Below are positions 1 to 64,000 of a stretch of DNA of 64,000 bases, piece after piece. Source of the stretch: Candidatus Methylacidiphilum fumarolicum. GTDB taxonomy: Bacteria > Verrucomicrobiota > Verrucomicrobiia > Methylacidiphilales > Methylacidiphilaceae. The stretch covers positions 62,001 to 126,000 of the forward strand of contig NZ_OX458932.1 in assembly GCF_949774925.1 (NCBI RefSeq). The letters are read 5' to 3'. Each line of letters begins with the position of its first letter. Position 1 is the stretch's first letter. The position numbers were made by a program, and so were the translations under genes. Below the pieces are notes generated by a model that was not told where the DNA came from, ran no database searches, and saw only the letters and a list, made by a program, of their open reading frames with translations.

Positions 1-758
1 ACAAGACATCCAATGCAATACTGGATGTGGCCGATAATGATGAGAGTGAGAAACGGCGACGTTACTTGATCCAGGAAGATTCAGATGGCTTTTTTGTATC
101 GATACGTCTTGGACAAGAGGAAAAGGTTGGTGCCGACTCGCTGGAGGAGTTTTATCGAAAGATTGGGGCGGCTCGAGCCAAACGGAAAGTTGTGCGCCTT
201 TCGCCCGAAGATGATGTATCCCAACAATTGCTGGCATATATCGTTTGGGCTGACAAGACTGACGCCAGCGAAAAAAACGGAGCGACGACCATTCTATTGT
301 CCGAGCACCAGGATCGCGTCGCCAAGGAATGCGAGCGCGTCGCGAAGGCATTGGGGTTAGATGATGCACTGATTGAAATGATGCAGCGCTGCGGCCTCAG
401 GCATGATGACGGAAAAAAGGATGAGCGATGGCAAAAGGCGGCCGGAAACTCAAGCGAGAAGTCTGTGGCGAAATTTCTTACGCAGCATGGGAAACTGCCT
501 TTCGGCTTCCGCCATGAGTTATATTCAGTATCCGATGCAATGTCGGATCTGGAAGCGCATATAATAGCCGCTCACCATGGATGGTCTAGACCGAATTTCC
601 CCTCTGCTGCGGTGGAATTCAACCCGAAACGGGCAGCAGAAGCCGACGCTCGATTTGCAAGGTTGCAGTCCAAATATGGCCATTGGGGTTTAGCCTACCT
701 CGAAAGCATCCTGCGGGCAGCAGATGCCCTAGTTTCCATGGAGGAACAGCAAGCATGA
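1..758 (+). CDS. cas3: Cas3 helicase-nuclease, C-terminal HD part (partial)
   Basis: The frame is open to the first base of the window, so only the C-terminal part of the protein is visible. Numbering from the GTG at 27, there is an HD-nuclease pattern: His94, the pair His126-Asp127 followed by Asp-Gly-Lys, His163, and His183-His184 before Gly. This matches the HD domain of Cas3, which nicks and degrades target DNA recruited by Cascade. A C-terminal HD domain is what I know of type I-G/I-U Cas3; in most other type I systems it is N-terminal. The helicase part must lie upstream. The stop overlaps the next gene's start by 4 bp (ATGA), showing one operon with the three genes that follow. Confidence 0.85.
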   Translation, partial: KTSNAILDVADNDESEKRRRYLIQEDSDGFFVSIRLGQEEKVGADSLEEFYRKIGAARAKRKVVRLSPEDDVSQQLLAYIVWADKTDASEKNGATTILLSEHQDRVAKECERVAKALGLDDALIEMMQRCGLRHDDGKKDERWQKAAGNSSEKSVAKFLTQHGKLPFGFRHELYSVSDAMSDLEAHIIAAHHGWSRPNFPSAAVEFNPKRAAEADARFARLQSKYGHWGLAYLESILRAADALVSMEEQQA

Positions 759-1534
759 ACATGGAAAAGTCAATTGTTGGGATTGATCCAAACAATCCTG
801 GACATGCCTGGGCTTGTTGCGGTCTTGCCGAGCTTTGTGGGCGCATCGAGCCAGAATCCCTCTTTAGATTTGAGCTAGATGAGAAAGACTCGAGATTCGT
901 GACAAACGGGCCTCTGGATGAGGCATTGCGGCGCCTTCTTTCTGACGAGACAAGAGTGCAACGCGTAGCCAAGAAAAATGAAAAAAGGAAAAAGGAAGAA
1001 TCTGGCGAGAACGAAGACGAGAGCAAGGACGATCCAATTCTACTTCATATTCCCGGCTTAGAGCCGCTTCGGCTGGATTGGTGGCTCAAGTGGTCTGAGA
1101 AGGGGGAACTGAAACCTTTTGCTCCGATGAAACTCTGGGCCGGACAGAGAGACGGCTTGGAGATCTTTAATGGTATACTGCGCGAATGCCGGAGCCAAAG
1201 AAACGAGAATTGGCTGAAATGGAAAGGTGACAATCCAGCCCTTGGCGTGGATCCATCCATAGCCTGGACGACGCGATCCACTGGACATTCCATTGTGCCT
1301 CATGGCAATAAACCGGGAATCGAGCTTTTGGCGTCGATTGGTCTACTGTGGTCCAAACTGTCGACGAGCTATCAGGACTGGCGTGGCAGATACATGCTTT
1401 GGACTAGACCGCTGCCATTGCCATCCGCTCGGCTAGCGATGGTTAGACTACTGGAGGTAGAAGGAAAACGCTACTGGCATGAGATCGAGTGGCGCGGATC
1501 AAACAAAAACTGGAAATACGCTAGAGAGGAATAG
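755..1534 (+). CDS. csb3: Type I-G CRISPR protein Csb3 (Cas8-like)
   Basis: A 259-residue protein starting at the ATG that overlaps the cas3 stop. Its N-terminus (residues 10-27) carries the pattern Asp-Pro-x-Asn-Pro-Gly followed by Ala-Cys-Cys-Gly-Leu-x-Glu-Leu, which I associate with Csb3, the proposed Cas8-type subunit of one branch of type I-U/I-G Cascade. A highly charged Lys/Glu stretch around residues 73-90 is probably an exposed loop. Position between cas3 and csb1 fits the Geobacter-type gene order. Cas8 proteins usually take part in PAM recognition and Cas3 recruitment; that role here is inferred from position. An in-frame upstream start at 683 is less likely because it would run into cas3. 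Confidence 0.8.
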   Translation: MNMEKSIVGIDPNNPGHAWACCGLAELCGRIEPESLFRFELDEKDSRFVTNGPLDEALRRLLSDETRVQRVAKKNEKRKKEESGENEDESKDDPILLHIPGLEPLRLDWWLKWSEKGELKPFAPMKLWAGQRDGLEIFNGILRECRSQRNENWLKWKGDNPALGVDPSIAWTTRSTGHSIVPHGNKPGIELLASIGLLWSKLSTSYQDWRGRYMLWTRPLPLPSARLAMVRLLEVEGKRYWHEIEWRGSNKNWKYAREE

Positions 1535-1546
1535 AAAGGAGGACAA

Positions 1547-2654
1547 ATGAATGCATCAAATGTGCGAAACGTCAGTGTGGAAGAGATGGAGAATTGGATC
1601 ACGGACGAGAACGTGATAGCTGTGGTCGTTGAGGAGCAGTTGGAGCCGGCGGGTGGCTGGCGTTTCCCGGTCAAGCCGCCGACTTTCGGCGCTCTTGATG
1701 AAGAAGAAACAACACCCCCTTACTGCATAGACGAACTGCCGGATGGCCACAATGTGTGCATACTGGATACTCCCGCGAGCGCAAACAATCGCCGGGAGCC
1801 GATTTTCTTGCGCGAAGAGTTTAAGGATCTTGTTCCGAAAATTCAGATTATCATTAACGAAAAGAAGAAGAGCCTTCTTGAGCTTCCTCACCGTGCCGCC
1901 GACGTAATGATAAAGTGCAGCAAAGGGCACAGCAAAATAGCTGAGGCATTAAGTAAATACTTGAATGGGAATGCTTGGCCGTTAGCTGAAATAGCTCCAA
2001 CGACGCTTGTTTTCGGTGCGTGGGATTCCAGGGGGGAAAACAGTAACTTGAAAATTTCGGGCGTTTTGCGATCATGCACCCTGGCATATGACGTTAAGCC
2101 GATTCACATGCCTTTCCAGTATGTTCCACCAGTTGATTACAAGAGCGAGATTTTCGGAGCAGATAAACCACAGAAGAAACTGAGTGAGATGGGGTTCGAT
2201 GGCGCCCTTGGCGTTGGGTGGGGGGGGCGTAATGATTGGTGGTGGAATATGCATGCAAACCGAAGTAAACCTTTGCGCTTTGCGGGCATTTGGCACTCCA
2301 GGGGAAGACGGTAAGCTTAATGTTGAGAAGACAAACCAGCTACGCCGATACATACTCGGCTTGAGCATGATCGCAGCGACGGCGAGAATTTGCCTCTGGC
2401 TGCGTCAAGGCTGCAATCTGAGAAGGCTTTCATCCACAACGTACTTGGTGACCGAACAGGCAAGAGAACCGATTGTGGTGCCAAGCACAGAGGCATTGGT
2501 CGAGTGGACGAAGCGATACTTGCCATCTCAACCGCTTAAGGAAGAGACCTTTGTATTCGAAACAGAAATGGCCAAACAATTCGTCGAAAAGAGCAATGAG
2601 AAGAAAAAGAAAAAGGCAGACGAATCCACGGCTCTGGAAGAGCTCAATATCTGA
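1547..2654 (+). pseudogene. csb1: Csb1 (Cas7 backbone subunit), frameshifted
   Basis: Csb1 (Cas7) coats the crRNA spacer in Cascade. The reading frame from 1547 holds the family pattern Leu-Val-Phe-Gly-x-Trp-Asp-Ser-x-Gly (residues 154-163) and the Leu-Arg-Ser region after it. It then leaves the correct frame in a run of eight G at 2220-2227 and stops at 2314. The rest of the protein continues in another frame to 2654 and includes the expected Gly-Gly-rich segment, a segment rich in Leu-Arg-Ala, and Leu-Arg-Arg-Tyr-x-Leu-Gly-Leu. Removing one G joins both parts into 368 residues, a plausible full-length Cas7. A Shine-Dalgarno-like AAAGGAGG lies just before the start. It could be a true mutation, a slippage-tolerant or phase-variable gene, or a sequencing error. 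Confidence 0.82.
2220..2227 (+). repeat. G8 homopolymer at the csb1 frameshift
   Basis: Eight consecutive G bases mark the point where csb1 changes frame. With seven G the codons read on through Trp-Gly-Gly-Val-Met-Ile into the C-terminal half; with eight the frame closes about 90 bases later. Runs of this kind are prone to replication slippage and to sequencing miscounts. Confidence 0.9.
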
Positions 2655-2673
2655 GGGATAAAAGGGATCCATC

Positions 2674-4032
2674 ATGATGGCAAGTGGTTCTCACACAGAG
2701 ACAAAAACATTGTGTATATCCGTGAACTTCATTCACGGTTGCTACAACGGCATTGAATGGCCTCCCAGTCCAGCAAAATTTTTTTGTGCTCTTGTGGCCG
2801 GAAACCGTACTGGCTGCCGCAAACTCGAGTGGGGAGAGGAGGAGAAAGCCGCGATCCGGTGGCTGGAAAGACTGGATCCACCAGAGATTCTCGTGCCTCC
2901 ATACAGGATAGGCACGCCATACATACAATACGGGGTGAACAACGATGAAAAGCAGGGAAAAGTTGAGAAATGGAAATATCCACACCGTATCCAGGAGCCG
3001 TTGCATTTTCTATGGCGGTTCCCAAGCGGAGAGGAGGAGATGGCAAGAATCATATGCCGGATGAGTCGGCGGATCATCGCTCTGGGGCACGGTTCTGATT
3101 CGGTATGGGTCTCGGGAAAAATCCTGGAAGATGATGCTCGTCCTCCAGGCGATGCATATAAGCCAGCCATGAGAGGTGAGCGCATAAAAGTGCCATTTCC
3201 AGGCTATTACGATCTCTTGGAGCGGAGATGGCGTAACGGTATCAGTAACGTTCGCTCCTCGCCTTCCGAGGAGCGCTACGTGCTATACTCTTGGAGCAAT
3301 CCAAAGCCGTGGAAGTGGCGAGTTTTCCTACTTACGTCGCCAACAAGCGGGACCATCCTATCGTTTCCCTGGTCGAGCGCGAGCATTATTGCAGCTTGGG
3401 TGCGGCATGCGGCAGGCGAGGCATTGGGCAAGCTCCGTGATCCGGCATGGATCAAACGTGTAGTGATGGGTCACTGCGAAATAAGCGAAATCCGGCATCG
3501 TTGGGCGTACGTTCCGTTGCCCTCCGTGCATCCGAAGCATGGCGATGGACTCATACGCCACGTTGCAGTGCTTGTACCCGATAACGAAAACACGGATATT
3601 GTGGACGTATTGGACGGCTGCTGCTTAACGAATACCGGAGGCGAGATGATGGCTGTGTTAGAGGCGGAACATAAATTATCGCCGATGTATGGAGGTAAAT
3701 CTAAGGTGTGGCGAACCGTTACGCCGGTTGTTTTTCCGGGGCATTGGCAGCGGCGAGGTCGAAATAGGGAAGGTCGTTTACACACAATGTTGGCGGCGAT
3801 GTTATCTGAGGCAGGCATTGAGGAGAATAGCGTAGAGCAATGCCAGGTGCGGCGAGAGCCATTTTTCAAGGGTTGCGAGTTGGCCCAACAAGCCAAGGCT
3901 CCACAACATCTTCTCGCTTTACCGCGAATGCATTTGGAATTAGTTTTAAAAGAAGAGGTTCAGGGGCCTATGCTCCTTGGCTTGGGACGCTTTGCTGGAC
4001 TAGGTTGTTTGGCTGGTGTTAATGTTCTTTGA
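2674..4032 (+). CDS. csb2: Csb2, Cas5/Cas6-type RAMP protein
   Basis: A 452-residue protein starting 20 bases after csb1. In type I-G/I-U systems Csb2 joins Cas5-like and Cas6-like functions: it caps the 5' end of the crRNA and is thought to cut the repeat hairpin. The C-terminus carries a RAMP glycine-rich loop (about residues 432-445: Gly-Pro-Met-Leu-Leu-Gly-x-Gly-Arg followed by Gly-Leu-Gly) preceded by His-Leu-Glu-Leu-Val. The perfect hairpin in the adjacent repeats is a fitting substrate. The gene is intact, unlike csb1, and a damaged copy of its last 105 bases lies beyond the array. ATG codons at 2674 and 2677 are equally possible starts. Confidence 0.82.
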   Translation: MMASGSHTETKTLCISVNFIHGCYNGIEWPPSPAKFFCALVAGNRTGCRKLEWGEEEKAAIRWLERLDPPEILVPPYRIGTPYIQYGVNNDEKQGKVEKWKYPHRIQEPLHFLWRFPSGEEEMARIICRMSRRIIALGHGSDSVWVSGKILEDDARPPGDAYKPAMRGERIKVPFPGYYDLLERRWRNGISNVRSSPSEERYVLYSWSNPKPWKWRVFLLTSPTSGTILSFPWSSASIIAAWVRHAAGEALGKLRDPAWIKRVVMGHCEISEIRHRWAYVPLPSVHPKHGDGLIRHVAVLVPDNENTDIVDVLDGCCLTNTGGEMMAVLEAEHKLSPMYGGKSKVWRTVTPVVFPGHWQRRGRNREGRLHTMLAAMLSEAGIEENSVEQCQVRREPFFKGCELAQQAKAPQHLLALPRMHLELVLKEEVQGPMLLGLGRFAGLGCLAGVNVL

Positions 4033-4212
4033 GAACCGTTGGGTTTGCGAGCGCTTCGATGCTCATCGAGGGTAGCAGTCGTGCTCGAACATTGCGTGAC
4101 AATGAGTTGTGAAAAATTATATGTGGTTATGGCAGAAGCGATATGTAGGTGGTGACACACGCTCGCAAATGTGCAAATTGTGTGTTGAGTATCAATTGGT
4201 TGCAAGGCGGCA
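4033..4212 (+). promoter_or_regulatory. Probable CRISPR leader
   Basis: This 180-base non-coding stretch lies between csb2 and the first repeat. The most degenerate repeat is at the other end of the array, which places the leader here. It contains AT-rich patches (for example around 4110-4125) that could serve as a promoter, but I cannot define -35 and -10 boxes with confidence. Confidence 0.5.
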
Positions 4213-4533
4213 GTTCCCTCAGCTGAAGAGCTGAGGCTTCGTTTAAGCTCCTGTCATTGAATTTTATGGTTATCAGTTCTAATCGTTCCCTCAGCTGAAG
4301 AGCTGAGGCTTCGTTTAAGCTTGCCATGACTGACTTCCATGCCAGGCCTAAAATCAGTTCCCTCAGCTGAAGAGCTGAGGCTTCGTTTAAGGTTTTCTGC
4401 CATGCTGGAAGGAATACCACCTGGATGGTTCCCTCAGCTGAAGAGCTGAGGCTTCGTTTAAGGATTGGCCAATGTGTGGCCAGGAAGGAGGAAAGATGGT
4501 TCCCTCAGCTGAAGAGCTGAGGCTTCATTGGAA
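4213..4533 (+). CRISPR. CRISPR array, 5 repeats and 4 spacers
   Basis: Repeats of 35 bases begin at 4213, 4285, 4357, 4428 and 4499. The four spacers are 4248-4284, 4320-4356, 4392-4427 and 4463-4498 (37, 37, 36 and 36 bases). The first four repeats are identical; the fifth agrees for 28 bases and then diverges (ends CATTGGAA instead of CGTTTAAG), typical of the leader-distal repeat. Each repeat contains a perfect 8-bp stem, CCTCAGCT and AGCTGAGG, closed by a GAAG loop: a strong crRNA hairpin. Transcription is probably rightward, in line with the cas genes. None of the spacers has an obvious match elsewhere in the window by eye. Confidence 0.96.
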
Positions 4534-4547
4534 CTCATGATGACTTG

Positions 4548-4585
4548 TGAGCCGGTTGGTAATAGCCGGCTCATTTGTTTTGTCA
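4548..4585 (+). terminator. Terminator after the CRISPR array
   Basis: An 8-bp inverted repeat, TGAGCCGG (4548-4555) and CCGGCTCA (4566-4573), is followed by a T-rich tract (TTTGTTTTGT). It lies 15 bases past the last repeat, so it probably ends the pre-crRNA transcript. Confidence 0.7.
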
Positions 4586-4785
4586 GCTTTTCAAAAGCTC
4601 ACCCTAGAGAAATTTTTACAGGCCCACCATATTTGGAAAAAGGAAAAAAATAGAGCACTAAGCGCCAGGATGCTCTATAACTCGATTCTTTAACCTGCTA
4701 GCTATTGATGATGACACTCGCCAAGTCGTATAATTCGATTTTAACGAATCTTCCAGATATCATGAGTCTAGTCACACCACGTTCG

Positions 4786-4890
4786 CAACATCTTCTAGCT
4801 TTACCGTGAATGCATTTGGAATTAGTTTTAAAAGGAGATGTTCGGTGGCCCATACTTCTTCGCTTGGGACACTTTGTTGGACTAGGTTGT
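4786..4890 (+). pseudogene. Decayed second copy of the csb2 3' end
   Basis: This stretch aligns without gaps to 3904-4008 of csb2, with 93 of 105 bases identical by my count. In the csb2 frame it carries a nonsense change (the codon for Arg418 reads TGA) and eight missense changes, including a Gly to Arg exchange inside the glycine-rich loop (residue 436); only three changes are silent. It is therefore a dead fragment, separated from the working gene by the whole array. The bases around it (4586-4785 and 4891-5148) contain nothing I recognise; a leftward frame of about 125 codons here looks accidental because it reads through this fragment. Confidence 0.85.
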
Positions 4891-5148
4891 ATGCCACCCT
4901 TGGTCCAGGATCGATTTGTTCATCCGGCTCTTCGCCTGCCCTTTCTTTCCTGGATTTTCTCTCTTCTACTTGGCTGACCGGGTTATGTTTTTGATCGGCA
5001 AATCCTCTATAAGCCCCACCGCGTGGGCTTTGCTGATGGTTTTGGAAGCTTTCTTCAAAAAATTTCGAAGACCATTCACGATATGCCCCTGAAGGCGCTG
5101 AACTCTGACCTTCTGTTTCTTCCAGTTTCACAAAAACCATTTCTTCTG

Positions 5149-5166
5149 CTAGCCCATCTTCCGCAA
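5149..5166 (+). repeat. Left terminal inverted repeat of the IS
   Basis: Reads CTAGCCCATCTTCCGCAA. It is the exact reverse complement of 6956-6973, and the match does not continue inward or outward. Confidence 0.85.
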
Positions 5167-5216
5167 CGTTGCGTCATAAATGATTGCAACAGAACGAAAT
5201 AGATTTTTCGTTCTGC

Positions 5217-6836
5217 CTACATTGCCCACTTGGGCGGAGAAGCGAAGAGGGAGAGTAGATCGATCTTTTGAAGCAAGGCATTCAACTCGGGAGGAATCTG
5301 AGAAAAGAGTCCGATCAGCGGTTGTCCTTTTAGGGAGAGTTTGACCAAGCGGATCGTCTGAAGACGCCGAAGCACCTTGGGCACCTCTTCGGTAAAGCCC
5401 TTGGCCATCCATTCGACTCCGAGCCGCGCACTCATCCAGAAGGCCAGGAAGCAGATCCTTACATGGTTGCGGACCCGGTCCGGTCGCCAGTGATAGACGG
5501 GACGGACTTCCAGGTAGCTCTTGAGCTCCGAGAAAGCGGCTTCGACCACAGCTAGCTGCTTATAGTGGGTGAGCACCGCCTGGCCCGAAGCCTTGGTCGC
5601 CGGGAGATTGGTCTCCAAGAGATACCAGCCGTCAGTCGCCTCTTCTTCCTTGACCCGCTCCTGATCCAGTTTCCACCAGAACCGGCCGCTTGCGTCGACG
5701 CCGTACTGGAAGTATTTGTGCGCTTGAAGCCTCTGCAGCGCTCGGCCAACCCGGCTGCCGAGATTCACGGGATTCACCTGCCGGCGTGCCGCCTTCGTGA
5801 TCTGGCGGAGCACCTCTTCTGCTTGGGCAATGCGGCTTTGCCGCCGTTCGCGGTCCCGCTGAGCCCGCCACTCTCCTCCCGCAATGACATAGCGCACTCC
5901 CTCCTGTTCAATCTCCAGTACCCGCGTCCGGTCCGTTAGCCAAAGCTGCCGGTCTTCAGGCAGACGACTGAGAATCTCCTGAAGCTTGGCCCGAGTCGAC
6001 CGGGTCACGTACTCAAGCTCCATGCCAGTCAGGATCTCCAAGTTCCAACAACTCCTCATCCCCCCGTTGAAGACGAAGGTCGCCTCTTGGATCCCAAACC
6101 TCCGTCTGAGCGTGACCAAGAGCCCCGTCAAGGTCGTGCGGTCCGCCCGATTCCCTCTCAGCACTTCCACATGGAACGGAATCCCCCGACCATCCGTAGC
6201 CACCGCAAGAAGAACTTGGCGCCGATCCTGCCGGTGATCCCGACTATAGCCATATTGCGCTAGTCCCTCAGGGCCCTCCCCTTCGAAGTAAACACTTGAT
6301 AGATCGTAGAGCACCAGGCTCGCCCCCTGCGGCTGACTCCCTTGGTAAAGCTTCTTCTCAATCCCACTCCAACAGCCGTTTAACTCATCCATCGCCCGGT
6401 AGAGCTCGTCTTCATCCAGATCCTTCTCTTCGAGCCCACAAGCCTTGGCCAGAAGAGTCCCCCGCGCTTCCTCCCGAAGGACCAGCTTCGAGGAAGGAAA
6501 GAGAATCCGGCCAAAGATCATTGCCTTCAAAAGCCTTCGTTTCCGCTCCGAGCCAACACGGGCAAAGACTTCATCGAGGCCAAAGCGACCCCAGGCTTCT
6601 TCGAGAACGGCCAATCCTCCGTAATCAAGTGCCTCCTGGACTTCGAGCCCCTCTACAGGAACAAGACGCTTCTTTTGCAAGGCCGCCGCCAGCACTTCCC
6701 GAGCTTCTTCCGGCAATCGGGTCACGTTGGCAATCCGGCGTGTCTTCACCTGCTTCCCCACCCGGTAGGACTCTCGGACAATATAGGATCGATAGATCTT
6801 CCCTTTGTGGCGGGTGCGGACCTCCTGCAAGTACAT
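5217..6836 (-). CDS. IS1634-family transposase, probably inactive
   Basis: A 539-residue DDE transposase of the IS4 superfamily, IS1634 type. Visible family marks are Tyr-Asp-Leu-Ser-Ser-Val-Tyr-Phe-Glu around the first catalytic Asp (Asp178), a beta-rich core, and the Tyr-x-x-Leu-x-x-Val-Glu pattern with the catalytic Glu at about 432 followed by Phe-x-x-Leu-Lys-Ser. The second catalytic Asp should lie in a Gly-Asp-Arg-Gly-Met motif; here residues 256-260 read Phe-Asn-Gly-Gly-Met, so the Asp is Asn257 and the Arg is Gly. If correct, the enzyme should not support transposition. The frame is otherwise complete, so the change may be recent. Confidence 0.88.
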   Translation of the reverse strand: MYLQEVRTRHKGKIYRSYIVRESYRVGKQVKTRRIANVTRLPEEAREVLAAALQKKRLVPVEGLEVQEALDYGGLAVLEEAWGRFGLDEVFARVGSERKRRLLKAMIFGRILFPSSKLVLREEARGTLLAKACGLEEKDLDEDELYRAMDELNGCWSGIEKKLYQGSQPQGASLVLYDLSSVYFEGEGPEGLAQYGYSRDHRQDRRQVLLAVATDGRGIPFHVEVLRGNRADRTTLTGLLVTLRRRFGIQEATFVFNGGMRSCWNLEILTGMELEYVTRSTRAKLQEILSRLPEDRQLWLTDRTRVLEIEQEGVRYVIAGGEWRAQRDRERRQSRIAQAEEVLRQITKAARRQVNPVNLGSRVGRALQRLQAHKYFQYGVDASGRFWWKLDQERVKEEEATDGWYLLETNLPATKASGQAVLTHYKQLAVVEAAFSELKSYLEVRPVYHWRPDRVRNHVRICFLAFWMSARLGVEWMAKGFTEEVPKVLRRLQTIRLVKLSLKGQPLIGLFSQIPPELNALLQKIDLLSLFASPPKWAM

Positions 6837-6955
6837 GCCTACCTAACTAACATATTTTCTACACGATGCCAACATAATAATAAAAGAAAAATAAATTATT
6901 GAGGCCTACACAAATATACATAAGTCATTGATACATCAACAAAATGGTCAAAAAC

Positions 6956-6973
6956 TTGCGGAAGATGGGCTAG
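6956..6973 (-). repeat. Right terminal inverted repeat of the IS
   Basis: Reads TTGCGGAAGATGGGCTAG on the plus strand, the exact reverse complement of 5149-5166. It lies about 120 bases upstream of the transposase start. Confidence 0.85.
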
Positions 6974-7748
6974 AGTTTTCGCATTTCCCAAGCCAGTTCC
7001 TTTTCATCCCGCCGGAACCATCCCGGTGCCTAGGCAAACGAGTCGTCCGACAACGCAAAAAAATGTACCATTCCCCGCTCGCTCCCCACAGCCGACGTTG
7101 ATGGGTAGAAAAGCTTCGGCCCTTCTATCTCCGTCTGGAAAGAGAACTATCAGTACCCATTCTGTCATGTTCCATAGCTTTCCGAACGTCCCCTCGATGG
7201 TGCGAGACTGGCAGAACTTCTTCCCCCCACCCGATTTTGGGCTGGTAAACATTCGGCAAGCCATACCGTCCCTCCGCGTCATTGGTCGACAGCTCGAGCT
7301 GGATCTTTTTGGGTCCCTAGAGTGCAGTCTCGCCCCGTACCAGTCCTTTTTCTTGAATACCGGGGAACGTGCTGGGTTGGACTCGTCAAACGCCATCCGG
7401 AATGTCCGATCCAAAAACTTGAGCGTCCATTGTAAAGGGGACACAGAGGCGTTGGATAAACAGGATATTCCTTACTGAATCTCTAGAGTGTTAGGAGTCA
7501 GGCAAGCTCATAATACAAGAGAGATGGGTAGTCTGCCACTAGCCCTCTCTTTTGCAAGACCAGTGCTTTGATCCAGCCCCACTACACTCATCAGCCGGTA
7601 ACGGGGCAAGGGCGCAGGTCTTATTCTGTGATGGGGATCCAAACGGAATCGAAATGACTTGAGAATTTTCAATTTTTTTAGTCTCTACTTGGTCTATGAC
7701 AAAGTCAAACGAAAGCCCTCCAGATCGACACATTGAGTATATAATCTT
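6974..7748. other. Unrecognised, probably decayed sequence
   Basis: Overlapping frames of about 145 codons exist on both strands between 7004 and 7478, but neither gives a protein I recognise and both are rich in Arg, Ser, Pro and Gly in a way typical of shadow frames. On the minus strand, short stretches in different frames (for example Trp-Val-Leu-Ile-Val-Leu-Phe-Pro-Asp-Gly near 7130-7150) are faintly reminiscent of a DDE transposase core. This would fit an old insertion remnant but is not strong enough to name one. Bases 7480-7748 show nothing definite. Confidence 0.35.
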
Positions 7749-8113
7749 TTAGTCCATTTGGTCTTTGTTCCTCAATATCGGTGCGGAATGTTCCCCAAAG
7801 AGATTTTGGAAGAGCTGCGCAAGTTTATGAACTTTGTCTCTCAAGATTTTGAATCCGAATGGTTGGAATGTGATGGGGAGAAGACCTCGGGCCCATTTTG
7901 GGGATCTATCCACCCAAAGGGACTATATCCATGCTGGTGATGAGTCTTAAAAAGGCGTCTCCAGCGGCCTGATTCGAAAGAAATTCTCTTGGCAGATTCG
8001 CCGAAAGCTCTTAGGACGGCCTCTGATCCCCAAATTATTTCGTCGGGAGCTGTTGAGGCGCTCCTCTGTCCTTTATCCGAGAGTATATCAAAAGTCAGAG
8101 AACACCAGAATGA
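7749..8113 (+). pseudogene. Broken IS200/IS605-type tnpA transposase
   Basis: Remnant of a Y1 (tyrosine) transposase of the IS200/IS605 family, which moves single-stranded DNA. Translation shows the family opening His-Leu-Val-Phe-Val-Pro-x-Tyr-Arg, then Phe-x-x-Glu-Ile-Leu-Glu-x-Leu-Arg, and a stop at 7940. After a frame change it continues with Lys-Gly-Val-Ser-Ser-x-Leu-Ile-Arg-Lys. After another it shows Tyr-Phe-Val-Gly-Ser-Cys, an in-frame stop, then Gly-Ala-Pro-Leu-Ser and Ile-Arg-Glu-Tyr-Ile, ending at the TGA at 8111-8113. The His-x-His catalytic motif expected after the Asp-Gly-Glu is lost. At least two frameshifts and two stops show it is dead. Confidence 0.82.
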
Positions 8114-8164
8114 CGCTCTTTCTCCTCTCCTTTCTGGGAAAGGTTTGCAGCGTGTTTTATCTGA

Positions 8165-9058
8165 TTAAAACGCTAAGACTTCAAAATAATCGGCTACGGT
8201 GGAGGGAATAAAAGAAAAGCTCTGGTGATCTAACACTAATTGTTTACTTATTTGCTTTTCTCTTTTAGAGAGATGTAGGGGCTCTTTTGAACCAAAGAGG
8301 AGGATTCTTTGAGCAAAAGGCTGTGTCAATTGGGGAATGCCAAGACCATAACGGACGTGGATCTCTCCTGTAACGACACAGATGGTTCTTTGAGAACCAA
8401 GAGGAGAATTTAAAAAGCTTAGGATGTGCTTTGCCATAGAACTTTCCCTTAGTCTTTGTGCTTCTATAGCCAAGGCAATCCTTTTTTTATCCATAAAAGC
8501 ATGGACCGAAAGATAGGGGGTTAAAAATCTCCTATATAACGGTGTTATGGTGGCCAATGGGAACTCGGCTTTTTCTTTTTTTGTTATGGAGTTATAGCCC
8601 TTCCTTGCTACGTTTGAAACAATAGAATGAGGCGTGTCTATACCGATCAAGGGGATGTGATGTTTTTGAGCAAAAAGGCAAAGTGGTTTGTAATCCAAGT
8701 AGTTAGGCCATTTCTTTTTCCATTGAATGGCTTCTGAAAATTGTTTGAAAGAAAGCTGACCATTTATAAACTGGTCGATTATCTTTTGGTCTTTGGCTTC
8801 GAGGGATTCCAATGCCAAAGCCAGAGGAATGTGTCTGTTGTATAGAAGTTTTAAAAGTTCAAATTGGGCTTTATGATGGCTATGAAGCGTGTGTACTTCG
8901 CCCAAATAGATAATTCGAGCCTTGGAAAGATCTTCTAGTAGTTCTTTTTGACTTACAATTGCTCCACTCTTTAGATCTATCCAGATTCCCTCTGCGGCAT
9001 TCCCAATGCGATAAAAGCTTAAGAAAAGAATAAATAGAATTATTAATATTTTTTTCAC
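8165..9058 (-). CDS. ChaN-like haem-binding family protein
   Basis: A 297-residue protein of the ChaN/DUF399 family (cofactor/haem-binding uptake proteins). An N-terminal signal sequence of about 22 residues ends in Gly-Asn-Ala-Ala, so the protein should be exported. The family's opening motif appears as Ile-Tyr-Leu-Gly-Glu-Val-His, followed by His-x-x-His-His, and a later stretch (Leu-Ile-Gly-Ile-Asp-Thr-Pro) is also typical. ChaN of Campylobacter binds haem and is linked to iron uptake; whether this protein does so cannot be told from sequence. It starts with GTG, 35 bases after the HAD gene, and probably shares its transcript. Confidence 0.75.
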   Translation of the reverse strand: MKKILIILFILFLSFYRIGNAAEGIWIDLKSGAIVSQKELLEDLSKARIIYLGEVHTLHSHHKAQFELLKLLYNRHIPLALALESLEAKDQKIIDQFINGQLSFKQFSEAIQWKKKWPNYLDYKPLCLFAQKHHIPLIGIDTPHSIVSNVARKGYNSITKKEKAEFPLATITPLYRRFLTPYLSVHAFMDKKRIALAIEAQRLRESSMAKHILSFLNSPLGSQRTICVVTGEIHVRYGLGIPQLTQPFAQRILLFGSKEPLHLSKREKQISKQLVLDHQSFSFIPSTVADYFEVLAF

Positions 9059-9093
9059 AAGGATGAATGAAACAAAAAGATGGTTGTCTCCTT

Positions 9094-9783
9094 CTATTGC
9101 TGAGAGACAGCATTAAAAAGAACATCGATTGTTTCTAAAGACAATTCTTTCCAGCTAGAAATTACTAGGTCTGCATTTTCTAAGTTGTTTTTAGGTCTTG
9201 TAGTGGTCAAAGCGATCACTTTCATACCAGCCTTTTTTGCAGATTCAACTCCTGCAGGGGCATCTTCGAACACTACGCAGCAGCTGGGCACATAGCCCAA
9301 TTTTTTAGCTGTTACTAGATAAGGAGCAGGATGTGGTTTGCCTTCCCTGACGTCTTCAGCGCCTACTATAACGGAAAAATACTCTTTGATTCCTAATTTT
9401 TCTAACACGAAGAAGATGTTGGTTTTTGTTGTCGAAGAACAAATAGCCATGGGAATATGTTTCTGTTTTAAACAATCCAGAAACTCTTTGAGTCCATCAA
9501 TAAGACAAAGGCCTTCTTCCTGTACAATTTTTTTATAAAGTTCTTCCTTTCTCTTTGAAAGTTGCATAATTTCTTCGGGATTTTGAGTCCAGCCAAGAAA
9601 CTCGGAAATGATTTTTTCATTTTTCATTCCGAATGTTTTGTTCATAAAATCTTGTTCCACTTCTTTGTGTTGTTCGGCTGCAAGCATGCGCCAACTTTGT
9701 TCATGCTGTTTGACTGAATCGACAATGACGCCGTCCCAATCAAAAAGAGCAGCCCACTGATAGGTATCATGGTCTTTTTTCAT
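9094..9783 (-). CDS. HAD-superfamily phosphatase/phosphomutase
   Basis: A 229-residue haloacid-dehalogenase family hydrolase of the beta-phosphoglucomutase/phosphoglycolate phosphatase subgroup. Motif I is Asp-Trp-Asp-Gly-Val-Ile-Val-Asp-Ser (about residues 15-23) with the nucleophile Asp and acid/base Asp in place. Motif II (Ile-Cys-Ser-Ser), the Lys in Gly-Lys-Pro-His-Pro, and motif IV (Val-Phe-Glu-Asp-Ala-Pro-Ala-Gly) are also present. The cap domain is alpha-helical. Substrate is unknown; sugar phosphates are likely. The start lies 15 bases inside the longest frame of the divergent neighbour, which supports the later start chosen for that gene. Confidence 0.82.
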   Translation of the reverse strand: MKKDHDTYQWAALFDWDGVIVDSVKQHEQSWRMLAAEQHKEVEQDFMNKTFGMKNEKIISEFLGWTQNPEEIMQLSKRKEELYKKIVQEEGLCLIDGLKEFLDCLKQKHIPMAICSSTTKTNIFFVLEKLGIKEYFSVIVGAEDVREGKPHPAPYLVTAKKLGYVPSCCVVFEDAPAGVESAKKAGMKVIALTTTRPKNNLENADLVISSWKELSLETIDVLFNAVSQQ

Positions 9784-9912
9784 ATAAAACTACCCGGCCT
9801 TAAAGCGTATCGATCGAAAAGATCGATTTTGCATGCAAAGAACAATAAGAAAGAGCTTTATCGTCCCAATAGCAATACATTTTCAAGAAAGGTTTTATTT
9901 TCCTGGAAGGTT

Positions 9913-11070
9913 ATGACAAAGGTAGGGATTGTTATTCTTCTTTTCAAGATTTCCTTCTCTCAAAATTCCTTTTGTAAAAACCTGCGAGTAAATCAAGAAC
10001 AATATAAGTCTTTAGCCAGCAAAAAAGAGCTTCTAAAGGCTTATAAAGCCCGAGGATTTTTAGCTCTTTATCGAAATCGGAATAGTGAAGCCAGAAAATT
10101 TTTTCAAATGTGTTATTCCCTCTCTCCAGAGGATGCAAAGCTTTGTGAACTTTTGGCCATAGCCTCTCTTCGGGAAAACGATAGAAGGGGAGTAATCTTC
10201 TGGATGTACCAAGCCCATTTGAACGATCTGGCCCGTTTTTATTTGACGATAAAGCAGCCTTTTGAGTGTTCGAATCCTTTTCAAAATGCAACCTGTCCAA
10301 TGCTTAGCACCTCTTATCCAGTCGTTCCCATAGAAATTGACGGCCATTTTTTTGCTTTTCTTATCGATACAGGAGCTTCGACATCTATTGTGGATAAACA
10401 AGTGGCAGAAGCTCTTGGACTAAAAGAACGGGGTGCATCGGAATTGGTTTTAAGCAATGGAGAAAGGATTCAGGGAGCTTTGAGTACTCTCCCCATTTTA
10501 CGCATTGGTTCTTTGGCAATTAAAAATGTTCCGGTAATACTCATTGAAAAGCTAAAGCCACTTTCCTTTGATGCTAAGAATTGCTTTCATGGGGTATTAG
10601 GAACAGATTTGCTTTCAAGATTCAATATACTCATTGATTATCAAACAAAGAAGATTGTCATTTCAAAAAAAGCTATGGAGCTAGAGGCTGCCTTTCTTTC
10701 TGGGTCAAAATTATTGGCTGAAATTCCTTTTTTGTTTAGCCCTCAAGGACTTCTGCTAGTAAAAGGAAGCATGCAGTCGAAGGAAATTTTTTTTATTTAT
10801 GACACTGGGTCTGGAGGGTATCCATTGGAATTTAATCAAAAATATAGGAATATATTTTTTGGGTTTTCAGGAACTGCTAGAAGCTCATTGAGGTTTGGAC
10901 CAGTAGCAATCAAGAAAATAAGCGAAACTTTTACTCAACTTCCATCGGATCTAGAAGAAAGAGAAGAAATACCTATAGGCGGCATAATTGGAAATAGGCT
11001 CTTTTCTAGATACAAGGTGCTATTGAATTTCCAAAAAATGGTTTTGCAGCTATATGACCAGAAGAACTAA
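9913..11070 (+). CDS. Exported two-domain retropepsin-like aspartic protease
   Basis: A 385-residue protein. The ATG at 9913 is preferred over the frame's first start at 9769 because it begins a hydrophobic signal peptide and avoids overlap with the divergent HAD gene. Residues 40-110 look like one or two TPR-like helical pairs. Then come two aspartic-protease-like domains: Asp-Thr-Gly-Ala-Ser at 152-156, closed by Gly-Val-Leu-Gly-Thr-Asp-Leu-Leu, and a second Asp-Thr-Gly-Ser-Gly at 297-301, closed by Gly-Ile-Ile-Gly. Retropepsins normally work as dimers of one domain; two in one chain could fold like pepsin. The target is unknown, presumably a periplasmic or outer-membrane protein. Confidence 0.75.
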   Translation: MTKVGIVILLFKISFSQNSFCKNLRVNQEQYKSLASKKELLKAYKARGFLALYRNRNSEARKFFQMCYSLSPEDAKLCELLAIASLRENDRRGVIFWMYQAHLNDLARFYLTIKQPFECSNPFQNATCPMLSTSYPVVPIEIDGHFFAFLIDTGASTSIVDKQVAEALGLKERGASELVLSNGERIQGALSTLPILRIGSLAIKNVPVILIEKLKPLSFDAKNCFHGVLGTDLLSRFNILIDYQTKKIVISKKAMELEAAFLSGSKLLAEIPFLFSPQGLLLVKGSMQSKEIFFIYDTGSGGYPLEFNQKYRNIFFGFSGTARSSLRFGPVAIKKISETFTQLPSDLEEREEIPIGGIIGNRLFSRYKVLLNFQKMVLQLYDQKN

Positions 11071-11075
11071 ACTTG

Positions 11076-11147
11076 TGGGCAGACAGGGATTCGAACCCTG
11101 AACCAAGTGCTTAAAAGGCACCTGCTCTACCGTTGAGCTATCTGCCC
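11076..11147 (-). tRNA. tRNA-Lys (anticodon TTT)
   Basis: The minus strand folds into a complete cloverleaf: acceptor stem GGGCAGA with TCTGCCC, D arm GCTC/GAGC, anticodon stem GGTGC/GCACT enclosing CTTTTAA (anticodon TTT), and a T arm with GGTTCGAATCC. The discriminator base is A. The CCA end is not encoded. Confidence 0.96.
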
Positions 11148-11279
11148 TCGGGAATTAAGAATGTATTTTTTTTTAGTGATTTGTCTAAAAAAAATTGTCC
11201 AAAAATAAGGACATTTTCAATCTTTCTGTTCGAATAAAAATAGTATTGCCTTGTCTATCTAAAAAGTATACTTTTCCAA

Positions 11280-12101
11280 ATGCCTAACGTTTCTACTCTT
11301 ATGAAAAATTCCTTATCTGCTTCTTTAGCTGATTGTCAAAGCCAACAGGATCATAGAAAAATCAAAATACACCGAGTAGGAGTTAAAGGTCTGAGGTATC
11401 CTATAGAAGTACGCGACAAAAATTTCGAAAGCCAACATACAGTGGCTACCGTATCCCTTCTTGTGGATCTTCCGCATCATTTTAAGGGCACACACATGAG
11501 CAGATTTGTGGAGGTGCTCAATGCGCATGGTCGGATGGTACATGTCTGTAATGTTTTTTCGATCGTCCATGAACTCCAGAAGAAATTACATGCGGAAACT
11601 GCCCATGTAATCATGGAATTTCCTTATTTCATTGAAAAAAATGCTCCAGTGACTGGTTCAAAAGGCCTTGTCGATTATCAGGTAAGATTTGAAGCAGCGG
11701 CCTATCTTGATGAGACGGATTTTGTTATGTGGGTTACTGTGCCTGTGACCACATTGTGTCCTTGTTCAAAAGCAATAAGCGATCGGGGAGCTCATAACCA
11801 AAGAGGGTATGTGTCGGTAGCCATAAGATTTGTCCAAACGATCTGGATTGAAGACATCATTGAGCTTGTTGAAGCCTCGGCCAGTAGTCCGATTTATTCT
11901 CTTCTTAAAAGACCCGATGAAAAGTATGTTACCGAATTGGCTTTCGATAATCCTGTATTTGTAGAAGACTTAGTGAGGAATGTGGCTCTTAGGCTCAATG
12001 CCAATCAAGATATACTCTGGTACCGCGTAGAAGCCGAGAATATGGAAAGCATTCATAATCATGCTGCTTATGCTTGTGTGGAAAAAGAGCTAGAAACTTA
12101 A
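11280..12101 (+). CDS. folE2: GTP cyclohydrolase I type B (FolE2)
   Basis: A 273-residue enzyme of the FolE2 (type IB) family, which converts GTP to 7,8-dihydroneopterin triphosphate, first step of folate synthesis. Typical stretches are Val-Gly-Val-Lys-Gly-Leu-Arg-Tyr-Pro near the N-terminus, Gly-x-His-Met-Ser-Arg-Phe, Pro-Val-Thr-Thr-Leu-Cys-Pro-Cys-Ser-Lys with the metal-binding Cys, and Ala-His-Asn-Gln-Arg-Gly. FolE2 can use metals other than zinc and often serves under zinc limitation, but no Zur-type operator is evident here. It stands alone, between a tRNA and the thiC riboswitch. Confidence 0.93.
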   Translation: MPNVSTLMKNSLSASLADCQSQQDHRKIKIHRVGVKGLRYPIEVRDKNFESQHTVATVSLLVDLPHHFKGTHMSRFVEVLNAHGRMVHVCNVFSIVHELQKKLHAETAHVIMEFPYFIEKNAPVTGSKGLVDYQVRFEAAAYLDETDFVMWVTVPVTTLCPCSKAISDRGAHNQRGYVSVAIRFVQTIWIEDIIELVEASASSPIYSLLKRPDEKYVTELAFDNPVFVEDLVRNVALRLNANQDILWYRVEAENMESIHNHAAYACVEKELET

Positions 12102-12198
12102 AAAAAGAAGAATTAACTGACTATACCAAAAAAGATAATCATAGAGGAATAGCAGTTGATAAATAGGCTTTTTTTAGTTATAAGTATTAAGTGATCCA

Positions 12199-12290
12199 TG
12201 GGGAGCCTAATGGCTGAGAGGTTCTTCTCTAATGATTGAGGAGAACGACCCTATGAACCTGATCCGGATAATGCCGGCGGAGGGAAAGGA
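12199..12290 (+). promoter_or_regulatory. TPP riboswitch (THI element)
   Basis: Shows the conserved THI-box parts in order: GGGGAGCC, GGCTGAGAGG, a variable hairpin, GACCCTATGAACCTGATCC, GGATAATGCCGGCG, and AGGGAA. It ends about 60 bases before thiC and should reduce expression when thiamine pyrophosphate is plentiful. The sequence between the aptamer and thiC includes AGGAGG near 12340, so translational control is plausible. Confidence 0.96.
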
Positions 12291-12336
12291 TATGCACTGT
12301 TCTTATGCTCTTATCTCCTGTTCGGCTGTCCTCTGA

Positions 12337-14274
<1,938 letters not shown>

Positions 14275-14367
14275 TATTTATTTTTCTTTCTTTTTTTGTT
14301 TACTAAAGAATATAAGTTTTATAAATATTGATCTTAGGCCATCCGTAAAATTTGTTTTTCTTACAGT

Positions 14368-17136
14368 ATGAGACAAAAGCCTTCTCTTTCCGCTTCTTCC
14401 ATGGTTATGTCAAACAGGAAATCCATTGGAATCGAAAATCTTGCTTTACTTGAGGAATATTACCAACGCTGGAAGAAAGATCCGGCTTCTGTCTCTGCTG
14501 ATTGGAGCGCTTTTTTTGAAGGGTTTGAGTTCGGATATGAATCCTTAAAAAATGGTCAGCTGGGAAAGAAAGTTGAAAGGCGAGCTATAGCCGATGATTT
14601 AAAAAAACAACGTGCCGTTTATGAACTTATTCATGCCTATCGCACCCTTGGGCATTATATAGCCAATCTTGATCCGTTGGGATTCAATCAATATGAATAT
14701 GATGAATTGAAGCTAGAAAGATTTGGGTTAAATCAAAAAGACCTTGAGAGCTACTTTGATTCTGGAGATCTGGCTGGAGGGGGGCGGAAAACTTTACGGG
14801 AGATATTAGAGATTCTTAAAAAATCTTATTGTTCTACGTTGGCTGTTGAGTTTATGCACATGGATTCTTTTGTGCAAAGAAAATGGATATCCCAACGGAT
14901 TGAAGGAAAATCTTTTTATGCTGGTTTTTCGAAAGAACATAAAAAACAGATTCTTTATGACCTGTTGAAGGCTGAACTTTTTGAAGCGTTTTTACATACA
15001 CGTTACGTTGGACAGAAAAGATTTTCTTTGGAAGGAAGTTGTACGCTCATTCCTATGATGGATGCTCTTATAGAAGCCTGTCCGGCCCATGGGATTGATC
15101 GGCTTGTTGTCGGAATGGCGCATCGAGGAAGGCTTAATTTTGTTGCCAATGTTTTGCAGCAGGATTACAAGGTCATCTTTGATGAATTTTCTGAAAATTA
15201 TATTCCAGAAGGGGTATTGGGTAATGGGGATGTTCGGTATCATTTAGGGTTTGAAGCAGCTCTGAAAACTAAATCTGGTTCTATTGTAACAGTAGGGCTA
15301 ACGCCTAACCCAAGCCATTTGGAAGCTGTTAATCCTGTGGTGGAAGGCAAAGCCAGGGCATGGGAAAGAAGACTAAAAGATACAGAGCAGAGGAAAAAAG
15401 TTTTGCCTCTGCTTATTCATGGTGATGCCTCATTTATGGGGCAAGGCGTTGTGCAGGAAACTTTGAATCTTTCCAGGCTTGAGGGGTATACAACTGGTGG
15501 TACTCTGCATATTATTGTCAACAATCAGATTGGTTTTACAACGGTTCCTCAGGATGGGCGATCCACGCATCATTGTACGGCAGTAGCCTTGATGTTAGGA
15601 GTTCCTATTTTTCATGTCAACAGTGATGATCCGTTGGCAGCTGTATTTGCTGTACTGCTAGCTTTAGAGTATAGACAAGTTTTTGGTCAGGATGTGGTAG
15701 TTGATCTTGTGGGATATAGAAAGTATGGACATAATGAGGGGGACGAACCTAGCTTTACTCAACCTCTTCTTTATAAGGCAATAGCACAGCATCCCAATAT
15801 CAGTGATGTTTTCTTGGATCAGTTGATAAAATCAGGAGAGATGACAAGAGAAGAAGCAAATGAATACCGAAAAATATTTGTTGCTGAGTTGAACCAAAAA
15901 ATGGAGGAATCGAAGGAATGGATTAAACAAGAAAACCCTCCCACCTTGAGGCCTAGGTTAGCATGTCCCAGGATTTTTGATCCAGTGAAAACAGCCGTTC
16001 CTTTGGAAGAATTCCTTTATGTGGGCCATGCATTGGTGAGGGAGCCTCCTGATTTCAATCTTAATCCTAAAATCCGGAAGATCCTTGAAGAAAGGAAAGC
16101 CATGGTAGAAGGAAAACAGCCAATCCTTCTAGCTTTTGCTGAAACCATGGCTTTTGGCACCCTTCTCTACGAGGGAATTCCAGTTAGACTATCCGGTCAA
16201 GACAGTCGGCGTGGGACTTTCAGTCAAAGGCATGCGGTACTTTATGATACAAAAGTCTCTAAGAAATATGTTCCCTTAGCGAATATCCATCCCAACCAGG
16301 CGATATTTTGTATCTATAACAGTCCCCTTTCCGAATATGCTGTTTTAGGTTTCGATTATGGCTATTCTCTAGATTATCCTGAGGCCTTAATTATTTGGGA
16401 AGCTCAATACGGTGATTTTGCTAACGGGGCTCAGGTTATTATAGATCTATACCTCGTTAGCTCTGAATCGAAATGGGGCGTTACATCGAACATTGTGTTG
16501 CTATTGCCGCATGGATATGAAGGGCAGGGTCCTGAGCATTCTAGTGCACGGGTGGAAAGATTCCTTCAAGCTTGTGCTGAAGATAATATCGTTGTGGCTA
16601 ACTGCACTACCCCAGCCAATTATTTTCATATCTTAAGAAGACAGGTTTTGCGAGGATTTTCTAAGCCCTTAATCCTTTTCACCCATAAAAGCCTTCTACG
16701 CAACCCGCAATGTGCCTCGTCCATTCCAGAATTTGTTCAAGGGGCTTTCGAAGAGGTCTTGGCAGATCCTCAGGTCAATCAACCAAGCTCAAAAGTTATC
16801 TTGTGCACTGGAAAGGTCTATTATGATCTTATAGACTACAGAAGCCGGATTGGAAGGATGGATATTCCCATTGTTCGAATCGAACAGCTATATCCCCTGC
16901 ATGAGAAGAAGCTCAAAGAGATTGTCTTAAGGTATCAGCCCCAGTCCCTTGTTTGGTGTCAAGAGGAGCCAAAAAACATGGGTGCTTGGAGTTATATGTT
17001 CCCTAAACTTAACGATATGTTTTCTCTTCCTGTCCTTTATGCTGGTAGGGAGGCTTCAGCCAGCACGGCGACTGGTTCAATGGCTTACCATCGGCTTGAA
17101 CAGCAAAAGCTTCTTTCAGATGCCTTTGGCAGATAA
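14368..17136 (+). CDS. sucA: 2-oxoglutarate dehydrogenase E1 (SucA)
   Basis: A 922-residue thiamine-diphosphate enzyme that decarboxylates 2-oxoglutarate in the TCA cycle. Its length and features match SucA: an N-terminal helix like the E2-binding segment (Tyr-Tyr-Gln-Arg-Trp-Lys-Lys-Asp-Pro), Gly-Met-Ala-His-Arg-Gly-Arg-Leu-Asn, the ThDP motif starting at Gly-Asp-Ala-Ser-Phe with Asn-Asn-Gln-Ile-Gly-Phe-Thr, and a transketolase-like C-terminal half (Gly-Gln-Asp-Ser-Arg-Arg-Gly-Thr-Phe-Ser-Gln-Arg-His-Ala). It opens the operon sucA-sucB-lpd, with 41 bases to sucB. In methanotrophs SucA was once thought absent or inactive; if the host is one, this argues for a complete cycle. Confidence 0.96.
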   Translation: MRQKPSLSASSMVMSNRKSIGIENLALLEEYYQRWKKDPASVSADWSAFFEGFEFGYESLKNGQLGKKVERRAIADDLKKQRAVYELIHAYRTLGHYIANLDPLGFNQYEYDELKLERFGLNQKDLESYFDSGDLAGGGRKTLREILEILKKSYCSTLAVEFMHMDSFVQRKWISQRIEGKSFYAGFSKEHKKQILYDLLKAELFEAFLHTRYVGQKRFSLEGSCTLIPMMDALIEACPAHGIDRLVVGMAHRGRLNFVANVLQQDYKVIFDEFSENYIPEGVLGNGDVRYHLGFEAALKTKSGSIVTVGLTPNPSHLEAVNPVVEGKARAWERRLKDTEQRKKVLPLLIHGDASFMGQGVVQETLNLSRLEGYTTGGTLHIIVNNQIGFTTVPQDGRSTHHCTAVALMLGVPIFHVNSDDPLAAVFAVLLALEYRQVFGQDVVVDLVGYRKYGHNEGDEPSFTQPLLYKAIAQHPNISDVFLDQLIKSGEMTREEANEYRKIFVAELNQKMEESKEWIKQENPPTLRPRLACPRIFDPVKTAVPLEEFLYVGHALVREPPDFNLNPKIRKILEERKAMVEGKQPILLAFAETMAFGTLLYEGIPVRLSGQDSRRGTFSQRHAVLYDTKVSKKYVPLANIHPNQAIFCIYNSPLSEYAVLGFDYGYSLDYPEALIIWEAQYGDFANGAQVIIDLYLVSSESKWGVTSNIVLLLPHGYEGQGPEHSSARVERFLQACAEDNIVVANCTTPANYFHILRRQVLRGFSKPLILFTHKSLLRNPQCASSIPEFVQGAFEEVLADPQVNQPSSKVILCTGKVYYDLIDYRSRIGRMDIPIVRIEQLYPLHEKKLKEIVLRYQPQSLVWCQEEPKNMGAWSYMFPKLNDMFSLPVLYAGREASASTATGSMAYHRLEQQKLLSDAFGR

Positions 17137-17177
17137 CCCTTATGTAAATTTATTTTTAACCCAGGAGCTAGGTCGCA

Positions 17178-18356
17178 ATGGATATAAAAATGCCTTCTGT
17201 TGGTGAATCGATTGAATCTGGATTGATTGGCAAATGGCTTAAAAAAGAAGGGGAAAGAGTGCAATCTGGAGATGCCTTGTGTGAAATTGAAACCGAGAAG
17301 ATCACTACGGAAATTTATGCTGAGAAAGAAGGAATATTGCATATTCTTGTCAAAGAAGGCTCAGAGGTGAAGGTAGGGCAAACCATCGCTCAATTAGAAG
17401 AATTGCCTTCGGGAAAGATGGAGCAGGAGCCTAGTGCAAGTATCAAAGAAGAAGAAGAAAAAGAGGAAAAAACAGTTTTGGAACCGCAGAAAGAATTGAT
17501 AGAGCCAGTAAAAAAGGAAGAGGAGGAAGAAAAGGCTTCTGTAGAAGCTCCCCTGAGGCGCCCTGGGAGGATAACCAAAGAGGAAGCGCTACAATTGATG
17601 GAGGAAGAAAAAGAAGAAAAAGAAGAGGCAAAAGAAGTCGAGGCTTTTGCTCTAGGTCCTCAAGAAAAAAGAAAACCACTGAGTCCTATTCGAAAGAAGA
17701 TTGCTCAGCGTTTGCTGGAAGCTCATATTGGCACCGCTCATTTAACAACGTTTAATGAAGTCGATATGAGTACGGTGCTAGAATTAAGAAAAAATTATGG
17801 GAAGAGATTCGAAGAGAAATATGGAGTCAAACTGGGGCTGATGTCCTTTTTTGTCCGAGCGGTAGTGGAGGCTTTGAAAAAAATACCAGAGGTCGGTGCG
17901 CGGATTGAAGAGGATGAACTCGTTTATCCTTCCACTTTGGATCTGGGGATAGCTGTTGCAACAGAAAAAGGATTAATCGTACCAGTGATTCGTAGCGCTG
18001 AAAATCTAAGTTTTGCCCAGATTGAAAAGACGATTCAAGAACTAGCTATAAAAGCCAGAGGTGGGAAAATTACCCTCGAAGACATTGAAGGAGGAGTCTT
18101 TACGATAACCAATGGCGGTGTCTTTGGCTCTATGCTTTCTACGCCTATACTGAATCCACCTCAAAGTGGCATTCTTGGAATGCATGCGATTAAAGAAAGG
18201 CCTGTAGCAATCAATGGGAAAGTGGAAATCAGGCCCGTTATGTACCTTGCTCTTACCTACGATCATCGAGTGATTGATGGAAAAGAAGCTGTCAGTTTTT
18301 TGGTCCTTGTTAAAGAGTTTATCGAACAACCCGCCTCTGTTCTTTTGGAAGTGTAA
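17178..18356 (+). CDS. sucB: Dihydrolipoamide succinyltransferase E2 (SucB), atypical linker
   Basis: A 392-residue E2 core of the 2-oxoglutarate dehydrogenase complex. Residues 1-76 form a lipoyl domain with the lipoylated Lys41 in Glu-Thr-Glu-Lys-Ile. The catalytic domain (about 165-392) ends with Tyr-Asp-His-Arg-Val-Ile-Asp-Gly, giving His363 and Asp367. Between them lies a Glu/Lys-rich linker. The usual peripheral-subunit-binding domain is hard to see: only Gly-Arg-Ile-Thr-Lys-Glu-Glu-Ala near residue 132-139 resembles its end, and the Ala-Arg-Lys-Leu-Ala helix before it is missing. GGAG lies 11 bases before the ATG. Its place between sucA and lpd fixes the role. Confidence 0.93.
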
Positions 18357-18388
18357 ATGTTGGTATTATAGAAAGCAAAAAGAAAAGA

Positions 18389-19789
18389 ATGGATACGTTT
18401 GATGTAGGCATCATTGGATCTGGTCCCGGTGGCTATGTAGCCGCCATTCGAGCAGCTCAGCTTGGCTTGAATGTGGCAATTATTGAAAAAGACAAGACCC
18501 TTGGAGGTACCTGCCTGAATGTGGGATGTATTCCAAGTAAAGCCCTCCTTTCTCTTTCTGAATATTACTATTTTGCCAAGACAAAGTTTGCCGAAAATGG
18601 ATTGCTTGTGGAAAATCTCCGCTTCGATCTCGATAAGCTCATGAAGAAAAAAGACCAAGTCGTCCACAAACTGGTCAAGGGAGTGGATTTTCTCATGAAG
18701 AAAAACGGGATTGAAGTATTTCATGGGATGGGATCGCTTGTAGATCCTCAAACGGTCCTCATAGCCGAAGAAAATGGAGGGGAACGTAAAATTAAAGCTA
18801 AAAATATTATCCTTGCTTCTGGTAGTGCACCAGCTTCTCTGTCTTTTTTGCCTCCCTTTAACGATCAGATCGTGGATAGCACCTCGGCTCTTCAGTTTAG
18901 TTCTGTTCCCAGAAGCATGGCGGTTATTGGTGCTGGAGCAGTCGGACTGGAGCTAGGATCTGTGTGGAGTAGACTGGGAACCAAGGTTTACGTGATAGAG
19001 CTTTTGCCAAGAATTTGTCCATTGATGGATCATTCCGTATCCAGCACTTTAGAAACCTTTCTTCGAAATCAAGGAATAGAATTTTTTCTCAATACCAAAA
19101 TCATCTCTGCAACGAGCAATACAAACGAAGTCATCCTTGAATTAGTTTCAGGACCCAAGACCTACTCGCTCAGTGTGGAAAAAGTGCTCGTAGCCGTAGG
19201 GAGAGTTCCTTATACTCATGGATTGAATTTGCAACAAATAGGCATCAGTACCACAAAGAAAGGCAGTGTAGAGGTAAATGCATGGTGGCAAACCAATTTT
19301 GCCCATATCTATGCTATTGGCGATCTAGTGGAAGGACCGATGCTTGCTCATAGAGCGCAACTAGAAGGAATAGCGGTCGCTGAAATCATTGCTGGACGTC
19401 GATTCCCACAACTGAACTATGCGCTCATCCCCTCTATTATTTATACCTCTCCTGAGGCAGGAGGAATTGGCTTTACAGAAGAAGAATTGCAAGCGGCTAA
19501 AAGAGACTATAAAAAGGGTTTATCGAAGTTCTCTATTAATGGAAGGGCATTGGCTGGAGATGTCGGTGAAGGATTTGTAAAAATTTTGGTGGATGCCAAA
19601 AATGATAAGATTTTGGGAATCCATGGAGTGGGGCCTGTTATTTCCGAGCTCATTTCAATGTCGACCCCATTGTTTTTAAGAAAGGTGAACGGAGTGGATT
19701 TCGTAGGCCTGCCATTAGCGCATCCTACGCTTTCTGAAGTACTTCGTGAGGCAGCTCTTGATGCCTATAAGCGGTCGATTCATTCGTAA
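18389..19789 (+). CDS. lpd: Dihydrolipoyl dehydrogenase E3
   Basis: A 466-residue FAD flavoprotein that reoxidises dihydrolipoamide on E2 with NAD+. The N-terminal FAD motif Gly-x-Gly-Pro-Gly-Gly is at about 10-15, the redox disulfide is Cys42/Cys47 in Gly-Gly-Thr-Cys-Leu-Asn-Val-Gly-Cys-Ile-Pro-Ser-Lys, the NAD motif is Gly-Ala-Gly-Ala-Val-Gly-Leu-Glu, and the C-terminal His-Pro-Thr-Leu-Ser-Glu carries the active-site His. It closes the suc operon and ends inside the convergent alr gene, overlapping it by 10 bases. Confidence 0.96.
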   Translation: MDTFDVGIIGSGPGGYVAAIRAAQLGLNVAIIEKDKTLGGTCLNVGCIPSKALLSLSEYYYFAKTKFAENGLLVENLRFDLDKLMKKKDQVVHKLVKGVDFLMKKNGIEVFHGMGSLVDPQTVLIAEENGGERKIKAKNIILASGSAPASLSFLPPFNDQIVDSTSALQFSSVPRSMAVIGAGAVGLELGSVWSRLGTKVYVIELLPRICPLMDHSVSSTLETFLRNQGIEFFLNTKIISATSNTNEVILELVSGPKTYSLSVEKVLVAVGRVPYTHGLNLQQIGISTTKKGSVEVNAWWQTNFAHIYAIGDLVEGPMLAHRAQLEGIAVAEIIAGRRFPQLNYALIPSIIYTSPEAGGIGFTEEELQAAKRDYKKGLSKFSINGRALAGDVGEGFVKILVDAKNDKILGIHGVGPVISELISMSTPLFLRKVNGVDFVGLPLAHPTLSEVLREAALDAYKRSIHS

Positions 19790-20949
19790 TAATGCAGGGA
19801 AGCATTGGAGCGGGAAAGAAAATGCCGATACTGTCTTGGAATGTTTGAATGGATATTAGTGAGGATTTCATAGGAAATTGTTCCGGCAAGCTTGGCTAGC
19901 TCGTCAGCATTAATGGATTCTTTGCCTTGTGTACCGATCAATATCGCCTCCTCTCCAATTTTACATGAAGGCAGTTCGCTGATATCCACCATGATCTGGT
20001 TCATTGTAACCGCTCCACGGACTGGACATCTTTTTCCTTTGATAAGCACAAAGGCTTTGTTAGAAAGGGAGCGGAGATAGCCATCGCCATAACCGATGGA
20101 AAGCACGGCGATCTTAGAAGGTTTTTTAAGCCTGTAAGTTGATCCATAGCTGATTGGATGGTTTTTGGGAAGCTCTTTTATAAGCACGACTTTGCATTTC
20201 CAGCTCATAATTGGTCTAAGAAGTCTTCGTAAGAATGACATGGGGGCTAGTCCATAAAGGGCAAGACCAATACGGACATAATCGCAAGCATAAACACTTT
20301 TCCGCCATAGAGCCGCACTATTAGCAACATGAATGGGAAGGCCTTTGAAATACTCCTTTAATTTTAATAGCTCAAGCCACTGCTTCTCAGTCGCTTCTAG
20401 ATCCGTATCTGCCTGGGCAAAATGAGTACACACTGCACCGATACAGACAGAAGAAAGTTTTTTTATTTTTTCCATCTCTTTAACAAAATTTGAAGGGCTA
20501 AACCCAAGTCTTCCCATTCCCGTATCTATTTTAAGATGGATAATTGCCTTTTTGCCTAAATGTTCTGCTGCATTATTGAGCCATTTTGCCTCATTGAAGG
20601 AAGAGACAACTACCCAGGCATTATTGGCGATCACAAGTGGAGCTTCAGGAGGCAATATAGGACATAAGATTAATAAAGGATTTTGAATACCGGCATTTCT
20701 CAGTTCGATAACCTCATCGACGTTGTTGATTCCAAGAACTTCGATCCCAGATTGCACAAGTTCTCTGGATATAGGAACAAGGCCATGCCCATAGGCATCC
20801 GACTTAACCACAGCAATAATTTTTGTTTTTTTGGGAATCCTGTTTCTTGCCACCCGGATATTAAAGCGCAAAGCCTGCCCATCAATTTCTACCCAACTAC
20901 GGGGCAGGGGCGCTGACGAAATAAAAGAATAGTTATTCTTATAGCTCAT
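19780..20949 (-). CDS. alr: Alanine racemase
   Basis: A 389-residue PLP enzyme that makes D-alanine for peptidoglycan. The PLP Lys is Lys49 in Ala-Val-Val-Lys-Ser-Asp-Ala-Tyr-Gly-His-Gly. The partner Tyr lies in Ser-Ile-Gly-Tyr-Gly-Asp-Gly-Tyr, and the C-terminal domain has Met-Asn-Gln-Ile-Met-Val-Asp. It is the last gene of a leftward group with tsaB, tsaE and thiL, starting 8 bases after tsaB. The 3' end overlaps lpd convergently by 10 bases. Confidence 0.95.
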   Translation of the reverse strand: MSYKNNYSFISSAPLPRSWVEIDGQALRFNIRVARNRIPKKTKIIAVVKSDAYGHGLVPISRELVQSGIEVLGINNVDEVIELRNAGIQNPLLILCPILPPEAPLVIANNAWVVVSSFNEAKWLNNAAEHLGKKAIIHLKIDTGMGRLGFSPSNFVKEMEKIKKLSSVCIGAVCTHFAQADTDLEATEKQWLELLKLKEYFKGLPIHVANSAALWRKSVYACDYVRIGLALYGLAPMSFLRRLLRPIMSWKCKVVLIKELPKNHPISYGSTYRLKKPSKIAVLSIGYGDGYLRSLSNKAFVLIKGKRCPVRGAVTMNQIMVDISELPSCKIGEEAILIGTQGKESINADELAKLAGTISYEILTNIHSNIPRQYRHFLSRSNASLHYYE

Positions 20950-20956
20950 TTTATTA

Positions 20957-21532
20957 TTAAACAGGGCCTCTTAAATAGATAGGTTCTGGAAAAGGGGTGT
21001 TATCGAATGGAGGACAGGTTTCTGGAAGTAGAAAAAAGTCTTCGGCTCTTGGAAAAGCTTGAGTCATGGTGTCATGTAGGGCTTCTGGACTAACTGCTAA
21101 ATCTAGCGTTTTGATTATTTCTGTCAGTTTTTGTCGCTCAATAAGATAAGGGCCTTTGACGAGTTTACCATAAGAAAAGAGGGAACAAAAAAGTTCGCCT
21201 CGCCTAGCATCAGAAAATATTCCTAAGGAAGGAATATGAGAAAATTGAAGGCCTATTGACCATATGCTTGGAATGGAAAGAATGGAGGCGTTTTTGGCTA
21301 TACTAATTCCTTGTGCGGCTGCAATGCCTACCCGGATAGAGGAAAAAGATCCTGGTCCTGTTCCAACAAAGATCTTTTCGATCTTCAAAGAGGCCAAATT
21401 TAATTTTTCCAGACAATCAAATAGGGAAGAAAAATGACGTTTGCCCTTAAAATAAGAACGCCAGACAACATGGTGATTTTCTGCCAAAGCCACGCTGCCT
21501 ATTTCTGAAGAGGTATCAATCGAAAGGATCAT
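20957..21532 (-). CDS. tsaB: tRNA threonylcarbamoyladenosine factor TsaB
   Basis: A 191-residue ASKHA-fold protein, partner of TsaD and TsaE in making t6A37 in ANN-decoding tRNAs. The start chosen is the ATG giving Met-Ile-Leu-Ser-Ile-Asp-Thr-Ser-Ser; an upstream TTG overlapping tsaE is possible but adds unconserved residues. Typical TsaB stretches are Gly-Thr-Gly-Pro-Gly-Ser-Phe-Ser-Ser-Ile-Arg-Val-Gly and the Asp-Ala-Arg-Arg-Gly-Glu motif. The gene lies next to tsaE, as in many bacteria. tsaD is not in the window. Confidence 0.92.
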   Translation of the reverse strand: MILSIDTSSEIGSVALAENHHVVWRSYFKGKRHFSSLFDCLEKLNLASLKIEKIFVGTGPGSFSSIRVGIAAAQGISIAKNASILSIPSIWSIGLQFSHIPSLGIFSDARRGELFCSLFSYGKLVKGPYLIERQKLTEIIKTLDLAVSPEALHDTMTQAFPRAEDFFLLPETCPPFDNTPFPEPIYLRGPV

Positions 21533-21579
21533 AAATTTATATGAAGGGATAGGGATGTTCTCACATAACAACTGAGGGA

Positions 21580-22005
21580 TCAACGAATGCGTTTAATTTT
21601 TCTTTCATTTTGAGCAATGATTGTAATTTCCCAATACTGGGTCCAAGGAGGTAAGAGTTTTTCTATTTTTTGGGGCCATTCTACAAAACAAATAGCTTCC
21701 GCATACAAGATTTCTTCCAAATAATGAGATAAGGTAGAATCCACGTTTTCTACTCTGTACAAGTCAATATGAAAAATATCGAACTTTTCTCCTTCATAAC
21801 AGTGGACTAAACTAAAGGTAGGACTCGTTACTTCGCCTTTAAAACCTAAAGCAAGGGCAGCACCTTTGACAAGTTGGGTCTTACCTGATCCTAACTCGCC
21901 GATCAATGCAAACACTTCTCCCCCCTGGCAGGGTTTTACCAGTTCTTTGGCAAAATTAATAGTCTCCTCTGGACTTTTGGAAATGATCGAAGCCTCTGTA
22001 TCCAT
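21580..22005 (-). CDS. tsaE: tRNA threonylcarbamoyladenosine ATPase TsaE
   Basis: A small P-loop ATPase (141 residues from this start) that drives the TsaBDE cycle. The Walker A is Gly-Glu-Leu-Gly-Ser-Gly-Lys-Thr (about residues 36-43), followed by Thr-Ser-Pro-Thr-Phe and Asp-Leu-Tyr-Arg, all TsaE hallmarks; a late Val-Glu-Trp-Pro is also typical. The ATG at 22005 has GGAA a few bases upstream; an ATG at 22026 would add seven residues. In both cases the gene begins inside the end of thiL, so the two are translationally coupled. Confidence 0.92.
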   Translation of the reverse strand: MDTEASIISKSPEETINFAKELVKPCQGGEVFALIGELGSGKTQLVKGAALALGFKGEVTSPTFSLVHCYEGEKFDIFHIDLYRVENVDSTLSHYLEEILYAEAICFVEWPQKIEKLLPPWTQYWEITIIAQNERKIKRIR

Positions 22006-22903
22006 CCTGAAATTCCATTTTTCCATTTTTGCTAAAAGTTCCAATTTTTTTTATAGGAACCTCAAAAGGCCAATGTTTTAGAAGATCTATTTCTTTTTCT
22101 TTTGCGACAGAAAAAAGCAATTCATAATCCTCTCCATCAGTTAAGGCGTTGTGCAGGCCATAATTTTTTCGCGCTGGAATTGCCTCATAATCGATTTCAA
22201 AGCCAACATTGGAAGCTTTTGCCATCCTTGGTAAATCGGTGGCCAAACCATCACTTAGATCGATCATTGCCTTTGCCCATTGGCCTTTGGCAAGCCATTG
22301 GCCTTCTTTTATTCTGGGGATAAAGAATAGATGGTGCCCAGAATCATAACTGCCTCCAAGAACTCCTGTAACAAACAAAGAGTCTCCATCTTCTGCTCCT
22401 GATCTCAATATTGGCTTATAGCCATCGGTTTTTCCCCATACCGTTACTACAATAAAAAGTTGGTTTGACTCAGTGGTTTCTCCTCCAATAAGATCCATTC
22501 CGATAGCACGAGCCAATTCAGTCAATCCCTTATAAAGTTGTTTTATTTTTTCTACTTTCTCTGTTCTATTCACTCCAAGGCCGATGAGGCCATAGAGCGG
22601 TTCTCCGCCCATAGAGGCGATATCAGAGAGAGCCCTTGCAAGCGCTTTTCGTCCAACCCATTCTGGAGGAGTTGATGGATCAAAGTGTACATTTTCTACA
22701 GTGGCATCCATTTTGAAAAGATAATAGAGCTCTTTTTTTTCTGATTGGATTACTGCACAGTCTTCTCCTAGGGAAGCTATAACTTCTCTTTTGCTTTTTG
22801 CCCACCCTTCAACGAGAAGATTGATGAGCTGCTCTTCGCTGAGATCAGAAACGAGAGATTCCGTTGTTAAAGAAAATGGGATGTTGGTTTTCTTACTTTG
22901 CAC
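21956..22903 (-). CDS. thiL: Thiamine-monophosphate kinase ThiL
   Basis: A 315-residue enzyme that phosphorylates thiamine monophosphate to the active cofactor TPP. Family marks are Leu-Gly-Glu-Asp-Cys-Ala-Val near the N-terminus, Met-Asp-Ala-Thr-Val-Glu-Asn-Val-His-Phe, Ala-Leu-Ser-Asp-Ile-Ala-Ser-Met-Gly-Gly-Glu-Pro, Gly-Gly-Glu-Thr-Thr and Asp-Leu-Ser-Asp-Gly-Leu, followed by Asp-Gly-Glu-Asp-Tyr-Glu-Leu. It starts with GTG. The product TPP is needed by SucA, encoded nearby, and by IlvB at the right edge. No riboswitch is apparent in front of it. Confidence 0.95.
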   Translation of the reverse strand: MQSKKTNIPFSLTTESLVSDLSEEQLINLLVEGWAKSKREVIASLGEDCAVIQSEKKELYYLFKMDATVENVHFDPSTPPEWVGRKALARALSDIASMGGEPLYGLIGLGVNRTEKVEKIKQLYKGLTELARAIGMDLIGGETTESNQLFIVVTVWGKTDGYKPILRSGAEDGDSLFVTGVLGGSYDSGHHLFFIPRIKEGQWLAKGQWAKAMIDLSDGLATDLPRMAKASNVGFEIDYEAIPARKNYGLHNALTDGEDYELLFSVAKEKEIDLLKHWPFEVPIKKIGTFSKNGKMEFQDGYRGFDHFQKSRGDY

Positions 22904-22985
22904 TATTGATTCCCAAAAGTAATAGGATTTTAGCTTTAATTTCTTAGAAATGTCATAATCGGGTTCTAAAGAGTCAATAGTTTCT

Positions 22986-23765
22986 TTAACCGAATTTTGC
23001 TAAAAGAAGAAGGCATGCTGTAAAACCATTGAACCAAAAATGAATGGCCATAGAAAGGATCAAACAACCGCTAAATTCATAAACAGCTGCTAATATCATG
23101 CCAAAGATAAAAAGGGGGAGAAAAGTAATCCAATGAATGTGGAGTAAAGCAAAGATAAGCCCGCTCAGTACGATGGCGCTTCTTTTTGTAAGGTGACTTC
23201 TAAAAAATTGATAAAGAAATCCTCTGAAAAGAAGCTCTTCTCCAATAGGAGCAGCCACAAGAATTAAAGCTAAAAGAACAGCAATTTCACTGGGCTTTGA
23301 GGCATGTAAGAAAAGATCGACTGCGGGCTGTCTTGGAACGGGAAGATGGAGTGCTTTCCCAATATTCTCACTGAGTCCGGCAATCATTTGAAGGGGCAGG
23401 TAGGCGGAAAGACATATCCAAAAACTGAGGATGGCAATTTCCCATGGATTAAACTGAGAGAGCCCTAAGAAGTCAGAAAGAGTATACCCATGAAATCGGA
23501 CCAAAATAACAATAAGAATAATAGAAAAAATGCTTAATCCAGCAGCGACACCAAGCAAGATGCCTGTGAAAAGAAAGAGACATACGGCAACAAGTTCCAA
23601 CCAGCTAAAAGGAATGGGAAGAAATTCTCTAAAGGGAGCAAAATCGGTTTTTTTCCACCGGTAAAGAAAAACCCCCATTGCTAGATCCGCCAGAAGGGTA
23701 AGCAATAAGAAGCCAAGGATCAGCGGCTTATAATGAGCAATGAGTCTTTGAGTTAGTTCATCCAC
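22986..23765 (-). CDS. CPBP-family intramembrane protease
   Basis: A 259-residue membrane protein with about six to seven hydrophobic segments and the CPBP (Abi, CAAX-protease-like) motifs: Glu-Glu-Leu-Leu-Phe-Arg (176-181), Phe-Ala-Leu-Leu-His (His209) and His-Phe-Trp-Phe-Asn (His242, Asn246). These residues form the glutamate/histidine metallo-site. In bacteria the family includes bacteriocin-immunity proteins and regulated membrane proteases; the substrate here is unknown. It starts with GTG and reads in the same direction as thiL, 82 bases upstream of it. Confidence 0.85.
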   Translation of the reverse strand: MDELTQRLIAHYKPLILGFLLLTLLADLAMGVFLYRWKKTDFAPFREFLPIPFSWLELVAVCLFLFTGILLGVAAGLSIFSIILIVILVRFHGYTLSDFLGLSQFNPWEIAILSFWICLSAYLPLQMIAGLSENIGKALHLPVPRQPAVDLFLHASKPSEIAVLLALILVAAPIGEELLFRGFLYQFFRSHLTKRSAIVLSGLIFALLHIHWITFLPLFIFGMILAAVYEFSGCLILSMAIHFWFNGFTACLLLLAKFG

Positions 23766-23930
23766 GTTTTGCTATCCTACTCTCTGTTGCTAGCATTATG
23801 CCTAAAGCAAGCTACGCAGTCTAGTTTCTTGAATTATCTACCCTTTTGAAAATTCCAACGCTAGATACAAATGGAATAGTTCCTGTGACCATTCCACAAG
23901 TCTTTGTTAAAAACAAGCTTTCAGCCTTTA

Positions 23931-24923
23931 TTAATTCAAACCAAAAGCTTGAGGATAAAGATAGTATAGGTGTCCAGAAGATATTGGCCATTGGAACGGT
24001 TGGGGGCTCAGTTTGATATTTGGGATCATTTCCTTGGAAAAAAGGCGAAACAAATTAGAAAATTTAAAGGGAGGAACATAACGAATAAGCCGAGCAGATG
24101 GAACTTTAGAAAGCTCCTTGCATTTGTTAAAAGCATCTTCGAAATACCCAAGGCCATCGATCAGCCCATTTTTTAAAGCATCTTGCCCCATAAAAATTCT
24201 TCCATCGGCAAGGTTGTTTTTCAGCTTATTAATATCCATATGTCTTTCTTTGGCTACTATGGATACAAACTTATTATAGGTTTCATCGATTAATCCTTGG
24301 ACAAAAGCTTGTTCTTCTGGGGTCATTTCTCTAGTCGGGTTTAACAGGTCTTTCATTTTCCCTGACTTAAATGTGAGGGCTTTTATTCCGACTTTTTCCA
24401 TTAAATCTTTGACGAGGAAGGATTCCATAATGACTCCAATGCTGCCGGTGATCGTCAGATCATTAGCCATAAGATAGGTGCCCCCAACCGCCGAGTAATA
24501 GCCCCCAGAAGCCGCCATGGACTCCATATAGATCACCACGGGTTTTACATTACGAGTCAATCGGATTTCATGATAAATGACATCGCTAGCATTAACTTCT
24601 CCTCCAGGGGAATTAATGGCAATAATGATTCCTTTGACTTTTTTATCTTCTCGGGCTGCCTTCAGTTGCACTTTCATGTCTTCGACAGCGTTTTGAGTAA
24701 ATGTTCCTCCTTCATCCTGACTAATCAGCCCCCGAAGATGGATAAGGGCAATTTTAACATCTTTCATGGCAAAATCACCGCCCACAAATTCTTCTTCAAG
24801 AGCGAGCGGAGCGGAGGGTGCCTTTTTAGTTTGTAAAATGGATAGAAAAATAAGATTCAGAAGCAGGCTAAAGCATAAAATTAAAATTAAAAACACGCTA
24901 AAACAGCCACCTTTCTTATTCAT
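23931..24923 (-). CDS. sppA: Signal peptide peptidase SppA (short form)
   Basis: A 330-residue, single-domain SppA (36K type) with an N-terminal membrane anchor at about residues 8-30. The ClpP-like core has Asn-Ser-Pro-Gly-Gly (104-108), the nucleophile Ser139 in Met-Ala-Ala-Ser-Gly-Gly-Tyr-Tyr, and the general base Lys191 in Ser-Gly-x-x-Lys-Asp. It degrades leftover signal peptides in the cytoplasmic membrane. It stands apart from its neighbours by about 70 and 165 bases. Confidence 0.93.
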   Translation of the reverse strand: MNKKGGCFSVFLILILCFSLLLNLIFLSILQTKKAPSAPLALEEEFVGGDFAMKDVKIALIHLRGLISQDEGGTFTQNAVEDMKVQLKAAREDKKVKGIIIAINSPGGEVNASDVIYHEIRLTRNVKPVVIYMESMAASGGYYSAVGGTYLMANDLTITGSIGVIMESFLVKDLMEKVGIKALTFKSGKMKDLLNPTREMTPEEQAFVQGLIDETYNKFVSIVAKERHMDINKLKNNLADGRIFMGQDALKNGLIDGLGYFEDAFNKCKELSKVPSARLIRYVPPFKFSNLFRLFSKEMIPNIKLSPQPFQWPISSGHLYYLYPQAFGLN

Positions 24924-24993
24924 AGTGCCAATCCTTCTCTGTGCTCAGAGTAAATCATTTCCTCCGTTCTGCAATACTAAAATAAATAAGTAG

Positions 24994-26523
24994 CTATTCA
25001 TTTCCTTGCTGTGGGATTCTTGGAAATAAAGGGAAAGGAGCCTGGATTGTTTTCCCTGCCAAATCCAAGGAATAGAAAGCATGATACAATGGGACGTTCT
25101 CTTTTCCAATATTTAAAAGCGAGAGTATTTTATCACTAGTCTTTGGCATCACTGGATCAATGAGTAAAGCATATCTTTTAAGGCATGCGCAGCAGACAAA
25201 AAGGATACAGTCTAGCTGCTGGGATTCCTTGGGGTTTTTTGCTAGGGTCCAGGGAGCGGTCGTATCGATATACCGGTTTAGTTTTTTCATATGTTGCCAG
25301 ACTTCCTGGAGAGCCATCGAAATATCGTACTTTTCGAAATAGAGGCAATAGTTTTCTAATAGCATGCCATTGAGCAAATCTTTTTCTCTTTCTCCCATTA
25401 GTTTTTCAGAACAGGAGGGAATAACACCAGATCGATATTTATGGATCATTGCTGTGATTCTTTGGACAAGATTACCCAAATCATTACAGAGATCGCTTGC
25501 ATATCGGCTAGCAATTTTTTCATCAGTAAAATCGGCATCCTGCCCTAGGCCCATTTCTCTTAATAGGTAATATCTAAGAGCATCGGCTCCATATATTTGT
25601 ATATAGGGGATAGGATCGATGTAATTGCCTAATGACTTGCTCATCTTTGCTCCGCGGTTCATCCACCAGCCATGGATTAAAAAGCGGTGCGGTTGTTCTA
25701 ATTCCAGAGCCTGTAGCATGACTGGCCAATAGATAGTGTGTGCAGGAATCAGGATGTCCTTTCCGATAACGTGTAATTGAGCAGGCCACCAGTTATGGCT
25801 ACCTGCCCTGGCAAAAGAAACATAGTTTAATAAGGCATCAAACCAGACGTAGGTGACGTAGTTTTCATCAAAAGGCAGCGGAATGCCCCAAGAAAGTCTG
25901 CTGATTGGCCTGGATATGCATAAGTCTGAAAGGGGTTTTTCTAAAGCCCCTAAGAGCTCGTTACGTTTAGATTTAGGGATGAGCCATTCTTCGTGAGCGT
26001 GTACATAAGCTTTTAGCCAATTTTCGAAAAGGGATAATTTGAAAAAATAATTTGGTTCTTTGGTTTTGATGACTTCTCCATAGATTTCAGGCCATTGACC
26101 GTTGACTAAATCTTTTTCAGTAACGAATTGCTCTTGCCTTAAGCTATAGTAGCCTTCATGTTCTTTAAAATAGATAAGTCCTTTGTCTGCTAGCTTTTGT
26201 AAGGCCTCTCGGACATACTGAATGTGGGAAGGATGTGTGGTGCGGGCGAAAGCATCATAGCTAATATGCAATTGATTCCAAAGCTGGACGAATTTTTCTG
26301 TTTGGATGTCGCAAAAATGTTTAACGTTTAAATTTTCTTTTTCAGCCGAGCGCTGAACTTTCTGGCCATGTTCGTCGACACCAGTAAGGAAAAAAACTGA
26401 ATCTCCTTTCTTCCTATGATACCTAGCAATAGCATCAGCCAATATTTTTTCATAGGCATGACCTAAATGAGGGGAGCCATTGACATAATCAATGGCAGTA
26501 GTAATAAAAAAAGGATTCGGCAT
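24994..26523 (-). CDS. metG: Methionyl-tRNA synthetase
   Basis: A 509-residue class I synthetase. The HIGH motif is His-Leu-Gly-His (19-22) and KMSKS is at 293-297. The connective insertion lacks the Cys pairs of zinc-binding MetRS: where Cys would be expected (about 125-135) it reads Tyr-Tyr-Ser-Leu-Arg-Gln-Glu-Gln-Phe, so this is the zinc-free type. It also lacks the C-terminal dimerisation (EMAP-like) domain of longer forms, as in many bacteria. It runs divergently from the HU/IHF gene, and the 190-base interval probably contains promoters for both. Confidence 0.96.
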   Translation of the reverse strand: MPNPFFITTAIDYVNGSPHLGHAYEKILADAIARYHRKKGDSVFFLTGVDEHGQKVQRSAEKENLNVKHFCDIQTEKFVQLWNQLHISYDAFARTTHPSHIQYVREALQKLADKGLIYFKEHEGYYSLRQEQFVTEKDLVNGQWPEIYGEVIKTKEPNYFFKLSLFENWLKAYVHAHEEWLIPKSKRNELLGALEKPLSDLCISRPISRLSWGIPLPFDENYVTYVWFDALLNYVSFARAGSHNWWPAQLHVIGKDILIPAHTIYWPVMLQALELEQPHRFLIHGWWMNRGAKMSKSLGNYIDPIPYIQIYGADALRYYLLREMGLGQDADFTDEKIASRYASDLCNDLGNLVQRITAMIHKYRSGVIPSCSEKLMGEREKDLLNGMLLENYCLYFEKYDISMALQEVWQHMKKLNRYIDTTAPWTLAKNPKESQQLDCILFVCCACLKRYALLIDPVMPKTSDKILSLLNIGKENVPLYHAFYSLDLAGKTIQAPFPLFPRIPQQGNE

Positions 26524-26712
26524 ATCTGACTCTAATAATAAAATAGTTTGGTTCGTATTGTATGTTTTTTTTCCTCATGAAACTTTTTCTAGGAATATTC
26601 TTGAGAAAAAAGAAAATATGTTAACTTTTATTTTGATCATTATCACTTTAGGCACATAGTTAAAAGAGGGAGAAGAAGGGAAATCCTCTGGAAAAGAAGA
26701 AAGTAATATGAT

Positions 26713-27051
26713 ATGGGGAATTTAACAAGAAGAGATTTAGTCGTCAAGGTTTCGATGAAAACAGGTTTGCCACAACAAGAAGTGGCAAAGGTTTTTGAGG
26801 AGATCCTTGATGTTTTTATGGAAGTTTTCAAAAAAAAAGAGACGATAGAACTACGCAATTTTGGGGTTTTTGAAGTTACTTTAAGAAAAGCTAGAATAGG
26901 ACGCAACCCACGAAACCCCGAGCGGGATATTCTTATACCTCCAAGAGCTGTGGTTCGATTTAAACCAGGAAAAGAAGTTAAAGGCATTCTCAATGCGATT
27001 ACAAAAGATCTCCTTAAAGAAGAAGAATTAAAGAAGAAAAAAAAGACATAA
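26713..27051 (+). CDS. HU/IHF-family DNA-binding protein
   Basis: A 112-residue nucleoid protein. It starts with Leu-Thr-Arg-Arg-Asp-Leu-Val and has the beta-arm region Gly-Arg-Asn-Pro-Arg-Asn-Pro, with the conserved intercalating Pro, and Arg-Phe-Lys-Pro-Gly-Lys. The sequence is nearer IHF than HU in the arm (Arg-Asn-Pro) and in the Asn-Phe-Gly-Val-Phe segment. A Lys/Glu-rich tail of about 15 residues ends in five or more Lys. It probably works as a homodimer unless a partner lies elsewhere. It precedes hisS by 56 bases. Confidence 0.9.
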   Translation: MGNLTRRDLVVKVSMKTGLPQQEVAKVFEEILDVFMEVFKKKETIELRNFGVFEVTLRKARIGRNPRNPERDILIPPRAVVRFKPGKEVKGILNAITKDLLKEEELKKKKKT

Positions 27052-27107
27052 TTTTGCCTTTTCTTTTTTAAAAAAACTGAGTTATTGCCTCTAAGCTATT
27101 TTGTTTT

Positions 27108-28325
27108 ATGCAGCCGCTCCCTGGATTTCGTGATTTTTATCCTCCCGACTTTGCTTTTAGACAATTGCTATTTTCTCGCTGGAGAGAAATCTGCAGGCGT
27201 TTCAATTTTGTCGAGTATGAAGGGCCGGTACTAGAGTCTCTAGAACTGTATCAAAAAAAGTCTGGAGAAGAGATACTCAATCAAATTTATCATTTTTTGG
27301 ATAAAGGCAATCGGATTGTTGCATTAAGACCTGAAATGACGCCAACCCTAGCCCGAATGATCGAGGCTCATTATAAGGAATATAAGAAGCCTATCAAATG
27401 GTTTTCTATTCCCCAACTTTTTCGTTACGAACGCGCTCAAAAAGGGAGGTTGAGAGAGCATTTCCAGCTTAATTGCGATATTATTGGAGAAGCTGATCTA
27501 GAAGCAGATATTGAGCTGATTAATCTTGCAATAGACATTCTCCGTTCTTTTGGCTTAGGCAAGGAAGATTTTATCGTTCGGATAAGTGACCGGCAGTTTT
27601 GGTCTGAATTCTTAACCAAAAAAGGAGTGGCCATAGAAGAATGGTACCAGTTTTTCCAAGCTATAGATAAGATCGAAAGAGATCCAAAAGAAGAGATTGA
27701 GCGTCGGTTAGGAGGGTTAGCCCAAGAGGTGTTTGAGTTAATTGAAAAGCCATGCTATTGGGAAAGATTTGAAGTTGTTTTAGAGGGGCTTCGTCATAGA
27801 AAGCTTGAAGAATATGCTAAGATAGATCTTAGAATTGTCCGAGGTTTAGCCTATTATACGGGAGTCGTCTATGAAATTTTTGATAAAGCTGGAAAATTTA
27901 GAGCTATCGCTGGAGGAGGAAGATATGATGATCTGCTTAAGCTCTTTGGAGGAGAAGATATTCCTGCGGTAGGATTTGGAATGGGAGATGTCGTTCTAGG
28001 CGAAATTCTTAAAGAAAAAAAGCTTTTAGAGCCTTCTTTCCCACGGCTTGATGTGTATGTCGTTTTTCCAGAAGGGAAAAAAAATCCTCTTGGGCTACTG
28101 TTGATCGAACAGTTACGGAGTAGTGGTTTTTCTGTTGAGTTTTCATTCCATCCCTTGAAGATGAAGAAGCAGCTGGCACAAGCCCAATCCCTCAATGCCC
28201 GATTCGCGCTTTTTGTGACCGAAAAACTCGCAGAAGGGTTCGTAGAACTAAAGAATATGGACGAAAGAAAGCAGTTTGTGATACCGGTAGAACAATTGGT
28301 TGGATTTCTAGAGAAAAAAGAGTAA
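27108..28325 (+). CDS. hisS: Histidyl-tRNA synthetase
   Basis: A 405-residue class II synthetase. It opens with Gly-Phe-Arg-Asp-Phe-Tyr-Pro, has motif 2 around Phe-Arg-Tyr-Glu-Arg, the histidine-specific stretch Leu-Ala-Tyr-Tyr-Thr-Gly, and motif 3 with Gly-Gly-Gly-Arg-Tyr-Asp-Asp followed by Val-Gly-Phe-Gly-Met-Gly. A C-terminal anticodon-binding domain (from about residue 315) separates it from the regulatory paralogue HisZ. Motif 2 reads Glu-Arg-Ala-Gln-Lys-Gly-Arg-Leu-Arg-Glu-His, slightly unlike the common Arg-Pro-Gln-x-Gly-Arg form. Confidence 0.92.
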   Translation: MQPLPGFRDFYPPDFAFRQLLFSRWREICRRFNFVEYEGPVLESLELYQKKSGEEILNQIYHFLDKGNRIVALRPEMTPTLARMIEAHYKEYKKPIKWFSIPQLFRYERAQKGRLREHFQLNCDIIGEADLEADIELINLAIDILRSFGLGKEDFIVRISDRQFWSEFLTKKGVAIEEWYQFFQAIDKIERDPKEEIERRLGGLAQEVFELIEKPCYWERFEVVLEGLRHRKLEEYAKIDLRIVRGLAYYTGVVYEIFDKAGKFRAIAGGGRYDDLLKLFGGEDIPAVGFGMGDVVLGEILKEKKLLEPSFPRLDVYVVFPEGKKNPLGLLLIEQLRSSGFSVEFSFHPLKMKKQLAQAQSLNARFALFVTEKLAEGFVELKNMDERKQFVIPVEQLVGFLEKKE

Positions 28326-28502
28326 AATGTGGGCTCGGTAGTTTTTCCTTTGTCTTTTCTTTTTTGGGGAATGAACTATTTTAAAAGGATTTTCATCGCC
28401 ACCGGATTGTTTTGAAAGAAATAGGACGGTAGAGCATACAGTGGCAATGAAGCTTGCAGGCAGCTGGAAGACTTCCTGTTTGAGAATGAAATTGAGGTTT
28501 AA

Positions 28503-30326
28503 ATGAAAAAAAGTTTTCAGCAATATAGGACTCATTTATGTCATGAGCTTGGTTTAAAGGATGTGGGGCAAAAGGTAAGTCTATGTGGCTGGGTACAATC
28601 GAAAAGAGATCATGGGGGGCTTTTGTTTGTTGATCTTCGAGACAGAGAAGGGGTAACGCAGGTTGTTTTTCATCCCGACAAAGATCCTGTCCTATTTGCC
28701 TCTGCAAAACAAATTAAAGATGAGTTTGTAATCAAGGTTGTAGGAGTAGTGGTAGAAAGACCTGCGGGGACCAAAAATGCAGCTATACCTACTGGAGAAA
28801 TCGAACTGGAAGCTGAAAATCTTGAAATTTTGAACCCTTCGCTACCCTTGCCTTTTAACTTAGACGAATCAATTGAAAATGAAGAATTAAGGCTATCCTT
28901 CCGTTTTCTTGATTTAAGGAGGAAAAAACTTCTAAACTCTTTAAAACTTCGTCATCAAGTGACCTATGTGGTCAGGGAATATCTTACAAGCAAAGGTTTT
29001 CTAGAAATTGAGACACCTATTTTATCTAAGAGTACTCCAGAGGGAGCAAGAGATTTTTTGGTACCAAGCCGACTCTCTCCTGGTAAGTTTTACGCGTTAC
29101 CTCAGGCTCCGCAACAATATAAACAACTCTTGATGGTGGCGGGCATTGATAAGTATTTCCAAATTGCTCGCTGTTTTCGAGACGAAGATTTGCGTTCTGA
29201 CAGGCAACCTGAATTTACCCAGATAGATATAGAAGCCTCTTTTGTCGTTGTTGATGACATTCTGCAGTGGGTTGAAGAAATGATCCAGCAGATTTTTTCA
29301 AAGGTTCTTGGCATTGAACTTTCTCTTCCTTTTGCTCGTATTACTTACAAGCAAGCTTTGGATCTTTACGGTTCTGATAAGCCAGATCTGAGAATAGCTT
29401 GGCAAATACAAGATGTCGGAGAGGTGTTTGAGAATACGGAGTTTAAAATTTTTCGTGAAGTCCTTGCTAGAGGAGGTGTCATTAAAGCATTAAATGCTAA
29501 GCAGGCCAGTCCAGTGGTTGGACCTACGGGGATCGCAGAATTAGAAGAATTGGCTAAGTCAATGGGAGCAAAAGGCTTGGCTTACATTCGAATTGAAGAT
29601 AAAGAGTGGAAATCACCTATAGTTAAGTTCTTTTCTATGGAGGAGCGGAAAAAGCTAGAGAATGTTCTTGGTATAGAACCCGCTGATTTGATTTTATTTA
29701 GTGCTGGTCCATGGGATCAGGCTTGTCAAGTGCTTGGAAAAGTAAGATTGCAGTTGGCAGAAATGACCCGCAGTGTGCCATCCAATGAATGGAAATTTGT
29801 TTGGGTGACAGATTTTCCTCTTTTTGAATACAGTCCTTTAGAACAGAAATGGAATAGCGTTCATCATCCTTTTACTAGACCCTGTCAAGAAGATATAGGC
29901 AAACTGGATAGTGGTAGATATGATGAGATTCGGGCGCTGGCTTATGATATCGTCTTAAACGGTGTGGAACTTGGAGGAGGAAGTATTCGGATTCATGAAA
30001 AAGAACTTCAAGAGAAAATATTTTCAATTCTTGGTATCGATAAAGAACGGCAGAAGCTTCTTTTTGGTCATCTCCTTAAAGCTTTTCAATATGGAGCTCC
30101 CCCTCATGGAGGGATAGCCTTAGGGCTAGACAGGTTTGTTATGCTTCTGAGCGGAGCGGAAACTATCAGAGATGTAATAGCTTTTCCAAAAAACCGGCAT
30201 GGAGTCGATCTCCTTACTCAATCTCCTTCGGAGGTAGACTTTCAGCAACTTAAAGAACTTCATATTAAGCTGGCTTTCCCTTCCTTAGATTCCAGACTAC
30301 GGCAAGAACCTGAAATAGAACCTTAA
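28503..30326 (+). CDS. aspS: Aspartyl-tRNA synthetase
   Basis: A 607-residue bacterial-type AspRS. It has an N-terminal OB-fold anticodon domain (Gly-Trp-Val-x-x-x-Arg-Asp-His-Gly-Gly), motif 2 in Phe-Arg-Asp-Glu-Asp-Leu-Arg-x-Asp-Arg-Gln-Pro-Glu-Phe-Thr-Gln, the bacterial GAD insertion domain in the middle, and motif 3 in Gly-Leu-Asp-Arg. Bacterial enzymes of this type may also charge tRNA-Asn when gatCAB is present; this cannot be judged here. It lies between hisS and pyk, all rightward. Confidence 0.96.
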   Translation: MKKSFQQYRTHLCHELGLKDVGQKVSLCGWVQSKRDHGGLLFVDLRDREGVTQVVFHPDKDPVLFASAKQIKDEFVIKVVGVVVERPAGTKNAAIPTGEIELEAENLEILNPSLPLPFNLDESIENEELRLSFRFLDLRRKKLLNSLKLRHQVTYVVREYLTSKGFLEIETPILSKSTPEGARDFLVPSRLSPGKFYALPQAPQQYKQLLMVAGIDKYFQIARCFRDEDLRSDRQPEFTQIDIEASFVVVDDILQWVEEMIQQIFSKVLGIELSLPFARITYKQALDLYGSDKPDLRIAWQIQDVGEVFENTEFKIFREVLARGGVIKALNAKQASPVVGPTGIAELEELAKSMGAKGLAYIRIEDKEWKSPIVKFFSMEERKKLENVLGIEPADLILFSAGPWDQACQVLGKVRLQLAEMTRSVPSNEWKFVWVTDFPLFEYSPLEQKWNSVHHPFTRPCQEDIGKLDSGRYDEIRALAYDIVLNGVELGGGSIRIHEKELQEKIFSILGIDKERQKLLFGHLLKAFQYGAPPHGGIALGLDRFVMLLSGAETIRDVIAFPKNRHGVDLLTQSPSEVDFQQLKELHIKLAFPSLDSRLRQEPEIEP

Positions 30327-30369
30327 AGCGTAAAATGACTTTATATGAGCAAGAGAGGGGGCAACAAGA

Positions 30370-31800
30370 ATGATTCCATTTAAAAATTGGAAACGTCGAA
30401 CTAAATTAATAGCAACTCTGGGACCGGCCACAGAATCAGGAGAAACGATTTTTTCCTTGATAGAAAGTGGAGTCGATATTTTCCGTTTCAACATGTCTCA
30501 TGGGAAGCCTGATTGGGTGAGAGAGAAGGCGGCTCTTATTCAGGAGTTTTCAAGAAGGCTTGGAAAATATGTTGGTATGCTCCTAGATACACAAGGACCA
30601 GCCATCCGTACGGGTGATTTGCCCGATCAAATGCAATTGAAGCCAGGAGATATCTTTACTTTTACTGTTCGAGGAGAAAAGGTGGAGGATCAGCATTCCG
30701 TTTCCGTCAATTATGATGACATTGTCAATGATATCCAACTTGGAGATGTCGTTCTGGTGGATAACGGAAATATTAAAATGAAAGTAATCTCGAAAGAAAA
30801 GAATTTTTTGCGCTGTGAAGTGTTGACTCCAGGGGTTATGAAAAGCAGACGGCATATTAATATTCCTGGGGTTCGGATTAATTTGCCACCATTGACTCAA
30901 AAAGATCTAAGGGATATCCAATTGGGAATCGAGTGTGGAATGGATTTCTTTGCCTTATCTTTTGTTAGGGAAGCGAATGATTGTGATTTGTTACGTCAAA
31001 TTCTCATTTCGAAAGGATCCTCCGGAAAAGTTGTTGCTAAAATAGAGGATCAGCTAGCCATTAAAAACCTCTTCCAAATTATCGATTCTTCAGATGCCAT
31101 TATGATTGCCCGCGGGGATTTGGGCATAGAATGTCCTTTTGAAGAACTGCCTATTATTCAAAGACGGATCGTTAAATCCTGCATACAGAAGAGAAAACCG
31201 GTTATCGTTGCCACACATCTTCTTGAAAGCATGATTATGAATCCTGTACCTACCCGTGCTGAAATTACAGATATAGCCAATGCCGTTTATGAACAGGCTG
31301 ATTGTCTCATGCTATCAGGAGAAACAGCTTCGGGGAGATATCCTGTAGAATGCATTAAAATATTGGATCGTGTGGCTGTGAGAACTGAAAAAAGCGGTGG
31401 GGCAGGATATGCTTCCCTTGTTGAACTTTTGGGAGACGAAGAAAAATTAGCTAAAACAGCCGTTCATCTTGCTGATGATGTTGGGGCTCCAGCTATATGC
31501 GTGTTCACTCGTTTTGGATTTTTAGCAAGTTTAATCGCAGGGCTTAGACCTCGATACTCTGTGATCTATGCTTTCTGTCCAGATGAAGAAGTGTGTCGAA
31601 AACTCACCTTAAATTATGGGGTAGAACCTTGTTATGTAGTCTTCCCCAAAAGCCAGGAAGAGAGCATCGAATTGGTCGAAAAATTTTTAAAAACAAAAGG
31701 CATAGAGAGTGGTCAGAAAATTGTCTTGATCTCCGAAGTGCCTTTAAAAGGCGAAAGAGACCGGTTTATATTACTTCATCAACTTCATTATATTGAATAA
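30370..31800 (+). CDS. pyk: Pyruvate kinase
   Basis: A 476-residue enzyme making pyruvate and ATP from phosphoenolpyruvate. It shows Lys-x-Ile-Ala-Thr-Leu-Gly-Pro-Ala-Thr at the start, Phe-Arg-Phe-Asn-Met-Ser-His-Gly, the catalytic Lys in Val-Ala-Lys-Ile-Glu-Asp, and Met-Ile-Ala-Arg-Gly-Asp-Leu-Gly-Ile-Glu. The C-terminal allosteric domain is full length. An SDR gene starts 17 bases after it, probably on the same transcript. Confidence 0.96.
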   Translation: MIPFKNWKRRTKLIATLGPATESGETIFSLIESGVDIFRFNMSHGKPDWVREKAALIQEFSRRLGKYVGMLLDTQGPAIRTGDLPDQMQLKPGDIFTFTVRGEKVEDQHSVSVNYDDIVNDIQLGDVVLVDNGNIKMKVISKEKNFLRCEVLTPGVMKSRRHINIPGVRINLPPLTQKDLRDIQLGIECGMDFFALSFVREANDCDLLRQILISKGSSGKVVAKIEDQLAIKNLFQIIDSSDAIMIARGDLGIECPFEELPIIQRRIVKSCIQKRKPVIVATHLLESMIMNPVPTRAEITDIANAVYEQADCLMLSGETASGRYPVECIKILDRVAVRTEKSGGAGYASLVELLGDEEKLAKTAVHLADDVGAPAICVFTRFGFLASLIAGLRPRYSVIYAFCPDEEVCRKLTLNYGVEPCYVVFPKSQEESIELVEKFLKTKGIESGQKIVLISEVPLKGERDRFILLHQLHYIE

Positions 31801-31817
31801 TTGAATTCCTACCACTT

Positions 31818-32669
31818 ATGAAATCTTTCAGAGGAATGACCGCCTTGGTTACTGGGGCTTCTTCTGGATTAGGTTCTGAATTTGCTCGTCAGCTTGCTCA
31901 GGAAGTAAGTCAGCTTTTGATCACTTCTAGAAGAGCTGAGCGTTTACATGCTCTTACTGAAGAACTGCAAAAGCAGTCGCCTCATATCCGAGTTTTTTCT
32001 ATTCCTGCTGATCTAAGTTGTCAAAAGGGGAGAGAAATTCTTACTGATTGGTTAGCTGCAGAAAAGACAGAAGTGGACATTTTGATTAACAATGCGGGCT
32101 GTGGAGATTATGGTCCTTTTGAAGAGTGTCCATTCGAACGAGTGCGTTCGCTTCTGGAACTTAACATTGTCTCTTTAACTTATTTAACTCGGTTGGTTCT
32201 CCCAGATATGCTTAAGAAGAAAAGGGGGATTATTATTAATATCGGTTCGATCGTCGGCAGAAAGCCTCTTCCGACCTGTGCTGCCTATTCTGGATCCAAA
32301 AGCTATGTTCATGCTTTTTCTGAAGCCTTAAGATGGGAAATAGAAGGCAGCGGTGTGACTCTGACTGTCATTGCTCCAGGGCCGTTGGAGACGGAATTTT
32401 TTATGAAGGCATCCAGAAAGGGAACGGATACAAAACCTTTTGTCCCGCCTTTTATGTGGGTACCTTTAAAAAAAGTGGTGCATGAGTCTTTGATGGCGGC
32501 TAAAGCAGGAAAAGCTTTTTACGTTCCTGGCTTCTATACCCGTATCGCTTCTTTTTTGCATTATCTAACCCCTTCTAGTTTGCTGCGATATATTTATCAG
32601 CTGATCTTACCTATAAAATGTCGAAATAATTCTTCAAAAGATGAAAAAATTACCTGTAGCTTGGACTAG
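31818..32669 (+). CDS. Short-chain dehydrogenase/reductase
   Basis: A 283-residue classical SDR. The cofactor motif Thr-Gly-Ala-Ser-Ser-Gly-Leu-Gly (12-19), Asn-Asn-Ala-Gly (91-94), catalytic Ser144, Tyr157 and Lys161, and the later Pro-Gly-Pro-Leu-Glu-Thr segment are all present. Basic residues after the second strand (Ser-Arg-Arg) favour NADP. It resembles the DltE/YqjQ-like group of general oxidoreductases; the substrate is unknown. A C-terminal hydrophobic stretch (about 235-265) could associate with the membrane. Confidence 0.88.
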   Translation: MKSFRGMTALVTGASSGLGSEFARQLAQEVSQLLITSRRAERLHALTEELQKQSPHIRVFSIPADLSCQKGREILTDWLAAEKTEVDILINNAGCGDYGPFEECPFERVRSLLELNIVSLTYLTRLVLPDMLKKKRGIIINIGSIVGRKPLPTCAAYSGSKSYVHAFSEALRWEIEGSGVTLTVIAPGPLETEFFMKASRKGTDTKPFVPPFMWVPLKKVVHESLMAAKAGKAFYVPGFYTRIASFLHYLTPSSLLRYIYQLILPIKCRNNSSKDEKITCSLD

Positions 32670-32768
32670 CTAAGGAATAGGTTGTGTTTCCTTTTTATTA
32701 TCGCAGCCTGCTAAGGATCTTTTTAGAGAGTCTTGACACTCAAAGTCTCACCCGTTAAAAAAGGAGCT

Positions 32769-33512
32769 ATGAAACATTCAATTCCTACTGAAATTCGTAA
32801 CGCCCACGGTGAACGGTTGGATTTTGTGTATATTCCTGGCTCAGAAGAAAACAATACATTGGTAATTATTGCCCATGGGATTACTGCACATAAAGATCGG
32901 CCAATGCTTGTCGAGTTATCAAATCAACTAGCAAAAAATGGAATTCATTCTCTCCGCTTTTCCTTTTCTGGACACGGAAAATCTGAAGGCAAATTTGAAG
33001 AATTTACTCCTACAAAAGAAGTTGGGGATCTGCAATCAGTTATTGATTCCTTGCCTGGATGGCGTTATGGATATGTCGGGCATAGTCTTGGCGCTGCCGT
33101 AGGCGTTCTATTTGCTAGTAAAGATCCAAGGATCTCTTTTTTGATCTCCTTGGCGGGAATGGCTTATACAGCTGCCTTTGCTCAACGAGAATTTGGAAAT
33201 GTTATCCCGGGAGAAGGGTGCATGTGGGACATGCCTGAATTTCCTCTTTCTAAAGCACTTATAGAGGATATGAACCGGATCGATAATGTAAAAGAGGCCG
33301 CAAAAAAGATTCGAGTACCTTGGCTTTTTATCCATGGTCTTGCAGATGATGTTGTTCCTCCTCAAGATTCACGAGATTTATTTGCTATTGCATCGGAACC
33401 GAAAAAATTGATTGAAATCCCAGGGTGTGATCATCTTTTCCCACCGCCTCATGACGCGTTTATGGCTGAGGCGGTTGTTAATTGGTTAAAAGAACTCCGA
33501 TTAATATCCTAA
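32769..33512 (+). CDS. Alpha/beta hydrolase
   Basis: A 247-residue serine hydrolase. His-Gly near residue 37 forms the oxyanion turn, the nucleophile is in Gly-His-Ser-Leu-Gly, the acid is the Asp in Gly-Leu-Ala-Asp-Asp-Val-Val-Pro, and the His is in Gly-Cys-Asp-His-Leu-Phe. This layout suits small-ester hydrolases or acyl hydrolases of the YheT/feruloyl-esterase-like kind. Two starts compete: the ATG at 32769 has GGAG only two bases before it, while a TTG at 32733 adds 12 unconserved residues. Confidence 0.85.
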   Translation: MKHSIPTEIRNAHGERLDFVYIPGSEENNTLVIIAHGITAHKDRPMLVELSNQLAKNGIHSLRFSFSGHGKSEGKFEEFTPTKEVGDLQSVIDSLPGWRYGYVGHSLGAAVGVLFASKDPRISFLISLAGMAYTAAFAQREFGNVIPGEGCMWDMPEFPLSKALIEDMNRIDNVKEAAKKIRVPWLFIHGLADDVVPPQDSRDLFAIASEPKKLIEIPGCDHLFPPPHDAFMAEAVVNWLKELRLIS

Positions 33513-33687
33513 GTATTCTATTGCTTTAAAGTAAGGAGAAGAGGATGGAAGGTCCAAGCCCTTTCTTCCTACCAGTCAGTTAATTAACGTTGTGTTTGTG
33601 AATTAAAAACATTATGAGTAGGTATAATGTTCAATTGAATCATGGGGGTTCTATTTATTCAAAATAGATGTAAAGGAAAAAAAGAAA

Positions 33688-34257
33688 ATGGGCGTGCACT
33701 CTGATGATTGGATCCGGCAGATGGTAAAAAAAAATCGAATGATTGAGCCTTTTGAAGAATCGCAGGTTCGAAAGAAAGCAGATGGCTCTCTGGCTATAAG
33801 TTATGGTCTTTCAAGTTACGGTTATGACTTAAGGGTTTCTAGGGAGTTTAAGATTTTTACTAATGTTTTCAATACAGTTGTCGATCCTAAGGCTTTTGAT
33901 TCTCGTTCTTTTGTTGAGATCGAATCAGACTGTTGTATCATTCCTCCTAATTCTTTTGCTTTGGCTAGAAGTGTTGAATATTTTAGAATTCCCAGGGATG
34001 TTATAACCATCTGTCTTGGAAAATCCACTTACGCTCGTTGTGGCATCATCGTCAATGTGACACCTTTCGAACCTGAATGGGAAGGGTATGCTACCCTAGA
34101 AATTTCCAATACTACCCCACTACCAGCAAAAGTCTATGCTGAAGAAGGACTTGCACAGGTCATTTTTATCCAAGCCTGTGAACTCTGCTCGACCTCTTAT
34201 GCGGATAGAAATGGGAAGTATATGCGCCAGCAAGGCGTAACGGTTCCAAGATTATAA
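33688..34257 (+). CDS. dcd: dCTP deaminase
   Basis: A 189-residue trimeric enzyme of the dUTPase fold that deaminates dCTP to dUTP, the precursor of dTMP. Motifs are Ser-Tyr-Gly-Tyr-Asp-Leu-Arg, Gly-Lys-Ser-Thr-Tyr-Ala-Arg-Cys-Gly, and Thr-Pro-Phe-Glu-Pro-Glu-Trp-Glu-Gly with the catalytic Glu. The C-terminal Tyr-x-x-Gln-Gln-Gly-Val motif closes the site. rlmN begins 35 bases later. Confidence 0.95.
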
Positions 34258-34292
34258 TTTGATCTTTCTTTTATTTTCCTAATATTCTAAAT

Positions 34293-35381
34293 GTGAAACA
34301 TATTCTTGATCAATTCCCCTCTGAATGGGAACTTTTTGATTCCCTTCCTGAATATCGGAAAACCCAGGTCTTAGATTGGATCTTCAAAAAGAAAGTCTTT
34401 TCTTTTTTTTCCATGACCAACCTCCCCTTACCACTCAGAGAGAGGCTTTCTGAAAACTATGTGATCAAAACATTGGAGCTAGAAAAAGAAAACGATTCTC
34501 AAGACGGAACAAAGAAGTTTTTATGGAAACTTTCTGATAGCCATTACATTGAGTCAGTCCTAATCCCTGCTTCGGATTGTATAGAAAGTTCGAGACGTTT
34601 GACTCTTTGTGTTTCGACCCAGGTTGGTTGCCCTTTAAAATGCGGATTTTGTGCCAGTGGGCTTTTTGGGTTTAAAAGAAATCTTAGCTGTGGCGAGATT
34701 GTTGAGCAGGTGCTTCTTTCAGAAGCAATTGCTAAAGAAAGAATAAGCCATATAGTCTTTATGGGCATGGGGGAACCCCTTCTCAATTACGAGCAACTTA
34801 TCCAAGCCATTCGATTGATTACCTCTTCTTGGGGATTGAGCATTAGTCCAAGAAGAATAACAATTTCCACAAGTGGCATCGTCCCTAATATCCTACGATT
34901 GGCAAACGAATCCTTACCATTCCGGTTGGCTATTTCTTTGCATGCCACCACCGACGAATTACGAAATAAGCTGATGCCAATTAATAGGAAGTACCCATTG
35001 CAGGACCTTTTAAAGAGCTGTGAGGTATTTTGTTCTAAAAGAAAACAGAAAATCACTTTAGAATATATTTTAATTGCTGGAGTAAATGATCGGATGGAGG
35101 ATGTTGAACGACTTGCAAAGATTGCCAAGTCCTTGAAGGCCAAAGTTAATCTTATCGCCTACAATCCTGTATTGCAGATGCCATGGAAGACTCCAAACAA
35201 AAAGGAGATCATGACCTTTTTCCATAAACTACAAATAAAAGGCGTACAAGTCTCTCTCAGACAAGAAAGAGGAAGAGATATTGATGGAGCTTGTGGACAG
35301 CTAAGACTCAGACAGATTGAAAGCCATTTATTAAAAATAGATGAAAAGCCTTTTTCTCAGGACTTGCTCATCGCCGATTAA
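34293..35381 (+). CDS. rlmN: rRNA/tRNA adenine-C2 methyltransferase RlmN
   Basis: A 362-residue radical-SAM enzyme that methylates A2503 of 23S rRNA and A37 of some tRNAs. The cluster motif is Cys113-x-x-x-Cys117-x-x-Cys120, and the methyl-carrying Cys is near residue 334 in Gly-Ala-Cys-Gly-Gln-Leu. Met-Gly-Met-Gly-Glu-Pro-Leu-Leu-Asn and Ile-Ser-Leu-His-Ala are also typical. RlmN is preferred to Cfr because of overall fit and the housekeeping context. The start is GTG. Confidence 0.95.
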   Translation: MKHILDQFPSEWELFDSLPEYRKTQVLDWIFKKKVFSFFSMTNLPLPLRERLSENYVIKTLELEKENDSQDGTKKFLWKLSDSHYIESVLIPASDCIESSRRLTLCVSTQVGCPLKCGFCASGLFGFKRNLSCGEIVEQVLLSEAIAKERISHIVFMGMGEPLLNYEQLIQAIRLITSSWGLSISPRRITISTSGIVPNILRLANESLPFRLAISLHATTDELRNKLMPINRKYPLQDLLKSCEVFCSKRKQKITLEYILIAGVNDRMEDVERLAKIAKSLKAKVNLIAYNPVLQMPWKTPNKKEIMTFFHKLQIKGVQVSLRQERGRDIDGACGQLRLRQIESHLLKIDEKPFSQDLLIAD

Positions 35382-35429
35382 ACAGGAAACAAACTCCTCA
35401 TTCTTCTAGCTTTCCCATTCGTTTCATTA

Positions 35430-35774
35430 TTAGAAATGTGGTCTTGGGATTTTGAACTCCTTAGAAAGATAAAGGCCTATTTCTTCAGGTTCGTTTAGGA
35501 AAAACTTATCCCCATATTTTTTCGCTTGAAAAGGAATAGATGGATCCAGTGGATGGTCAAAAATAATAACTGGACAGGATTGGTTTTCCTCTCCAATTAG
35601 GTCGATGATTTCTTTTCTAGGTTTTTCAAAGGAAACATAGCAGACTTTTAAACGGTCTTTTAATTGCGGATAAGTTTTTAAAACCCCTTCAAAGATCATA
35701 CAATAAGGACAATAGTAAGGATCGCCTGGTCCATCATAAAATCCAGGCTTTAGCAAGTACAATATTGGTTGCAT
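35430..35774 (-). CDS. DUF3088 thioredoxin-like protein
   Basis: A 114-residue protein that fits DUF3088: it opens with Leu-Leu-Lys-Pro-Gly-Phe-Tyr-Asp, has Tyr-Tyr-Cys-Pro-Tyr-Cys (Cys22 and Cys25) in a thioredoxin-like position, and Gly-Glu-Glu-Asn-Gln-Ser-Cys-Pro-Val near the cis-Pro site. The Cys-x-x-Cys suggests a redox or metal role, but the family has no established function that I know of. It follows the porin gene on the same strand, by 32 bases. Confidence 0.75.
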   Translation of the reverse strand: MQPILYLLKPGFYDGPGDPYYCPYCMIFEGVLKTYPQLKDRLKVCYVSFEKPRKEIIDLIGEENQSCPVIIFDHPLDPSIPFQAKKYGDKFFLNEPEEIGLYLSKEFKIPRPHF

Positions 35775-35806
35775 ATAATATCCTTTCCTTTCAAAAAATA
35801 ACCTAC

Positions 35807-37438
35807 TTAGAAGCTATAGACAAATTCCAAGCCTACGAAGTAGACCGGTCCATTGGAGGTTCCTAGGAGGGCGGTAGGACTGCCCGTTGGGTTTTGGAAA
35901 GGAAAGCCGTAGTAGCCCAGCACCCCTCTGCCCCAATCCATCCTGTACTCCAACCGGATCATGAAATTATCAGCCAGATCAAACGCAAGCGTTGCCGTGT
36001 ACGCCCAAATGTCGGTGGGGGCATTGTGTCCAGCAAGAATAGAATTCCATCCTGACTCCACCCAGTCCGCACGCTGGGCAATACTGATTATGTCCGTAAT
36101 TTGGTACTTCATGTGGACGGCAGCTCCATACCAGTTCGAAGGCCCACTCGATAAATCGACTGGCAGCCCGCTGATGGCTCCAGGCACCACCGTCACATTG
36201 TTGTTGTAAAAACCCCCTGTAAATTCAAAGCCTAACAAGAGCTTGTCCCGGGCAAACTTCGGAGCCCATGATCCCCACAGATCCCCAAGAAAAAACGCAT
36301 TGTTCTGGTTGAAGGGGCCTTCTCCCCTGATCCCCTGCGCTATCCCATAGGGCTGCGCTACCCCATTGATCGGAGAGGCGCCAAAGCCCGGCGGATTGAC
36401 CCCATTAAACCCATACATTAGAGTGCCGCTCAGCGTCGCATTCTTCCCTTTGGCCTCCCATTGGCTGTTCAAAAACAATAAATAGGCATCGCTATTGTTG
36501 ATCATGTTATTGATATAGCCAAAATATTCCATCCCTCCCCTCGACACGTTAAAGCCCCCATCGGCTATCCCAAAACGGCTCGTCCATTGGTCATCCCACC
36601 GGTAAATCGCTTGCAGTCCTGTAAGGGTGGTCGGCAAAAGATTCGCAAACAAAAGCCCATAGGTAAAATCCAGGTTCACTGGCCGCTCCACTACCTCGTA
36701 GCCAGCCGGATCCACAAACTTCCCTATCTTTATGTCCAACCCATTGCCTATAGGCGCCCGAAAAATCACATACGCTTGCTCTAACCAAAAGCTGGAGGTG
36801 TTAAACGAATACCAAGAACTAGAAGGAACTCCTAAGCCAGTGATCGCATCCGGTGCCCCTACTACCGCATCCTGTCCCACGATAAGATCGGCCCTAAAGC
36901 CTGCCTGCCACCGGTTCTCTTCCGTTAGCGGCTTCTCTAAGGCTAGCTTAAAGGCGTTCATGTTAAAGCCGCCCCCAGGAATCGCATCCACAGGCTCTCG
37001 ACCAGGAATCGCCGGATAGCCTTGGGCAAAGCCAGCCGTGTTGGTCGGCCCTACATAACCCGGCGGAGGAACAAAACCAGGCACTCTATTAAAAGCCGGA
37101 GCGTTGATAAAATTGTAGGTATAGCTGGCGTCCACATACCCACTCAGCACGATCCCCTTGGTGTTCGCTTGCACCGGTATCCCCTGGTCCTCTAGCTTCT
37201 TGGTTAGCTCCTCAATCTGCTTGTTCTTCTCTTCAATCTGTGCAGATGCATCAGAAAGAGGATCAGGATTGGATTTGGATTTTTCTTTTTTAAGGGCCTT
37301 TTTTTTAGTCGAATGAGAATTTTGCGAAGAAGTGTTATCGGCGATGGCTCTAATCGAAAAAAAAGAAAAGAATAAAAAAATAAGTAAGCTAAAACAAAAA
37401 GAGGCAGCAAAGAAGCGGTTGGTAAAACTAAATTTCAC
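35807..37438 (-). CDS. Outer-membrane porin (OmpL-like, BBP2 type)
   Basis: A 543-residue secreted protein: a signal peptide of about 33 residues, a Ser/Lys-rich region, a short coiled coil (about 66-88, Ala-Gln-Ile-Glu-Glu-Lys repeats), and then a long series of amphipathic beta strands rich in Gly, Asn, Phe, Tyr and Trp. It ends in an aromatic residue, Phe, as outer-membrane barrels do. This matches the putative beta-barrel porin-2 family. The coiled coil may span the periplasm toward peptidoglycan. The barrel part uses more GC-rich codons than neighbouring genes. The start is GTG; the cargo is unknown. Confidence 0.82.
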   Translation of the reverse strand: MKFSFTNRFFAASFCFSLLIFLFFSFFSIRAIADNTSSQNSHSTKKKALKKEKSKSNPDPLSDASAQIEEKNKQIEELTKKLEDQGIPVQANTKGIVLSGYVDASYTYNFINAPAFNRVPGFVPPPGYVGPTNTAGFAQGYPAIPGREPVDAIPGGGFNMNAFKLALEKPLTEENRWQAGFRADLIVGQDAVVGAPDAITGLGVPSSSWYSFNTSSFWLEQAYVIFRAPIGNGLDIKIGKFVDPAGYEVVERPVNLDFTYGLLFANLLPTTLTGLQAIYRWDDQWTSRFGIADGGFNVSRGGMEYFGYINNMINNSDAYLLFLNSQWEAKGKNATLSGTLMYGFNGVNPPGFGASPINGVAQPYGIAQGIRGEGPFNQNNAFFLGDLWGSWAPKFARDKLLLGFEFTGGFYNNNVTVVPGAISGLPVDLSSGPSNWYGAAVHMKYQITDIISIAQRADWVESGWNSILAGHNAPTDIWAYTATLAFDLADNFMIRLEYRMDWGRGVLGYYGFPFQNPTGSPTALLGTSNGPVYFVGLEFVYSF

Positions 37439-37627
37439 GGTGAAATCGATCTTTTAAATAATCAAAAAAGACCACCATATTGTCAATAAGTAAAATAGAA
37501 TGTATGGGATTAATGAGCATTGAACTTCAGAATAAGCAGTTGAGCAAGTTAAATATGGCTAATTAATCTCAAAAAAAAGCGCAATTATATTCTGGAATTG
37601 CAAACAAATGGCAACCTCCGAGTTGGA

Positions 37628-39028
37628 ATGATATACGGAAAGTTAGGAGCTATTAGTTTATTGTTTTTTCTTTTTTGTTCATTTCTTAAGGCACAGATAG
37701 TCAAGGATGGGAATAAGCTTGTCTATGTGATTCCTATTAGGGATGAGATTGAACAAACTATGGTGTATGTGGTTAAGCGTGGAGTAAACGAAGCGATTAA
37801 AAGCGGTGCCATAGACTTGATTATTGATTTAAATACCCCAGGGGGACAAGCGGAGTCGATGGAAAAAATCATTCAGCAGATTGAACGTTTTCCATTTCAG
37901 GAAAATACTTTTGCCTTTGTAAATCATAAGGCCTATTCTGCAGGTGCTTTTGTGGCAGCTGCCTGCAGGCATATTTATATGGCTCCGGGTTCGGTTATAG
38001 GTGCAGCAACCCCTGTGATGTTTTCTCCTCAAGGTGGCATACAGAATTTACCGGAAAGTTATGAGAAAAAAATTCTTTCTGCCTATCAAGGATTGATTCG
38101 AGCCATTGCAGAACGGCACGGCCATAATCCAGCTGTTTTTAATGCCATGGTAGACAGAGATAGTGGACTTGTTATAGATGGCAAAGAAATCCTTCCTAAG
38201 GGAAAAGTCTTGACCCTTACCGATACAGAAGCCATTAGGCAGTATGGAAATCCTCCTAAACCTCTTTTAGCCGAAGGCATTGTTCCTAGTTTAGAGCAAT
38301 TGGTCGAAAAAGTTATAGGTACAAAAGCAATAATTATCCAATTGAAACCTACCGGCTTCGAAAAAATAGGCAGGATGATGACCATGCTAGGTCCCCTTTT
38401 TTTGACTCTTGGGCTTCTGCTAGCCTATTTAGAACTTCAGACTGGGGGCATAGCTTTAGGAATCCTTAGTCTTTTCTTTTTTTCCCTTTATTTTTTGGGC
38501 CATTATCTAGCAGGATTAAGTGGTTTTGAGCCATTTTTCCTTTTCCTCTTGGGTGTTTCTTTGGTTTTGGCTGAGGTTTTTTTCTTTCCTGGATTAGTTA
38601 TCCCAACTCTCATGGGGCTCTTAATGGTAGTCATAGCAATACTAACGGCATCGGCAGAAAAATTGCCGACAGAAAATGTGGGAAGTTGGCTTGCTAGGAT
38701 GAGGGAGGGATTGATATCTTTGATAATTGCTATAGGTTCAGCCTTTCTGCTTATATTTGCTTTTTCCCGTTTTATTCCAAAAAGAGTTTCGATTGCGTGG
38801 AATAAAGAGCCGCAACAAAAGAATGAGCGGACCGACGAGCTGTTTGTTGGGATGGAAGGACAAGCAGTCACAGTCCTTAGACCAAGTGGTTTGGGAAGAT
38901 TCAAGGGGAAGGTGGTAGATGTCGTAAGTCTTGGGGAGTTTATTGCTGAAGGCACTCCAATTCGGATTGTTCGAATCGAGGGGATCCGGATTGTTGTCGA
39001 AGCAGTGGATGTAAAGAGTAAAGAATAG
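37628..39028 (+). CDS. NfeD-family membrane serine protease
   Basis: From the ATG at 37628 the protein has 466 residues: a signal/anchor sequence, a ClpP/SppA-like protease domain (Asn-Thr-Pro-Gly-Gly, then the nucleophile in Ala-Tyr-Ser-Ala-Gly-Ala-Phe), a block of membrane helices, and a C-terminal OB-fold NfeD domain. Such proteins pair with flotillin-like partners and cut membrane proteins. A shorter NfeD protein and FloA follow, but 1.3 kb of element remnant separates them from this gene. The TAG stop coincides with the first bases shared by remnants A and B, so the extreme C-terminus may have been altered by the insertion. A TTG at 37598 is a possible earlier start. Confidence 0.85.
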   Translation: MIYGKLGAISLLFFLFCSFLKAQIVKDGNKLVYVIPIRDEIEQTMVYVVKRGVNEAIKSGAIDLIIDLNTPGGQAESMEKIIQQIERFPFQENTFAFVNHKAYSAGAFVAAACRHIYMAPGSVIGAATPVMFSPQGGIQNLPESYEKKILSAYQGLIRAIAERHGHNPAVFNAMVDRDSGLVIDGKEILPKGKVLTLTDTEAIRQYGNPPKPLLAEGIVPSLEQLVEKVIGTKAIIIQLKPTGFEKIGRMMTMLGPLFLTLGLLLAYLELQTGGIALGILSLFFFSLYFLGHYLAGLSGFEPFFLFLLGVSLVLAEVFFFPGLVIPTLMGLLMVVIAILTASAEKLPTENVGSWLARMREGLISLIIAIGSAFLLIFAFSRFIPKRVSIAWNKEPQQKNERTDELFVGMEGQAVTVLRPSGLGRFKGKVVDVVSLGEFIAEGTPIRIVRIEGIRIVVEAVDVKSKE

Positions 39029-40288
39029 TTATTGCTATTGTGATGCCGTCCAGCAATCCATAGACATGGCGAACATCTATTCGTCAAAGAAGTTTAGCGC
39101 GCTGATCGGTCGGAGCCTCAGTAGGCAGTAGCGCAAAGCGGCGGGAAGGGGAGTCGCCCGAAAGAACTCTCTGCGGGTGATCGGCCAAAAGGCGAGGAGA
39201 GCGCCGCACAAGCACGTAGGCCAGAGTTTCCAGAGCCGGACAAAAGGGGATCTGAAGGATCAGTGGGAAATGCTAGAAAGGTTTTGTCTGGCCCAAGGCA
39301 AGACGGTGGATAAGCGGCTCGAGGATGGAAAGCAGCGGACTAAACTCCAAGAGAAAGAATTTCCTCACCTCTGATGGAGGGAGGGTACAGGGTGAGCCCT
39401 TCGATGGTCATGGTGGCTCGCACGGGCTGGCTGGCCTGGTTCGGTTTCGGATGGCCCCTAGAAGTTGTGCTAGTCTCATGGAATCAAAATCCCCGACATG
39501 AACGGGCAAATCCCTCTCTTTGCAGGGAAAGATGACCAAGGAGCTCCTTTCGACCCTTCCCTGCTTTCCCAAGCCCTCTTTACGGGTTGCGCAAAAGAAA
39601 AGACAAGAGGTCATAGAATCAGCCAAGGAAGCCGGATATGACGATGCGCCGAACGATTCAGATGGAGGGTCTGCTGCTAAAATAGAAAAAGCGCCAGATG
39701 CTAGAGGACTTTGGCCTACGCTACGCAGCCGAGAAGGAGCGGTTTCTTGTCTATTATTCTGACTTGGACCATTTCGCGGAAAGCTTCTCACGAACGCAAA
39801 GAGCGTGATCGGATAACATCATCTGGATGTAAAAGCCTAAGCGGGTAGTCAGCAAGAATGTGGAAGGTAGCCCTCCAGGATGCCTATGAAACAATCAAAA
39901 ATGGTTGTAGCTTTGATGGTAAGGATTGGGTCAAAAATCTATAAGAAAGAAAAATGGACAGAAGAAGAAAAGAGATGGGCTTTCTGGGTATTAAATTCTC
40001 CGCAGCGGATCGCTTGTGTGTTAGGAAAAAGAAAGCCGCCCGCTTCTACATTTCACCTCACAAAAGAGAGGCAAGAGGCCATCCTTTTCAGGTTACGAAA
40101 GGACTTACAAAAGGTAATCGGCAGGCTGCTAAGAGTGAGGGAAGCTAGATCTATTCTGTATGATGAAGAAATGTATTGGACTTATGAAATGGTCTTAGCG
40201 ATCCCAGGGCCTCCCAGTCCAAAATTAAGGCGAAAAGAACGAACTTGAGTCAGGCCTAAGGAAGTCTCAAGTATATTTTTAGGAACAG
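39026..40288 (+). mobile_element. TnpB-like element remnant A
   Basis: A decayed element whose left end (TAGTTATTG...TGATGCC, then ATGGCGAAC, CTATTCG) and right end (GTCTTAGCGATCCCAGG... to TTTTTAGGAACAG) match remnant B. The 5' part reads as a basic N-terminal region with one in-frame stop (starting Met-Ala-Asn-Ile-Tyr-Ser near 39069). The 3' part holds an open stretch at 39880-40248 with Leu-Thr-Glu-Glu-Glu-Lys and an Arg-rich region like the N-terminal lobe of TnpB-type nucleases. RuvC and zinc-finger parts are absent, so there is a large internal deletion. Apparent open frames here (39177-39374, 39520-39762, 39880-40248) are fragments and not genes. Confidence 0.65.
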
Positions 40289-40310
40289 TTAAATTAACTG
40301 AAGCCATGCG

Positions 40311-40781
40311 GTGAAACTCTTGCTTTTGATATTGATTATTACTGGTGGTCTTGGGCTTTTCTTTGAATCTTTTTTTCCAGGCTATATTCTGGCATTATTA
40401 GGTTCTTCTTTGTTGTTGTCAGCTATAGTCTTAGGTTTTGTCTTTTATGGTCTCATGGGAGGATTCATAGTATTTGGGATTGAACTTGTCGTCTTGCTCT
40501 TGATCTTTTGGTTGGGGATCGTAGTTTTCCCCAAGACTGGGCTAAAAAAGAAGATGGAGCTTTTGGTGACAAATAAGGAAGAAGAAGGCAATGAGACCAA
40601 TTTGTATCTAGGAAAAGAAGGTAGATGCGAGTCTCCATGCAAGCCGCATGGTTTTGTTCGCATAGATTCAAAAAGAGTAGAGGCAGTATCTGAAACAGGA
40701 TATATTGAAGAAGGAGTAAAGATAAAAGTGGTAGGAATCAGGGAAGGGAAAGCAATTGTAAGAGCTATAAAAACTGAATAG
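40311..40781 (+). CDS. Short NfeD-like membrane protein
   Basis: A 156-residue protein with three to four transmembrane helices (to about residue 80) and a soluble C-terminal beta-rich domain (from about 95) of NfeD OB-fold type, with no protease domain. Such short forms (NfeD1b) are usually encoded next to flotillin-like FloA, as here: floA begins 13 bases after the stop. The start is GTG. It probably binds FloA at the membrane. Confidence 0.8.
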
Positions 40782-40794
40782 CTTTTTTTCATTA

Positions 40795-41841
40795 ATGATA
40801 CTAAGCCTGTTAAACAATAAACAAGGGGATTTTGTGATTAGCTGGATTTTGATTGTCTTTTTACTCATTGTTCTGCTGATTGTTGCAGCAATCCTATTCA
40901 ATTTTATTGGATTATGGGTAAAGGCAATGATTACAGGAGCTGCTGTCAGCTTACTGAATCTCGTTGCCATGAGACTTAGAGGAATTCCTCCCTCGTTGAT
41001 TGTTAACACAAGAATCACCGCAGTCCGTTCTGGTCTATCTATTTCCACAGCTCAATTAGAATCCCATTATTTGGCAGGTGGTAATGTGGAGCATGTCGTA
41101 CGAGCATTGGTAGCAGCGGATAGGGCGGGGATCCCCTTAACATTCAACAGAGCCTGTGCCATTGATCTGGCAACCATAGGAACCGGGAAAAGTGTATTTG
41201 AGGCTGTTCGCACAAGCGTTAATCCTAAAGTAATCGATTGTCCTTTTCAAGTTGGAGGGCCAACCTACATTGCAGGGGTAGCTAAGGACGGAATAACAGT
41301 AAAAGCCAAAGCAAGAGTGACCGTTAGAACAAATTTGGAAAGATTTGTAGGAGGAGCGACCGAAGAAACCATTATTGCTCGAGTAGGAGAGGGCATAGTG
41401 ACGACCATAGGAATGGCTAATACGTACAAGGAAGTATTAGAACATCCTGATCGGATATCGAAGATAGTGCTTCAGAAAGGATTGGATTCAGGTACAGCTT
41501 TTGAGATTTTATCGATAGATATTGCTGAAGTGATCATAGGAGATAATGTAGGAGCAAAACTTCAAGCTGAGCAGGCAGAAGCAGATAAAAGGGTAGCACA
41601 GGCGAAAGCAGAAGTCAGAAGAGCGGCCGCTGTAGCTCTAGAACAGGAAATGAAGGCTAAAGTCGAAGAGATGAGAGCCAAAGTGGTGGAAGCTGAGTCT
41701 CAGATCCCCTTAGCCATTTCTGAAGCTTTTAAAAAAGGCTATCTTGGAGTGATGGATTATTATAGGTTGCGTAACATTCAAGCAGATACCCAAATGCGGG
41801 CTAGTATTTCAGGTGAAACATCTTCTACAACTCCCCCTTAA
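40795..41841 (+). CDS. floA: Flotillin-like protein FloA
   Basis: A 348-residue protein of the FloA (YqfA) family: an N-terminal membrane hairpin (about 12-50), an SPFH/PHB domain (about 55-230) and a C-terminal Ala/Glu/Lys-rich coiled coil (about 240-300). FloA scaffolds functional membrane microdomains in bacteria. The conserved beginnings [13 protein letters not shown] and [10 protein letters not shown] are clear. Adjacent NfeD genes fit the known pairing. A second start, GTG at about 40834, would shorten it by 13 residues. Confidence 0.92.
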
Positions 41842-41863
41842 CAGACTACTTCTCAAACTGCTT

Positions 41864-42346
41864 ATGAAAGACTTCGTCCCTTTCCTCTTTTTTCTCCTTC
41901 TTGTCGCTTTACAGGTGTTCTATGGATTGAGAAGAGGGAGGAAAAGTAAGACTTCCTCTAGCCGTGTTCCTTTTCCTTGGGAAAAAGAGAAGCAGCCACC
42001 GGAGGAAAAACACTCCACTTCTATGGCAACAAAGGAAGAGAGTATCAAGGAATCAATACCCCTCCCCTTAGAAAAAGAGTTGCCTGTTATTTTTCCAGCG
42101 AAAGAAATAACATCCCTGAAAGAAGCACCCCTCCCAAAGGAGATATTGGGGAAAAAAGAGGACTGGGATATTTTTTCATACGAGGAAAAGAAACCAATGG
42201 AAAAAGGGATTTCTAAAAAAGAGCTGGTGGCCCTTCTCAAAGAGACCAGTAATTTAAGAAAGGTGGTGATCTTAGCTGAAATTATTGGCCCTCCTCTTTC
42301 CATTTCAAGCAGGGAAAAGGGAATGTTTGGGGACAATGATTTGTAA
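41864..42346 (+). CDS. Unknown single-pass membrane protein
   Basis: I do not recognise a family for this 160-residue protein. It has one N-terminal membrane segment (about residues 4-20), a basic stop-transfer patch, a long Pro/Glu/Lys-rich linker, and a compact C-terminal block (about 115-160: Ser-Lys-Lys-Glu-Leu...Glu-Ile-Ile-Gly-Pro-Pro-Leu-Ser) that looks conserved. It begins 22 bases after floA and belongs to that transcript. A partner for FloA/NfeD is a reasonable guess. The longer frame beginning at 41813 overlaps floA and is less likely. Confidence 0.6.
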   Translation: MKDFVPFLFFLLLVALQVFYGLRRGRKSKTSSSRVPFPWEKEKQPPEEKHSTSMATKEESIKESIPLPLEKELPVIFPAKEITSLKEAPLPKEILGKKEDWDIFSYEEKKPMEKGISKKELVALLKETSNLRKVVILAEIIGPPLSISSREKGMFGDNDL

Positions 42347-42414
42347 AGAATATTTGTAAAGAATAATTACTTAGTTTGAGAAAATAGTTGTTGTACAGTA
42401 AGACATTCTTGGTC

Positions 42415-43830
42415 ATGGGCAAAAGAAAAGGCTTGCAGAATTTCTTATTTTTCTTTGGCATCCTTCCTTTCTTTTTTTGGTTTTTTCTCCGCACTATTCA
42501 AGCAGAAGAAAAAAAGGGAGACATTCTTTATTATACTTGCACGATGCACCCCAGCGTCAAATCAAAAACTCCTGGAAAATGCCCTATTTGTTCGATGGAC
42601 CTAGTGCCCGTTTATGCTTCCAGTTTTGAAACAAAAGCTGAGCAAAAGATTCCAAAAGAAACCCCGGAAGCCTCTCCCTTTTTTATTCCTCCAGAAAGGC
42701 TTCAGGCTATTGGAGTAAGGACCGAGGAGGTACAAGTCCGAAAGTTAAAACTTGAAATTAAGGCACCAGCCATTGTTTCAATCAACGAGTCAAAAATTTA
42801 CGATATTAATGTCAAGGCGGGCAATGGGTATATTATCAAATTATATGCCAACTATGTAGGCAAGCATTTTTCCAAGGGGGAAACACTGGCAACTATATTA
42901 AGCCAGGATTGGGTTCAGGCGCAGATGGATTATATAAAGGCTTATAGAGCATGGCGGAGGAGCCTTTTAGTAAAAAAAGATAATCCGATACTGCTCGATC
43001 AACAATTTTATCACATTCGTGCTAGACTGCGTGTTTGGGATCTTAATGAGGATCAAATAAGGGAGCTTGAAAAATATGCTTGGTCGATGTCTGTCAACGA
43101 TGTGCGAACAGCAAAGGGTATTCGTGGAACGTTTGAGCTCCGTTCTCCCATAGAGGGGCATATCCATGAAAAAAATGTTTATGAAGGGATGTATTTTACA
43201 GCCGGCCAGTCCTTACTCAAGATCGTTGGTCTACAAGATGTGTGGATTTTGGCTGAACTACCAGAAGATCAGGCTCGATATATTGCAATTGGTCTTCCTT
43301 GTCAGATAAGCTTCCCTGCTTTGCCAGAAAAAACATTCGAAGCCAAAATCGATTTTATCCAACCCCATTTTGCTGAAGAGACTCGCCGATTGCAGGTGAG
43401 GGTTGTTCTGCCTAACCCACATCACATTCTGCATCCAGGGATGTACGCTGATTTTAAAACAACAATAGATTTTGGCACTAGGCTTGCTGTAGCTGAAGAT
43501 GCGGTGATCCCCACAGGAGAACGCTACGTAGTTTTTCTCGACCATGGGGGAGGCCACTTGGAGCCAAAATTTGTGGAAATTGGAGATAAAATAGAAGGCT
43601 ATTATATTGTCCGAGGGGGGGTAAAAGAGGGGGATCGAGTGGTCAGTGGAGCCAATTTTTTGATCGATGCAGAAGCCAGGGTTCAGGGAGCCTTAAAAAT
43701 ATGGAGTAGCGATCATTATCCCATGAAAGAGAAAAAAGATTCAGGAGAGAAGCAAGAACCTCAACAGATGCCTCCTTCCCATATGCATGGAATACCTCAT
43801 TCCCATATGCATGGGATGCCAGGCATGTAA
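42415..43830 (+). CDS. cusB: RND efflux periplasmic adaptor (CusB/CzcB type)
   Basis: A 471-residue membrane-fusion protein for heavy-metal export. After a signal segment it carries a heavy-metal-binding domain: Tyr-Thr-Cys-Thr-Met-His-Pro (40-46) and Lys-Cys-Pro-Ile-Cys-Ser-Met-Asp-Leu (55-63). The adaptor body follows with lipoyl-like and beta-barrel domains and an alpha-hairpin near 170-235. The tail is rich in His and Met (repeats of Met-His-Gly), suitable for Cu or Ag. The ATG at 42415 is preferred to an upstream TTG at 42388. cusA starts 6 bases later; no outer-membrane CusC gene is adjacent. Confidence 0.9.
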   Translation: MGKRKGLQNFLFFFGILPFFFWFFLRTIQAEEKKGDILYYTCTMHPSVKSKTPGKCPICSMDLVPVYASSFETKAEQKIPKETPEASPFFIPPERLQAIGVRTEEVQVRKLKLEIKAPAIVSINESKIYDINVKAGNGYIIKLYANYVGKHFSKGETLATILSQDWVQAQMDYIKAYRAWRRSLLVKKDNPILLDQQFYHIRARLRVWDLNEDQIRELEKYAWSMSVNDVRTAKGIRGTFELRSPIEGHIHEKNVYEGMYFTAGQSLLKIVGLQDVWILAELPEDQARYIAIGLPCQISFPALPEKTFEAKIDFIQPHFAEETRRLQVRVVLPNPHHILHPGMYADFKTTIDFGTRLAVAEDAVIPTGERYVVFLDHGGGHLEPKFVEIGDKIEGYYIVRGGVKEGDRVVSGANFLIDAEARVQGALKIWSSDHYPMKEKKDSGEKQEPQQMPPSHMHGIPHSHMHGMPGM

Positions 43831-43836
43831 ATATCA

Positions 43837-46800
43837 ATGATCAGCCGGATTATTCATTGGAGTGGAGAAAATCCATTTGTGGTTCTCCTCTTTGTTTTCT
43901 TTAGCCTTTGTCTGGGTCTTTATTCTGTTGCGCACGTGCCTCTTGATGCCATACCTGATCTTTCCGACGTTCAAGTGATTGTTTATACCGAATGGCCTGG
44001 GAGAAGCCCTACTCTTGTTGAAGATCAGATAACCTATCCGATTTCAACTCGTTTTATTTCTGCTCCGAAAGTCAAATTCGTAAGGGGAGAGTCGATGTTT
44101 GGGAAGTCTTTTGTCTATGTAATTTTCGAAGATGGAACAGATCTTTACTGGGCAAGATCGCGAGTTCTTGAATATCTGAACTCGGTTCGATCATCTCTTC
44201 CCGCTAATGTCAATCCGACATTAGGTCCCGATGCGACGGGAGTGGGCTGGGTTTATGAGTATGTTCTCCTAGATACATCGGGCAAGCATACGCTCTCTGA
44301 GCTCCGTTCTTTTCAGGATTGGACATTACGGTATGCTCTCTCTTCTGTTCATGGAGTTTCGGAAATAGCCAGTTTTGGTGGGTATGTTAGACAATATCAA
44401 GTAAATATCGATCCTAACAAGCTTTTGGCCTATGGGATCCGTTTTGATGAGGTTGTTCAGGCAATACAGAAGAGTAATCAAGATGTGGGAGGGAAAAGCC
44501 TAGAGGTTTCTACAGTCGAATTTTATATACGAGGCAAGGGGTATTTCAGGAATTTAGAAGATATCAGCCAGGTGGTCGTTAAAAGGGATAGGCAGGGTTT
44601 TCCTGTTGTGGTGAATCAGTTGGGAGACTTGACGATTGGAGGAGATATTCGTTTTGGAGTCACTGATTATAACGGCATTGGAGAAGCTGTCGGAGGCATA
44701 GTCATCATGCGATATGGTGAGAATGCACTCCAAGTGATCAATGGAATAAAGAAAAAAATTAAGAGTCTAGAACCTTCTTTCCCCCAAGGGGTCAAATTGG
44801 TGCCTGTGTATGATCGATCCGAACTAATTTACAAATCGATTGAAACATTGAAAAAAAAGCTTTTTGAAGAATGCCTTATCGTCAGTGCCGTCTGTGTTGT
44901 TTTTCTATGGCATTTGCGTAGCTCATTAATTCCTATTTTTATGTTGCCAGCAGCTGTTATCTTGTCTTTTATCCCTTTTTCTAGTTTCCATCTGACAGCT
45001 AATATCATGTCTTTGGGTGGCATAGCCATTGCCATAGGAGCCATGATTGATGCAGCCATCATCATGGTGGAGAATGCGCATCGTTCGCTTGAAGAATATA
45101 GGATATTGACCGGCAATGATCCCAAGGGGAACATCCGAAAAGAGTTGCTACTGAAAGCCTCGCAAAATGTAGGCAGACCCCTTTTTTTCTCTCTTCTTGT
45201 TATTACCGTTTCCTTTCTGCCAATCTTTGCTTTGGAGGCTCAAGAAGGCAGATTATTTAAGCCACTTGCTTTTACAAAAACTTTCTCCATGTTTTTTGCT
45301 TCCCTCCTCTCTATCACACTTGTTCCAGCTCTCATGAACTACTTTATCCGAGGGAAAATCATTCCTGAACAAAAAAATCCTATCAACCGGTTCCTTTTTT
45401 TTCTCTATAAGCCTGTTCTTGAACAAGCTCTTAAACATAGAGTTATTGTTTTGGTTCTTGCTCTGCTAATACTTCTCTCTACTTATTATCCATTATCCAG
45501 ACTGGGCGCGGAGTTCATGCCTCCTTTAAACGAAGGAACAATCCTTTATATGCCGACAGCCGTTCCTGGAATAAGTATTTCTGAAGCGGAGAGGTTTCTC
45601 AATCTTCAGGATCGTTATCTAATGACATTTCCAGAAGTGGAATCGGTTTTTGGCAAATCAGGACAGGCAGATACTGCCACCGATCCGGCTCCTCTTTCGA
45701 TGACTGAAACGATCATCAATTTAAAACCTAAAGATCAATGGAGAAAAGGAATGAATTGGGATAAGTTGATTGCTGAAATGAATCAGAAACTCCATTTCCC
45801 TGGGGTGGCGAATGTGTTCTGGATGCCTATTCAAACACGAATTCAAATGCTGACCACAGGGTTTCGCTCCGTTTTGGGGATTAAAATCTTTGGTAAGGAT
45901 CTTGAGGAGTTGAATAGGCTTGGAGAAAAAATCGAAAAAGTCTTGCTAGAGATGCCTGAAACAAGGAGTGCCTATGCAGAAAGAATTGAGGGAGGAAATT
46001 ATATCGATATCATTGTGCGCCGAGATAAACTGGCCCGTTATGGACTGACTGTCGAAGACGTTAACCAAACAATAGAGGGAGCCATTGGAGGGAACACGGT
46101 GACTACCACCATCGAAGGGAGAGAACGATACCCTGTAAATGTTAGATACCATAGAGATTTTAGAAAAGACGTGGCTTCTCTTTCAAGGATTCTTGTTCCG
46201 CTGCCACCTCAAGCCTCGCTACAGAAACAAATGTCTGGTAATCCGACAATGGCTATTGCTTCCTCACAAATTCCCTTAAGTGAAGTGACAGACATTCGCT
46301 ATAGACAAGGTCCCCCACTTGTTAGAAGTGAAAATGCACAACTGGTGAATTTTGTTTTTGTTGATACGCCTGCGAAGGATTTAGTGGGATATATTAAAAA
46401 GGCCGGACAAAAAATTGGGACAACGATCTCCTTCCCACCCGGTTATTACATCGAATGGGCCGGTTCTTATGAATATTTTCTTCGAGCCAAAGCTAAATTT
46501 TCCCTGCTTATTCCGTTGACTTTGTTTATCATTTTTGTCTTGATCTATTTTAATACCCATTCTTTAAAGAAAACTCTTATAGTGCTTCTTGCTTTTCCTT
46601 TTTCTCTAGTGGGAGCGTTTTGGTTCCTTTATATCCTTAATTATAATTTGAGTGTAGCAGTTGCTGTTGGTTTGATTGCTCTAGCGGGAATCGATGCGGA
46701 AACCGGTGTGATTATGCTACTTTATCTTGATCATGCTTTCATGGAAGCAAAGAAAACGGGGAAAATGGGATCGATGGCCGATCTTTTAGATGCCGTTAAG

Positions 46801-47046
46801 GAAGGGGCAGCAGGAAGAATAAGGCCCAAAATAATGACTGTTTGTGCAATTCTTTTTGGCCTTCTACCTATTTTATGGAGTCAAGAAACAGGGGCGGATG
46901 TGATGAAACGGATCGCCGCTCCCATGGTTGGGGGAGTCATCACCTCTGCCTTATTGGAGTTGATCATTTATCCAGTTATCTTTATATACCTTGAAAAGCA
47001 TTCCATTAGCCAATCCCAAACGGTTGCTGAAAAGGCTCGCATTTAA
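43837..47046 (+). CDS. cusA: Heavy-metal RND exporter CusA
   Basis: A 1069-residue inner-membrane proton-driven transporter with 12 helices and two large periplasmic loops. It follows CusA closely: Asp-Gly-Thr-Asp-x-Tyr-Trp-Ala-Arg-Ser-Arg-Val-Leu-Glu-Tyr-Leu, Leu-Gly-Pro-Asp-Ala-Thr-Gly-Val-Gly-Trp, and the helix 4 motif with Asp in Gly-Ala-Met-Ile-Asp-Ala-Ala-Ile-Ile-Met-Val-Glu-Asn. The segment Gln-Thr-Arg-Ile-Gln-Met-Leu-Thr-Thr-Gly holds a Met where CusA has one of its metal-binding Met residues. Monovalent Cu/Ag export is most likely. With CusB it forms the pump; the outer-membrane channel must be elsewhere. Confidence 0.94.
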   Translation: MISRIIHWSGENPFVVLLFVFFSLCLGLYSVAHVPLDAIPDLSDVQVIVYTEWPGRSPTLVEDQITYPISTRFISAPKVKFVRGESMFGKSFVYVIFEDGTDLYWARSRVLEYLNSVRSSLPANVNPTLGPDATGVGWVYEYVLLDTSGKHTLSELRSFQDWTLRYALSSVHGVSEIASFGGYVRQYQVNIDPNKLLAYGIRFDEVVQAIQKSNQDVGGKSLEVSTVEFYIRGKGYFRNLEDISQVVVKRDRQGFPVVVNQLGDLTIGGDIRFGVTDYNGIGEAVGGIVIMRYGENALQVINGIKKKIKSLEPSFPQGVKLVPVYDRSELIYKSIETLKKKLFEECLIVSAVCVVFLWHLRSSLIPIFMLPAAVILSFIPFSSFHLTANIMSLGGIAIAIGAMIDAAIIMVENAHRSLEEYRILTGNDPKGNIRKELLLKASQNVGRPLFFSLLVITVSFLPIFALEAQEGRLFKPLAFTKTFSMFFASLLSITLVPALMNYFIRGKIIPEQKNPINRFLFFLYKPVLEQALKHRVIVLVLALLILLSTYYPLSRLGAEFMPPLNEGTILYMPTAVPGISISEAERFLNLQDRYLMTFPEVESVFGKSGQADTATDPAPLSMTETIINLKPKDQWRKGMNWDKLIAEMNQKLHFPGVANVFWMPIQTRIQMLTTGFRSVLGIKIFGKDLEELNRLGEKIEKVLLEMPETRSAYAERIEGGNYIDIIVRRDKLARYGLTVEDVNQTIEGAIGGNTVTTTIEGRERYPVNVRYHRDFRKDVASLSRILVPLPPQASLQKQMSGNPTMAIASSQIPLSEVTDIRYRQGPPLVRSENAQLVNFVFVDTPAKDLVGYIKKAGQKIGTTISFPPGYYIEWAGSYEYFLRAKAKFSLLIPLTLFIIFVLIYFNTHSLKKTLIVLLAFPFSLVGAFWFLYILNYNLSVAVAVGLIALAGIDAETGVIMLLYLDHAFMEAKKTGKMGSMADLLDAVKEGAAGRIRPKIMTVCAILFGLLPILWSQETGADVMKRIAAPMVGGVITSALLELIIYPVIFIYLEKHSISQSQTVAEKARI

Positions 47047-47304
47047 AAATAGCTTTCGGTTGTAAGCAAGCTGAATAAGCTCTCAAAAGCTAGCAATTAA
47101 AGCAATATTTATCCCTTTGGGTAAAGTGCGGGAAAGAAGGCTATACTGCCCCTCCTCTGGTTTTCCTTAGTTTTTAAGCGATCACTGATTAACAGGAATG
47201 TAACGAGCATGTCCCCCTTCTTTTTAAGGTATTCAGTTCGTTAGCAAGTCCTCCGCCACCAGAGAGGTAAACCAATACCTTAGGCCAAAAAAGAGCGTAA
47301 TGAC
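47047..47304. other. Spacer after cusA
   Basis: I see no gene, tRNA or strong hairpin in this 258-base interval between the cusA stop and the element remnant. Confidence 0.5.
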
Positions 47305-48464
47305 TAGTTATTGGTATTATGATGCCAATCTGGTTATAAATGCATGGCGAACCGCTATTCGCCAAAAAAAAGACAATGAATGATAAATGCAAGAAAGTGG
47401 TTGCGAGGAGATTGATTGGACTGGGGTTAGCGTTTATCGGGTTGGTTGTTGCCGCCATGATGACGGGCGGGAATGATAAGGCGCGTCGAACCCTCCTGCA
47501 AGCACCGATGCGATTGCTAAGACAAGCGGAACATCGCTGGAATATTACCAGGATGCGAAGAACGAAGCGAAAAATGGAAAGGTAGTGGAAATGCAACCTA
47601 CCGCAGCGGACGTAGGTACTGCTTGGTATCTTAAGTTTCTAACAGCAAAAAAGTGCTTAGGATATGCCCGCACATCCTCTATAAATTGATGTTAAAAGTA
47701 GCAGGGTGTAAAGACGCCTGTGGCGTAATCCAATAAGCACCAACAATGTAAGGAAAATCCGCAAGCATAACCTGGGGGATAAAAAGCGACCATTTCGGTT
47801 GCGCAAGGGACAGGCGGAATTAGGGTGGTGGATAAATACAAGCCTAAATCCTCTTCTTACATTACGAAGACCTTCAGTACTTGTTTTTTGAGGATCTACA
47901 TATATATGGGAAAAGCTCCAAGTAAAGAACTTTCCAGGCGTATCCTACCAATGTGCAAGCTGTGTGCATCAAGAGCGAATCGAATTGTTGGTGCCTGCGG
48001 AAGGTTCCTGTCTGAAGAAAATCTATCCAGCCTATAGCTCTCGGGCTTTGTCCCCAGTGTGGGTATGTCCATCCGAAGAACTGCTAGGGGGATAGGTTTG
48101 TGTGCCGTCATGGTGGGCATATGAGCTATGCGGATAGGGTTGGCGCATACCACCTCAAAAAAAGGATCGGAGATTGGGAGATTCTTTCGTGGACACCGCG
48201 GAACCGGCTCCTTACAATTCTATTGGAGTAACAACTGCCAACCGGCCGATTGGAATCCTGATGAGAGGGAATTTTCCGAGGCGGAGGACTTTAGGCACCG
48301 GAATCATGTCGGTTGTAATGGATACGGCGAGATGCAGGTTACAGCCTGCTCCCTCGGAGAACGAAACGGTCTTGGCAATCCCAGGTCATCTTGGTCCAAA
48401 ACCATGTCAAAAGAATGAATTTGGATCAGGCGTAAGTAAGTCCTGAGTGTGTTTCTAGGAACAG
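47305..48464 (+). mobile_element. TnpB-like element remnant B
   Basis: An 1160-base remnant with the same left end (TAGTTATTG, GATGCC, then CATGGCGAAC and CTATTCGCC) and right end (GGTCTTGGCAATCCCAGG to CTAGGAACAG) as remnant A. The 3' part still shows the TnpB zinc finger: Cys-Pro-Gln-Cys-Gly-Tyr-Val-His-Pro-Lys-Asn, a stop, Asp-Arg-Phe-Val-Cys-Arg-His-Gly-Gly-His, then Tyr-Ala-Asp-Arg-Val-Gly-Ala-Tyr (about 48049-48150), preceded by Pro-Ala-Tyr-Ser-Ser-Arg in a shifted frame. Multiple frameshifts and stops, and loss of one zinc Cys (Gly instead), show it is dead. The N-terminal lobe and most of RuvC are gone. Confidence 0.75.
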
Positions 48465-48996
48465 GATTATAAAGCTATCAAGATTGATATTCGCTTTACA
48501 TTTCCAATGCTATCAGAAGGTATTCTGACCATTTGAGTCGGCAGTAGAAATAACAACAAGAACCGCTAAGCTGAATACTCTAAAAAGCTTTATTCATACA
48601 AGGATAGACGATTTTATCCGCTGATATAACTCGCTCTAAAAAGTGCGCCTGGAAGAGCAGTACATAGTGCTTGCGAATAACTCTAAGAATTTTTCTTTGG
48701 TGCTTCTCCAGCTTGTAGTCGATTTTATGCTGGTAACAGCCAGAAGCTTGTGAGATATGGCTACCAGCATATTTTCTTCTTACAATTTGGGGGTGTCACA
48801 GCAGCTAAGACTATACAATAGTATTGCTTAATGAGTAAAAGGAGATCTAACCTGGAAAAGAGCCTGTCACAAGTCAGGAAACAAAGAAAATGTTTTAAAA
48901 AGTAACAATAATACCAAGCAATTTATATGCGAAACCTTGTCAATTTGCCTTGGAATGTGCTATTGTTTTTTTCACAACAATTAGAACAGGAGAAAA
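48465..48996. other. Non-coding interval before the DUF883 gene
   Basis: No convincing coding frame. It contains one strong hairpin (48726-48771) and an AT-rich stretch just before the gene at 48997, which probably holds its promoter. Confidence 0.5.
48726..48771 (+). terminator. Strong hairpin, terminator-like
   Basis: A 10-base perfect inverted repeat, TATGCTGGTA (48726-48735) and TACCAGCATA (48762-48771), with a further GCC/GGC pairing inside and a loop of about 17 bases. A pyrimidine tract (TTTTCTTCTT) follows on the plus strand, as in an intrinsic terminator. No intact gene lies directly before it, so it could also be the end of a lost element or of a small RNA. Confidence 0.5.
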
Positions 48997-49305
48997 ATGA
49001 TGAATGAATTTGTAACCAGGGAAAAATTAGTTAACGATATCAAAGCTGTACTTCATGATGCTGATATTCTCCTCAAAACGACTGCGGGTGATATTGGAGA
49101 AAAAACAAAGGATGCCATTGACAGGCTAAACACCAAATTAAATTCTTTAAGAGACTACTTAAGTAATTCAGAAGATTGGCTTGTCGATAAAGCAAAAGAA
49201 AGAGCGAAAAATACAGATGAAATTATTCGAAAAAATCCTTACCAATCGATAGGAATTTCATTATTGGTGGGTATTGCTATTGGCATTATCCTTGGCAGAA
49301 AATAG
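48997..49305 (+). CDS. DUF883 (ElaB/YqjD-like) protein
   Basis: A 102-residue protein with a long amphipathic helix and a C-terminal membrane segment (about 82-100) rich in Gly and Ile, ending Gly-Arg-Lys. This is the shape of the DUF883 family, whose E. coli members ElaB and YqjD are inner-membrane proteins that bind ribosomes in stationary phase. GGAG lies 6 bases upstream of the ATG. It is a single-gene unit. A hairpin-like sequence (CTTGTCGGT and ACCGATAAG, 49311-49349) follows it. Confidence 0.8.
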   Translation: MMNEFVTREKLVNDIKAVLHDADILLKTTAGDIGEKTKDAIDRLNTKLNSLRDYLSNSEDWLVDKAKERAKNTDEIIRKNPYQSIGISLLVGIAIGIILGRK

Positions 49306-50102
49306 GTAGCCTTGTCGGTCTTTTTGTTGTTTTTGAAAAACCGATAAGAGAAAACCATGTTTGTTTCTATTAACAAAAGAAATACCTAATAGTTTTATTT
49401 GGCTGCAATAAATGAGCTTTTCTTAAGCAAAACAGTGAGCGGGAAATAAAAAAAATCGAAGAATTAAAGTTTGCTAGTCGAATTAATGAAAGAGTCTAGT
49501 AGTTTCTCTTTTTCTAATCTTCTTAGGCAAGTAGCTTTTTTGTTTTTTTACTGAATTTTTTTCTTTCCTTCTTTCAGCAAGAGCCTTTTAAGGAGGCAGC
49601 CTCTTTGTTCTTTGTGTCTGTTTTCACTTTGAGATCGATTTTCATTTTGTTAGGCGTTGGATAGGGTGAACTTATTTTCTATCCTGAAAATCCAGCACTT
49701 CGTCTTTGACAATTCTTGGCTTTTGACTTTCTCCTTTTGTATCTATATCTAGCAAGAAAGATAAAGATAAATAACCGTCTTTCCTGAAAAGAACCGTAAA
49801 GGAATTTTTAAACATTTTTAATCATCTAAAGCAGGACCTAAAACTCCGGAACTGGCCCATGCTCTATCTTCTCTATAAATTCCTGTTTGACTTGAAAGCT
49901 TAGGCATCCCGCCATTCCCTTTCTCCTCCCCTGTTTCTGACCTTTCTTCCCACTTTTTCTATTTTTGTTAGAAGAGAGGTGGGAGAAAGCGTTGTGGTAT
50001 TAAGAAGAAGCCAGTCGTAGAGTCATATCCTGCAAAGAAAAGCTTTCCCTCTTCCCGCTGTCGTGGTGGCTATGTAGTTTTGGTTCCTAAGCGTGACCTC
50101 CT
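49306..50102. other. Long non-coding interval
   Basis: About 800 bases with no frame that resembles a protein on either strand and no tRNA or other RNA I recognise. Base content is AT-rich with pyrimidine runs. Old mobile DNA is possible, given what follows. Confidence 0.45.
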
Positions 50103-50350
50103 CCCACCTTTAAAAGCGTGGGATTCCTCTTTCACCGAAGGAAACTTACACGAATAGCAGGGTTACTCCCCAGTATCCGTGCAGCGGTCTCCTTCTCCAG
50201 AGGCGTTAGTTCGGACCGGTCCAGCCCTACGGCCAGGTATTATACCACAACCCTTAGACATTTCCAACTGAATGAAGCCGCCTCTCATCCACTCTTAAAA
50301 GTGTGGGCTTTCCCAGCGTTCTCTCGTAAAACCCTTCTCACTTGAGCCTT
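50103..50350 (-). mobile_element. IS200/IS605-type end remnant
   Basis: Two similar hairpins bracket this stretch: CCCAC/GTGGG around CTTTAAAAGC at 50103-50122, and CCACTCTT/AAAGTGTGG at 50289-50306. Both are followed by a similar pyrimidine-rich string. Hairpins of this CCCAC-CTTTAAAAG-GTGGG kind are common at the 3' ends of tnpB genes and in their guide (omega) RNA region. On the minus strand a short translation in between (Asn-Ala-Ser-Gly-Glu-Gly) resembles tnpB tails. No tnpB body is left. Confidence 0.5.
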
Positions 50351-50567
50351 CCTCTTCTCTTCTCTATTTTTCCGTTAATCTTTTTTTGCTTGCTTCGGAA
50401 CCTTATTATTAATTATAGTAAAATCGTCTATTGATTCTGTATTAAATAATATGGGCTTTTGGGCAGGGATTTGGTGGAATACGATAGAAAAGACTTGATT
50501 TATTTTATAAAACTGTATTTTTCTTAAGAACATTTCTTCTATTTTTTTTACAATTATTTAATTGCTT

Positions 50568-51269
50568 ATGATTCAATTTTTTTTAAAAGGCGGACCAATC
50601 ATGTGGCCAATTCTGGCCCTATCCGTTATAACTCTTGCTGTCATATTCGAGAGATTGCTTTTTCTGATAGAAATAGCTCGTAATAGAAAACGAAAGCTAG
50701 TGACGAAATTCCTAGAACTTGTTGGGCAGGGAAGGTATGAAGAGGCGTTAACTATAGCTGAAAAAAGTAAAGATTATGTGCTCAAAGTCTTGCAAGAAGG
50801 GTTAAAGCATAAAGATGGTGCCTTAGAAGATGCTCTGCTTGATGCTGCAAGCGAGCAGCTGGAAAGATTTAATAAGGGACTCGTTGTTCTTGATACAGCA
50901 GTGACTCTAGGGCCGTTATTGGGGCTTTTAGGAACAGTTACTGGGATGATGCATGCTTTTAGTATTGTAGGCTCTGGAGAAATTGCGGGAAAACAAGCCG
51001 CTATTACGGGAGGTGTGGCAGAGTCTTTGATTGCTGTTAGCTTTGGTCTTGCCGTAGCCATTGTAGCTATCATTCCTTTAAATTTTTTCAGTGCTCGAAT
51101 GGATAGAGCTAGAAGAAGAATAGAAGAAGCTTCTACGCGTCTTGTTTTGCTTTTAAAAGGCCAGATAGAGGCAGAGGGGACAGCTAGCAGACATACCATT
51201 GGAAATCCTTCTTCTTTGGAAGGAATGTCCAATTCCAAAATTCAATCGAGTTCTTCGGTGTTGCCATAA
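50568..51269 (+). CDS. exbB: MotA/TolQ/ExbB proton-channel protein
   Basis: A 233-residue inner-membrane protein with three helices (about 8-28, 110-135 and 150-180). The Gly-Pro-Leu-Leu-Gly-Leu-Leu-Gly-Thr-Val-Thr-Gly-Met stretch and Gly-Gly-Val-Ala-Glu-Ser-Leu-Ile-Ala are ExbB/TolQ signatures. With ExbD it couples the proton gradient to outer-membrane work (TonB uptake or Tol integrity); no tonB or tolA is adjacent, so the process served is unclear. The ATG at 50568 is preferred to the TTG at 50562. exbD follows by 36 bases. Confidence 0.9.
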   Translation: MIQFFLKGGPIMWPILALSVITLAVIFERLLFLIEIARNRKRKLVTKFLELVGQGRYEEALTIAEKSKDYVLKVLQEGLKHKDGALEDALLDAASEQLERFNKGLVVLDTAVTLGPLLGLLGTVTGMMHAFSIVGSGEIAGKQAAITGGVAESLIAVSFGLAVAIVAIIPLNFFSARMDRARRRIEEASTRLVLLLKGQIEAEGTASRHTIGNPSSLEGMSNSKIQSSSSVLP

Positions 51270-51305
51270 AGACAATAAGTTGCTATCGTACTTGCACGTT
51301 GAAAT

Positions 51306-51722
51306 ATGCAAATAGTATCTCCTAGAAGAAAAAGACCTAGACTAGAAATCATTCCTTTTATTGATGTGATGTTTTTTTTGCTAGCCACATTTATGATGGT
51401 TTCCTTAGCAATGATTAAAAATGAGGGTCAAACCGTCAATTTGCCATTTGCAAAAAGTTCATCTTCTATCGAAAGGAAAGAAAAAGAAACAACCATTACT
51501 ATCACTGATAAAGGAGACATTTATTTTAATAAAGATCAAGTTTCCATAGAAACTTTACCAGCAAAAATTATGGAATTAAAAACTCAAGACGCAGATCCAA
51601 GAGTTTTTCTAAATGGTGACTGCAAGGCAACATTTGAAAAAGTAACGGCTGTGTTAGATTTGATTAGAAAACAGGGCATAACCAAAATAGCCATTCAAAC
51701 GACAAAAGAAGCCAAAAAATAA
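51306..51722 (+). CDS. exbD: ExbD/TolR biopolymer transport protein
   Basis: A 138-residue protein with a short cytoplasmic start, one helix carrying the proton-binding Asp (Asp20 in Ile-Pro-Phe-Ile-Asp-Val-Met-Phe-Phe-Leu), and a periplasmic domain of about 95 residues. It partners the ExbB homologue encoded just upstream. The 360-base region after it, to 52082, has no gene I can support; it ends in the hairpins at 51962-52043. Confidence 0.92.
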   Translation: MQIVSPRRKRPRLEIIPFIDVMFFLLATFMMVSLAMIKNEGQTVNLPFAKSSSSIERKEKETTITITDKGDIYFNKDQVSIETLPAKIMELKTQDADPRVFLNGDCKATFEKVTAVLDLIRKQGITKIAIQTTKEAKK

Positions 51723-51946
51723 TAGGAAGAAGATTTTTTGGAAGCTTTGTATCTATTCCTTTGTAATCTGAAGCCTAAGGGAATCTCTCGAGACTCAGTC
51801 CAGTTTAGTACTGGTGGATAAAAGGATGAAACTACCGGCTGCCTATCATTAGGCGTAGATGCTAGAAGACGTCTGGACGTGCGCTTCAGAACAATATTTG
51901 AAAAGATAAGAGATCAGGATTGCATTCCCAATCCGTTCATTCCAGG

Positions 51947-52004
51947 TAAAAAAAGCCAAAAAACATTTAAGGATCGGATATAATTTTCCCGATCCTTAAA
52001 TGTT
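51947..52004 (-). terminator. Very strong terminator of the Cys-rich peptide gene
   Basis: A 16-base perfect inverted repeat (51962-51977 and 51989-52004) with an 11-base AT-rich loop. On the minus strand it is followed by TTTT, GGC and a run of seven T, a good intrinsic terminator for the leftward gene ending at 52083. Two smaller hairpins follow on the gene side: GCAACA/TGTTGC (52011-52026) and CCTCT/AGAGG (52032-52043). Confidence 0.7.
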
Positions 52005-52082
52005 GAAATGGCAACAAATATGTTGCTAGATCCTCTCTAGAGGCTTCCTTATTTCTGGATTGAAGGCCAGAGTGCTAGAATG

Positions 52083-52268
52083 CTATGAGCAGTCACAATC
52101 TTTTCCCTTGTGTACCGCACAATCCTCTTTCTTTGCACACTTATCTTCACAGCCACATTTGACTTTCTTTTTTGCAATTTCTATGGACTGTGATGCAAAC
52201 AAAGAAGAAGCAGAAATTAAAGAGAGGGAAACAAAAAGAATTGAACTTAATTTAAATAGGTTTTTCAT
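52083..52268 (-). CDS. Small secreted Cys-rich peptide
   Basis: A 61-residue protein I cannot place in a family. From the ATG at 52268, residues 1-25 are a clear signal peptide ending in Phe-Ala-Ser. The mature part of about 35 residues is very basic and acidic and has six Cys (38, 40, 44, 50, 58, 60) and one His (53), in Cys-x-Cys, Cys and Cys-Asp-Cys arrangements. This suggests a periplasmic metal-binding peptide, metallothionein-like in content, or a disulfide-rich peptide. A strong terminator follows, supporting a real transcription unit. A longer frame from 52340 adds 24 residues and would bury the signal peptide. An ORF on the opposite strand is a shadow. Confidence 0.65.
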   Translation of the reverse strand: MKNLFKLSSILFVSLSLISASSLFASQSIEIAKKKVKCGCEDKCAKKEDCAVHKGKDCDCS

Positions 52269-52367
52269 TCCGCAAATTAATAGAAGAAGAGCGACAAAAG
52301 TCAAGGTTTTTAGGAATAAAAAGCAAAGATCAGTGCTCATATAACTTTATTTCGATAAAATAGATAA

Positions 52368-52733
52368 ATGAATAGATTTGTTATCCAGGAGCATTATGCG
52401 CGCCGGCATCATTATGATTTGAGACTAGAAAAGGATGGAGTGCTGAAAAGCTGGGCAATTCCAAAAAGTTTACCATTGCCTGGTGAAAAAAGGCTAGCGA
52501 TTCAAGTAGAAGACCATCCACTGGATTATATTGGATTTGAAGGGATCATTCCTCAAGGAGAATATGGAGCCGGAACAGTAACTATATGGGATCAGGGAGA
52601 ATATGAGCCGGTAGAATGGGGAAAGGATAAAATTCTTTTTGTTCTTCACGGAAAAAGATTAAGAGGAAAATATGCACTGATCCATCTAAAAAAAACAACT
52701 TCTAGCCATTGGTTATTTATGAAAATAGAGTAA
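52368..52733 (+). CDS. Stand-alone LigD-type 3'-phosphoesterase
   Basis: A 121-residue protein corresponding to the phosphoesterase (PE) domain of the bacterial NHEJ ligase LigD. The active-site residues known from the Pseudomonas enzyme line up with near-identical spacing: His9, His15, Asp17 and His50. The repeats of Gly-Ile-Ile-Pro-x-Gly-x-Tyr-Gly-Ala-Gly-Thr-Val are also typical. It should trim 3' phosphates or ribonucleotides from DNA ends. No ligase, polymerase or ku gene is adjacent. Confidence 0.9.
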   Translation: MNRFVIQEHYARRHHYDLRLEKDGVLKSWAIPKSLPLPGEKRLAIQVEDHPLDYIGFEGIIPQGEYGAGTVTIWDQGEYEPVEWGKDKILFVLHGKRLRGKYALIHLKKTTSSHWLFMKIE

Positions 52734-52950
52734 TGCATGAGAGGCTAGAGATGATTTTCGAAGAAAACTAGATTGAAAGCGTAGTCCCGCTAACAACATG
52801 TCTATGTAGACCCTAATGGTGGCAGGAAGTAGGTCTCTCCGAGCTAATGGTTGTGGTGAGGGGTTGGGTGCTCATTAAATGTCTATGCAAAACCTTTTGA
52901 CCAAAGCAAAATCTCCTTGATGAAGCGTGAGGAGAAGGGCACATTGTAGA

Positions 52951-53529
52951 ATGCCCCTAATAGATTCGTCTTCCCGGATACAACACATTGGGCTGCGTCC
53001 AGAAATACCTCGATTTGCACTGACAACAGACTGTGTTGTCATCGGATTTATGCCTGATACCTTGCATCTGCTACTTATTCAAAGGCAAAATCCACCTTTT
53101 CAAGGCATGTGGGCTTTGCCAGGAGGTTTTGTTGAGGAAAATGAGGATTTGGAAGAAGCAGCCATACGGGAACTTAAGGAAGAAACAAACATAAACGCCC
53201 CACAGTTGGTTCAGATTGGTGCATTTGGAAAGCCTGGCAGAGATCCTCGCGGCAGGGTTATTAGTATAGCCTTTTTATTAGTGATGCCTTTTGAGAATCT
53301 CAAGCCAACTGCTGGGGATGATGCCAAAAATGCCTGTTTTTTCCCATTGAATCAATTACCCATCCTAGCTTTTGATCATCAATCCATTATTGCTCATGCC
53401 TGTCAAAAGTTGCTGTTTCTCTTAAACGGAGAAAAAGAAGATAACCCTTTTGCTTTAGAAAAAGTTGATAAGAAAGTGCTTCAAAAAATATTAAAAGAAG
53501 CATTAGAGAAGATTTCTAGAAAGATTTAG
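52951..53529 (+). CDS. NUDIX hydrolase
   Basis: A 192-residue protein. The NUDIX box is complete: Gly-Gly-Phe-Val-Glu-Glu-Asn-Glu, then Ala-Ala-x-Arg-Glu-Leu-x-Glu-Glu-Thr. The N-terminal Thr-Asp-Cys-Val-Val-Ile-Gly-Phe and the long Leu-Leu-Ile-Gln-Arg segment resemble ADP-ribose pyrophosphatase or NrtR-like proteins, but no DNA-binding domain follows; the tail is a Lys-rich helix. The ATG at 52951 is preferred to an earlier start at 52927. mscL begins 33 bases later. Confidence 0.85.
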   Translation: MPLIDSSSRIQHIGLRPEIPRFALTTDCVVIGFMPDTLHLLLIQRQNPPFQGMWALPGGFVEENEDLEEAAIRELKEETNINAPQLVQIGAFGKPGRDPRGRVISIAFLLVMPFENLKPTAGDDAKNACFFPLNQLPILAFDHQSIIAHACQKLLFLLNGEKEDNPFALEKVDKKVLQKILKEALEKISRKI

Positions 53530-53562
53530 CTATAGAGTAAGCCCAAAGAATAAAAAAGATTT

Positions 53563-53919
53563 ATGCAAAGCTTTTTGAAAGAGTTTAAAGAATTCGCTTT
53601 CAAAGGCAATGCTATAGATATGGCTGTGGGGGTTGTTTTCGGGACAGCTTTTAATCAAATTGTGAGTTCTCTTGTTAACGACATTATCATGCCTCCACTT
53701 GGAGTACTTATAGGGGGAGTCGATTTTAAAAATCTCCAGTTAGTCTTAGTCCCCATACGAAAGGACGCTTTTGGGGAAACCATTCCTGAAGTAGCTATTC
53801 ATTATGGGCTTTTCATAAATGCCATCGTGCAATTCTTTATAATTTGCTTGAGTGTTTTTATAGCTATCGAATTTGTCAATAAAATGCTTGCTATTCGTCT
53901 CTCTCGAAGAGACCAATAA
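53563..53919 (+). CDS. mscL: Large-conductance mechanosensitive channel
   Basis: A 118-residue channel protein that opens under hypo-osmotic stress. The N-terminal amphipathic helix (Lys-Glu-Phe-Lys-Glu-Phe-Ala), the pore helix with [10 protein letters not shown] and Ile-Met-Pro-Pro, and the second helix (about 83-105) fit MscL. The C-terminal cytoplasmic bundle is short: the protein ends soon after helix 2, about 20 residues less than E. coli MscL. Confidence 0.93.
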
Positions 53920-54065
53920 GAAGAAAAAGGCCTCTCTGCTGCTGAGTAAAAGATTGCTGCATGCTTTTTTGTGTATAGTTTTGCCTTGAATGAGTAATTC
54001 GTTCTAAAGGGCTCTCTGCTTATATTTTTTTTAAGGATTCAGGGTAAGGATATGGGCGTAGAAAT

Positions 54066-54686
54066 CTAATGGGACAGGTTAGGGGGAGCAGATGAAGTAG
54101 ATTTTTTAGGAATGTTTTTGCTCATATCGATGATTTGATAGCCTTTGGGTGGTTCGAACAGTTCTGGAGGTTGTGGACCTTTTTGGTAATTAATCCAGTC
54201 TACAACATTTTTCCCATCTTCGCTGCTAAGACGGATGGGCGAGCGATTTTCTTTACTAATCCAAAGGAAAGCTTTTCCAAAAGAACCAACCACATCAAAT
54301 TTATCGCAAACGATCTCATTTAGAGTTTCTGTTCCTTCTGGAGTAATATTGTTCAGGGTGTTAGAAGTAATAGGGTCTTTCTCTTTCAGTTCTTGTGAAT
54401 ATGGGATGACAAAACAAAGTTTTCGATTGGGCATGAGGCTATAAATGACACCTAGATCGGATCTGTAAATCATGATATTTTCCTTTTCTCCTTCCAGCAG
54501 CTCTAGCCTCATCTTCTTGTCGTCAACAAATACTCTTTGTTTTCTGGGTGGATAGCCTTCACCATGGATGATTTGCAGAACACTAAATTGTGTGTCTTCT
54601 TTGAAAGGAATACCTCCAAATGTCTTAAAGCATAAAAGCAAAAAAAGTAGCTGCATACTCAGCATGCATGCAATTTGTGGAGACAT
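54066..54686 (-). CDS. Exported protein of unknown function (DUF4412-like)
   Basis: A 206-residue protein with a hydrophobic N-terminal signal segment (about 8-22). The body is beta-rich with repeated charged turns; the pattern of Val-Asp-Asp-Lys-Lys-Met-Arg, Tyr-Arg-Ser-Asp-Leu-Gly-Val, then Glu-Ile-Val-Cys-Asp-Lys-Phe and Trp-Ile-Ser-Lys-Glu resembles the DUF4412/LolA-like fold of periplasmic or lipoprotein-handling proteins. I am not sure of the family. The inositol-phosphatase homologue lies 11 bases upstream on the same strand, so they probably share a transcript. Confidence 0.6.
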   Translation of the reverse strand: MSPQIACMLSMQLLFLLLCFKTFGGIPFKEDTQFSVLQIIHGEGYPPRKQRVFVDDKKMRLELLEGEKENIMIYRSDLGVIYSLMPNRKLCFVIPYSQELKEKDPITSNTLNNITPEGTETLNEIVCDKFDVVGSFGKAFLWISKENRSPIRLSSEDGKNVVDWINYQKGPQPPELFEPPKGYQIIDMSKNIPKKSTSSAPPNLSH

Positions 54687-54697
54687 AGAAAACCAGG

Positions 54698-55456
54698 TTA
54701 ATCAAAAGTTACAAAATCGAGATTCAATGATCCATTAGTTGCTTTGAGGGAAAAAGTTTTTCCTTCAATAATAGGTTTTGTCGTAATTTTGCCTCCAGAC
54801 TTTTCTACGAGCAGAATGCCTGCAGCAATATCCCAAATTTGAATTTGTTGCTCAATGTAAAAATCCAATCTTCCACAAGCTACATAAGCGAGGTCTAGGG
54901 CAGCCGATCCTGTAAATCGGATTTTTCTGACTTTTGGAACGAGATTAAAAAAAAGGTCTGTGGCTTTAGCAATGGTTTCTTTTGTCCGAGAAAAACCGAT
55001 CACTCCAACCGATTCTGAAAGAAAAGACCTTTGACTGGATTTAATTACTTTTCCGTTGAGTTTTGGATAACCAGGTTCACTTGCCGTGAAAAGTTCTTCT
55101 CTAATTGGATCGTAAATGACGCCAGCAATGGTTTTCCCTCTTTTTTGAACAGCTATGGAAATACAAAAATGGGGGATTCCATAAGTAAAGTTCACCGTGC
55201 CATCAAGGGGATCGACAATCCAACATATTTCAGAATCTTTAGAACCTATGGATCCTTCTTCGCCAATAATTTGATGTTCAGGATAATCTTTTAGAATGGA
55301 GGCAATAATTTTTTCTTGGGCAAGATTATCAAGTTCAATCTTAATATCATGAGAGAACTTTTCAGAAATTTTTATATCCGTTTCGAAATGACGCCGAAGA
55401 AAATCTCCAGCTTCCAGTGCCGTTTCAATAGCGGTAGAAAGAAAATCGTTGGGCAT
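54698..55456 (-). CDS. Inositol-monophosphatase family protein
   Basis: A 252-residue magnesium-dependent phosphatase. The metal-binding residues are in Gly-Glu-Glu-Gly (65-68), Val-Asp-Pro-Leu-Asp-Gly-Thr-Val-Asn-Phe (81-90) and Trp-Asp-Ile-Ala-Ala-Gly. Members remove phosphate from inositol-1-phosphate or similar sugar phosphates and may act on NADP(H) or fructose-1,6-bisphosphate; substrate cannot be read from sequence. It resembles SuhB. Its gene is followed, 11 bases on, by an unknown exported protein gene. Confidence 0.9.
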   Translation of the reverse strand: MPNDFLSTAIETALEAGDFLRRHFETDIKISEKFSHDIKIELDNLAQEKIIASILKDYPEHQIIGEEGSIGSKDSEICWIVDPLDGTVNFTYGIPHFCISIAVQKRGKTIAGVIYDPIREELFTASEPGYPKLNGKVIKSSQRSFLSESVGVIGFSRTKETIAKATDLFFNLVPKVRKIRFTGSAALDLAYVACGRLDFYIEQQIQIWDIAAGILLVEKSGGKITTKPIIEGKTFSLKATNGSLNLDFVTFD

Positions 55457-55569
55457 GGCTGTGAGAAAGGTTTGCTTTTGTTGTTTTCTTTTTAAAGATC
55501 TATCCGTTGTGTGTTATTTCAAAATAAAAAGATCCGTTTATCAAGTGCTTAATGAGACTTATGAAACAT

Positions 55570-57090
55570 TCAATTTTCTGATCGAGAAGCAGAAGGGAAA
55601 GAAGAAAGCAGCCATACGGTATAATATTCTATTTTTTTCCCTTTATATTCTCTCCAGAAACCACCGAAAGGCTCTATCGTTGAGAATTCTTTTTTGAGAC
55701 ATTCTGGAAGAAGTCTACTTTGATCGTTTGAAATATAGATTGCTTTGGCATTATGCAGAATTGGATAACTCTCCCAAAAGGCAAATTGTGTTTGTTCTTG
55801 AAGACATGTAGGAATAAAGACTTTAGAGCTTTGAATTAAAAATTGCAACTCGCTTGCCAAAGCATAGTCGTTGGCAATGAAATATTCAGGATGGAACTTC
55901 TTCTGGATTTCGTTTAGCTCGACGGCAACGCTTTGCCATCCTCTGGGTCTCAAAAGGGGATCTTTTTCTGGTTTTATCCCGAGAAACGAAAGGTCTTCCC
56001 TATGCAGAAGGGCGGTTTGCAAAAAACTAACAGCCAATCCACTGAGTAAAAGCACTTTGATGTGTGGAAGATGAAAAAGCCTTACCATAATATAAGCTAA
56101 AAGGATTATTCCACTAGAAACGGCCGTGACAGTCCAATTGCCTTTTGCCGCTTTATGTAGACTTAGAAAAGTATAGAAGAGAAAGGCAGGAAGAAATAAT
56201 GTAAGAAGAAAAAGGGTTTGTGGGGAACGAAAAGCGGGTGACCAAAGGACCAGAATGATAGAACAAATAATGCCTATGAATAGGAAAGGAGAATAGCTCA
56301 AAAGCTGTTCCTGGAGAAATTTAATAAGTTCGGTTGGTTCTATAACAAACGAAGAGGTTAAGTCGCCACGATGGAGGAGATGATGGACCGTTACCCATCC
56401 ATGGTTGGCGTTCCAGAGCCATACAGGTAAAGAAAATAAAAAAGAAAAAAGAAGGAAATAGGCATAGTTTTGTGAAAGTAAAAGCCTTCTTTTGTCTGGA
56501 TAGAACCATAAATAAAGGCTAAAGCAAAGGAGTTCAAAGGCATTCACATATTTAGCCAGAAAACCTACTCCCAAGCTCATTCCAGTAAAGACCCAGTATG
56601 TTCTTTTGTCTTGCACAATAGCCTGCAGGAATAGAAAAGCAGAAAGCAGCCAGAAAAATAAGGATGGCGAATCGATTGTCATAAGCACAGAGCCGATTGA
56701 AAAAATCGGGCAACTGGCTGCAAACAAAACAGAAAGCAAAGCTGTTCGAGAATCAAAAAGTTTTTCAGCTAAGGAATAGATTAACACGCCACTTCCGATG
56801 CTGAACAATAGAGCCATGAATCTAATGGCCAAAATGCTATTTCCAAAAAAAAAGGAACCAACGGCTATACACCAGGCAACGACAGGTCCTTTAGTGGCAT
56901 AGGAAAGGGATGGATGTTTCGACCATAGCCAATAGTAGGCTTCATCTGGGATAAGCCAAAAGGTTGTGGAAAACCACAAATGGAAAAAAAAACCTGCAGC
57001 AATGACTCCGAAAGCAATGATTCGATGAAAAGCACGATTATCCAAAGAAAGAGAGTTTGATTTGGTAGCTTTTGTTATCTCTTTGAGCAT
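55570..57090 (-). CDS. GT39-type membrane glycosyltransferase
   Basis: A 506-residue protein with about 10-12 membrane helices. Near the N-terminus a loop has Pro-Asp-Glu-Ala-Tyr-Tyr-Trp (Asp-Glu at about residues 49-50), the metal/acceptor site of PMT/ArnT-like transferases (PMT_2 domain). Such enzymes move a sugar from a polyprenyl phosphate to lipid A, glycans or proteins on the periplasmic side. The C-terminal soluble domain is short. The ATG at 57090 is chosen; a TTG at 57120 overlaps the methyltransferase stop. It is the last gene of the purine cluster's transcript. Confidence 0.82.
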   Translation of the reverse strand: MLKEITKATKSNSLSLDNRAFHRIIAFGVIAAGFFFHLWFSTTFWLIPDEAYYWLWSKHPSLSYATKGPVVAWCIAVGSFFFGNSILAIRFMALLFSIGSGVLIYSLAEKLFDSRTALLSVLFAASCPIFSIGSVLMTIDSPSLFFWLLSAFLFLQAIVQDKRTYWVFTGMSLGVGFLAKYVNAFELLCFSLYLWFYPDKRRLLLSQNYAYFLLFSFLFSLPVWLWNANHGWVTVHHLLHRGDLTSSFVIEPTELIKFLQEQLLSYSPFLFIGIICSIILVLWSPAFRSPQTLFLLTLFLPAFLFYTFLSLHKAAKGNWTVTAVSSGIILLAYIMVRLFHLPHIKVLLLSGLAVSFLQTALLHREDLSFLGIKPEKDPLLRPRGWQSVAVELNEIQKKFHPEYFIANDYALASELQFLIQSSKVFIPTCLQEQTQFAFWESYPILHNAKAIYISNDQSRLLPECLKKEFSTIEPFGGFWREYKGKKIEYYTVWLLSSFPSASRSEN

Positions 57091-57116
57091 TTGAACGGCG
57101 GCAATGAGCTTTGGTA

Positions 57117-57773
57117 TCAAGAAAGTTTTTTATAAAGTCTAACAATTTCTTCTCCTTCTCTTCCTGGATAGTAGGCAGAAGGCAACCATTCAGCCTCTAG
57201 CTGGAAATAGGGATCAAAATGACGATCGATTTCATTTAAAGTAAAGCAATAGGGAGGAGGTTCGGTGGAGCTTTCGGTATCAAGAAAAAAAATTCCAAGA
57301 AAAAGCCCATCAGGTCTCAACATACTATACATCGATTGGACATAATGGGGTCTTTTAATTGGGGGAATGGCACAAAAACAAGTGTGCTCCCAAATCAGAT
57401 CAAAAGATTCATGGAACTGCTGCGGAAGAGAAAAAATATCAGCCAGAAGATAATTTTCCAAAGGGGATTGAGCCTTTTTTCTGGCCGTCTCAATAGCTGA
57501 GGGAGCAAAATCGATACCCACGGCTTCAATTTTGAGGCTTGCTAAATAATGGACATCATGGCCAGTTCCGCATCCAGGAACAAGCACCCTTTTGGGTGTG
57601 GGAAATCGTTGTAAGACTTCTACAAGTGCAGGGGAAGGTGCCCCCCTATCCCAGCCTGCTTGTCCGGATTGATATTTCGACTCCCAATATGAATAATCAT
57701 CCAGAGGAGGAGTAGTAGAGTTTGGATCCACTGGTCTAATAAATTGAATGATTAAAGTTTTGTCAATCAACAA
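57117..57773 (-). CDS. TPMT-family SAM methyltransferase
   Basis: A 218-residue class I methyltransferase of the thiopurine S-methyltransferase-like group. The SAM site is Val-Pro-Gly-Cys-Gly-Thr-Gly-His-Asp-Val (about 66-75), followed by Gly-Ile-Asp-Phe at the end of strand 2, and Tyr-Trp-Glu-Ser-Lys-Tyr-Gln before it is a family mark. Bacterial homologues methylate selenium, tellurium, halides or thiols. The gene starts with TTG, overlapping purQ by 7 bases; this is the weakest part of the call. A link to purines is not implied by the family. Confidence 0.82.
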   Translation of the reverse strand: MLIDKTLIIQFIRPVDPNSTTPPLDDYSYWESKYQSGQAGWDRGAPSPALVEVLQRFPTPKRVLVPGCGTGHDVHYLASLKIEAVGIDFAPSAIETARKKAQSPLENYLLADIFSLPQQFHESFDLIWEHTCFCAIPPIKRPHYVQSMYSMLRPDGLFLGIFFLDTESSTEPPPYCFTLNEIDRHFDPYFQLEAEWLPSAYYPGREGEEIVRLYKKLS

Positions 57774-58483
57774 GGCAGTAGTTTTCCTTTTTTGGCTTCC
57801 ATGTACCTGAAAACCGATTCAAAAATCTTTTTCCCGTCAACAGATCCAAATTCGTTTTCTGACGCCCTTTCAGGATGTGGCATCAAGCCAAGGATATTTC
57901 CTTTGAGATTACGGATGCCGGCAATATTCCTCAGAGACCCATTGGGATTGGATTGTTGGCTAATGTTACCGTTAGCATCGCAATAACGGAACAGGATCAG
58001 TCCCTCCGATTCCATTTTTTGGATGGTTGGTGGGTCAGCATAAAAACAGCCTTGCCCATGAGCAATCGGTATTTGGATGACTTCCCCTGAATAAAAGAGA
58101 GAAGTGAAGATCGACTCATTTGTCTCTACCCGCAAATTAACAGGAGAACAGATGAATTGAAGGCAACGGTTAGTGATCAAGCTTCCAGGGAGAAGCTTTG
58201 ATTCGCAAAGAATTTGAAAACCATTACAAATTCCAATAATGGGAACCCCAATTCTTGCTGCTTCTTTAACCGCACCCATAATATTCGATAAGGAGGCTAT
58301 AGCTCCACTTCTTAGATAATCTCCATAAGAAAATCCACCTGGAAGAATGATAGCATCAACAGAGGGTATTTTTTTTTCTGTATGCCAGAGTACTGTTGCT
58401 TTGTGCTTAAGCACTTTTTCAACGACATAAACACAATCGGGGCCGCAATTTGAACCAGGAAACTCGATAATCGCCCAATTCAT
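57767..58483 (-). CDS. purQ: FGAM synthase, glutaminase subunit PurQ
   Basis: A 238-residue class I glutamine amidotransferase that supplies ammonia to PurL for the fourth step of purine synthesis. The nucleophile is Cys86 in Ile-Gly-Ile-Cys-Asn-Gly-Phe-Gln, and His and Glu are in Met-Pro-His-Pro-Glu-Arg. The start Met-Asn-Trp-Ala-Ile-Ile-Glu overlaps the purS stop by 4 bases (ATGA). A longer frame from 58501 is unlikely. Three-subunit enzyme (PurS, PurQ, small PurL) is implied; purL is not in the window. Confidence 0.95.
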   Translation of the reverse strand: MNWAIIEFPGSNCGPDCVYVVEKVLKHKATVLWHTEKKIPSVDAIILPGGFSYGDYLRSGAIASLSNIMGAVKEAARIGVPIIGICNGFQILCESKLLPGSLITNRCLQFICSPVNLRVETNESIFTSLFYSGEVIQIPIAHGQGCFYADPPTIQKMESEGLILFRYCDANGNISQQSNPNGSLRNIAGIRNLKGNILGLMPHPERASENEFGSVDGKKIFESVFRYMEAKKGKLLPC

Positions 58484-58734
58484 TGTCCTTCCTTTTCCCA
58501 TTCTATTTTAAATTGTTCTATTACGGGATTGGATAAAAAATTTTTGGTGATCTCTTCTACTTTTTGTTTCAATTTTTCCTGATCGGCTTCTTTAAATTCG
58601 ATCACAATTTCCTTACCTACTCGGACCGATAGGGTTTCTGCAAGCCCTAAATGAATCAGAGCATTTCGGATCGCTTCTCCTTGAGGATCAAAAACACCCT
58701 CTTTAGGAAGAATCAGTATTGTAGCTCTAGTCAT
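58480..58734 (-). CDS. purS: FGAM synthase subunit PurS
   Basis: An 84-residue protein that links PurQ with PurL and helps channel ammonia. The family pattern Leu-Pro-Lys-Glu-Gly-Val-Phe-Asp-Pro-Gln-Gly-Glu-Ala-Ile is near the N-terminus, followed by Val-Arg-Val-Gly-Lys. Starting at 58734 it overlaps the purB stop by 8 bases and the purQ start by 4, so translation of the three is coupled. Confidence 0.93.
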   Translation of the reverse strand: MTRATILILPKEGVFDPQGEAIRNALIHLGLAETLSVRVGKEIVIEFKEADQEKLKQKVEEITKNFLSNPVIEQFKIEWEKEGQ

Positions 58735-60058
58735 GTTCGTGAGATTTACAGCGTTGGTCTTCAATTTTTACTCCACAGCGATGGAAAAGAGTAGGGACAT
58801 TTTTCAAATAAAAGTCAAGGGAGCAGAGAGAATCGATCTCTTTAGGTTCGAGAAGAGTCGAAATGAAGGGATGAGATTTAGCATAAACACTCAACGGCTT
58901 GTCGCCTTGCCAACAAGTCATTGCCACTTGCTGTACAGCTTCATAAGCTTCTTTTCTGCTTATACCTTTTTGAACGAGAGCCAACATCAGCCCTTCTGAA
59001 GCAAAGAGCTCACGACTGGCTAAGATATTTTCTTTCATTCTTTCTGGATAGACCGTTTGACCTTTGAGGACATCTGAAAGCAATGCAAGCATATAATCAA
59101 GCAGGATAGTGGCATCAGGGAAAGCCACTCTTTCTACAGAGGAATGACTGATGTCTCTTTCATGCCAGAGGCTTATATTCTCCATGGCAGAAAGAGCATA
59201 GCCTCTTAGCAGCCGGGCTAGGCCGCATAGCCTTTCACAAAGAATGGGATTTTTTTTGTGTGGCATGGCACTGCTACCTTTCTGCTTTGGCTTGAATGGC
59301 TCTTCGACTTCGAGTACTTCAGATCTTTGTAAATGACGAAACTCTGTAGCCCATCTCTCCACAGAGCTCCCAATAAGAGCAATGCAATTTAGAAAAAAAG
59401 CGTGTCGATCCCGAGGAATCACTTGAGAGGAAATAGGCTCAACTTTTAATCCAAGTTTTTTTAGCACAGTTGCTTCGACCTTTGGATCCAAATGAGCATA
59501 AGTTCCCACAGCACCAGAAATCATGCCATAAGATATTTCTTCCTTTGCCTGCAGCAGTCGGCTACGTGCTCTTTTGAATTCTTCAAGCATCTGCAGCAGT
59601 TTTAATCCATAAGTCGTAGGTTCTGCAAAAACTCCGTGAGTTCTTCCAATGATGGGGACAAAGGCATACTGGACAGCTTTCTCTTCGATCACTTTAAGCA
59701 GAATGTCGATATCCGAAAGGAGAAGCTCTGCGGCTGCTTTCAATTGGAGAGCAAAGGTAGTATCAAGGATATCTGAAGAAGTTAAACCAAAGTGGAGATA
59801 CCTTCCTGCTGGACCAAGCTGTTCAGCAAGTGGTTCAAGGAAAGCAAGAATTTCATGCTGAGTGATTGCTTCGCGTCTCTTAATTTCCTCGAGGCCAATT
59901 GATATATTTTTCTGAATATCTTTTGTTTCTTCTCTTGGTAAATAGCCAAACTCAACCAGAGTTTCTAAAACGAGAAATTCAATTTGAATCCAACTATCGA
60001 TTCTTTTTTTTTCGCTCCAAATTTGGAGCATGGGTTCGCGGGTGTATCGATCGATCAT
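58727..60058 (-). CDS. purB: Adenylosuccinate lyase
   Basis: A 443-residue enzyme of the fumarase/aspartase fold that splits fumarate from SAICAR and adenylosuccinate. The signature loop Gly-Ser-Ser-Ala-Met-Pro-His-Lys-Lys-Asn-Pro is present, along with Gly-Arg-Thr-His-Gly with the catalytic His and Leu-Thr-Ser-Ser-Asp. The start Met-Ile-Asp-Arg-Tyr-Thr at 60058 is the usual one for the family; the longer frame from 60130 adds an unlikely hydrophobic extension. It heads the purB-purS-purQ group. Confidence 0.96.
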   Translation of the reverse strand: MIDRYTREPMLQIWSEKKRIDSWIQIEFLVLETLVEFGYLPREETKDIQKNISIGLEEIKRREAITQHEILAFLEPLAEQLGPAGRYLHFGLTSSDILDTTFALQLKAAAELLLSDIDILLKVIEEKAVQYAFVPIIGRTHGVFAEPTTYGLKLLQMLEEFKRARSRLLQAKEEISYGMISGAVGTYAHLDPKVEATVLKKLGLKVEPISSQVIPRDRHAFFLNCIALIGSSVERWATEFRHLQRSEVLEVEEPFKPKQKGSSAMPHKKNPILCERLCGLARLLRGYALSAMENISLWHERDISHSSVERVAFPDATILLDYMLALLSDVLKGQTVYPERMKENILASRELFASEGLMLALVQKGISRKEAYEAVQQVAMTCWQGDKPLSVYAKSHPFISTLLEPKEIDSLCSLDFYLKNVPTLFHRCGVKIEDQRCKSHEHD

Positions 60059-60143
60059 AGAAAAGCTTACAAAGAATGAAGAAGAATTGAAAATAAAAAA
60101 AACTTTTTGGCAAAGAAAACCTGTAGGCACAAAAAATAGTTCA

Positions 60144-60743
60144 TTATTGTTTCAATGAATAACTCCAAATTTTGGTATAATGACTTCCTGAAGGTCTAAG
60201 TTCAGACCGTACTAAATGCAAAGCCTCTATGGTTAATTCGAAAGGTGTAGGCAGGATGATTGGTTGGTTTTTTTTCATATTATCCGGCACACTCTTATAA
60301 GAAACATGGCGAAACACGGTGATATGCGGAATAAATTTATCGTAGGCCTGAAAGTCCACTTTTTTATGGATCATGAGCTGGATAAGTTCTTTGATCAGTT
60401 TTTCTAGAGCTAAAGGCACAAGCGTGGCTTCAAACCATATAATGCCTTCTTTACCTTTCTTTTTAAAAACAGCTTTGTCGAAGGGGAGAGAGAGCGGAAA
60501 GCCCTCTGGTTTTAAAAAAGAGGGGATCTGTTTTGTAATTTCGTCAATGAGGCTTGGTAAAGTCCAACCTAAAAAAAGAACAGTTATATGAAGAGAATCT
60601 TGAGGAATGGCTCTCCCTTCAATTTTTGGAAATAAATCCTTGGCTTGCTTGCTTAAAAGGGATTGTAGGTTTTCATCCGGCCAAAAAGCAAAAAAAAATC
60701 TTTCTTTTTTTTCTTCTTCTTTTAAATCCTTAGAATGATTCAT
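60144..60743 (-). CDS. thpR: 2H phosphoesterase ThpR (RNA 2',3'-cyclic phosphodiesterase)
   Basis: A 199-residue member of the 2H family. Two His-x-Thr motifs make the active site: His-Ile-Thr-Val at 52-55 and a second Pro-His-Ile-Thr-Val near 142. The layout and Phe-Leu-Gly after the first motif fit ThpR/LigT, which opens 2',3'-cyclic phosphates on RNA. A short upstream reading frame overlaps its start (ATGA). It lies 85 bases before purB. Confidence 0.9.
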   Translation of the reverse strand: MNHSKDLKEEEKKERFFFAFWPDENLQSLLSKQAKDLFPKIEGRAIPQDSLHITVLFLGWTLPSLIDEITKQIPSFLKPEGFPLSLPFDKAVFKKKGKEGIIWFEATLVPLALEKLIKELIQLMIHKKVDFQAYDKFIPHITVFRHVSYKSVPDNMKKNQPIILPTPFELTIEALHLVRSELRPSGSHYTKIWSYSLKQ

Positions 60744-61012
60744 TCGACAAATCTACACCGAAGTGTTTCTCCTCGATATGTTGTAGAACCATAAGTGGTC
60801 CGCCGCTCTCGGTGAGGAGACAATAATTTTGGCTCGAGAAAGTGGACCCTTCCCCATAGAACTTCCTCAAATGACCTGTGAGCTATTTGCAGATAAACAA
60901 GAAAATGATAGTTAGGAGATTTTCCAATGGAATGAAAGTGGAAAATCTTTCTTCCAATTCCAAGGCAATGGTCCTGATCGACTTCCCCATTGCACCACTG
61001 TGGTTTTCTCAT
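60740..61012 (-). CDS. Doubtful small protein upstream of thpR
   Basis: A 90-codon frame whose TGA overlaps the thpR ATG in the ATGA arrangement often seen in coupled operons. The translation (Cys-poor, many Arg and His, Gly-Ile-Gly-Arg-Lys in the middle) matches nothing I know, and it has no clear ribosome site. It may be a real small protein or only chance. Confidence 0.3.
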   Translation of the reverse strand: MRKPQWCNGEVDQDHCLGIGRKIFHFHSIGKSPNYHFLVYLQIAHRSFEEVLWGRVHFLEPKLLSPHRERRTTYGSTTYRGETLRCRFVE

Positions 61013-61533
61013 GCTGGAAAATTATAATGCAAGTAATGATTCAGCGCAAAAATGTGACTCTTACTTATATTCTTCCACAAATTTCAGACTACCCTGCGAC
61101 AACAGCAGTGATGAGTCTATTAAGGGCTATAGAAGCTAGTCCTGGATGAATGCCATAGTGCTTGTCAGGAAGTGCAGGACTCTGTGGTCTTTTCCCTAGT
61201 TCTAATTTCAACCAGCAGAATCTTATTTAGATGAGTAGCAATAGACTTCTAAAAGTTCCCCCATCCTGCCCCCAAACCATCGATATGGCATAGAGCGATT
61301 AGGAAAACACAGCGAGAAGCTCTTCAAGAGGTATCGGAGCTGTAGTATATTCCAGGCATTCCTTGTTTAGCCGACGAATATACTGCTTGAGATTCGGATT
61401 TGTCGAAAAAAGGCTTTGCTATAAAAAGAAACTTTCACCATACTGGAGTAGATCATTCAAAGATAATAAAAAACTTTTTTTTCTTATTATTAATGGCAAT
61501 AGTAAAAGATAAAAAAGGGGTTTTTTTATTGTT
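61013..61533. other. Interval between thpR region and nuoA
   Basis: About 520 bases without a supported gene. A rightward translation near 61260-61400 has basic helix-like segments that faintly recall a transposase, but stops interrupt it. The last 80 bases are very AT-rich and probably include the nuoA promoter. Confidence 0.4.
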
Positions 61534-61947
61534 ATGAGCTTATTTTTGGCACAATCACAGCCTTTGTCCGAACAAATCAACACGCTTGCCTTTGTGTTTC
61601 AATTTCTGGCGGCCCTTCTTGTTGCTGCTGGAATGCTTGGAGTTGCTGCTCTAATTGGGCAAAAAGGGAGGAAAACAAAAGAAAAAGATATTCCCTATGA
61701 ATGTGGGAAAGATCCAATAGGTCCTCAGAATCCACGATTTTCTGTAAAGTTTTATATGGTGGCAATGCTTTTCATTCTTTTTGACATTGAGACTATTTTT
61801 TTCTTCGCTTGGGCAATATCCTATCAAGACCTTTTGTCTCGGGGAATAGGAGCGTTTTTTGTTATTCTATTCTTTCTGTTTTTACTTGGGGTGGGTTTTG
61901 TCTATGAAGTTCGGAAAAAATCTTTGGATTGGACTCAAAGAGGATAA
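61534..61947 (+). CDS. nuoA: NADH-quinone oxidoreductase subunit A
   Basis: A 137-residue membrane subunit of respiratory complex I with three helices (about 15-45, 72-95, 100-125). The loop Ile-Pro-Tyr-Glu-Cys-Gly and Arg-Phe-Ser-Val-Lys-Phe-Tyr-Met-Val-Ala with Asp-Ile-Glu are NuoA hallmarks. nuoA is normally followed by nuoB; here the next 570 bases hold an element remnant and no nuoB. Either the rest of the operon was separated or this is a second, orphan copy. Confidence 0.94.
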   Translation: MSLFLAQSQPLSEQINTLAFVFQFLAALLVAAGMLGVAALIGQKGRKTKEKDIPYECGKDPIGPQNPRFSVKFYMVAMLFILFDIETIFFFAWAISYQDLLSRGIGAFFVILFFLFLLGVGFVYEVRKKSLDWTQRG

Positions 61948-62034
61948 GGTCCTCCAAAGACACTTTTCCAGGAAAATGACCAATCAACCAACTCCTCACT
62001 TACGAAATTTCTTCCCATTTAGAAGTGTATTTTG

Positions 62035-62300
62035 GGATTTTGACCATCGGAGATCTTCTCGCCCCGTTCCTCCATCTCCATCAGACGTGAAGAAATCTTT
62101 CTCTTATAGTTTAGTCTGCTGCTATCAATTCCCCAGCTGTTCGACCACCGTCTTGCCTTATGCCAGACTAAACCTTTCCAATACTTCCCGCTGCTCCTTC
62201 AGATCCCCCTTCAGCCCAGCGCTGGAGACTCTTTTGTAAGCGCTTGTGCGGTACTCTCGTCGACTTTTGGCTGATCACCTGCAGATTGTCCTCATGGGGG
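62035..62300 (-). mobile_element. TnpB-like element remnant C
   Basis: On the minus strand this stretch aligns with 39170-39410 of remnant A: shared blocks include CTGC-GGTGATC-GCCAAAA, CCGCACAAGC, GGGGATCTGAAGGA, AGGCAAGACGGTGG, AGCAGACTAAACT (AGCGGACTAAACT in A) and CTGATGGAG. It covers only the N-terminal part of the coding region and contains stops. The remaining bases of the gap (61948-62034 and 62301-62515) show nothing I recognise. Confidence 0.7.
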
Positions 62301-62515
62301 GGGAATACCGCCTGTTTGACGGAGTCCGTTTGATTCCTTTAAGGTTACTGTTTTAAGGAGCGCTTATAATAGGTTTGTTTGGCTTGGAACTTTAAACTAG
62401 TTACCTAATTTAGTCTCCTTGAGATAGGAGGGGAAATTTCTTAGAGGAGCGAACCTAAAACTTACCTTTCTAATAGGCAATCTTAGAATCGTGTTGATAG
62501 AGTGTTCTTTGAGTA

Positions 62516-64000
62516 TTAATCGTTCTCAATAATAATGTCCTTAACAGTCATTCCTGCAGGAATCATAGGTAAAACATGCTCGGTATAGGGAACGATTACA
62601 TCAAGGACATATGGCTCCTGAGCCTCAAGCATCCTTTTTAGGGCCGGAACCAATTCCTCAGGTTTTGTTACTCTTTCTGCTCTTACCCCAAAGCCTTTGC
62701 ATATCTGAGGGAAATCAGGATAAATTCTCTTTTTGTTATTTGGGCATCCAAGAAATGTATGGGCCCTGTTACTATCATAGAACCGGTCCTCCCATTGCAC
62801 GACCATTCCAAGGTGTTGATTATTCAAAATGATAGCCTTAACAGGTATTTCTTCAGTAACGGCAGTGGCAAGTTCCTGGATATTCATTAGAAAACTGCCA
62901 TCTCCATCGATATCTATGACCGTTGCATCAGGAATCGCTATTTTTGCACCTAGCGCAGCCGGATAGCCGAATCCCATCGCTCCCAGCCCCCCGGATGTCA
63001 AAAAGGTCCGTGGGTGATGAAAGTTATAGAATTGTCCAGCCCACATCTGATGTTGACCCACTCCAGTGGTTATGATCGCTTCGCCTCGAGTCAACTTGTA
63101 GATTTCTTCAACAACCATTTGAGGAAGAATGTGCGCTTCTGTTTTTCTGTATCGAAAAGGAAATTTCATTTTCCAAGCTTGGATTTCTTCATGCCAAGTG
63201 GAAAAGTCTGGAGGATGCCATGTTGTTTCATCAATAAGCTGGTTCAACGCAGAAAGGGCCTCTTTTATATCACCCAAAACCGCTAAGTCGACTCTTTTGT
63301 TCTTATTCAACTCAGAGTTGTCGATGTCGATGTGCACGATGAGGGCTTTTGGGGCAAAGGCTTCTACTTTACCTGTAACCCGATCATCAAATCTAACCCC
63401 AAAGGCTAGGAGTAGATCACACTGGTCGACCGCAAAATTCGCATACACGGATCCATGCATGCCAAGCCACTTAAGGGATAGTTTATGATTCTCAGGGAAG
63501 GAGCCAATACCCATCAGTGTGGTTGTTACTGGAATGTTTGTTCTTTCGGCGAATTTTAAAAGCTCAAGATGAGCACCACTGGAAATAATGCCTCCGCCAA
63601 CGTAGAGCACAGGTCTTTTAGCTTTTTCTATCCAATCGAGAATCGTTTTCAGTAGGGAACGATCCAAAGGAGGGGGAGCAAGTTTTGGTTCCAAGCCTGT
63701 AGAAGTTGGGAAGAAGGGCTTAAAAACAGCTTGTTGGACATCCTTCGGAATATCAATAACAACTGGTCCTGGCCTGCCAGACCTGGCAATCAACAAAGCT
63801 TCTTTAATGATCTGTGGAATTTCTCTTGGATCTATAACCAAGTAGCTATGTTTAACAATAGGCAGGGTAATCCCAAAGACATCTGTTTCTTGAAAGGCTC
63901 CTTTCCCAATCATGTCTTTTTTGACTTGCCCCGTGATGGCAACTAATGGAACCGAATCCATATAAGCATCGGCGATACCAGTGACAAGATTGGTGGCTCC
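62516..64000 (-). CDS. ilvB: Acetolactate synthase large subunit (partial)
   Basis: The frame is open to the right edge, so the N-terminal part (about 80-100 residues) is missing; 494 residues are visible. This thiamine-diphosphate enzyme makes acetolactate for valine, leucine and isoleucine. Visible marks are Gly-Ala-Thr-Asn-Leu-Val-Thr-Gly at the edge, Pro-Val-Thr-Thr-Thr-Leu-Met-Gly, and the ThDP motif Gly-Asp-Gly-Ser-Phe-Leu-Met-Asn with Asn-Asn-Gln-His-Leu-Gly-Met-Val. This long, FAD-binding type needs a small subunit (IlvN), which would be expected downstream, to the left; none is there. Confidence 0.95.

Follow-up and report, generated by a model that had tools for sequence, protein, structure and literature searches.

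The window analysed here, a stretch of 64,000 nucleotides covering bases 62001-126000 of a one-contig Methylacidiphilum genome of 2,476,671 bases, contains a small gene that is real, conserved and stand-alone. Judged from its sequence, the product is predicted to be an exported, metallothionein-like peptide, and we put at about even the chance that it binds a soft metal, with Cu(I) as the likeliest, and so buffers or shuttles periplasmic copper. In the sections of the literature drawn on here, the handling of copper for pMMO in acid by verrucomicrobial methanotrophs is an unsettled matter, for which the peptide is a small and easily tested candidate. If the proposal is true, it would extend metallothionein-like chemistry to the acidic periplasm.

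Table 1 Features of the peptide gene, its surroundings and related loci (window positions unless a locus or genome coordinate is given)
Feature	Position	Strand	Basis
61-aa gene, ATG to stop	52083..52268	-	ORF and orthologues in 11 family genomes, own included
Predicted Sec signal peptide, residues 1-25	52194..52268	-	cleavage site inferred from sequence
Mature part, 36 residues, CxCx3Cx5Cx2Hx4CxC	52086..52193	-	translation and alignment
Intrinsic terminator hairpin, 16-bp stem, 11-nt loop, T-rich tail to about 51947	51962..52004	-	fold and arm comparison
Possible promoter TTGACT-17-ATTAAT, 7 nt before ATG	52276..52304	-	comparison of five Methylacidiphilum genomes
ExbD-family protein, convergent neighbour	51306..51722	+	kept in 5/5 Methylacidiphilum genomes
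ExbB/TolQ/MotA-family protein	50562..51269	+	kept with ExbD in 5/5 Methylacidiphilum genomes
LigD_N 3'-phosphoesterase domain protein, divergent neighbour	52368..52733	+	4/5 Methylacidiphilum genomes
CusB-like adaptor	42388-43830	+	read from translation
CusA/CzcA pump	43837-47046	+	family search
Five-Cys paralogue, own genome	L002:1477-1659; G000:C1 near 2259264-2259446	-	direct comparison
Bufferin-type cluster	L028:7252-9304; G000:C1 about 1517251-1519303	-	NCBIfam and reading

The gene and its product

The initial annotation had the open reading frame right in coordinates, strand and length: 61 codons and a stop run from 52268 down to 52083 on the minus strand (G000:C1:114086-114268 in genome coordinates), encoding a product that begins with MKNLF and ends with CDCS. 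It had also described a clear signal peptide followed by about 35 residues with six cysteines and one histidine, which agrees with a mature part of 36 residues after Ala25, with a CxC at either end of the motif. Ala25 is invariant in all 11 aligned rows and Leu23 occurs in at least 90% of them, which suits cleavage by signal peptidase I; we infer that the signal peptide sends the chain to Sec and is cut off after Ala25. The remark that the peptide matches no recognised family stands as well, as no Pfam or NCBIfam model scores above its cut-off. An AlphaFold model (mean pLDDT 53.9, built on a two-row alignment) is uninformative; its low confidence fits an unfolded apo form and proves nothing.

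Conservation within one methanotroph family

Is the cysteine pattern kept in relatives, as the initial annotation required of its own reading? The orthologue search covered 60 genomes, 13 of the family (the source genome included) and 47 others of the order, many of which are incomplete drafts (63-99% complete). Orthologues at E <= 4e-6 turned up in 11 of the 13 family genomes but not among the 47, with chance-level matches (E 0.1-0.6) alone in six of the latter and in family genome G009. This genome and G012, the two family members in which no orthologue was found, are drafts of 230 and 340 contigs. As far as similarity searches reach, the peptide is confined in this survey of the order to one family of methanotrophs that thrive in heat and acid. 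All 11 mature parts, counted by eye, retain six cysteines and one histidine, so that the initial annotation's own test did not go against it. By alignment column, C44, C50, H53, C58 and C60 are invariant over the 11 rows, and C38 and C40 reach at least 90%, the most distant row being offset there by a single position. Conservation extends to residues other than cysteine in the last part of the peptide, where Ala51, Lys54 and Asp59 are invariant and Lys56 and Asp57 are kept in at least 90% of rows.

The mature part of G003 and G002 differs by 18.0 synonymous changes over 21.0 sites and 4.0 non-synonymous changes over 84.0. When the source genome is compared with the same two, synonymous change is saturated and dN is 0.205 and 0.253. 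Within the closest trio, omega lies at 0.10-0.25 for the mature part, 0.10-0.40 for residues 32-61 and 0.30-0.31 for the signal peptide, all from very few changes. By these comparisons the mature part is under purifying selection in the five Methylacidiphilum genomes.

A phylum-wide profile search of 387 genomes matched ten, namely six family members and four weak cases (E 2.6e-4 to 5.2e-3). The four were rejected as relatives: only L051 resembles a cysteine-rich peptide with a signal peptide, and its cysteine pattern is different. A pattern scan of genome contigs brought up L004 from Flavobacteriales among the matches listed, where the similarity is that of the signal peptide only, and 72,556 plasmid records held no match to the peptide. 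L051 itself (from G308, of the same class; marginal at E 2.6e-4 in the 387-genome search) is a predicted exported, cysteine-rich peptide with the motif KKPKKKVC, and small secreted cysteine peptides may be commoner in the phylum than annotated.

A second gene with five cysteines

Each of the five Methylacidiphilum genomes also has a second, divergent gene (L002 and L022-L025). Its product has the pattern CxCx3Cx5Cx6CxH, that is, five cysteines, with a histidine where the last cysteine of the six-cysteine peptide stands and without that peptide's conserved histidine. Compared directly, the two match at E 3e-4 to 0.06 across the five genomes, with 0.0016 for the source genome, and the strong scores of the paralogue came from a profile that already held paralogue sequences. 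As the direct similarity is weak and the strong scores are circular, common descent of the two peptides is likely, not proven. In the source genome the paralogue is convergent with a gene of 727 codons' product length, read as a YyaL-type thioredoxin-domain protein. A sequence from G011 (L026) has six cysteines and one histidine in the order of the six-cysteine peptide with other spacing, at a chance-level E of 0.57.

Terminator, putative promoter and transcription unit

The 16-base-stem terminator of the initial annotation proved exact. Its arms, 51962-51977 and 51989-52004, are 100% complementary and 11 nt apart, and the RNA fold of 51945-52020 (-) reaches -28.7 kcal/mol (z -7.3), an energy that none of 200 shuffles attained. 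Because its T-rich tail lies on the minus strand, the hairpin serves the peptide gene. A simple terminator scan did not return it; the loop limit of that scan is 8 nt, compared with the 11-nt loop here.

A script with our own criteria, which looked up to 300 nt beyond the stop for a hairpin followed by a T-rich tail, found one in 8 of the 11 orthologous genes. Base-by-base shuffles reached the hairpin energy in 0 of 50 cases for seven of these genes and in 2 of 50 for L003, and no such hairpin lies within 300 nt of the stop in L035, L036 and L038. Five unrelated hairpin sequences are found among the eight genes: one in the window, L003 and L030 (imperfect at the base in L030), one in L033 and L034, and one each in L031, L032 and L037. 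The terminator thus looks kept while its sequence is not. By the same script, none of the five paralogue genes has a terminator hairpin of this kind. Possession of its own terminator by most orthologues fits a separate transcription unit. From the hairpin in the window, heavy as well as separate transcription had been argued; the separate unit is supported, and the support stops short of heavy transcription.

As regards the start of the transcript, TTGACT occurs in each of the five Methylacidiphilum genomes aligned, and ATTAAT, or a near match to it, is limited to the closest three; the 29-base string as a whole is single-copy in the genome. A promoter scan returned four sites, compared with a mean of 6.5 in shuffles, and the TTGACT-17-ATTAAT site was not among them. 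Since the second hexamer is limited to three genomes and the scan was negative, a near-leaderless message is put forward as a suggestion, with this site as the candidate.

Genomic neighbourhood

The initial annotation had argued for a metal scavenger from the CusBA pump nearby. CusA is real and ends 5.0 kb from the peptide gene; it lies within the stretch in three of five Methylacidiphilum genomes (the window, L003 and L030). No CusA match was found near the gene in L031 and L032, and six loci from the two remaining genera gave none either. The argument from CusBA is therefore weak, because the linkage is unseen in two of five Methylacidiphilum genomes and in those six loci. LigD_N had no match beside the peptide gene in L032 (G002), and of the window genes that served as queries, none but the peptide matched in the six loci.

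In the second genus, L034 has a MOSC-like protein (read from translation) upstream in the same orientation and, downstream, an AAA-domain protein. L037 is flanked on one side by a redoxin and a NIR/SIR-family reductase and on the opposite side by a transposase; a NIR/SIR reductase is present in L034 too. As the surroundings differ between genera, no metal gene is a constant partner of the peptide gene. An operon with LigD_N, ExbBD or CusBA is rejected on the grounds of strand, terminator and synteny.

Between exbD and the terminator, 238 bases (51723-51960) are alignable in three close genomes, with no gene recognised in them. As a repeat or an RNA this segment was rejected, given that the genome has no second copy of it and only short chance-level matches elsewhere, and that Rfam gave no match. 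Farther away, a TPP riboswitch lies at window positions 12189-12303 (+).

A proposed metal-binding role and its alternatives

High cysteine density and conserved CxC, the marks of a metallothionein, are both found in the peptide (6 cysteines in 36 residues, in 11 of 11 rows); searches of Pfam, NCBIfam and PDB profiles gave no metallothionein model match. We propose that after Sec export and removal of the signal peptide behind Ala25, the 36-residue chain would stay largely unfolded until metal is bound. Its six thiolates, in two CxC pairs and two single cysteines, would then wrap a soft metal together with the one histidine. This metal would most likely be Cu(I), bound in a small Cu(I)-thiolate cluster; judging by known copper proteins, six thiolates have room for about four Cu(I) in such a cluster. 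The peptide might serve as a copper buffer in the acidic periplasm, or ferry the metal to periplasmic copper proteins or away from them; pMMO, on which these cells depend, is a copper enzyme. The pH of this compartment is probably about 2-4, where thiols hold zinc poorly, so that only very soft metals would fit. The sequence data as such pick copper no more than mercury, silver, zinc or cadmium. The absence of the family's conserved histidine from the paralogue means that the ligand set is not strictly kept, which counts against the proposal.

The pmoA gene (PF02461) was found in every one of the 13 family genomes but not in any of the 47 from elsewhere in the order. Its co-occurrence with the peptide amounts to one clade and is confounded by descent, and the drafts G009 and G012 have pmoA with no peptide found.

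Besides a metal scavenger, a peptide with disulphide bonds had been considered from the start. In this reading, the peptide would be a structural, signalling or antimicrobial mini-protein with three disulphides, working in an oxidising periplasm or outside the cell, for which the even number of cysteines and the predicted export speak. Similarities to disulphide-rich families point the same way: the plant defensin-like Pfam family PF25052 was hit at E 7e-4, though with 20.2 bits its curated cut-off of 25 was not reached and only 2 of the 11 members scanned matched, and CART, a disulphide-rich animal peptide, appeared in the PDB profile search (E 0.076) and, through Pfam, in 1 of 11 members (E 0.0093). 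The paralogue, however, has five cysteines in all five genomes, one of which would be left unpaired. Neither DsbB (PF02600; control matched 6 of 14) nor VKOR (PF07884; control 3 of 14) was found in the genome, and the genera share no conserved neighbour gene. Antimicrobial peptides tend to diverge rapidly, unlike the cysteine core here, which changes little. The odd cysteine count and the cysteine-to-histidine swap in the paralogue fit metal ligands better than disulphides. Of the two original suggestions, metal binding is thus the better supported, by the conserved cysteines and histidine, the paralogue and the failure to find DsbB or VKOR in the genome, and we now regard the disulphide peptide as rather unlikely.

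Could the peptide serve a single partner instead of storing metal? A dedicated periplasmic metallochaperone that delivers a single metal atom to pMMO, a terminal oxidase or an efflux pump, or collects it from there, would account for conservation at Ala51, Lys54, Lys56, Asp57 and Asp59 that exceeds the need of metal binding alone, and also for the restriction of the peptide, in this survey, to a pMMO-bearing family. The peptide's seven soft ligands, however, exceed the usual needs of a chaperone for one metal atom, and no fixed partner gene stands beside the peptide gene; we consider this role improbable.

Doubtful to a greater degree is a role as second, orphan substrate of a bufferin-type MNIO, in which the peptide would be a RiPP with cysteines converted to thiooxazole or similar copper ligands before export. 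Like a bufferin, the peptide combines a Sec signal peptide (recognised by eye) with a conserved cysteine core. The one MNIO gene of the genome (G000:C1:1518197-1518979) scores 339.8 bits, above the NCBIfam bufferin maturase cut-off of 310, and adjoins a cysteine-containing protein with a signal-peptide-like start. This cluster lies elsewhere in the genome and has its own, other precursor, which differs from the peptide in leader and core (by eye). Distance does not decide the matter, as bufferin precursor genes away from MNIO and several precursors per MNIO are reported in the part of PMC12452194 used here; the same part states that it is rare for precursor genes to occur where MNIO genes are lacking. 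MNIO was found in 11 of the 13 family genomes, alongside the peptide in nine of the 11 that carry it. G003 and G005, both 99% complete, have the peptide with no MNIO found, and G009 and G012 show the reverse. As the former two keep the peptide without it, the peptide seems not to need MNIO; it also matches no NCBIfam model. Where MNIO exists, modification of the peptide is possible. The bufferin-type cluster contains, for its part, a protein of 77 residues that starts like a signal peptide and contains SCKGKQSCKGK...CWC (no NCBIfam match) and, in the partner position, a 313-residue protein whose best model is HvfC, far below cut-off.

Relation to known copper peptides and proteins

Returning to the metallothionein-like reading, its closest parallels are the bacterial metallothioneins SmtA/BmtA and MymT, which are likewise very small and cysteine-rich. 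Their cysteine spacing probably differs from that of the peptide, and no Pfam or NCBIfam model links them to it. SmtA and MymT are described with cytosolic copper handling in the portion of PMC7558416 consulted, whereas the peptide carries a predicted signal peptide. MymT, according to the same portion, is a small Cu(I)-binding protein that had at first gone unannotated. The bufferins Buf1 and Buf2 share short length, richness in cysteine and a Sec signal peptide with the peptide; in the relevant part of PMC12452194, Buf2 has six conserved cysteines in 90% of cases. Bufferins also give copper protection.

Another cysteine-based form of Cu(I) storage, Csp, was first found in a methanotroph (PMC7558416, in part), and one from Neisseria gonorrhoeae is reported to be periplasmic (PMC12510493, in part). 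Csp1 and Csp3 are folded four-helix bundles that form tetramers and bind up to 13-20 Cu(I) per monomer, in contrast to a peptide of 36 residues. The peptide gave no DUF326 match in Pfam, and this domain was found in 0 of 13 family genomes by a weak test, whose control matched only 1 of 14.

Methanobactin is a small, cysteine-containing copper peptide of methanotrophs. The sole MNIO found here scores 48.4 bits against MbnB, compared with a cut-off of 325. Methanobactin precursors lack signal peptides in the account of PMC12452194, as far as it was drawn on, and the word "methanobactin" is absent from the main text of a review on verrucomicrobial methanotrophs (PMC8498564). For copper in these organisms, the part of PMC6688271 cited here names PmoC sites, PmoD and heavy-metal efflux pumps. 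Literature on Methylacidiphilum or verrucomicrobial copper, judged by titles and abstract openings, held no description of the peptide among the matches listed. It is conceivable, as a long shot, that the peptide and its five-cysteine paralogue together form an exported copper-thiolate system of the verrucomicrobial methanotrophs' own, which would feed or protect pMMO in the acid periplasm and take the place that methanobactin and Csp1 have in proteobacterial methanotrophs.

As for map distances, there is no proximity to pmoA in the source genome; in three genomes of the second genus (G006, G007 and G008) the peptide gene lies 17-25 kb from pmoA, and in two of Methylacidiphilum (G001 and G004) the paralogue lies 16 kb from it, both of which may be chance.
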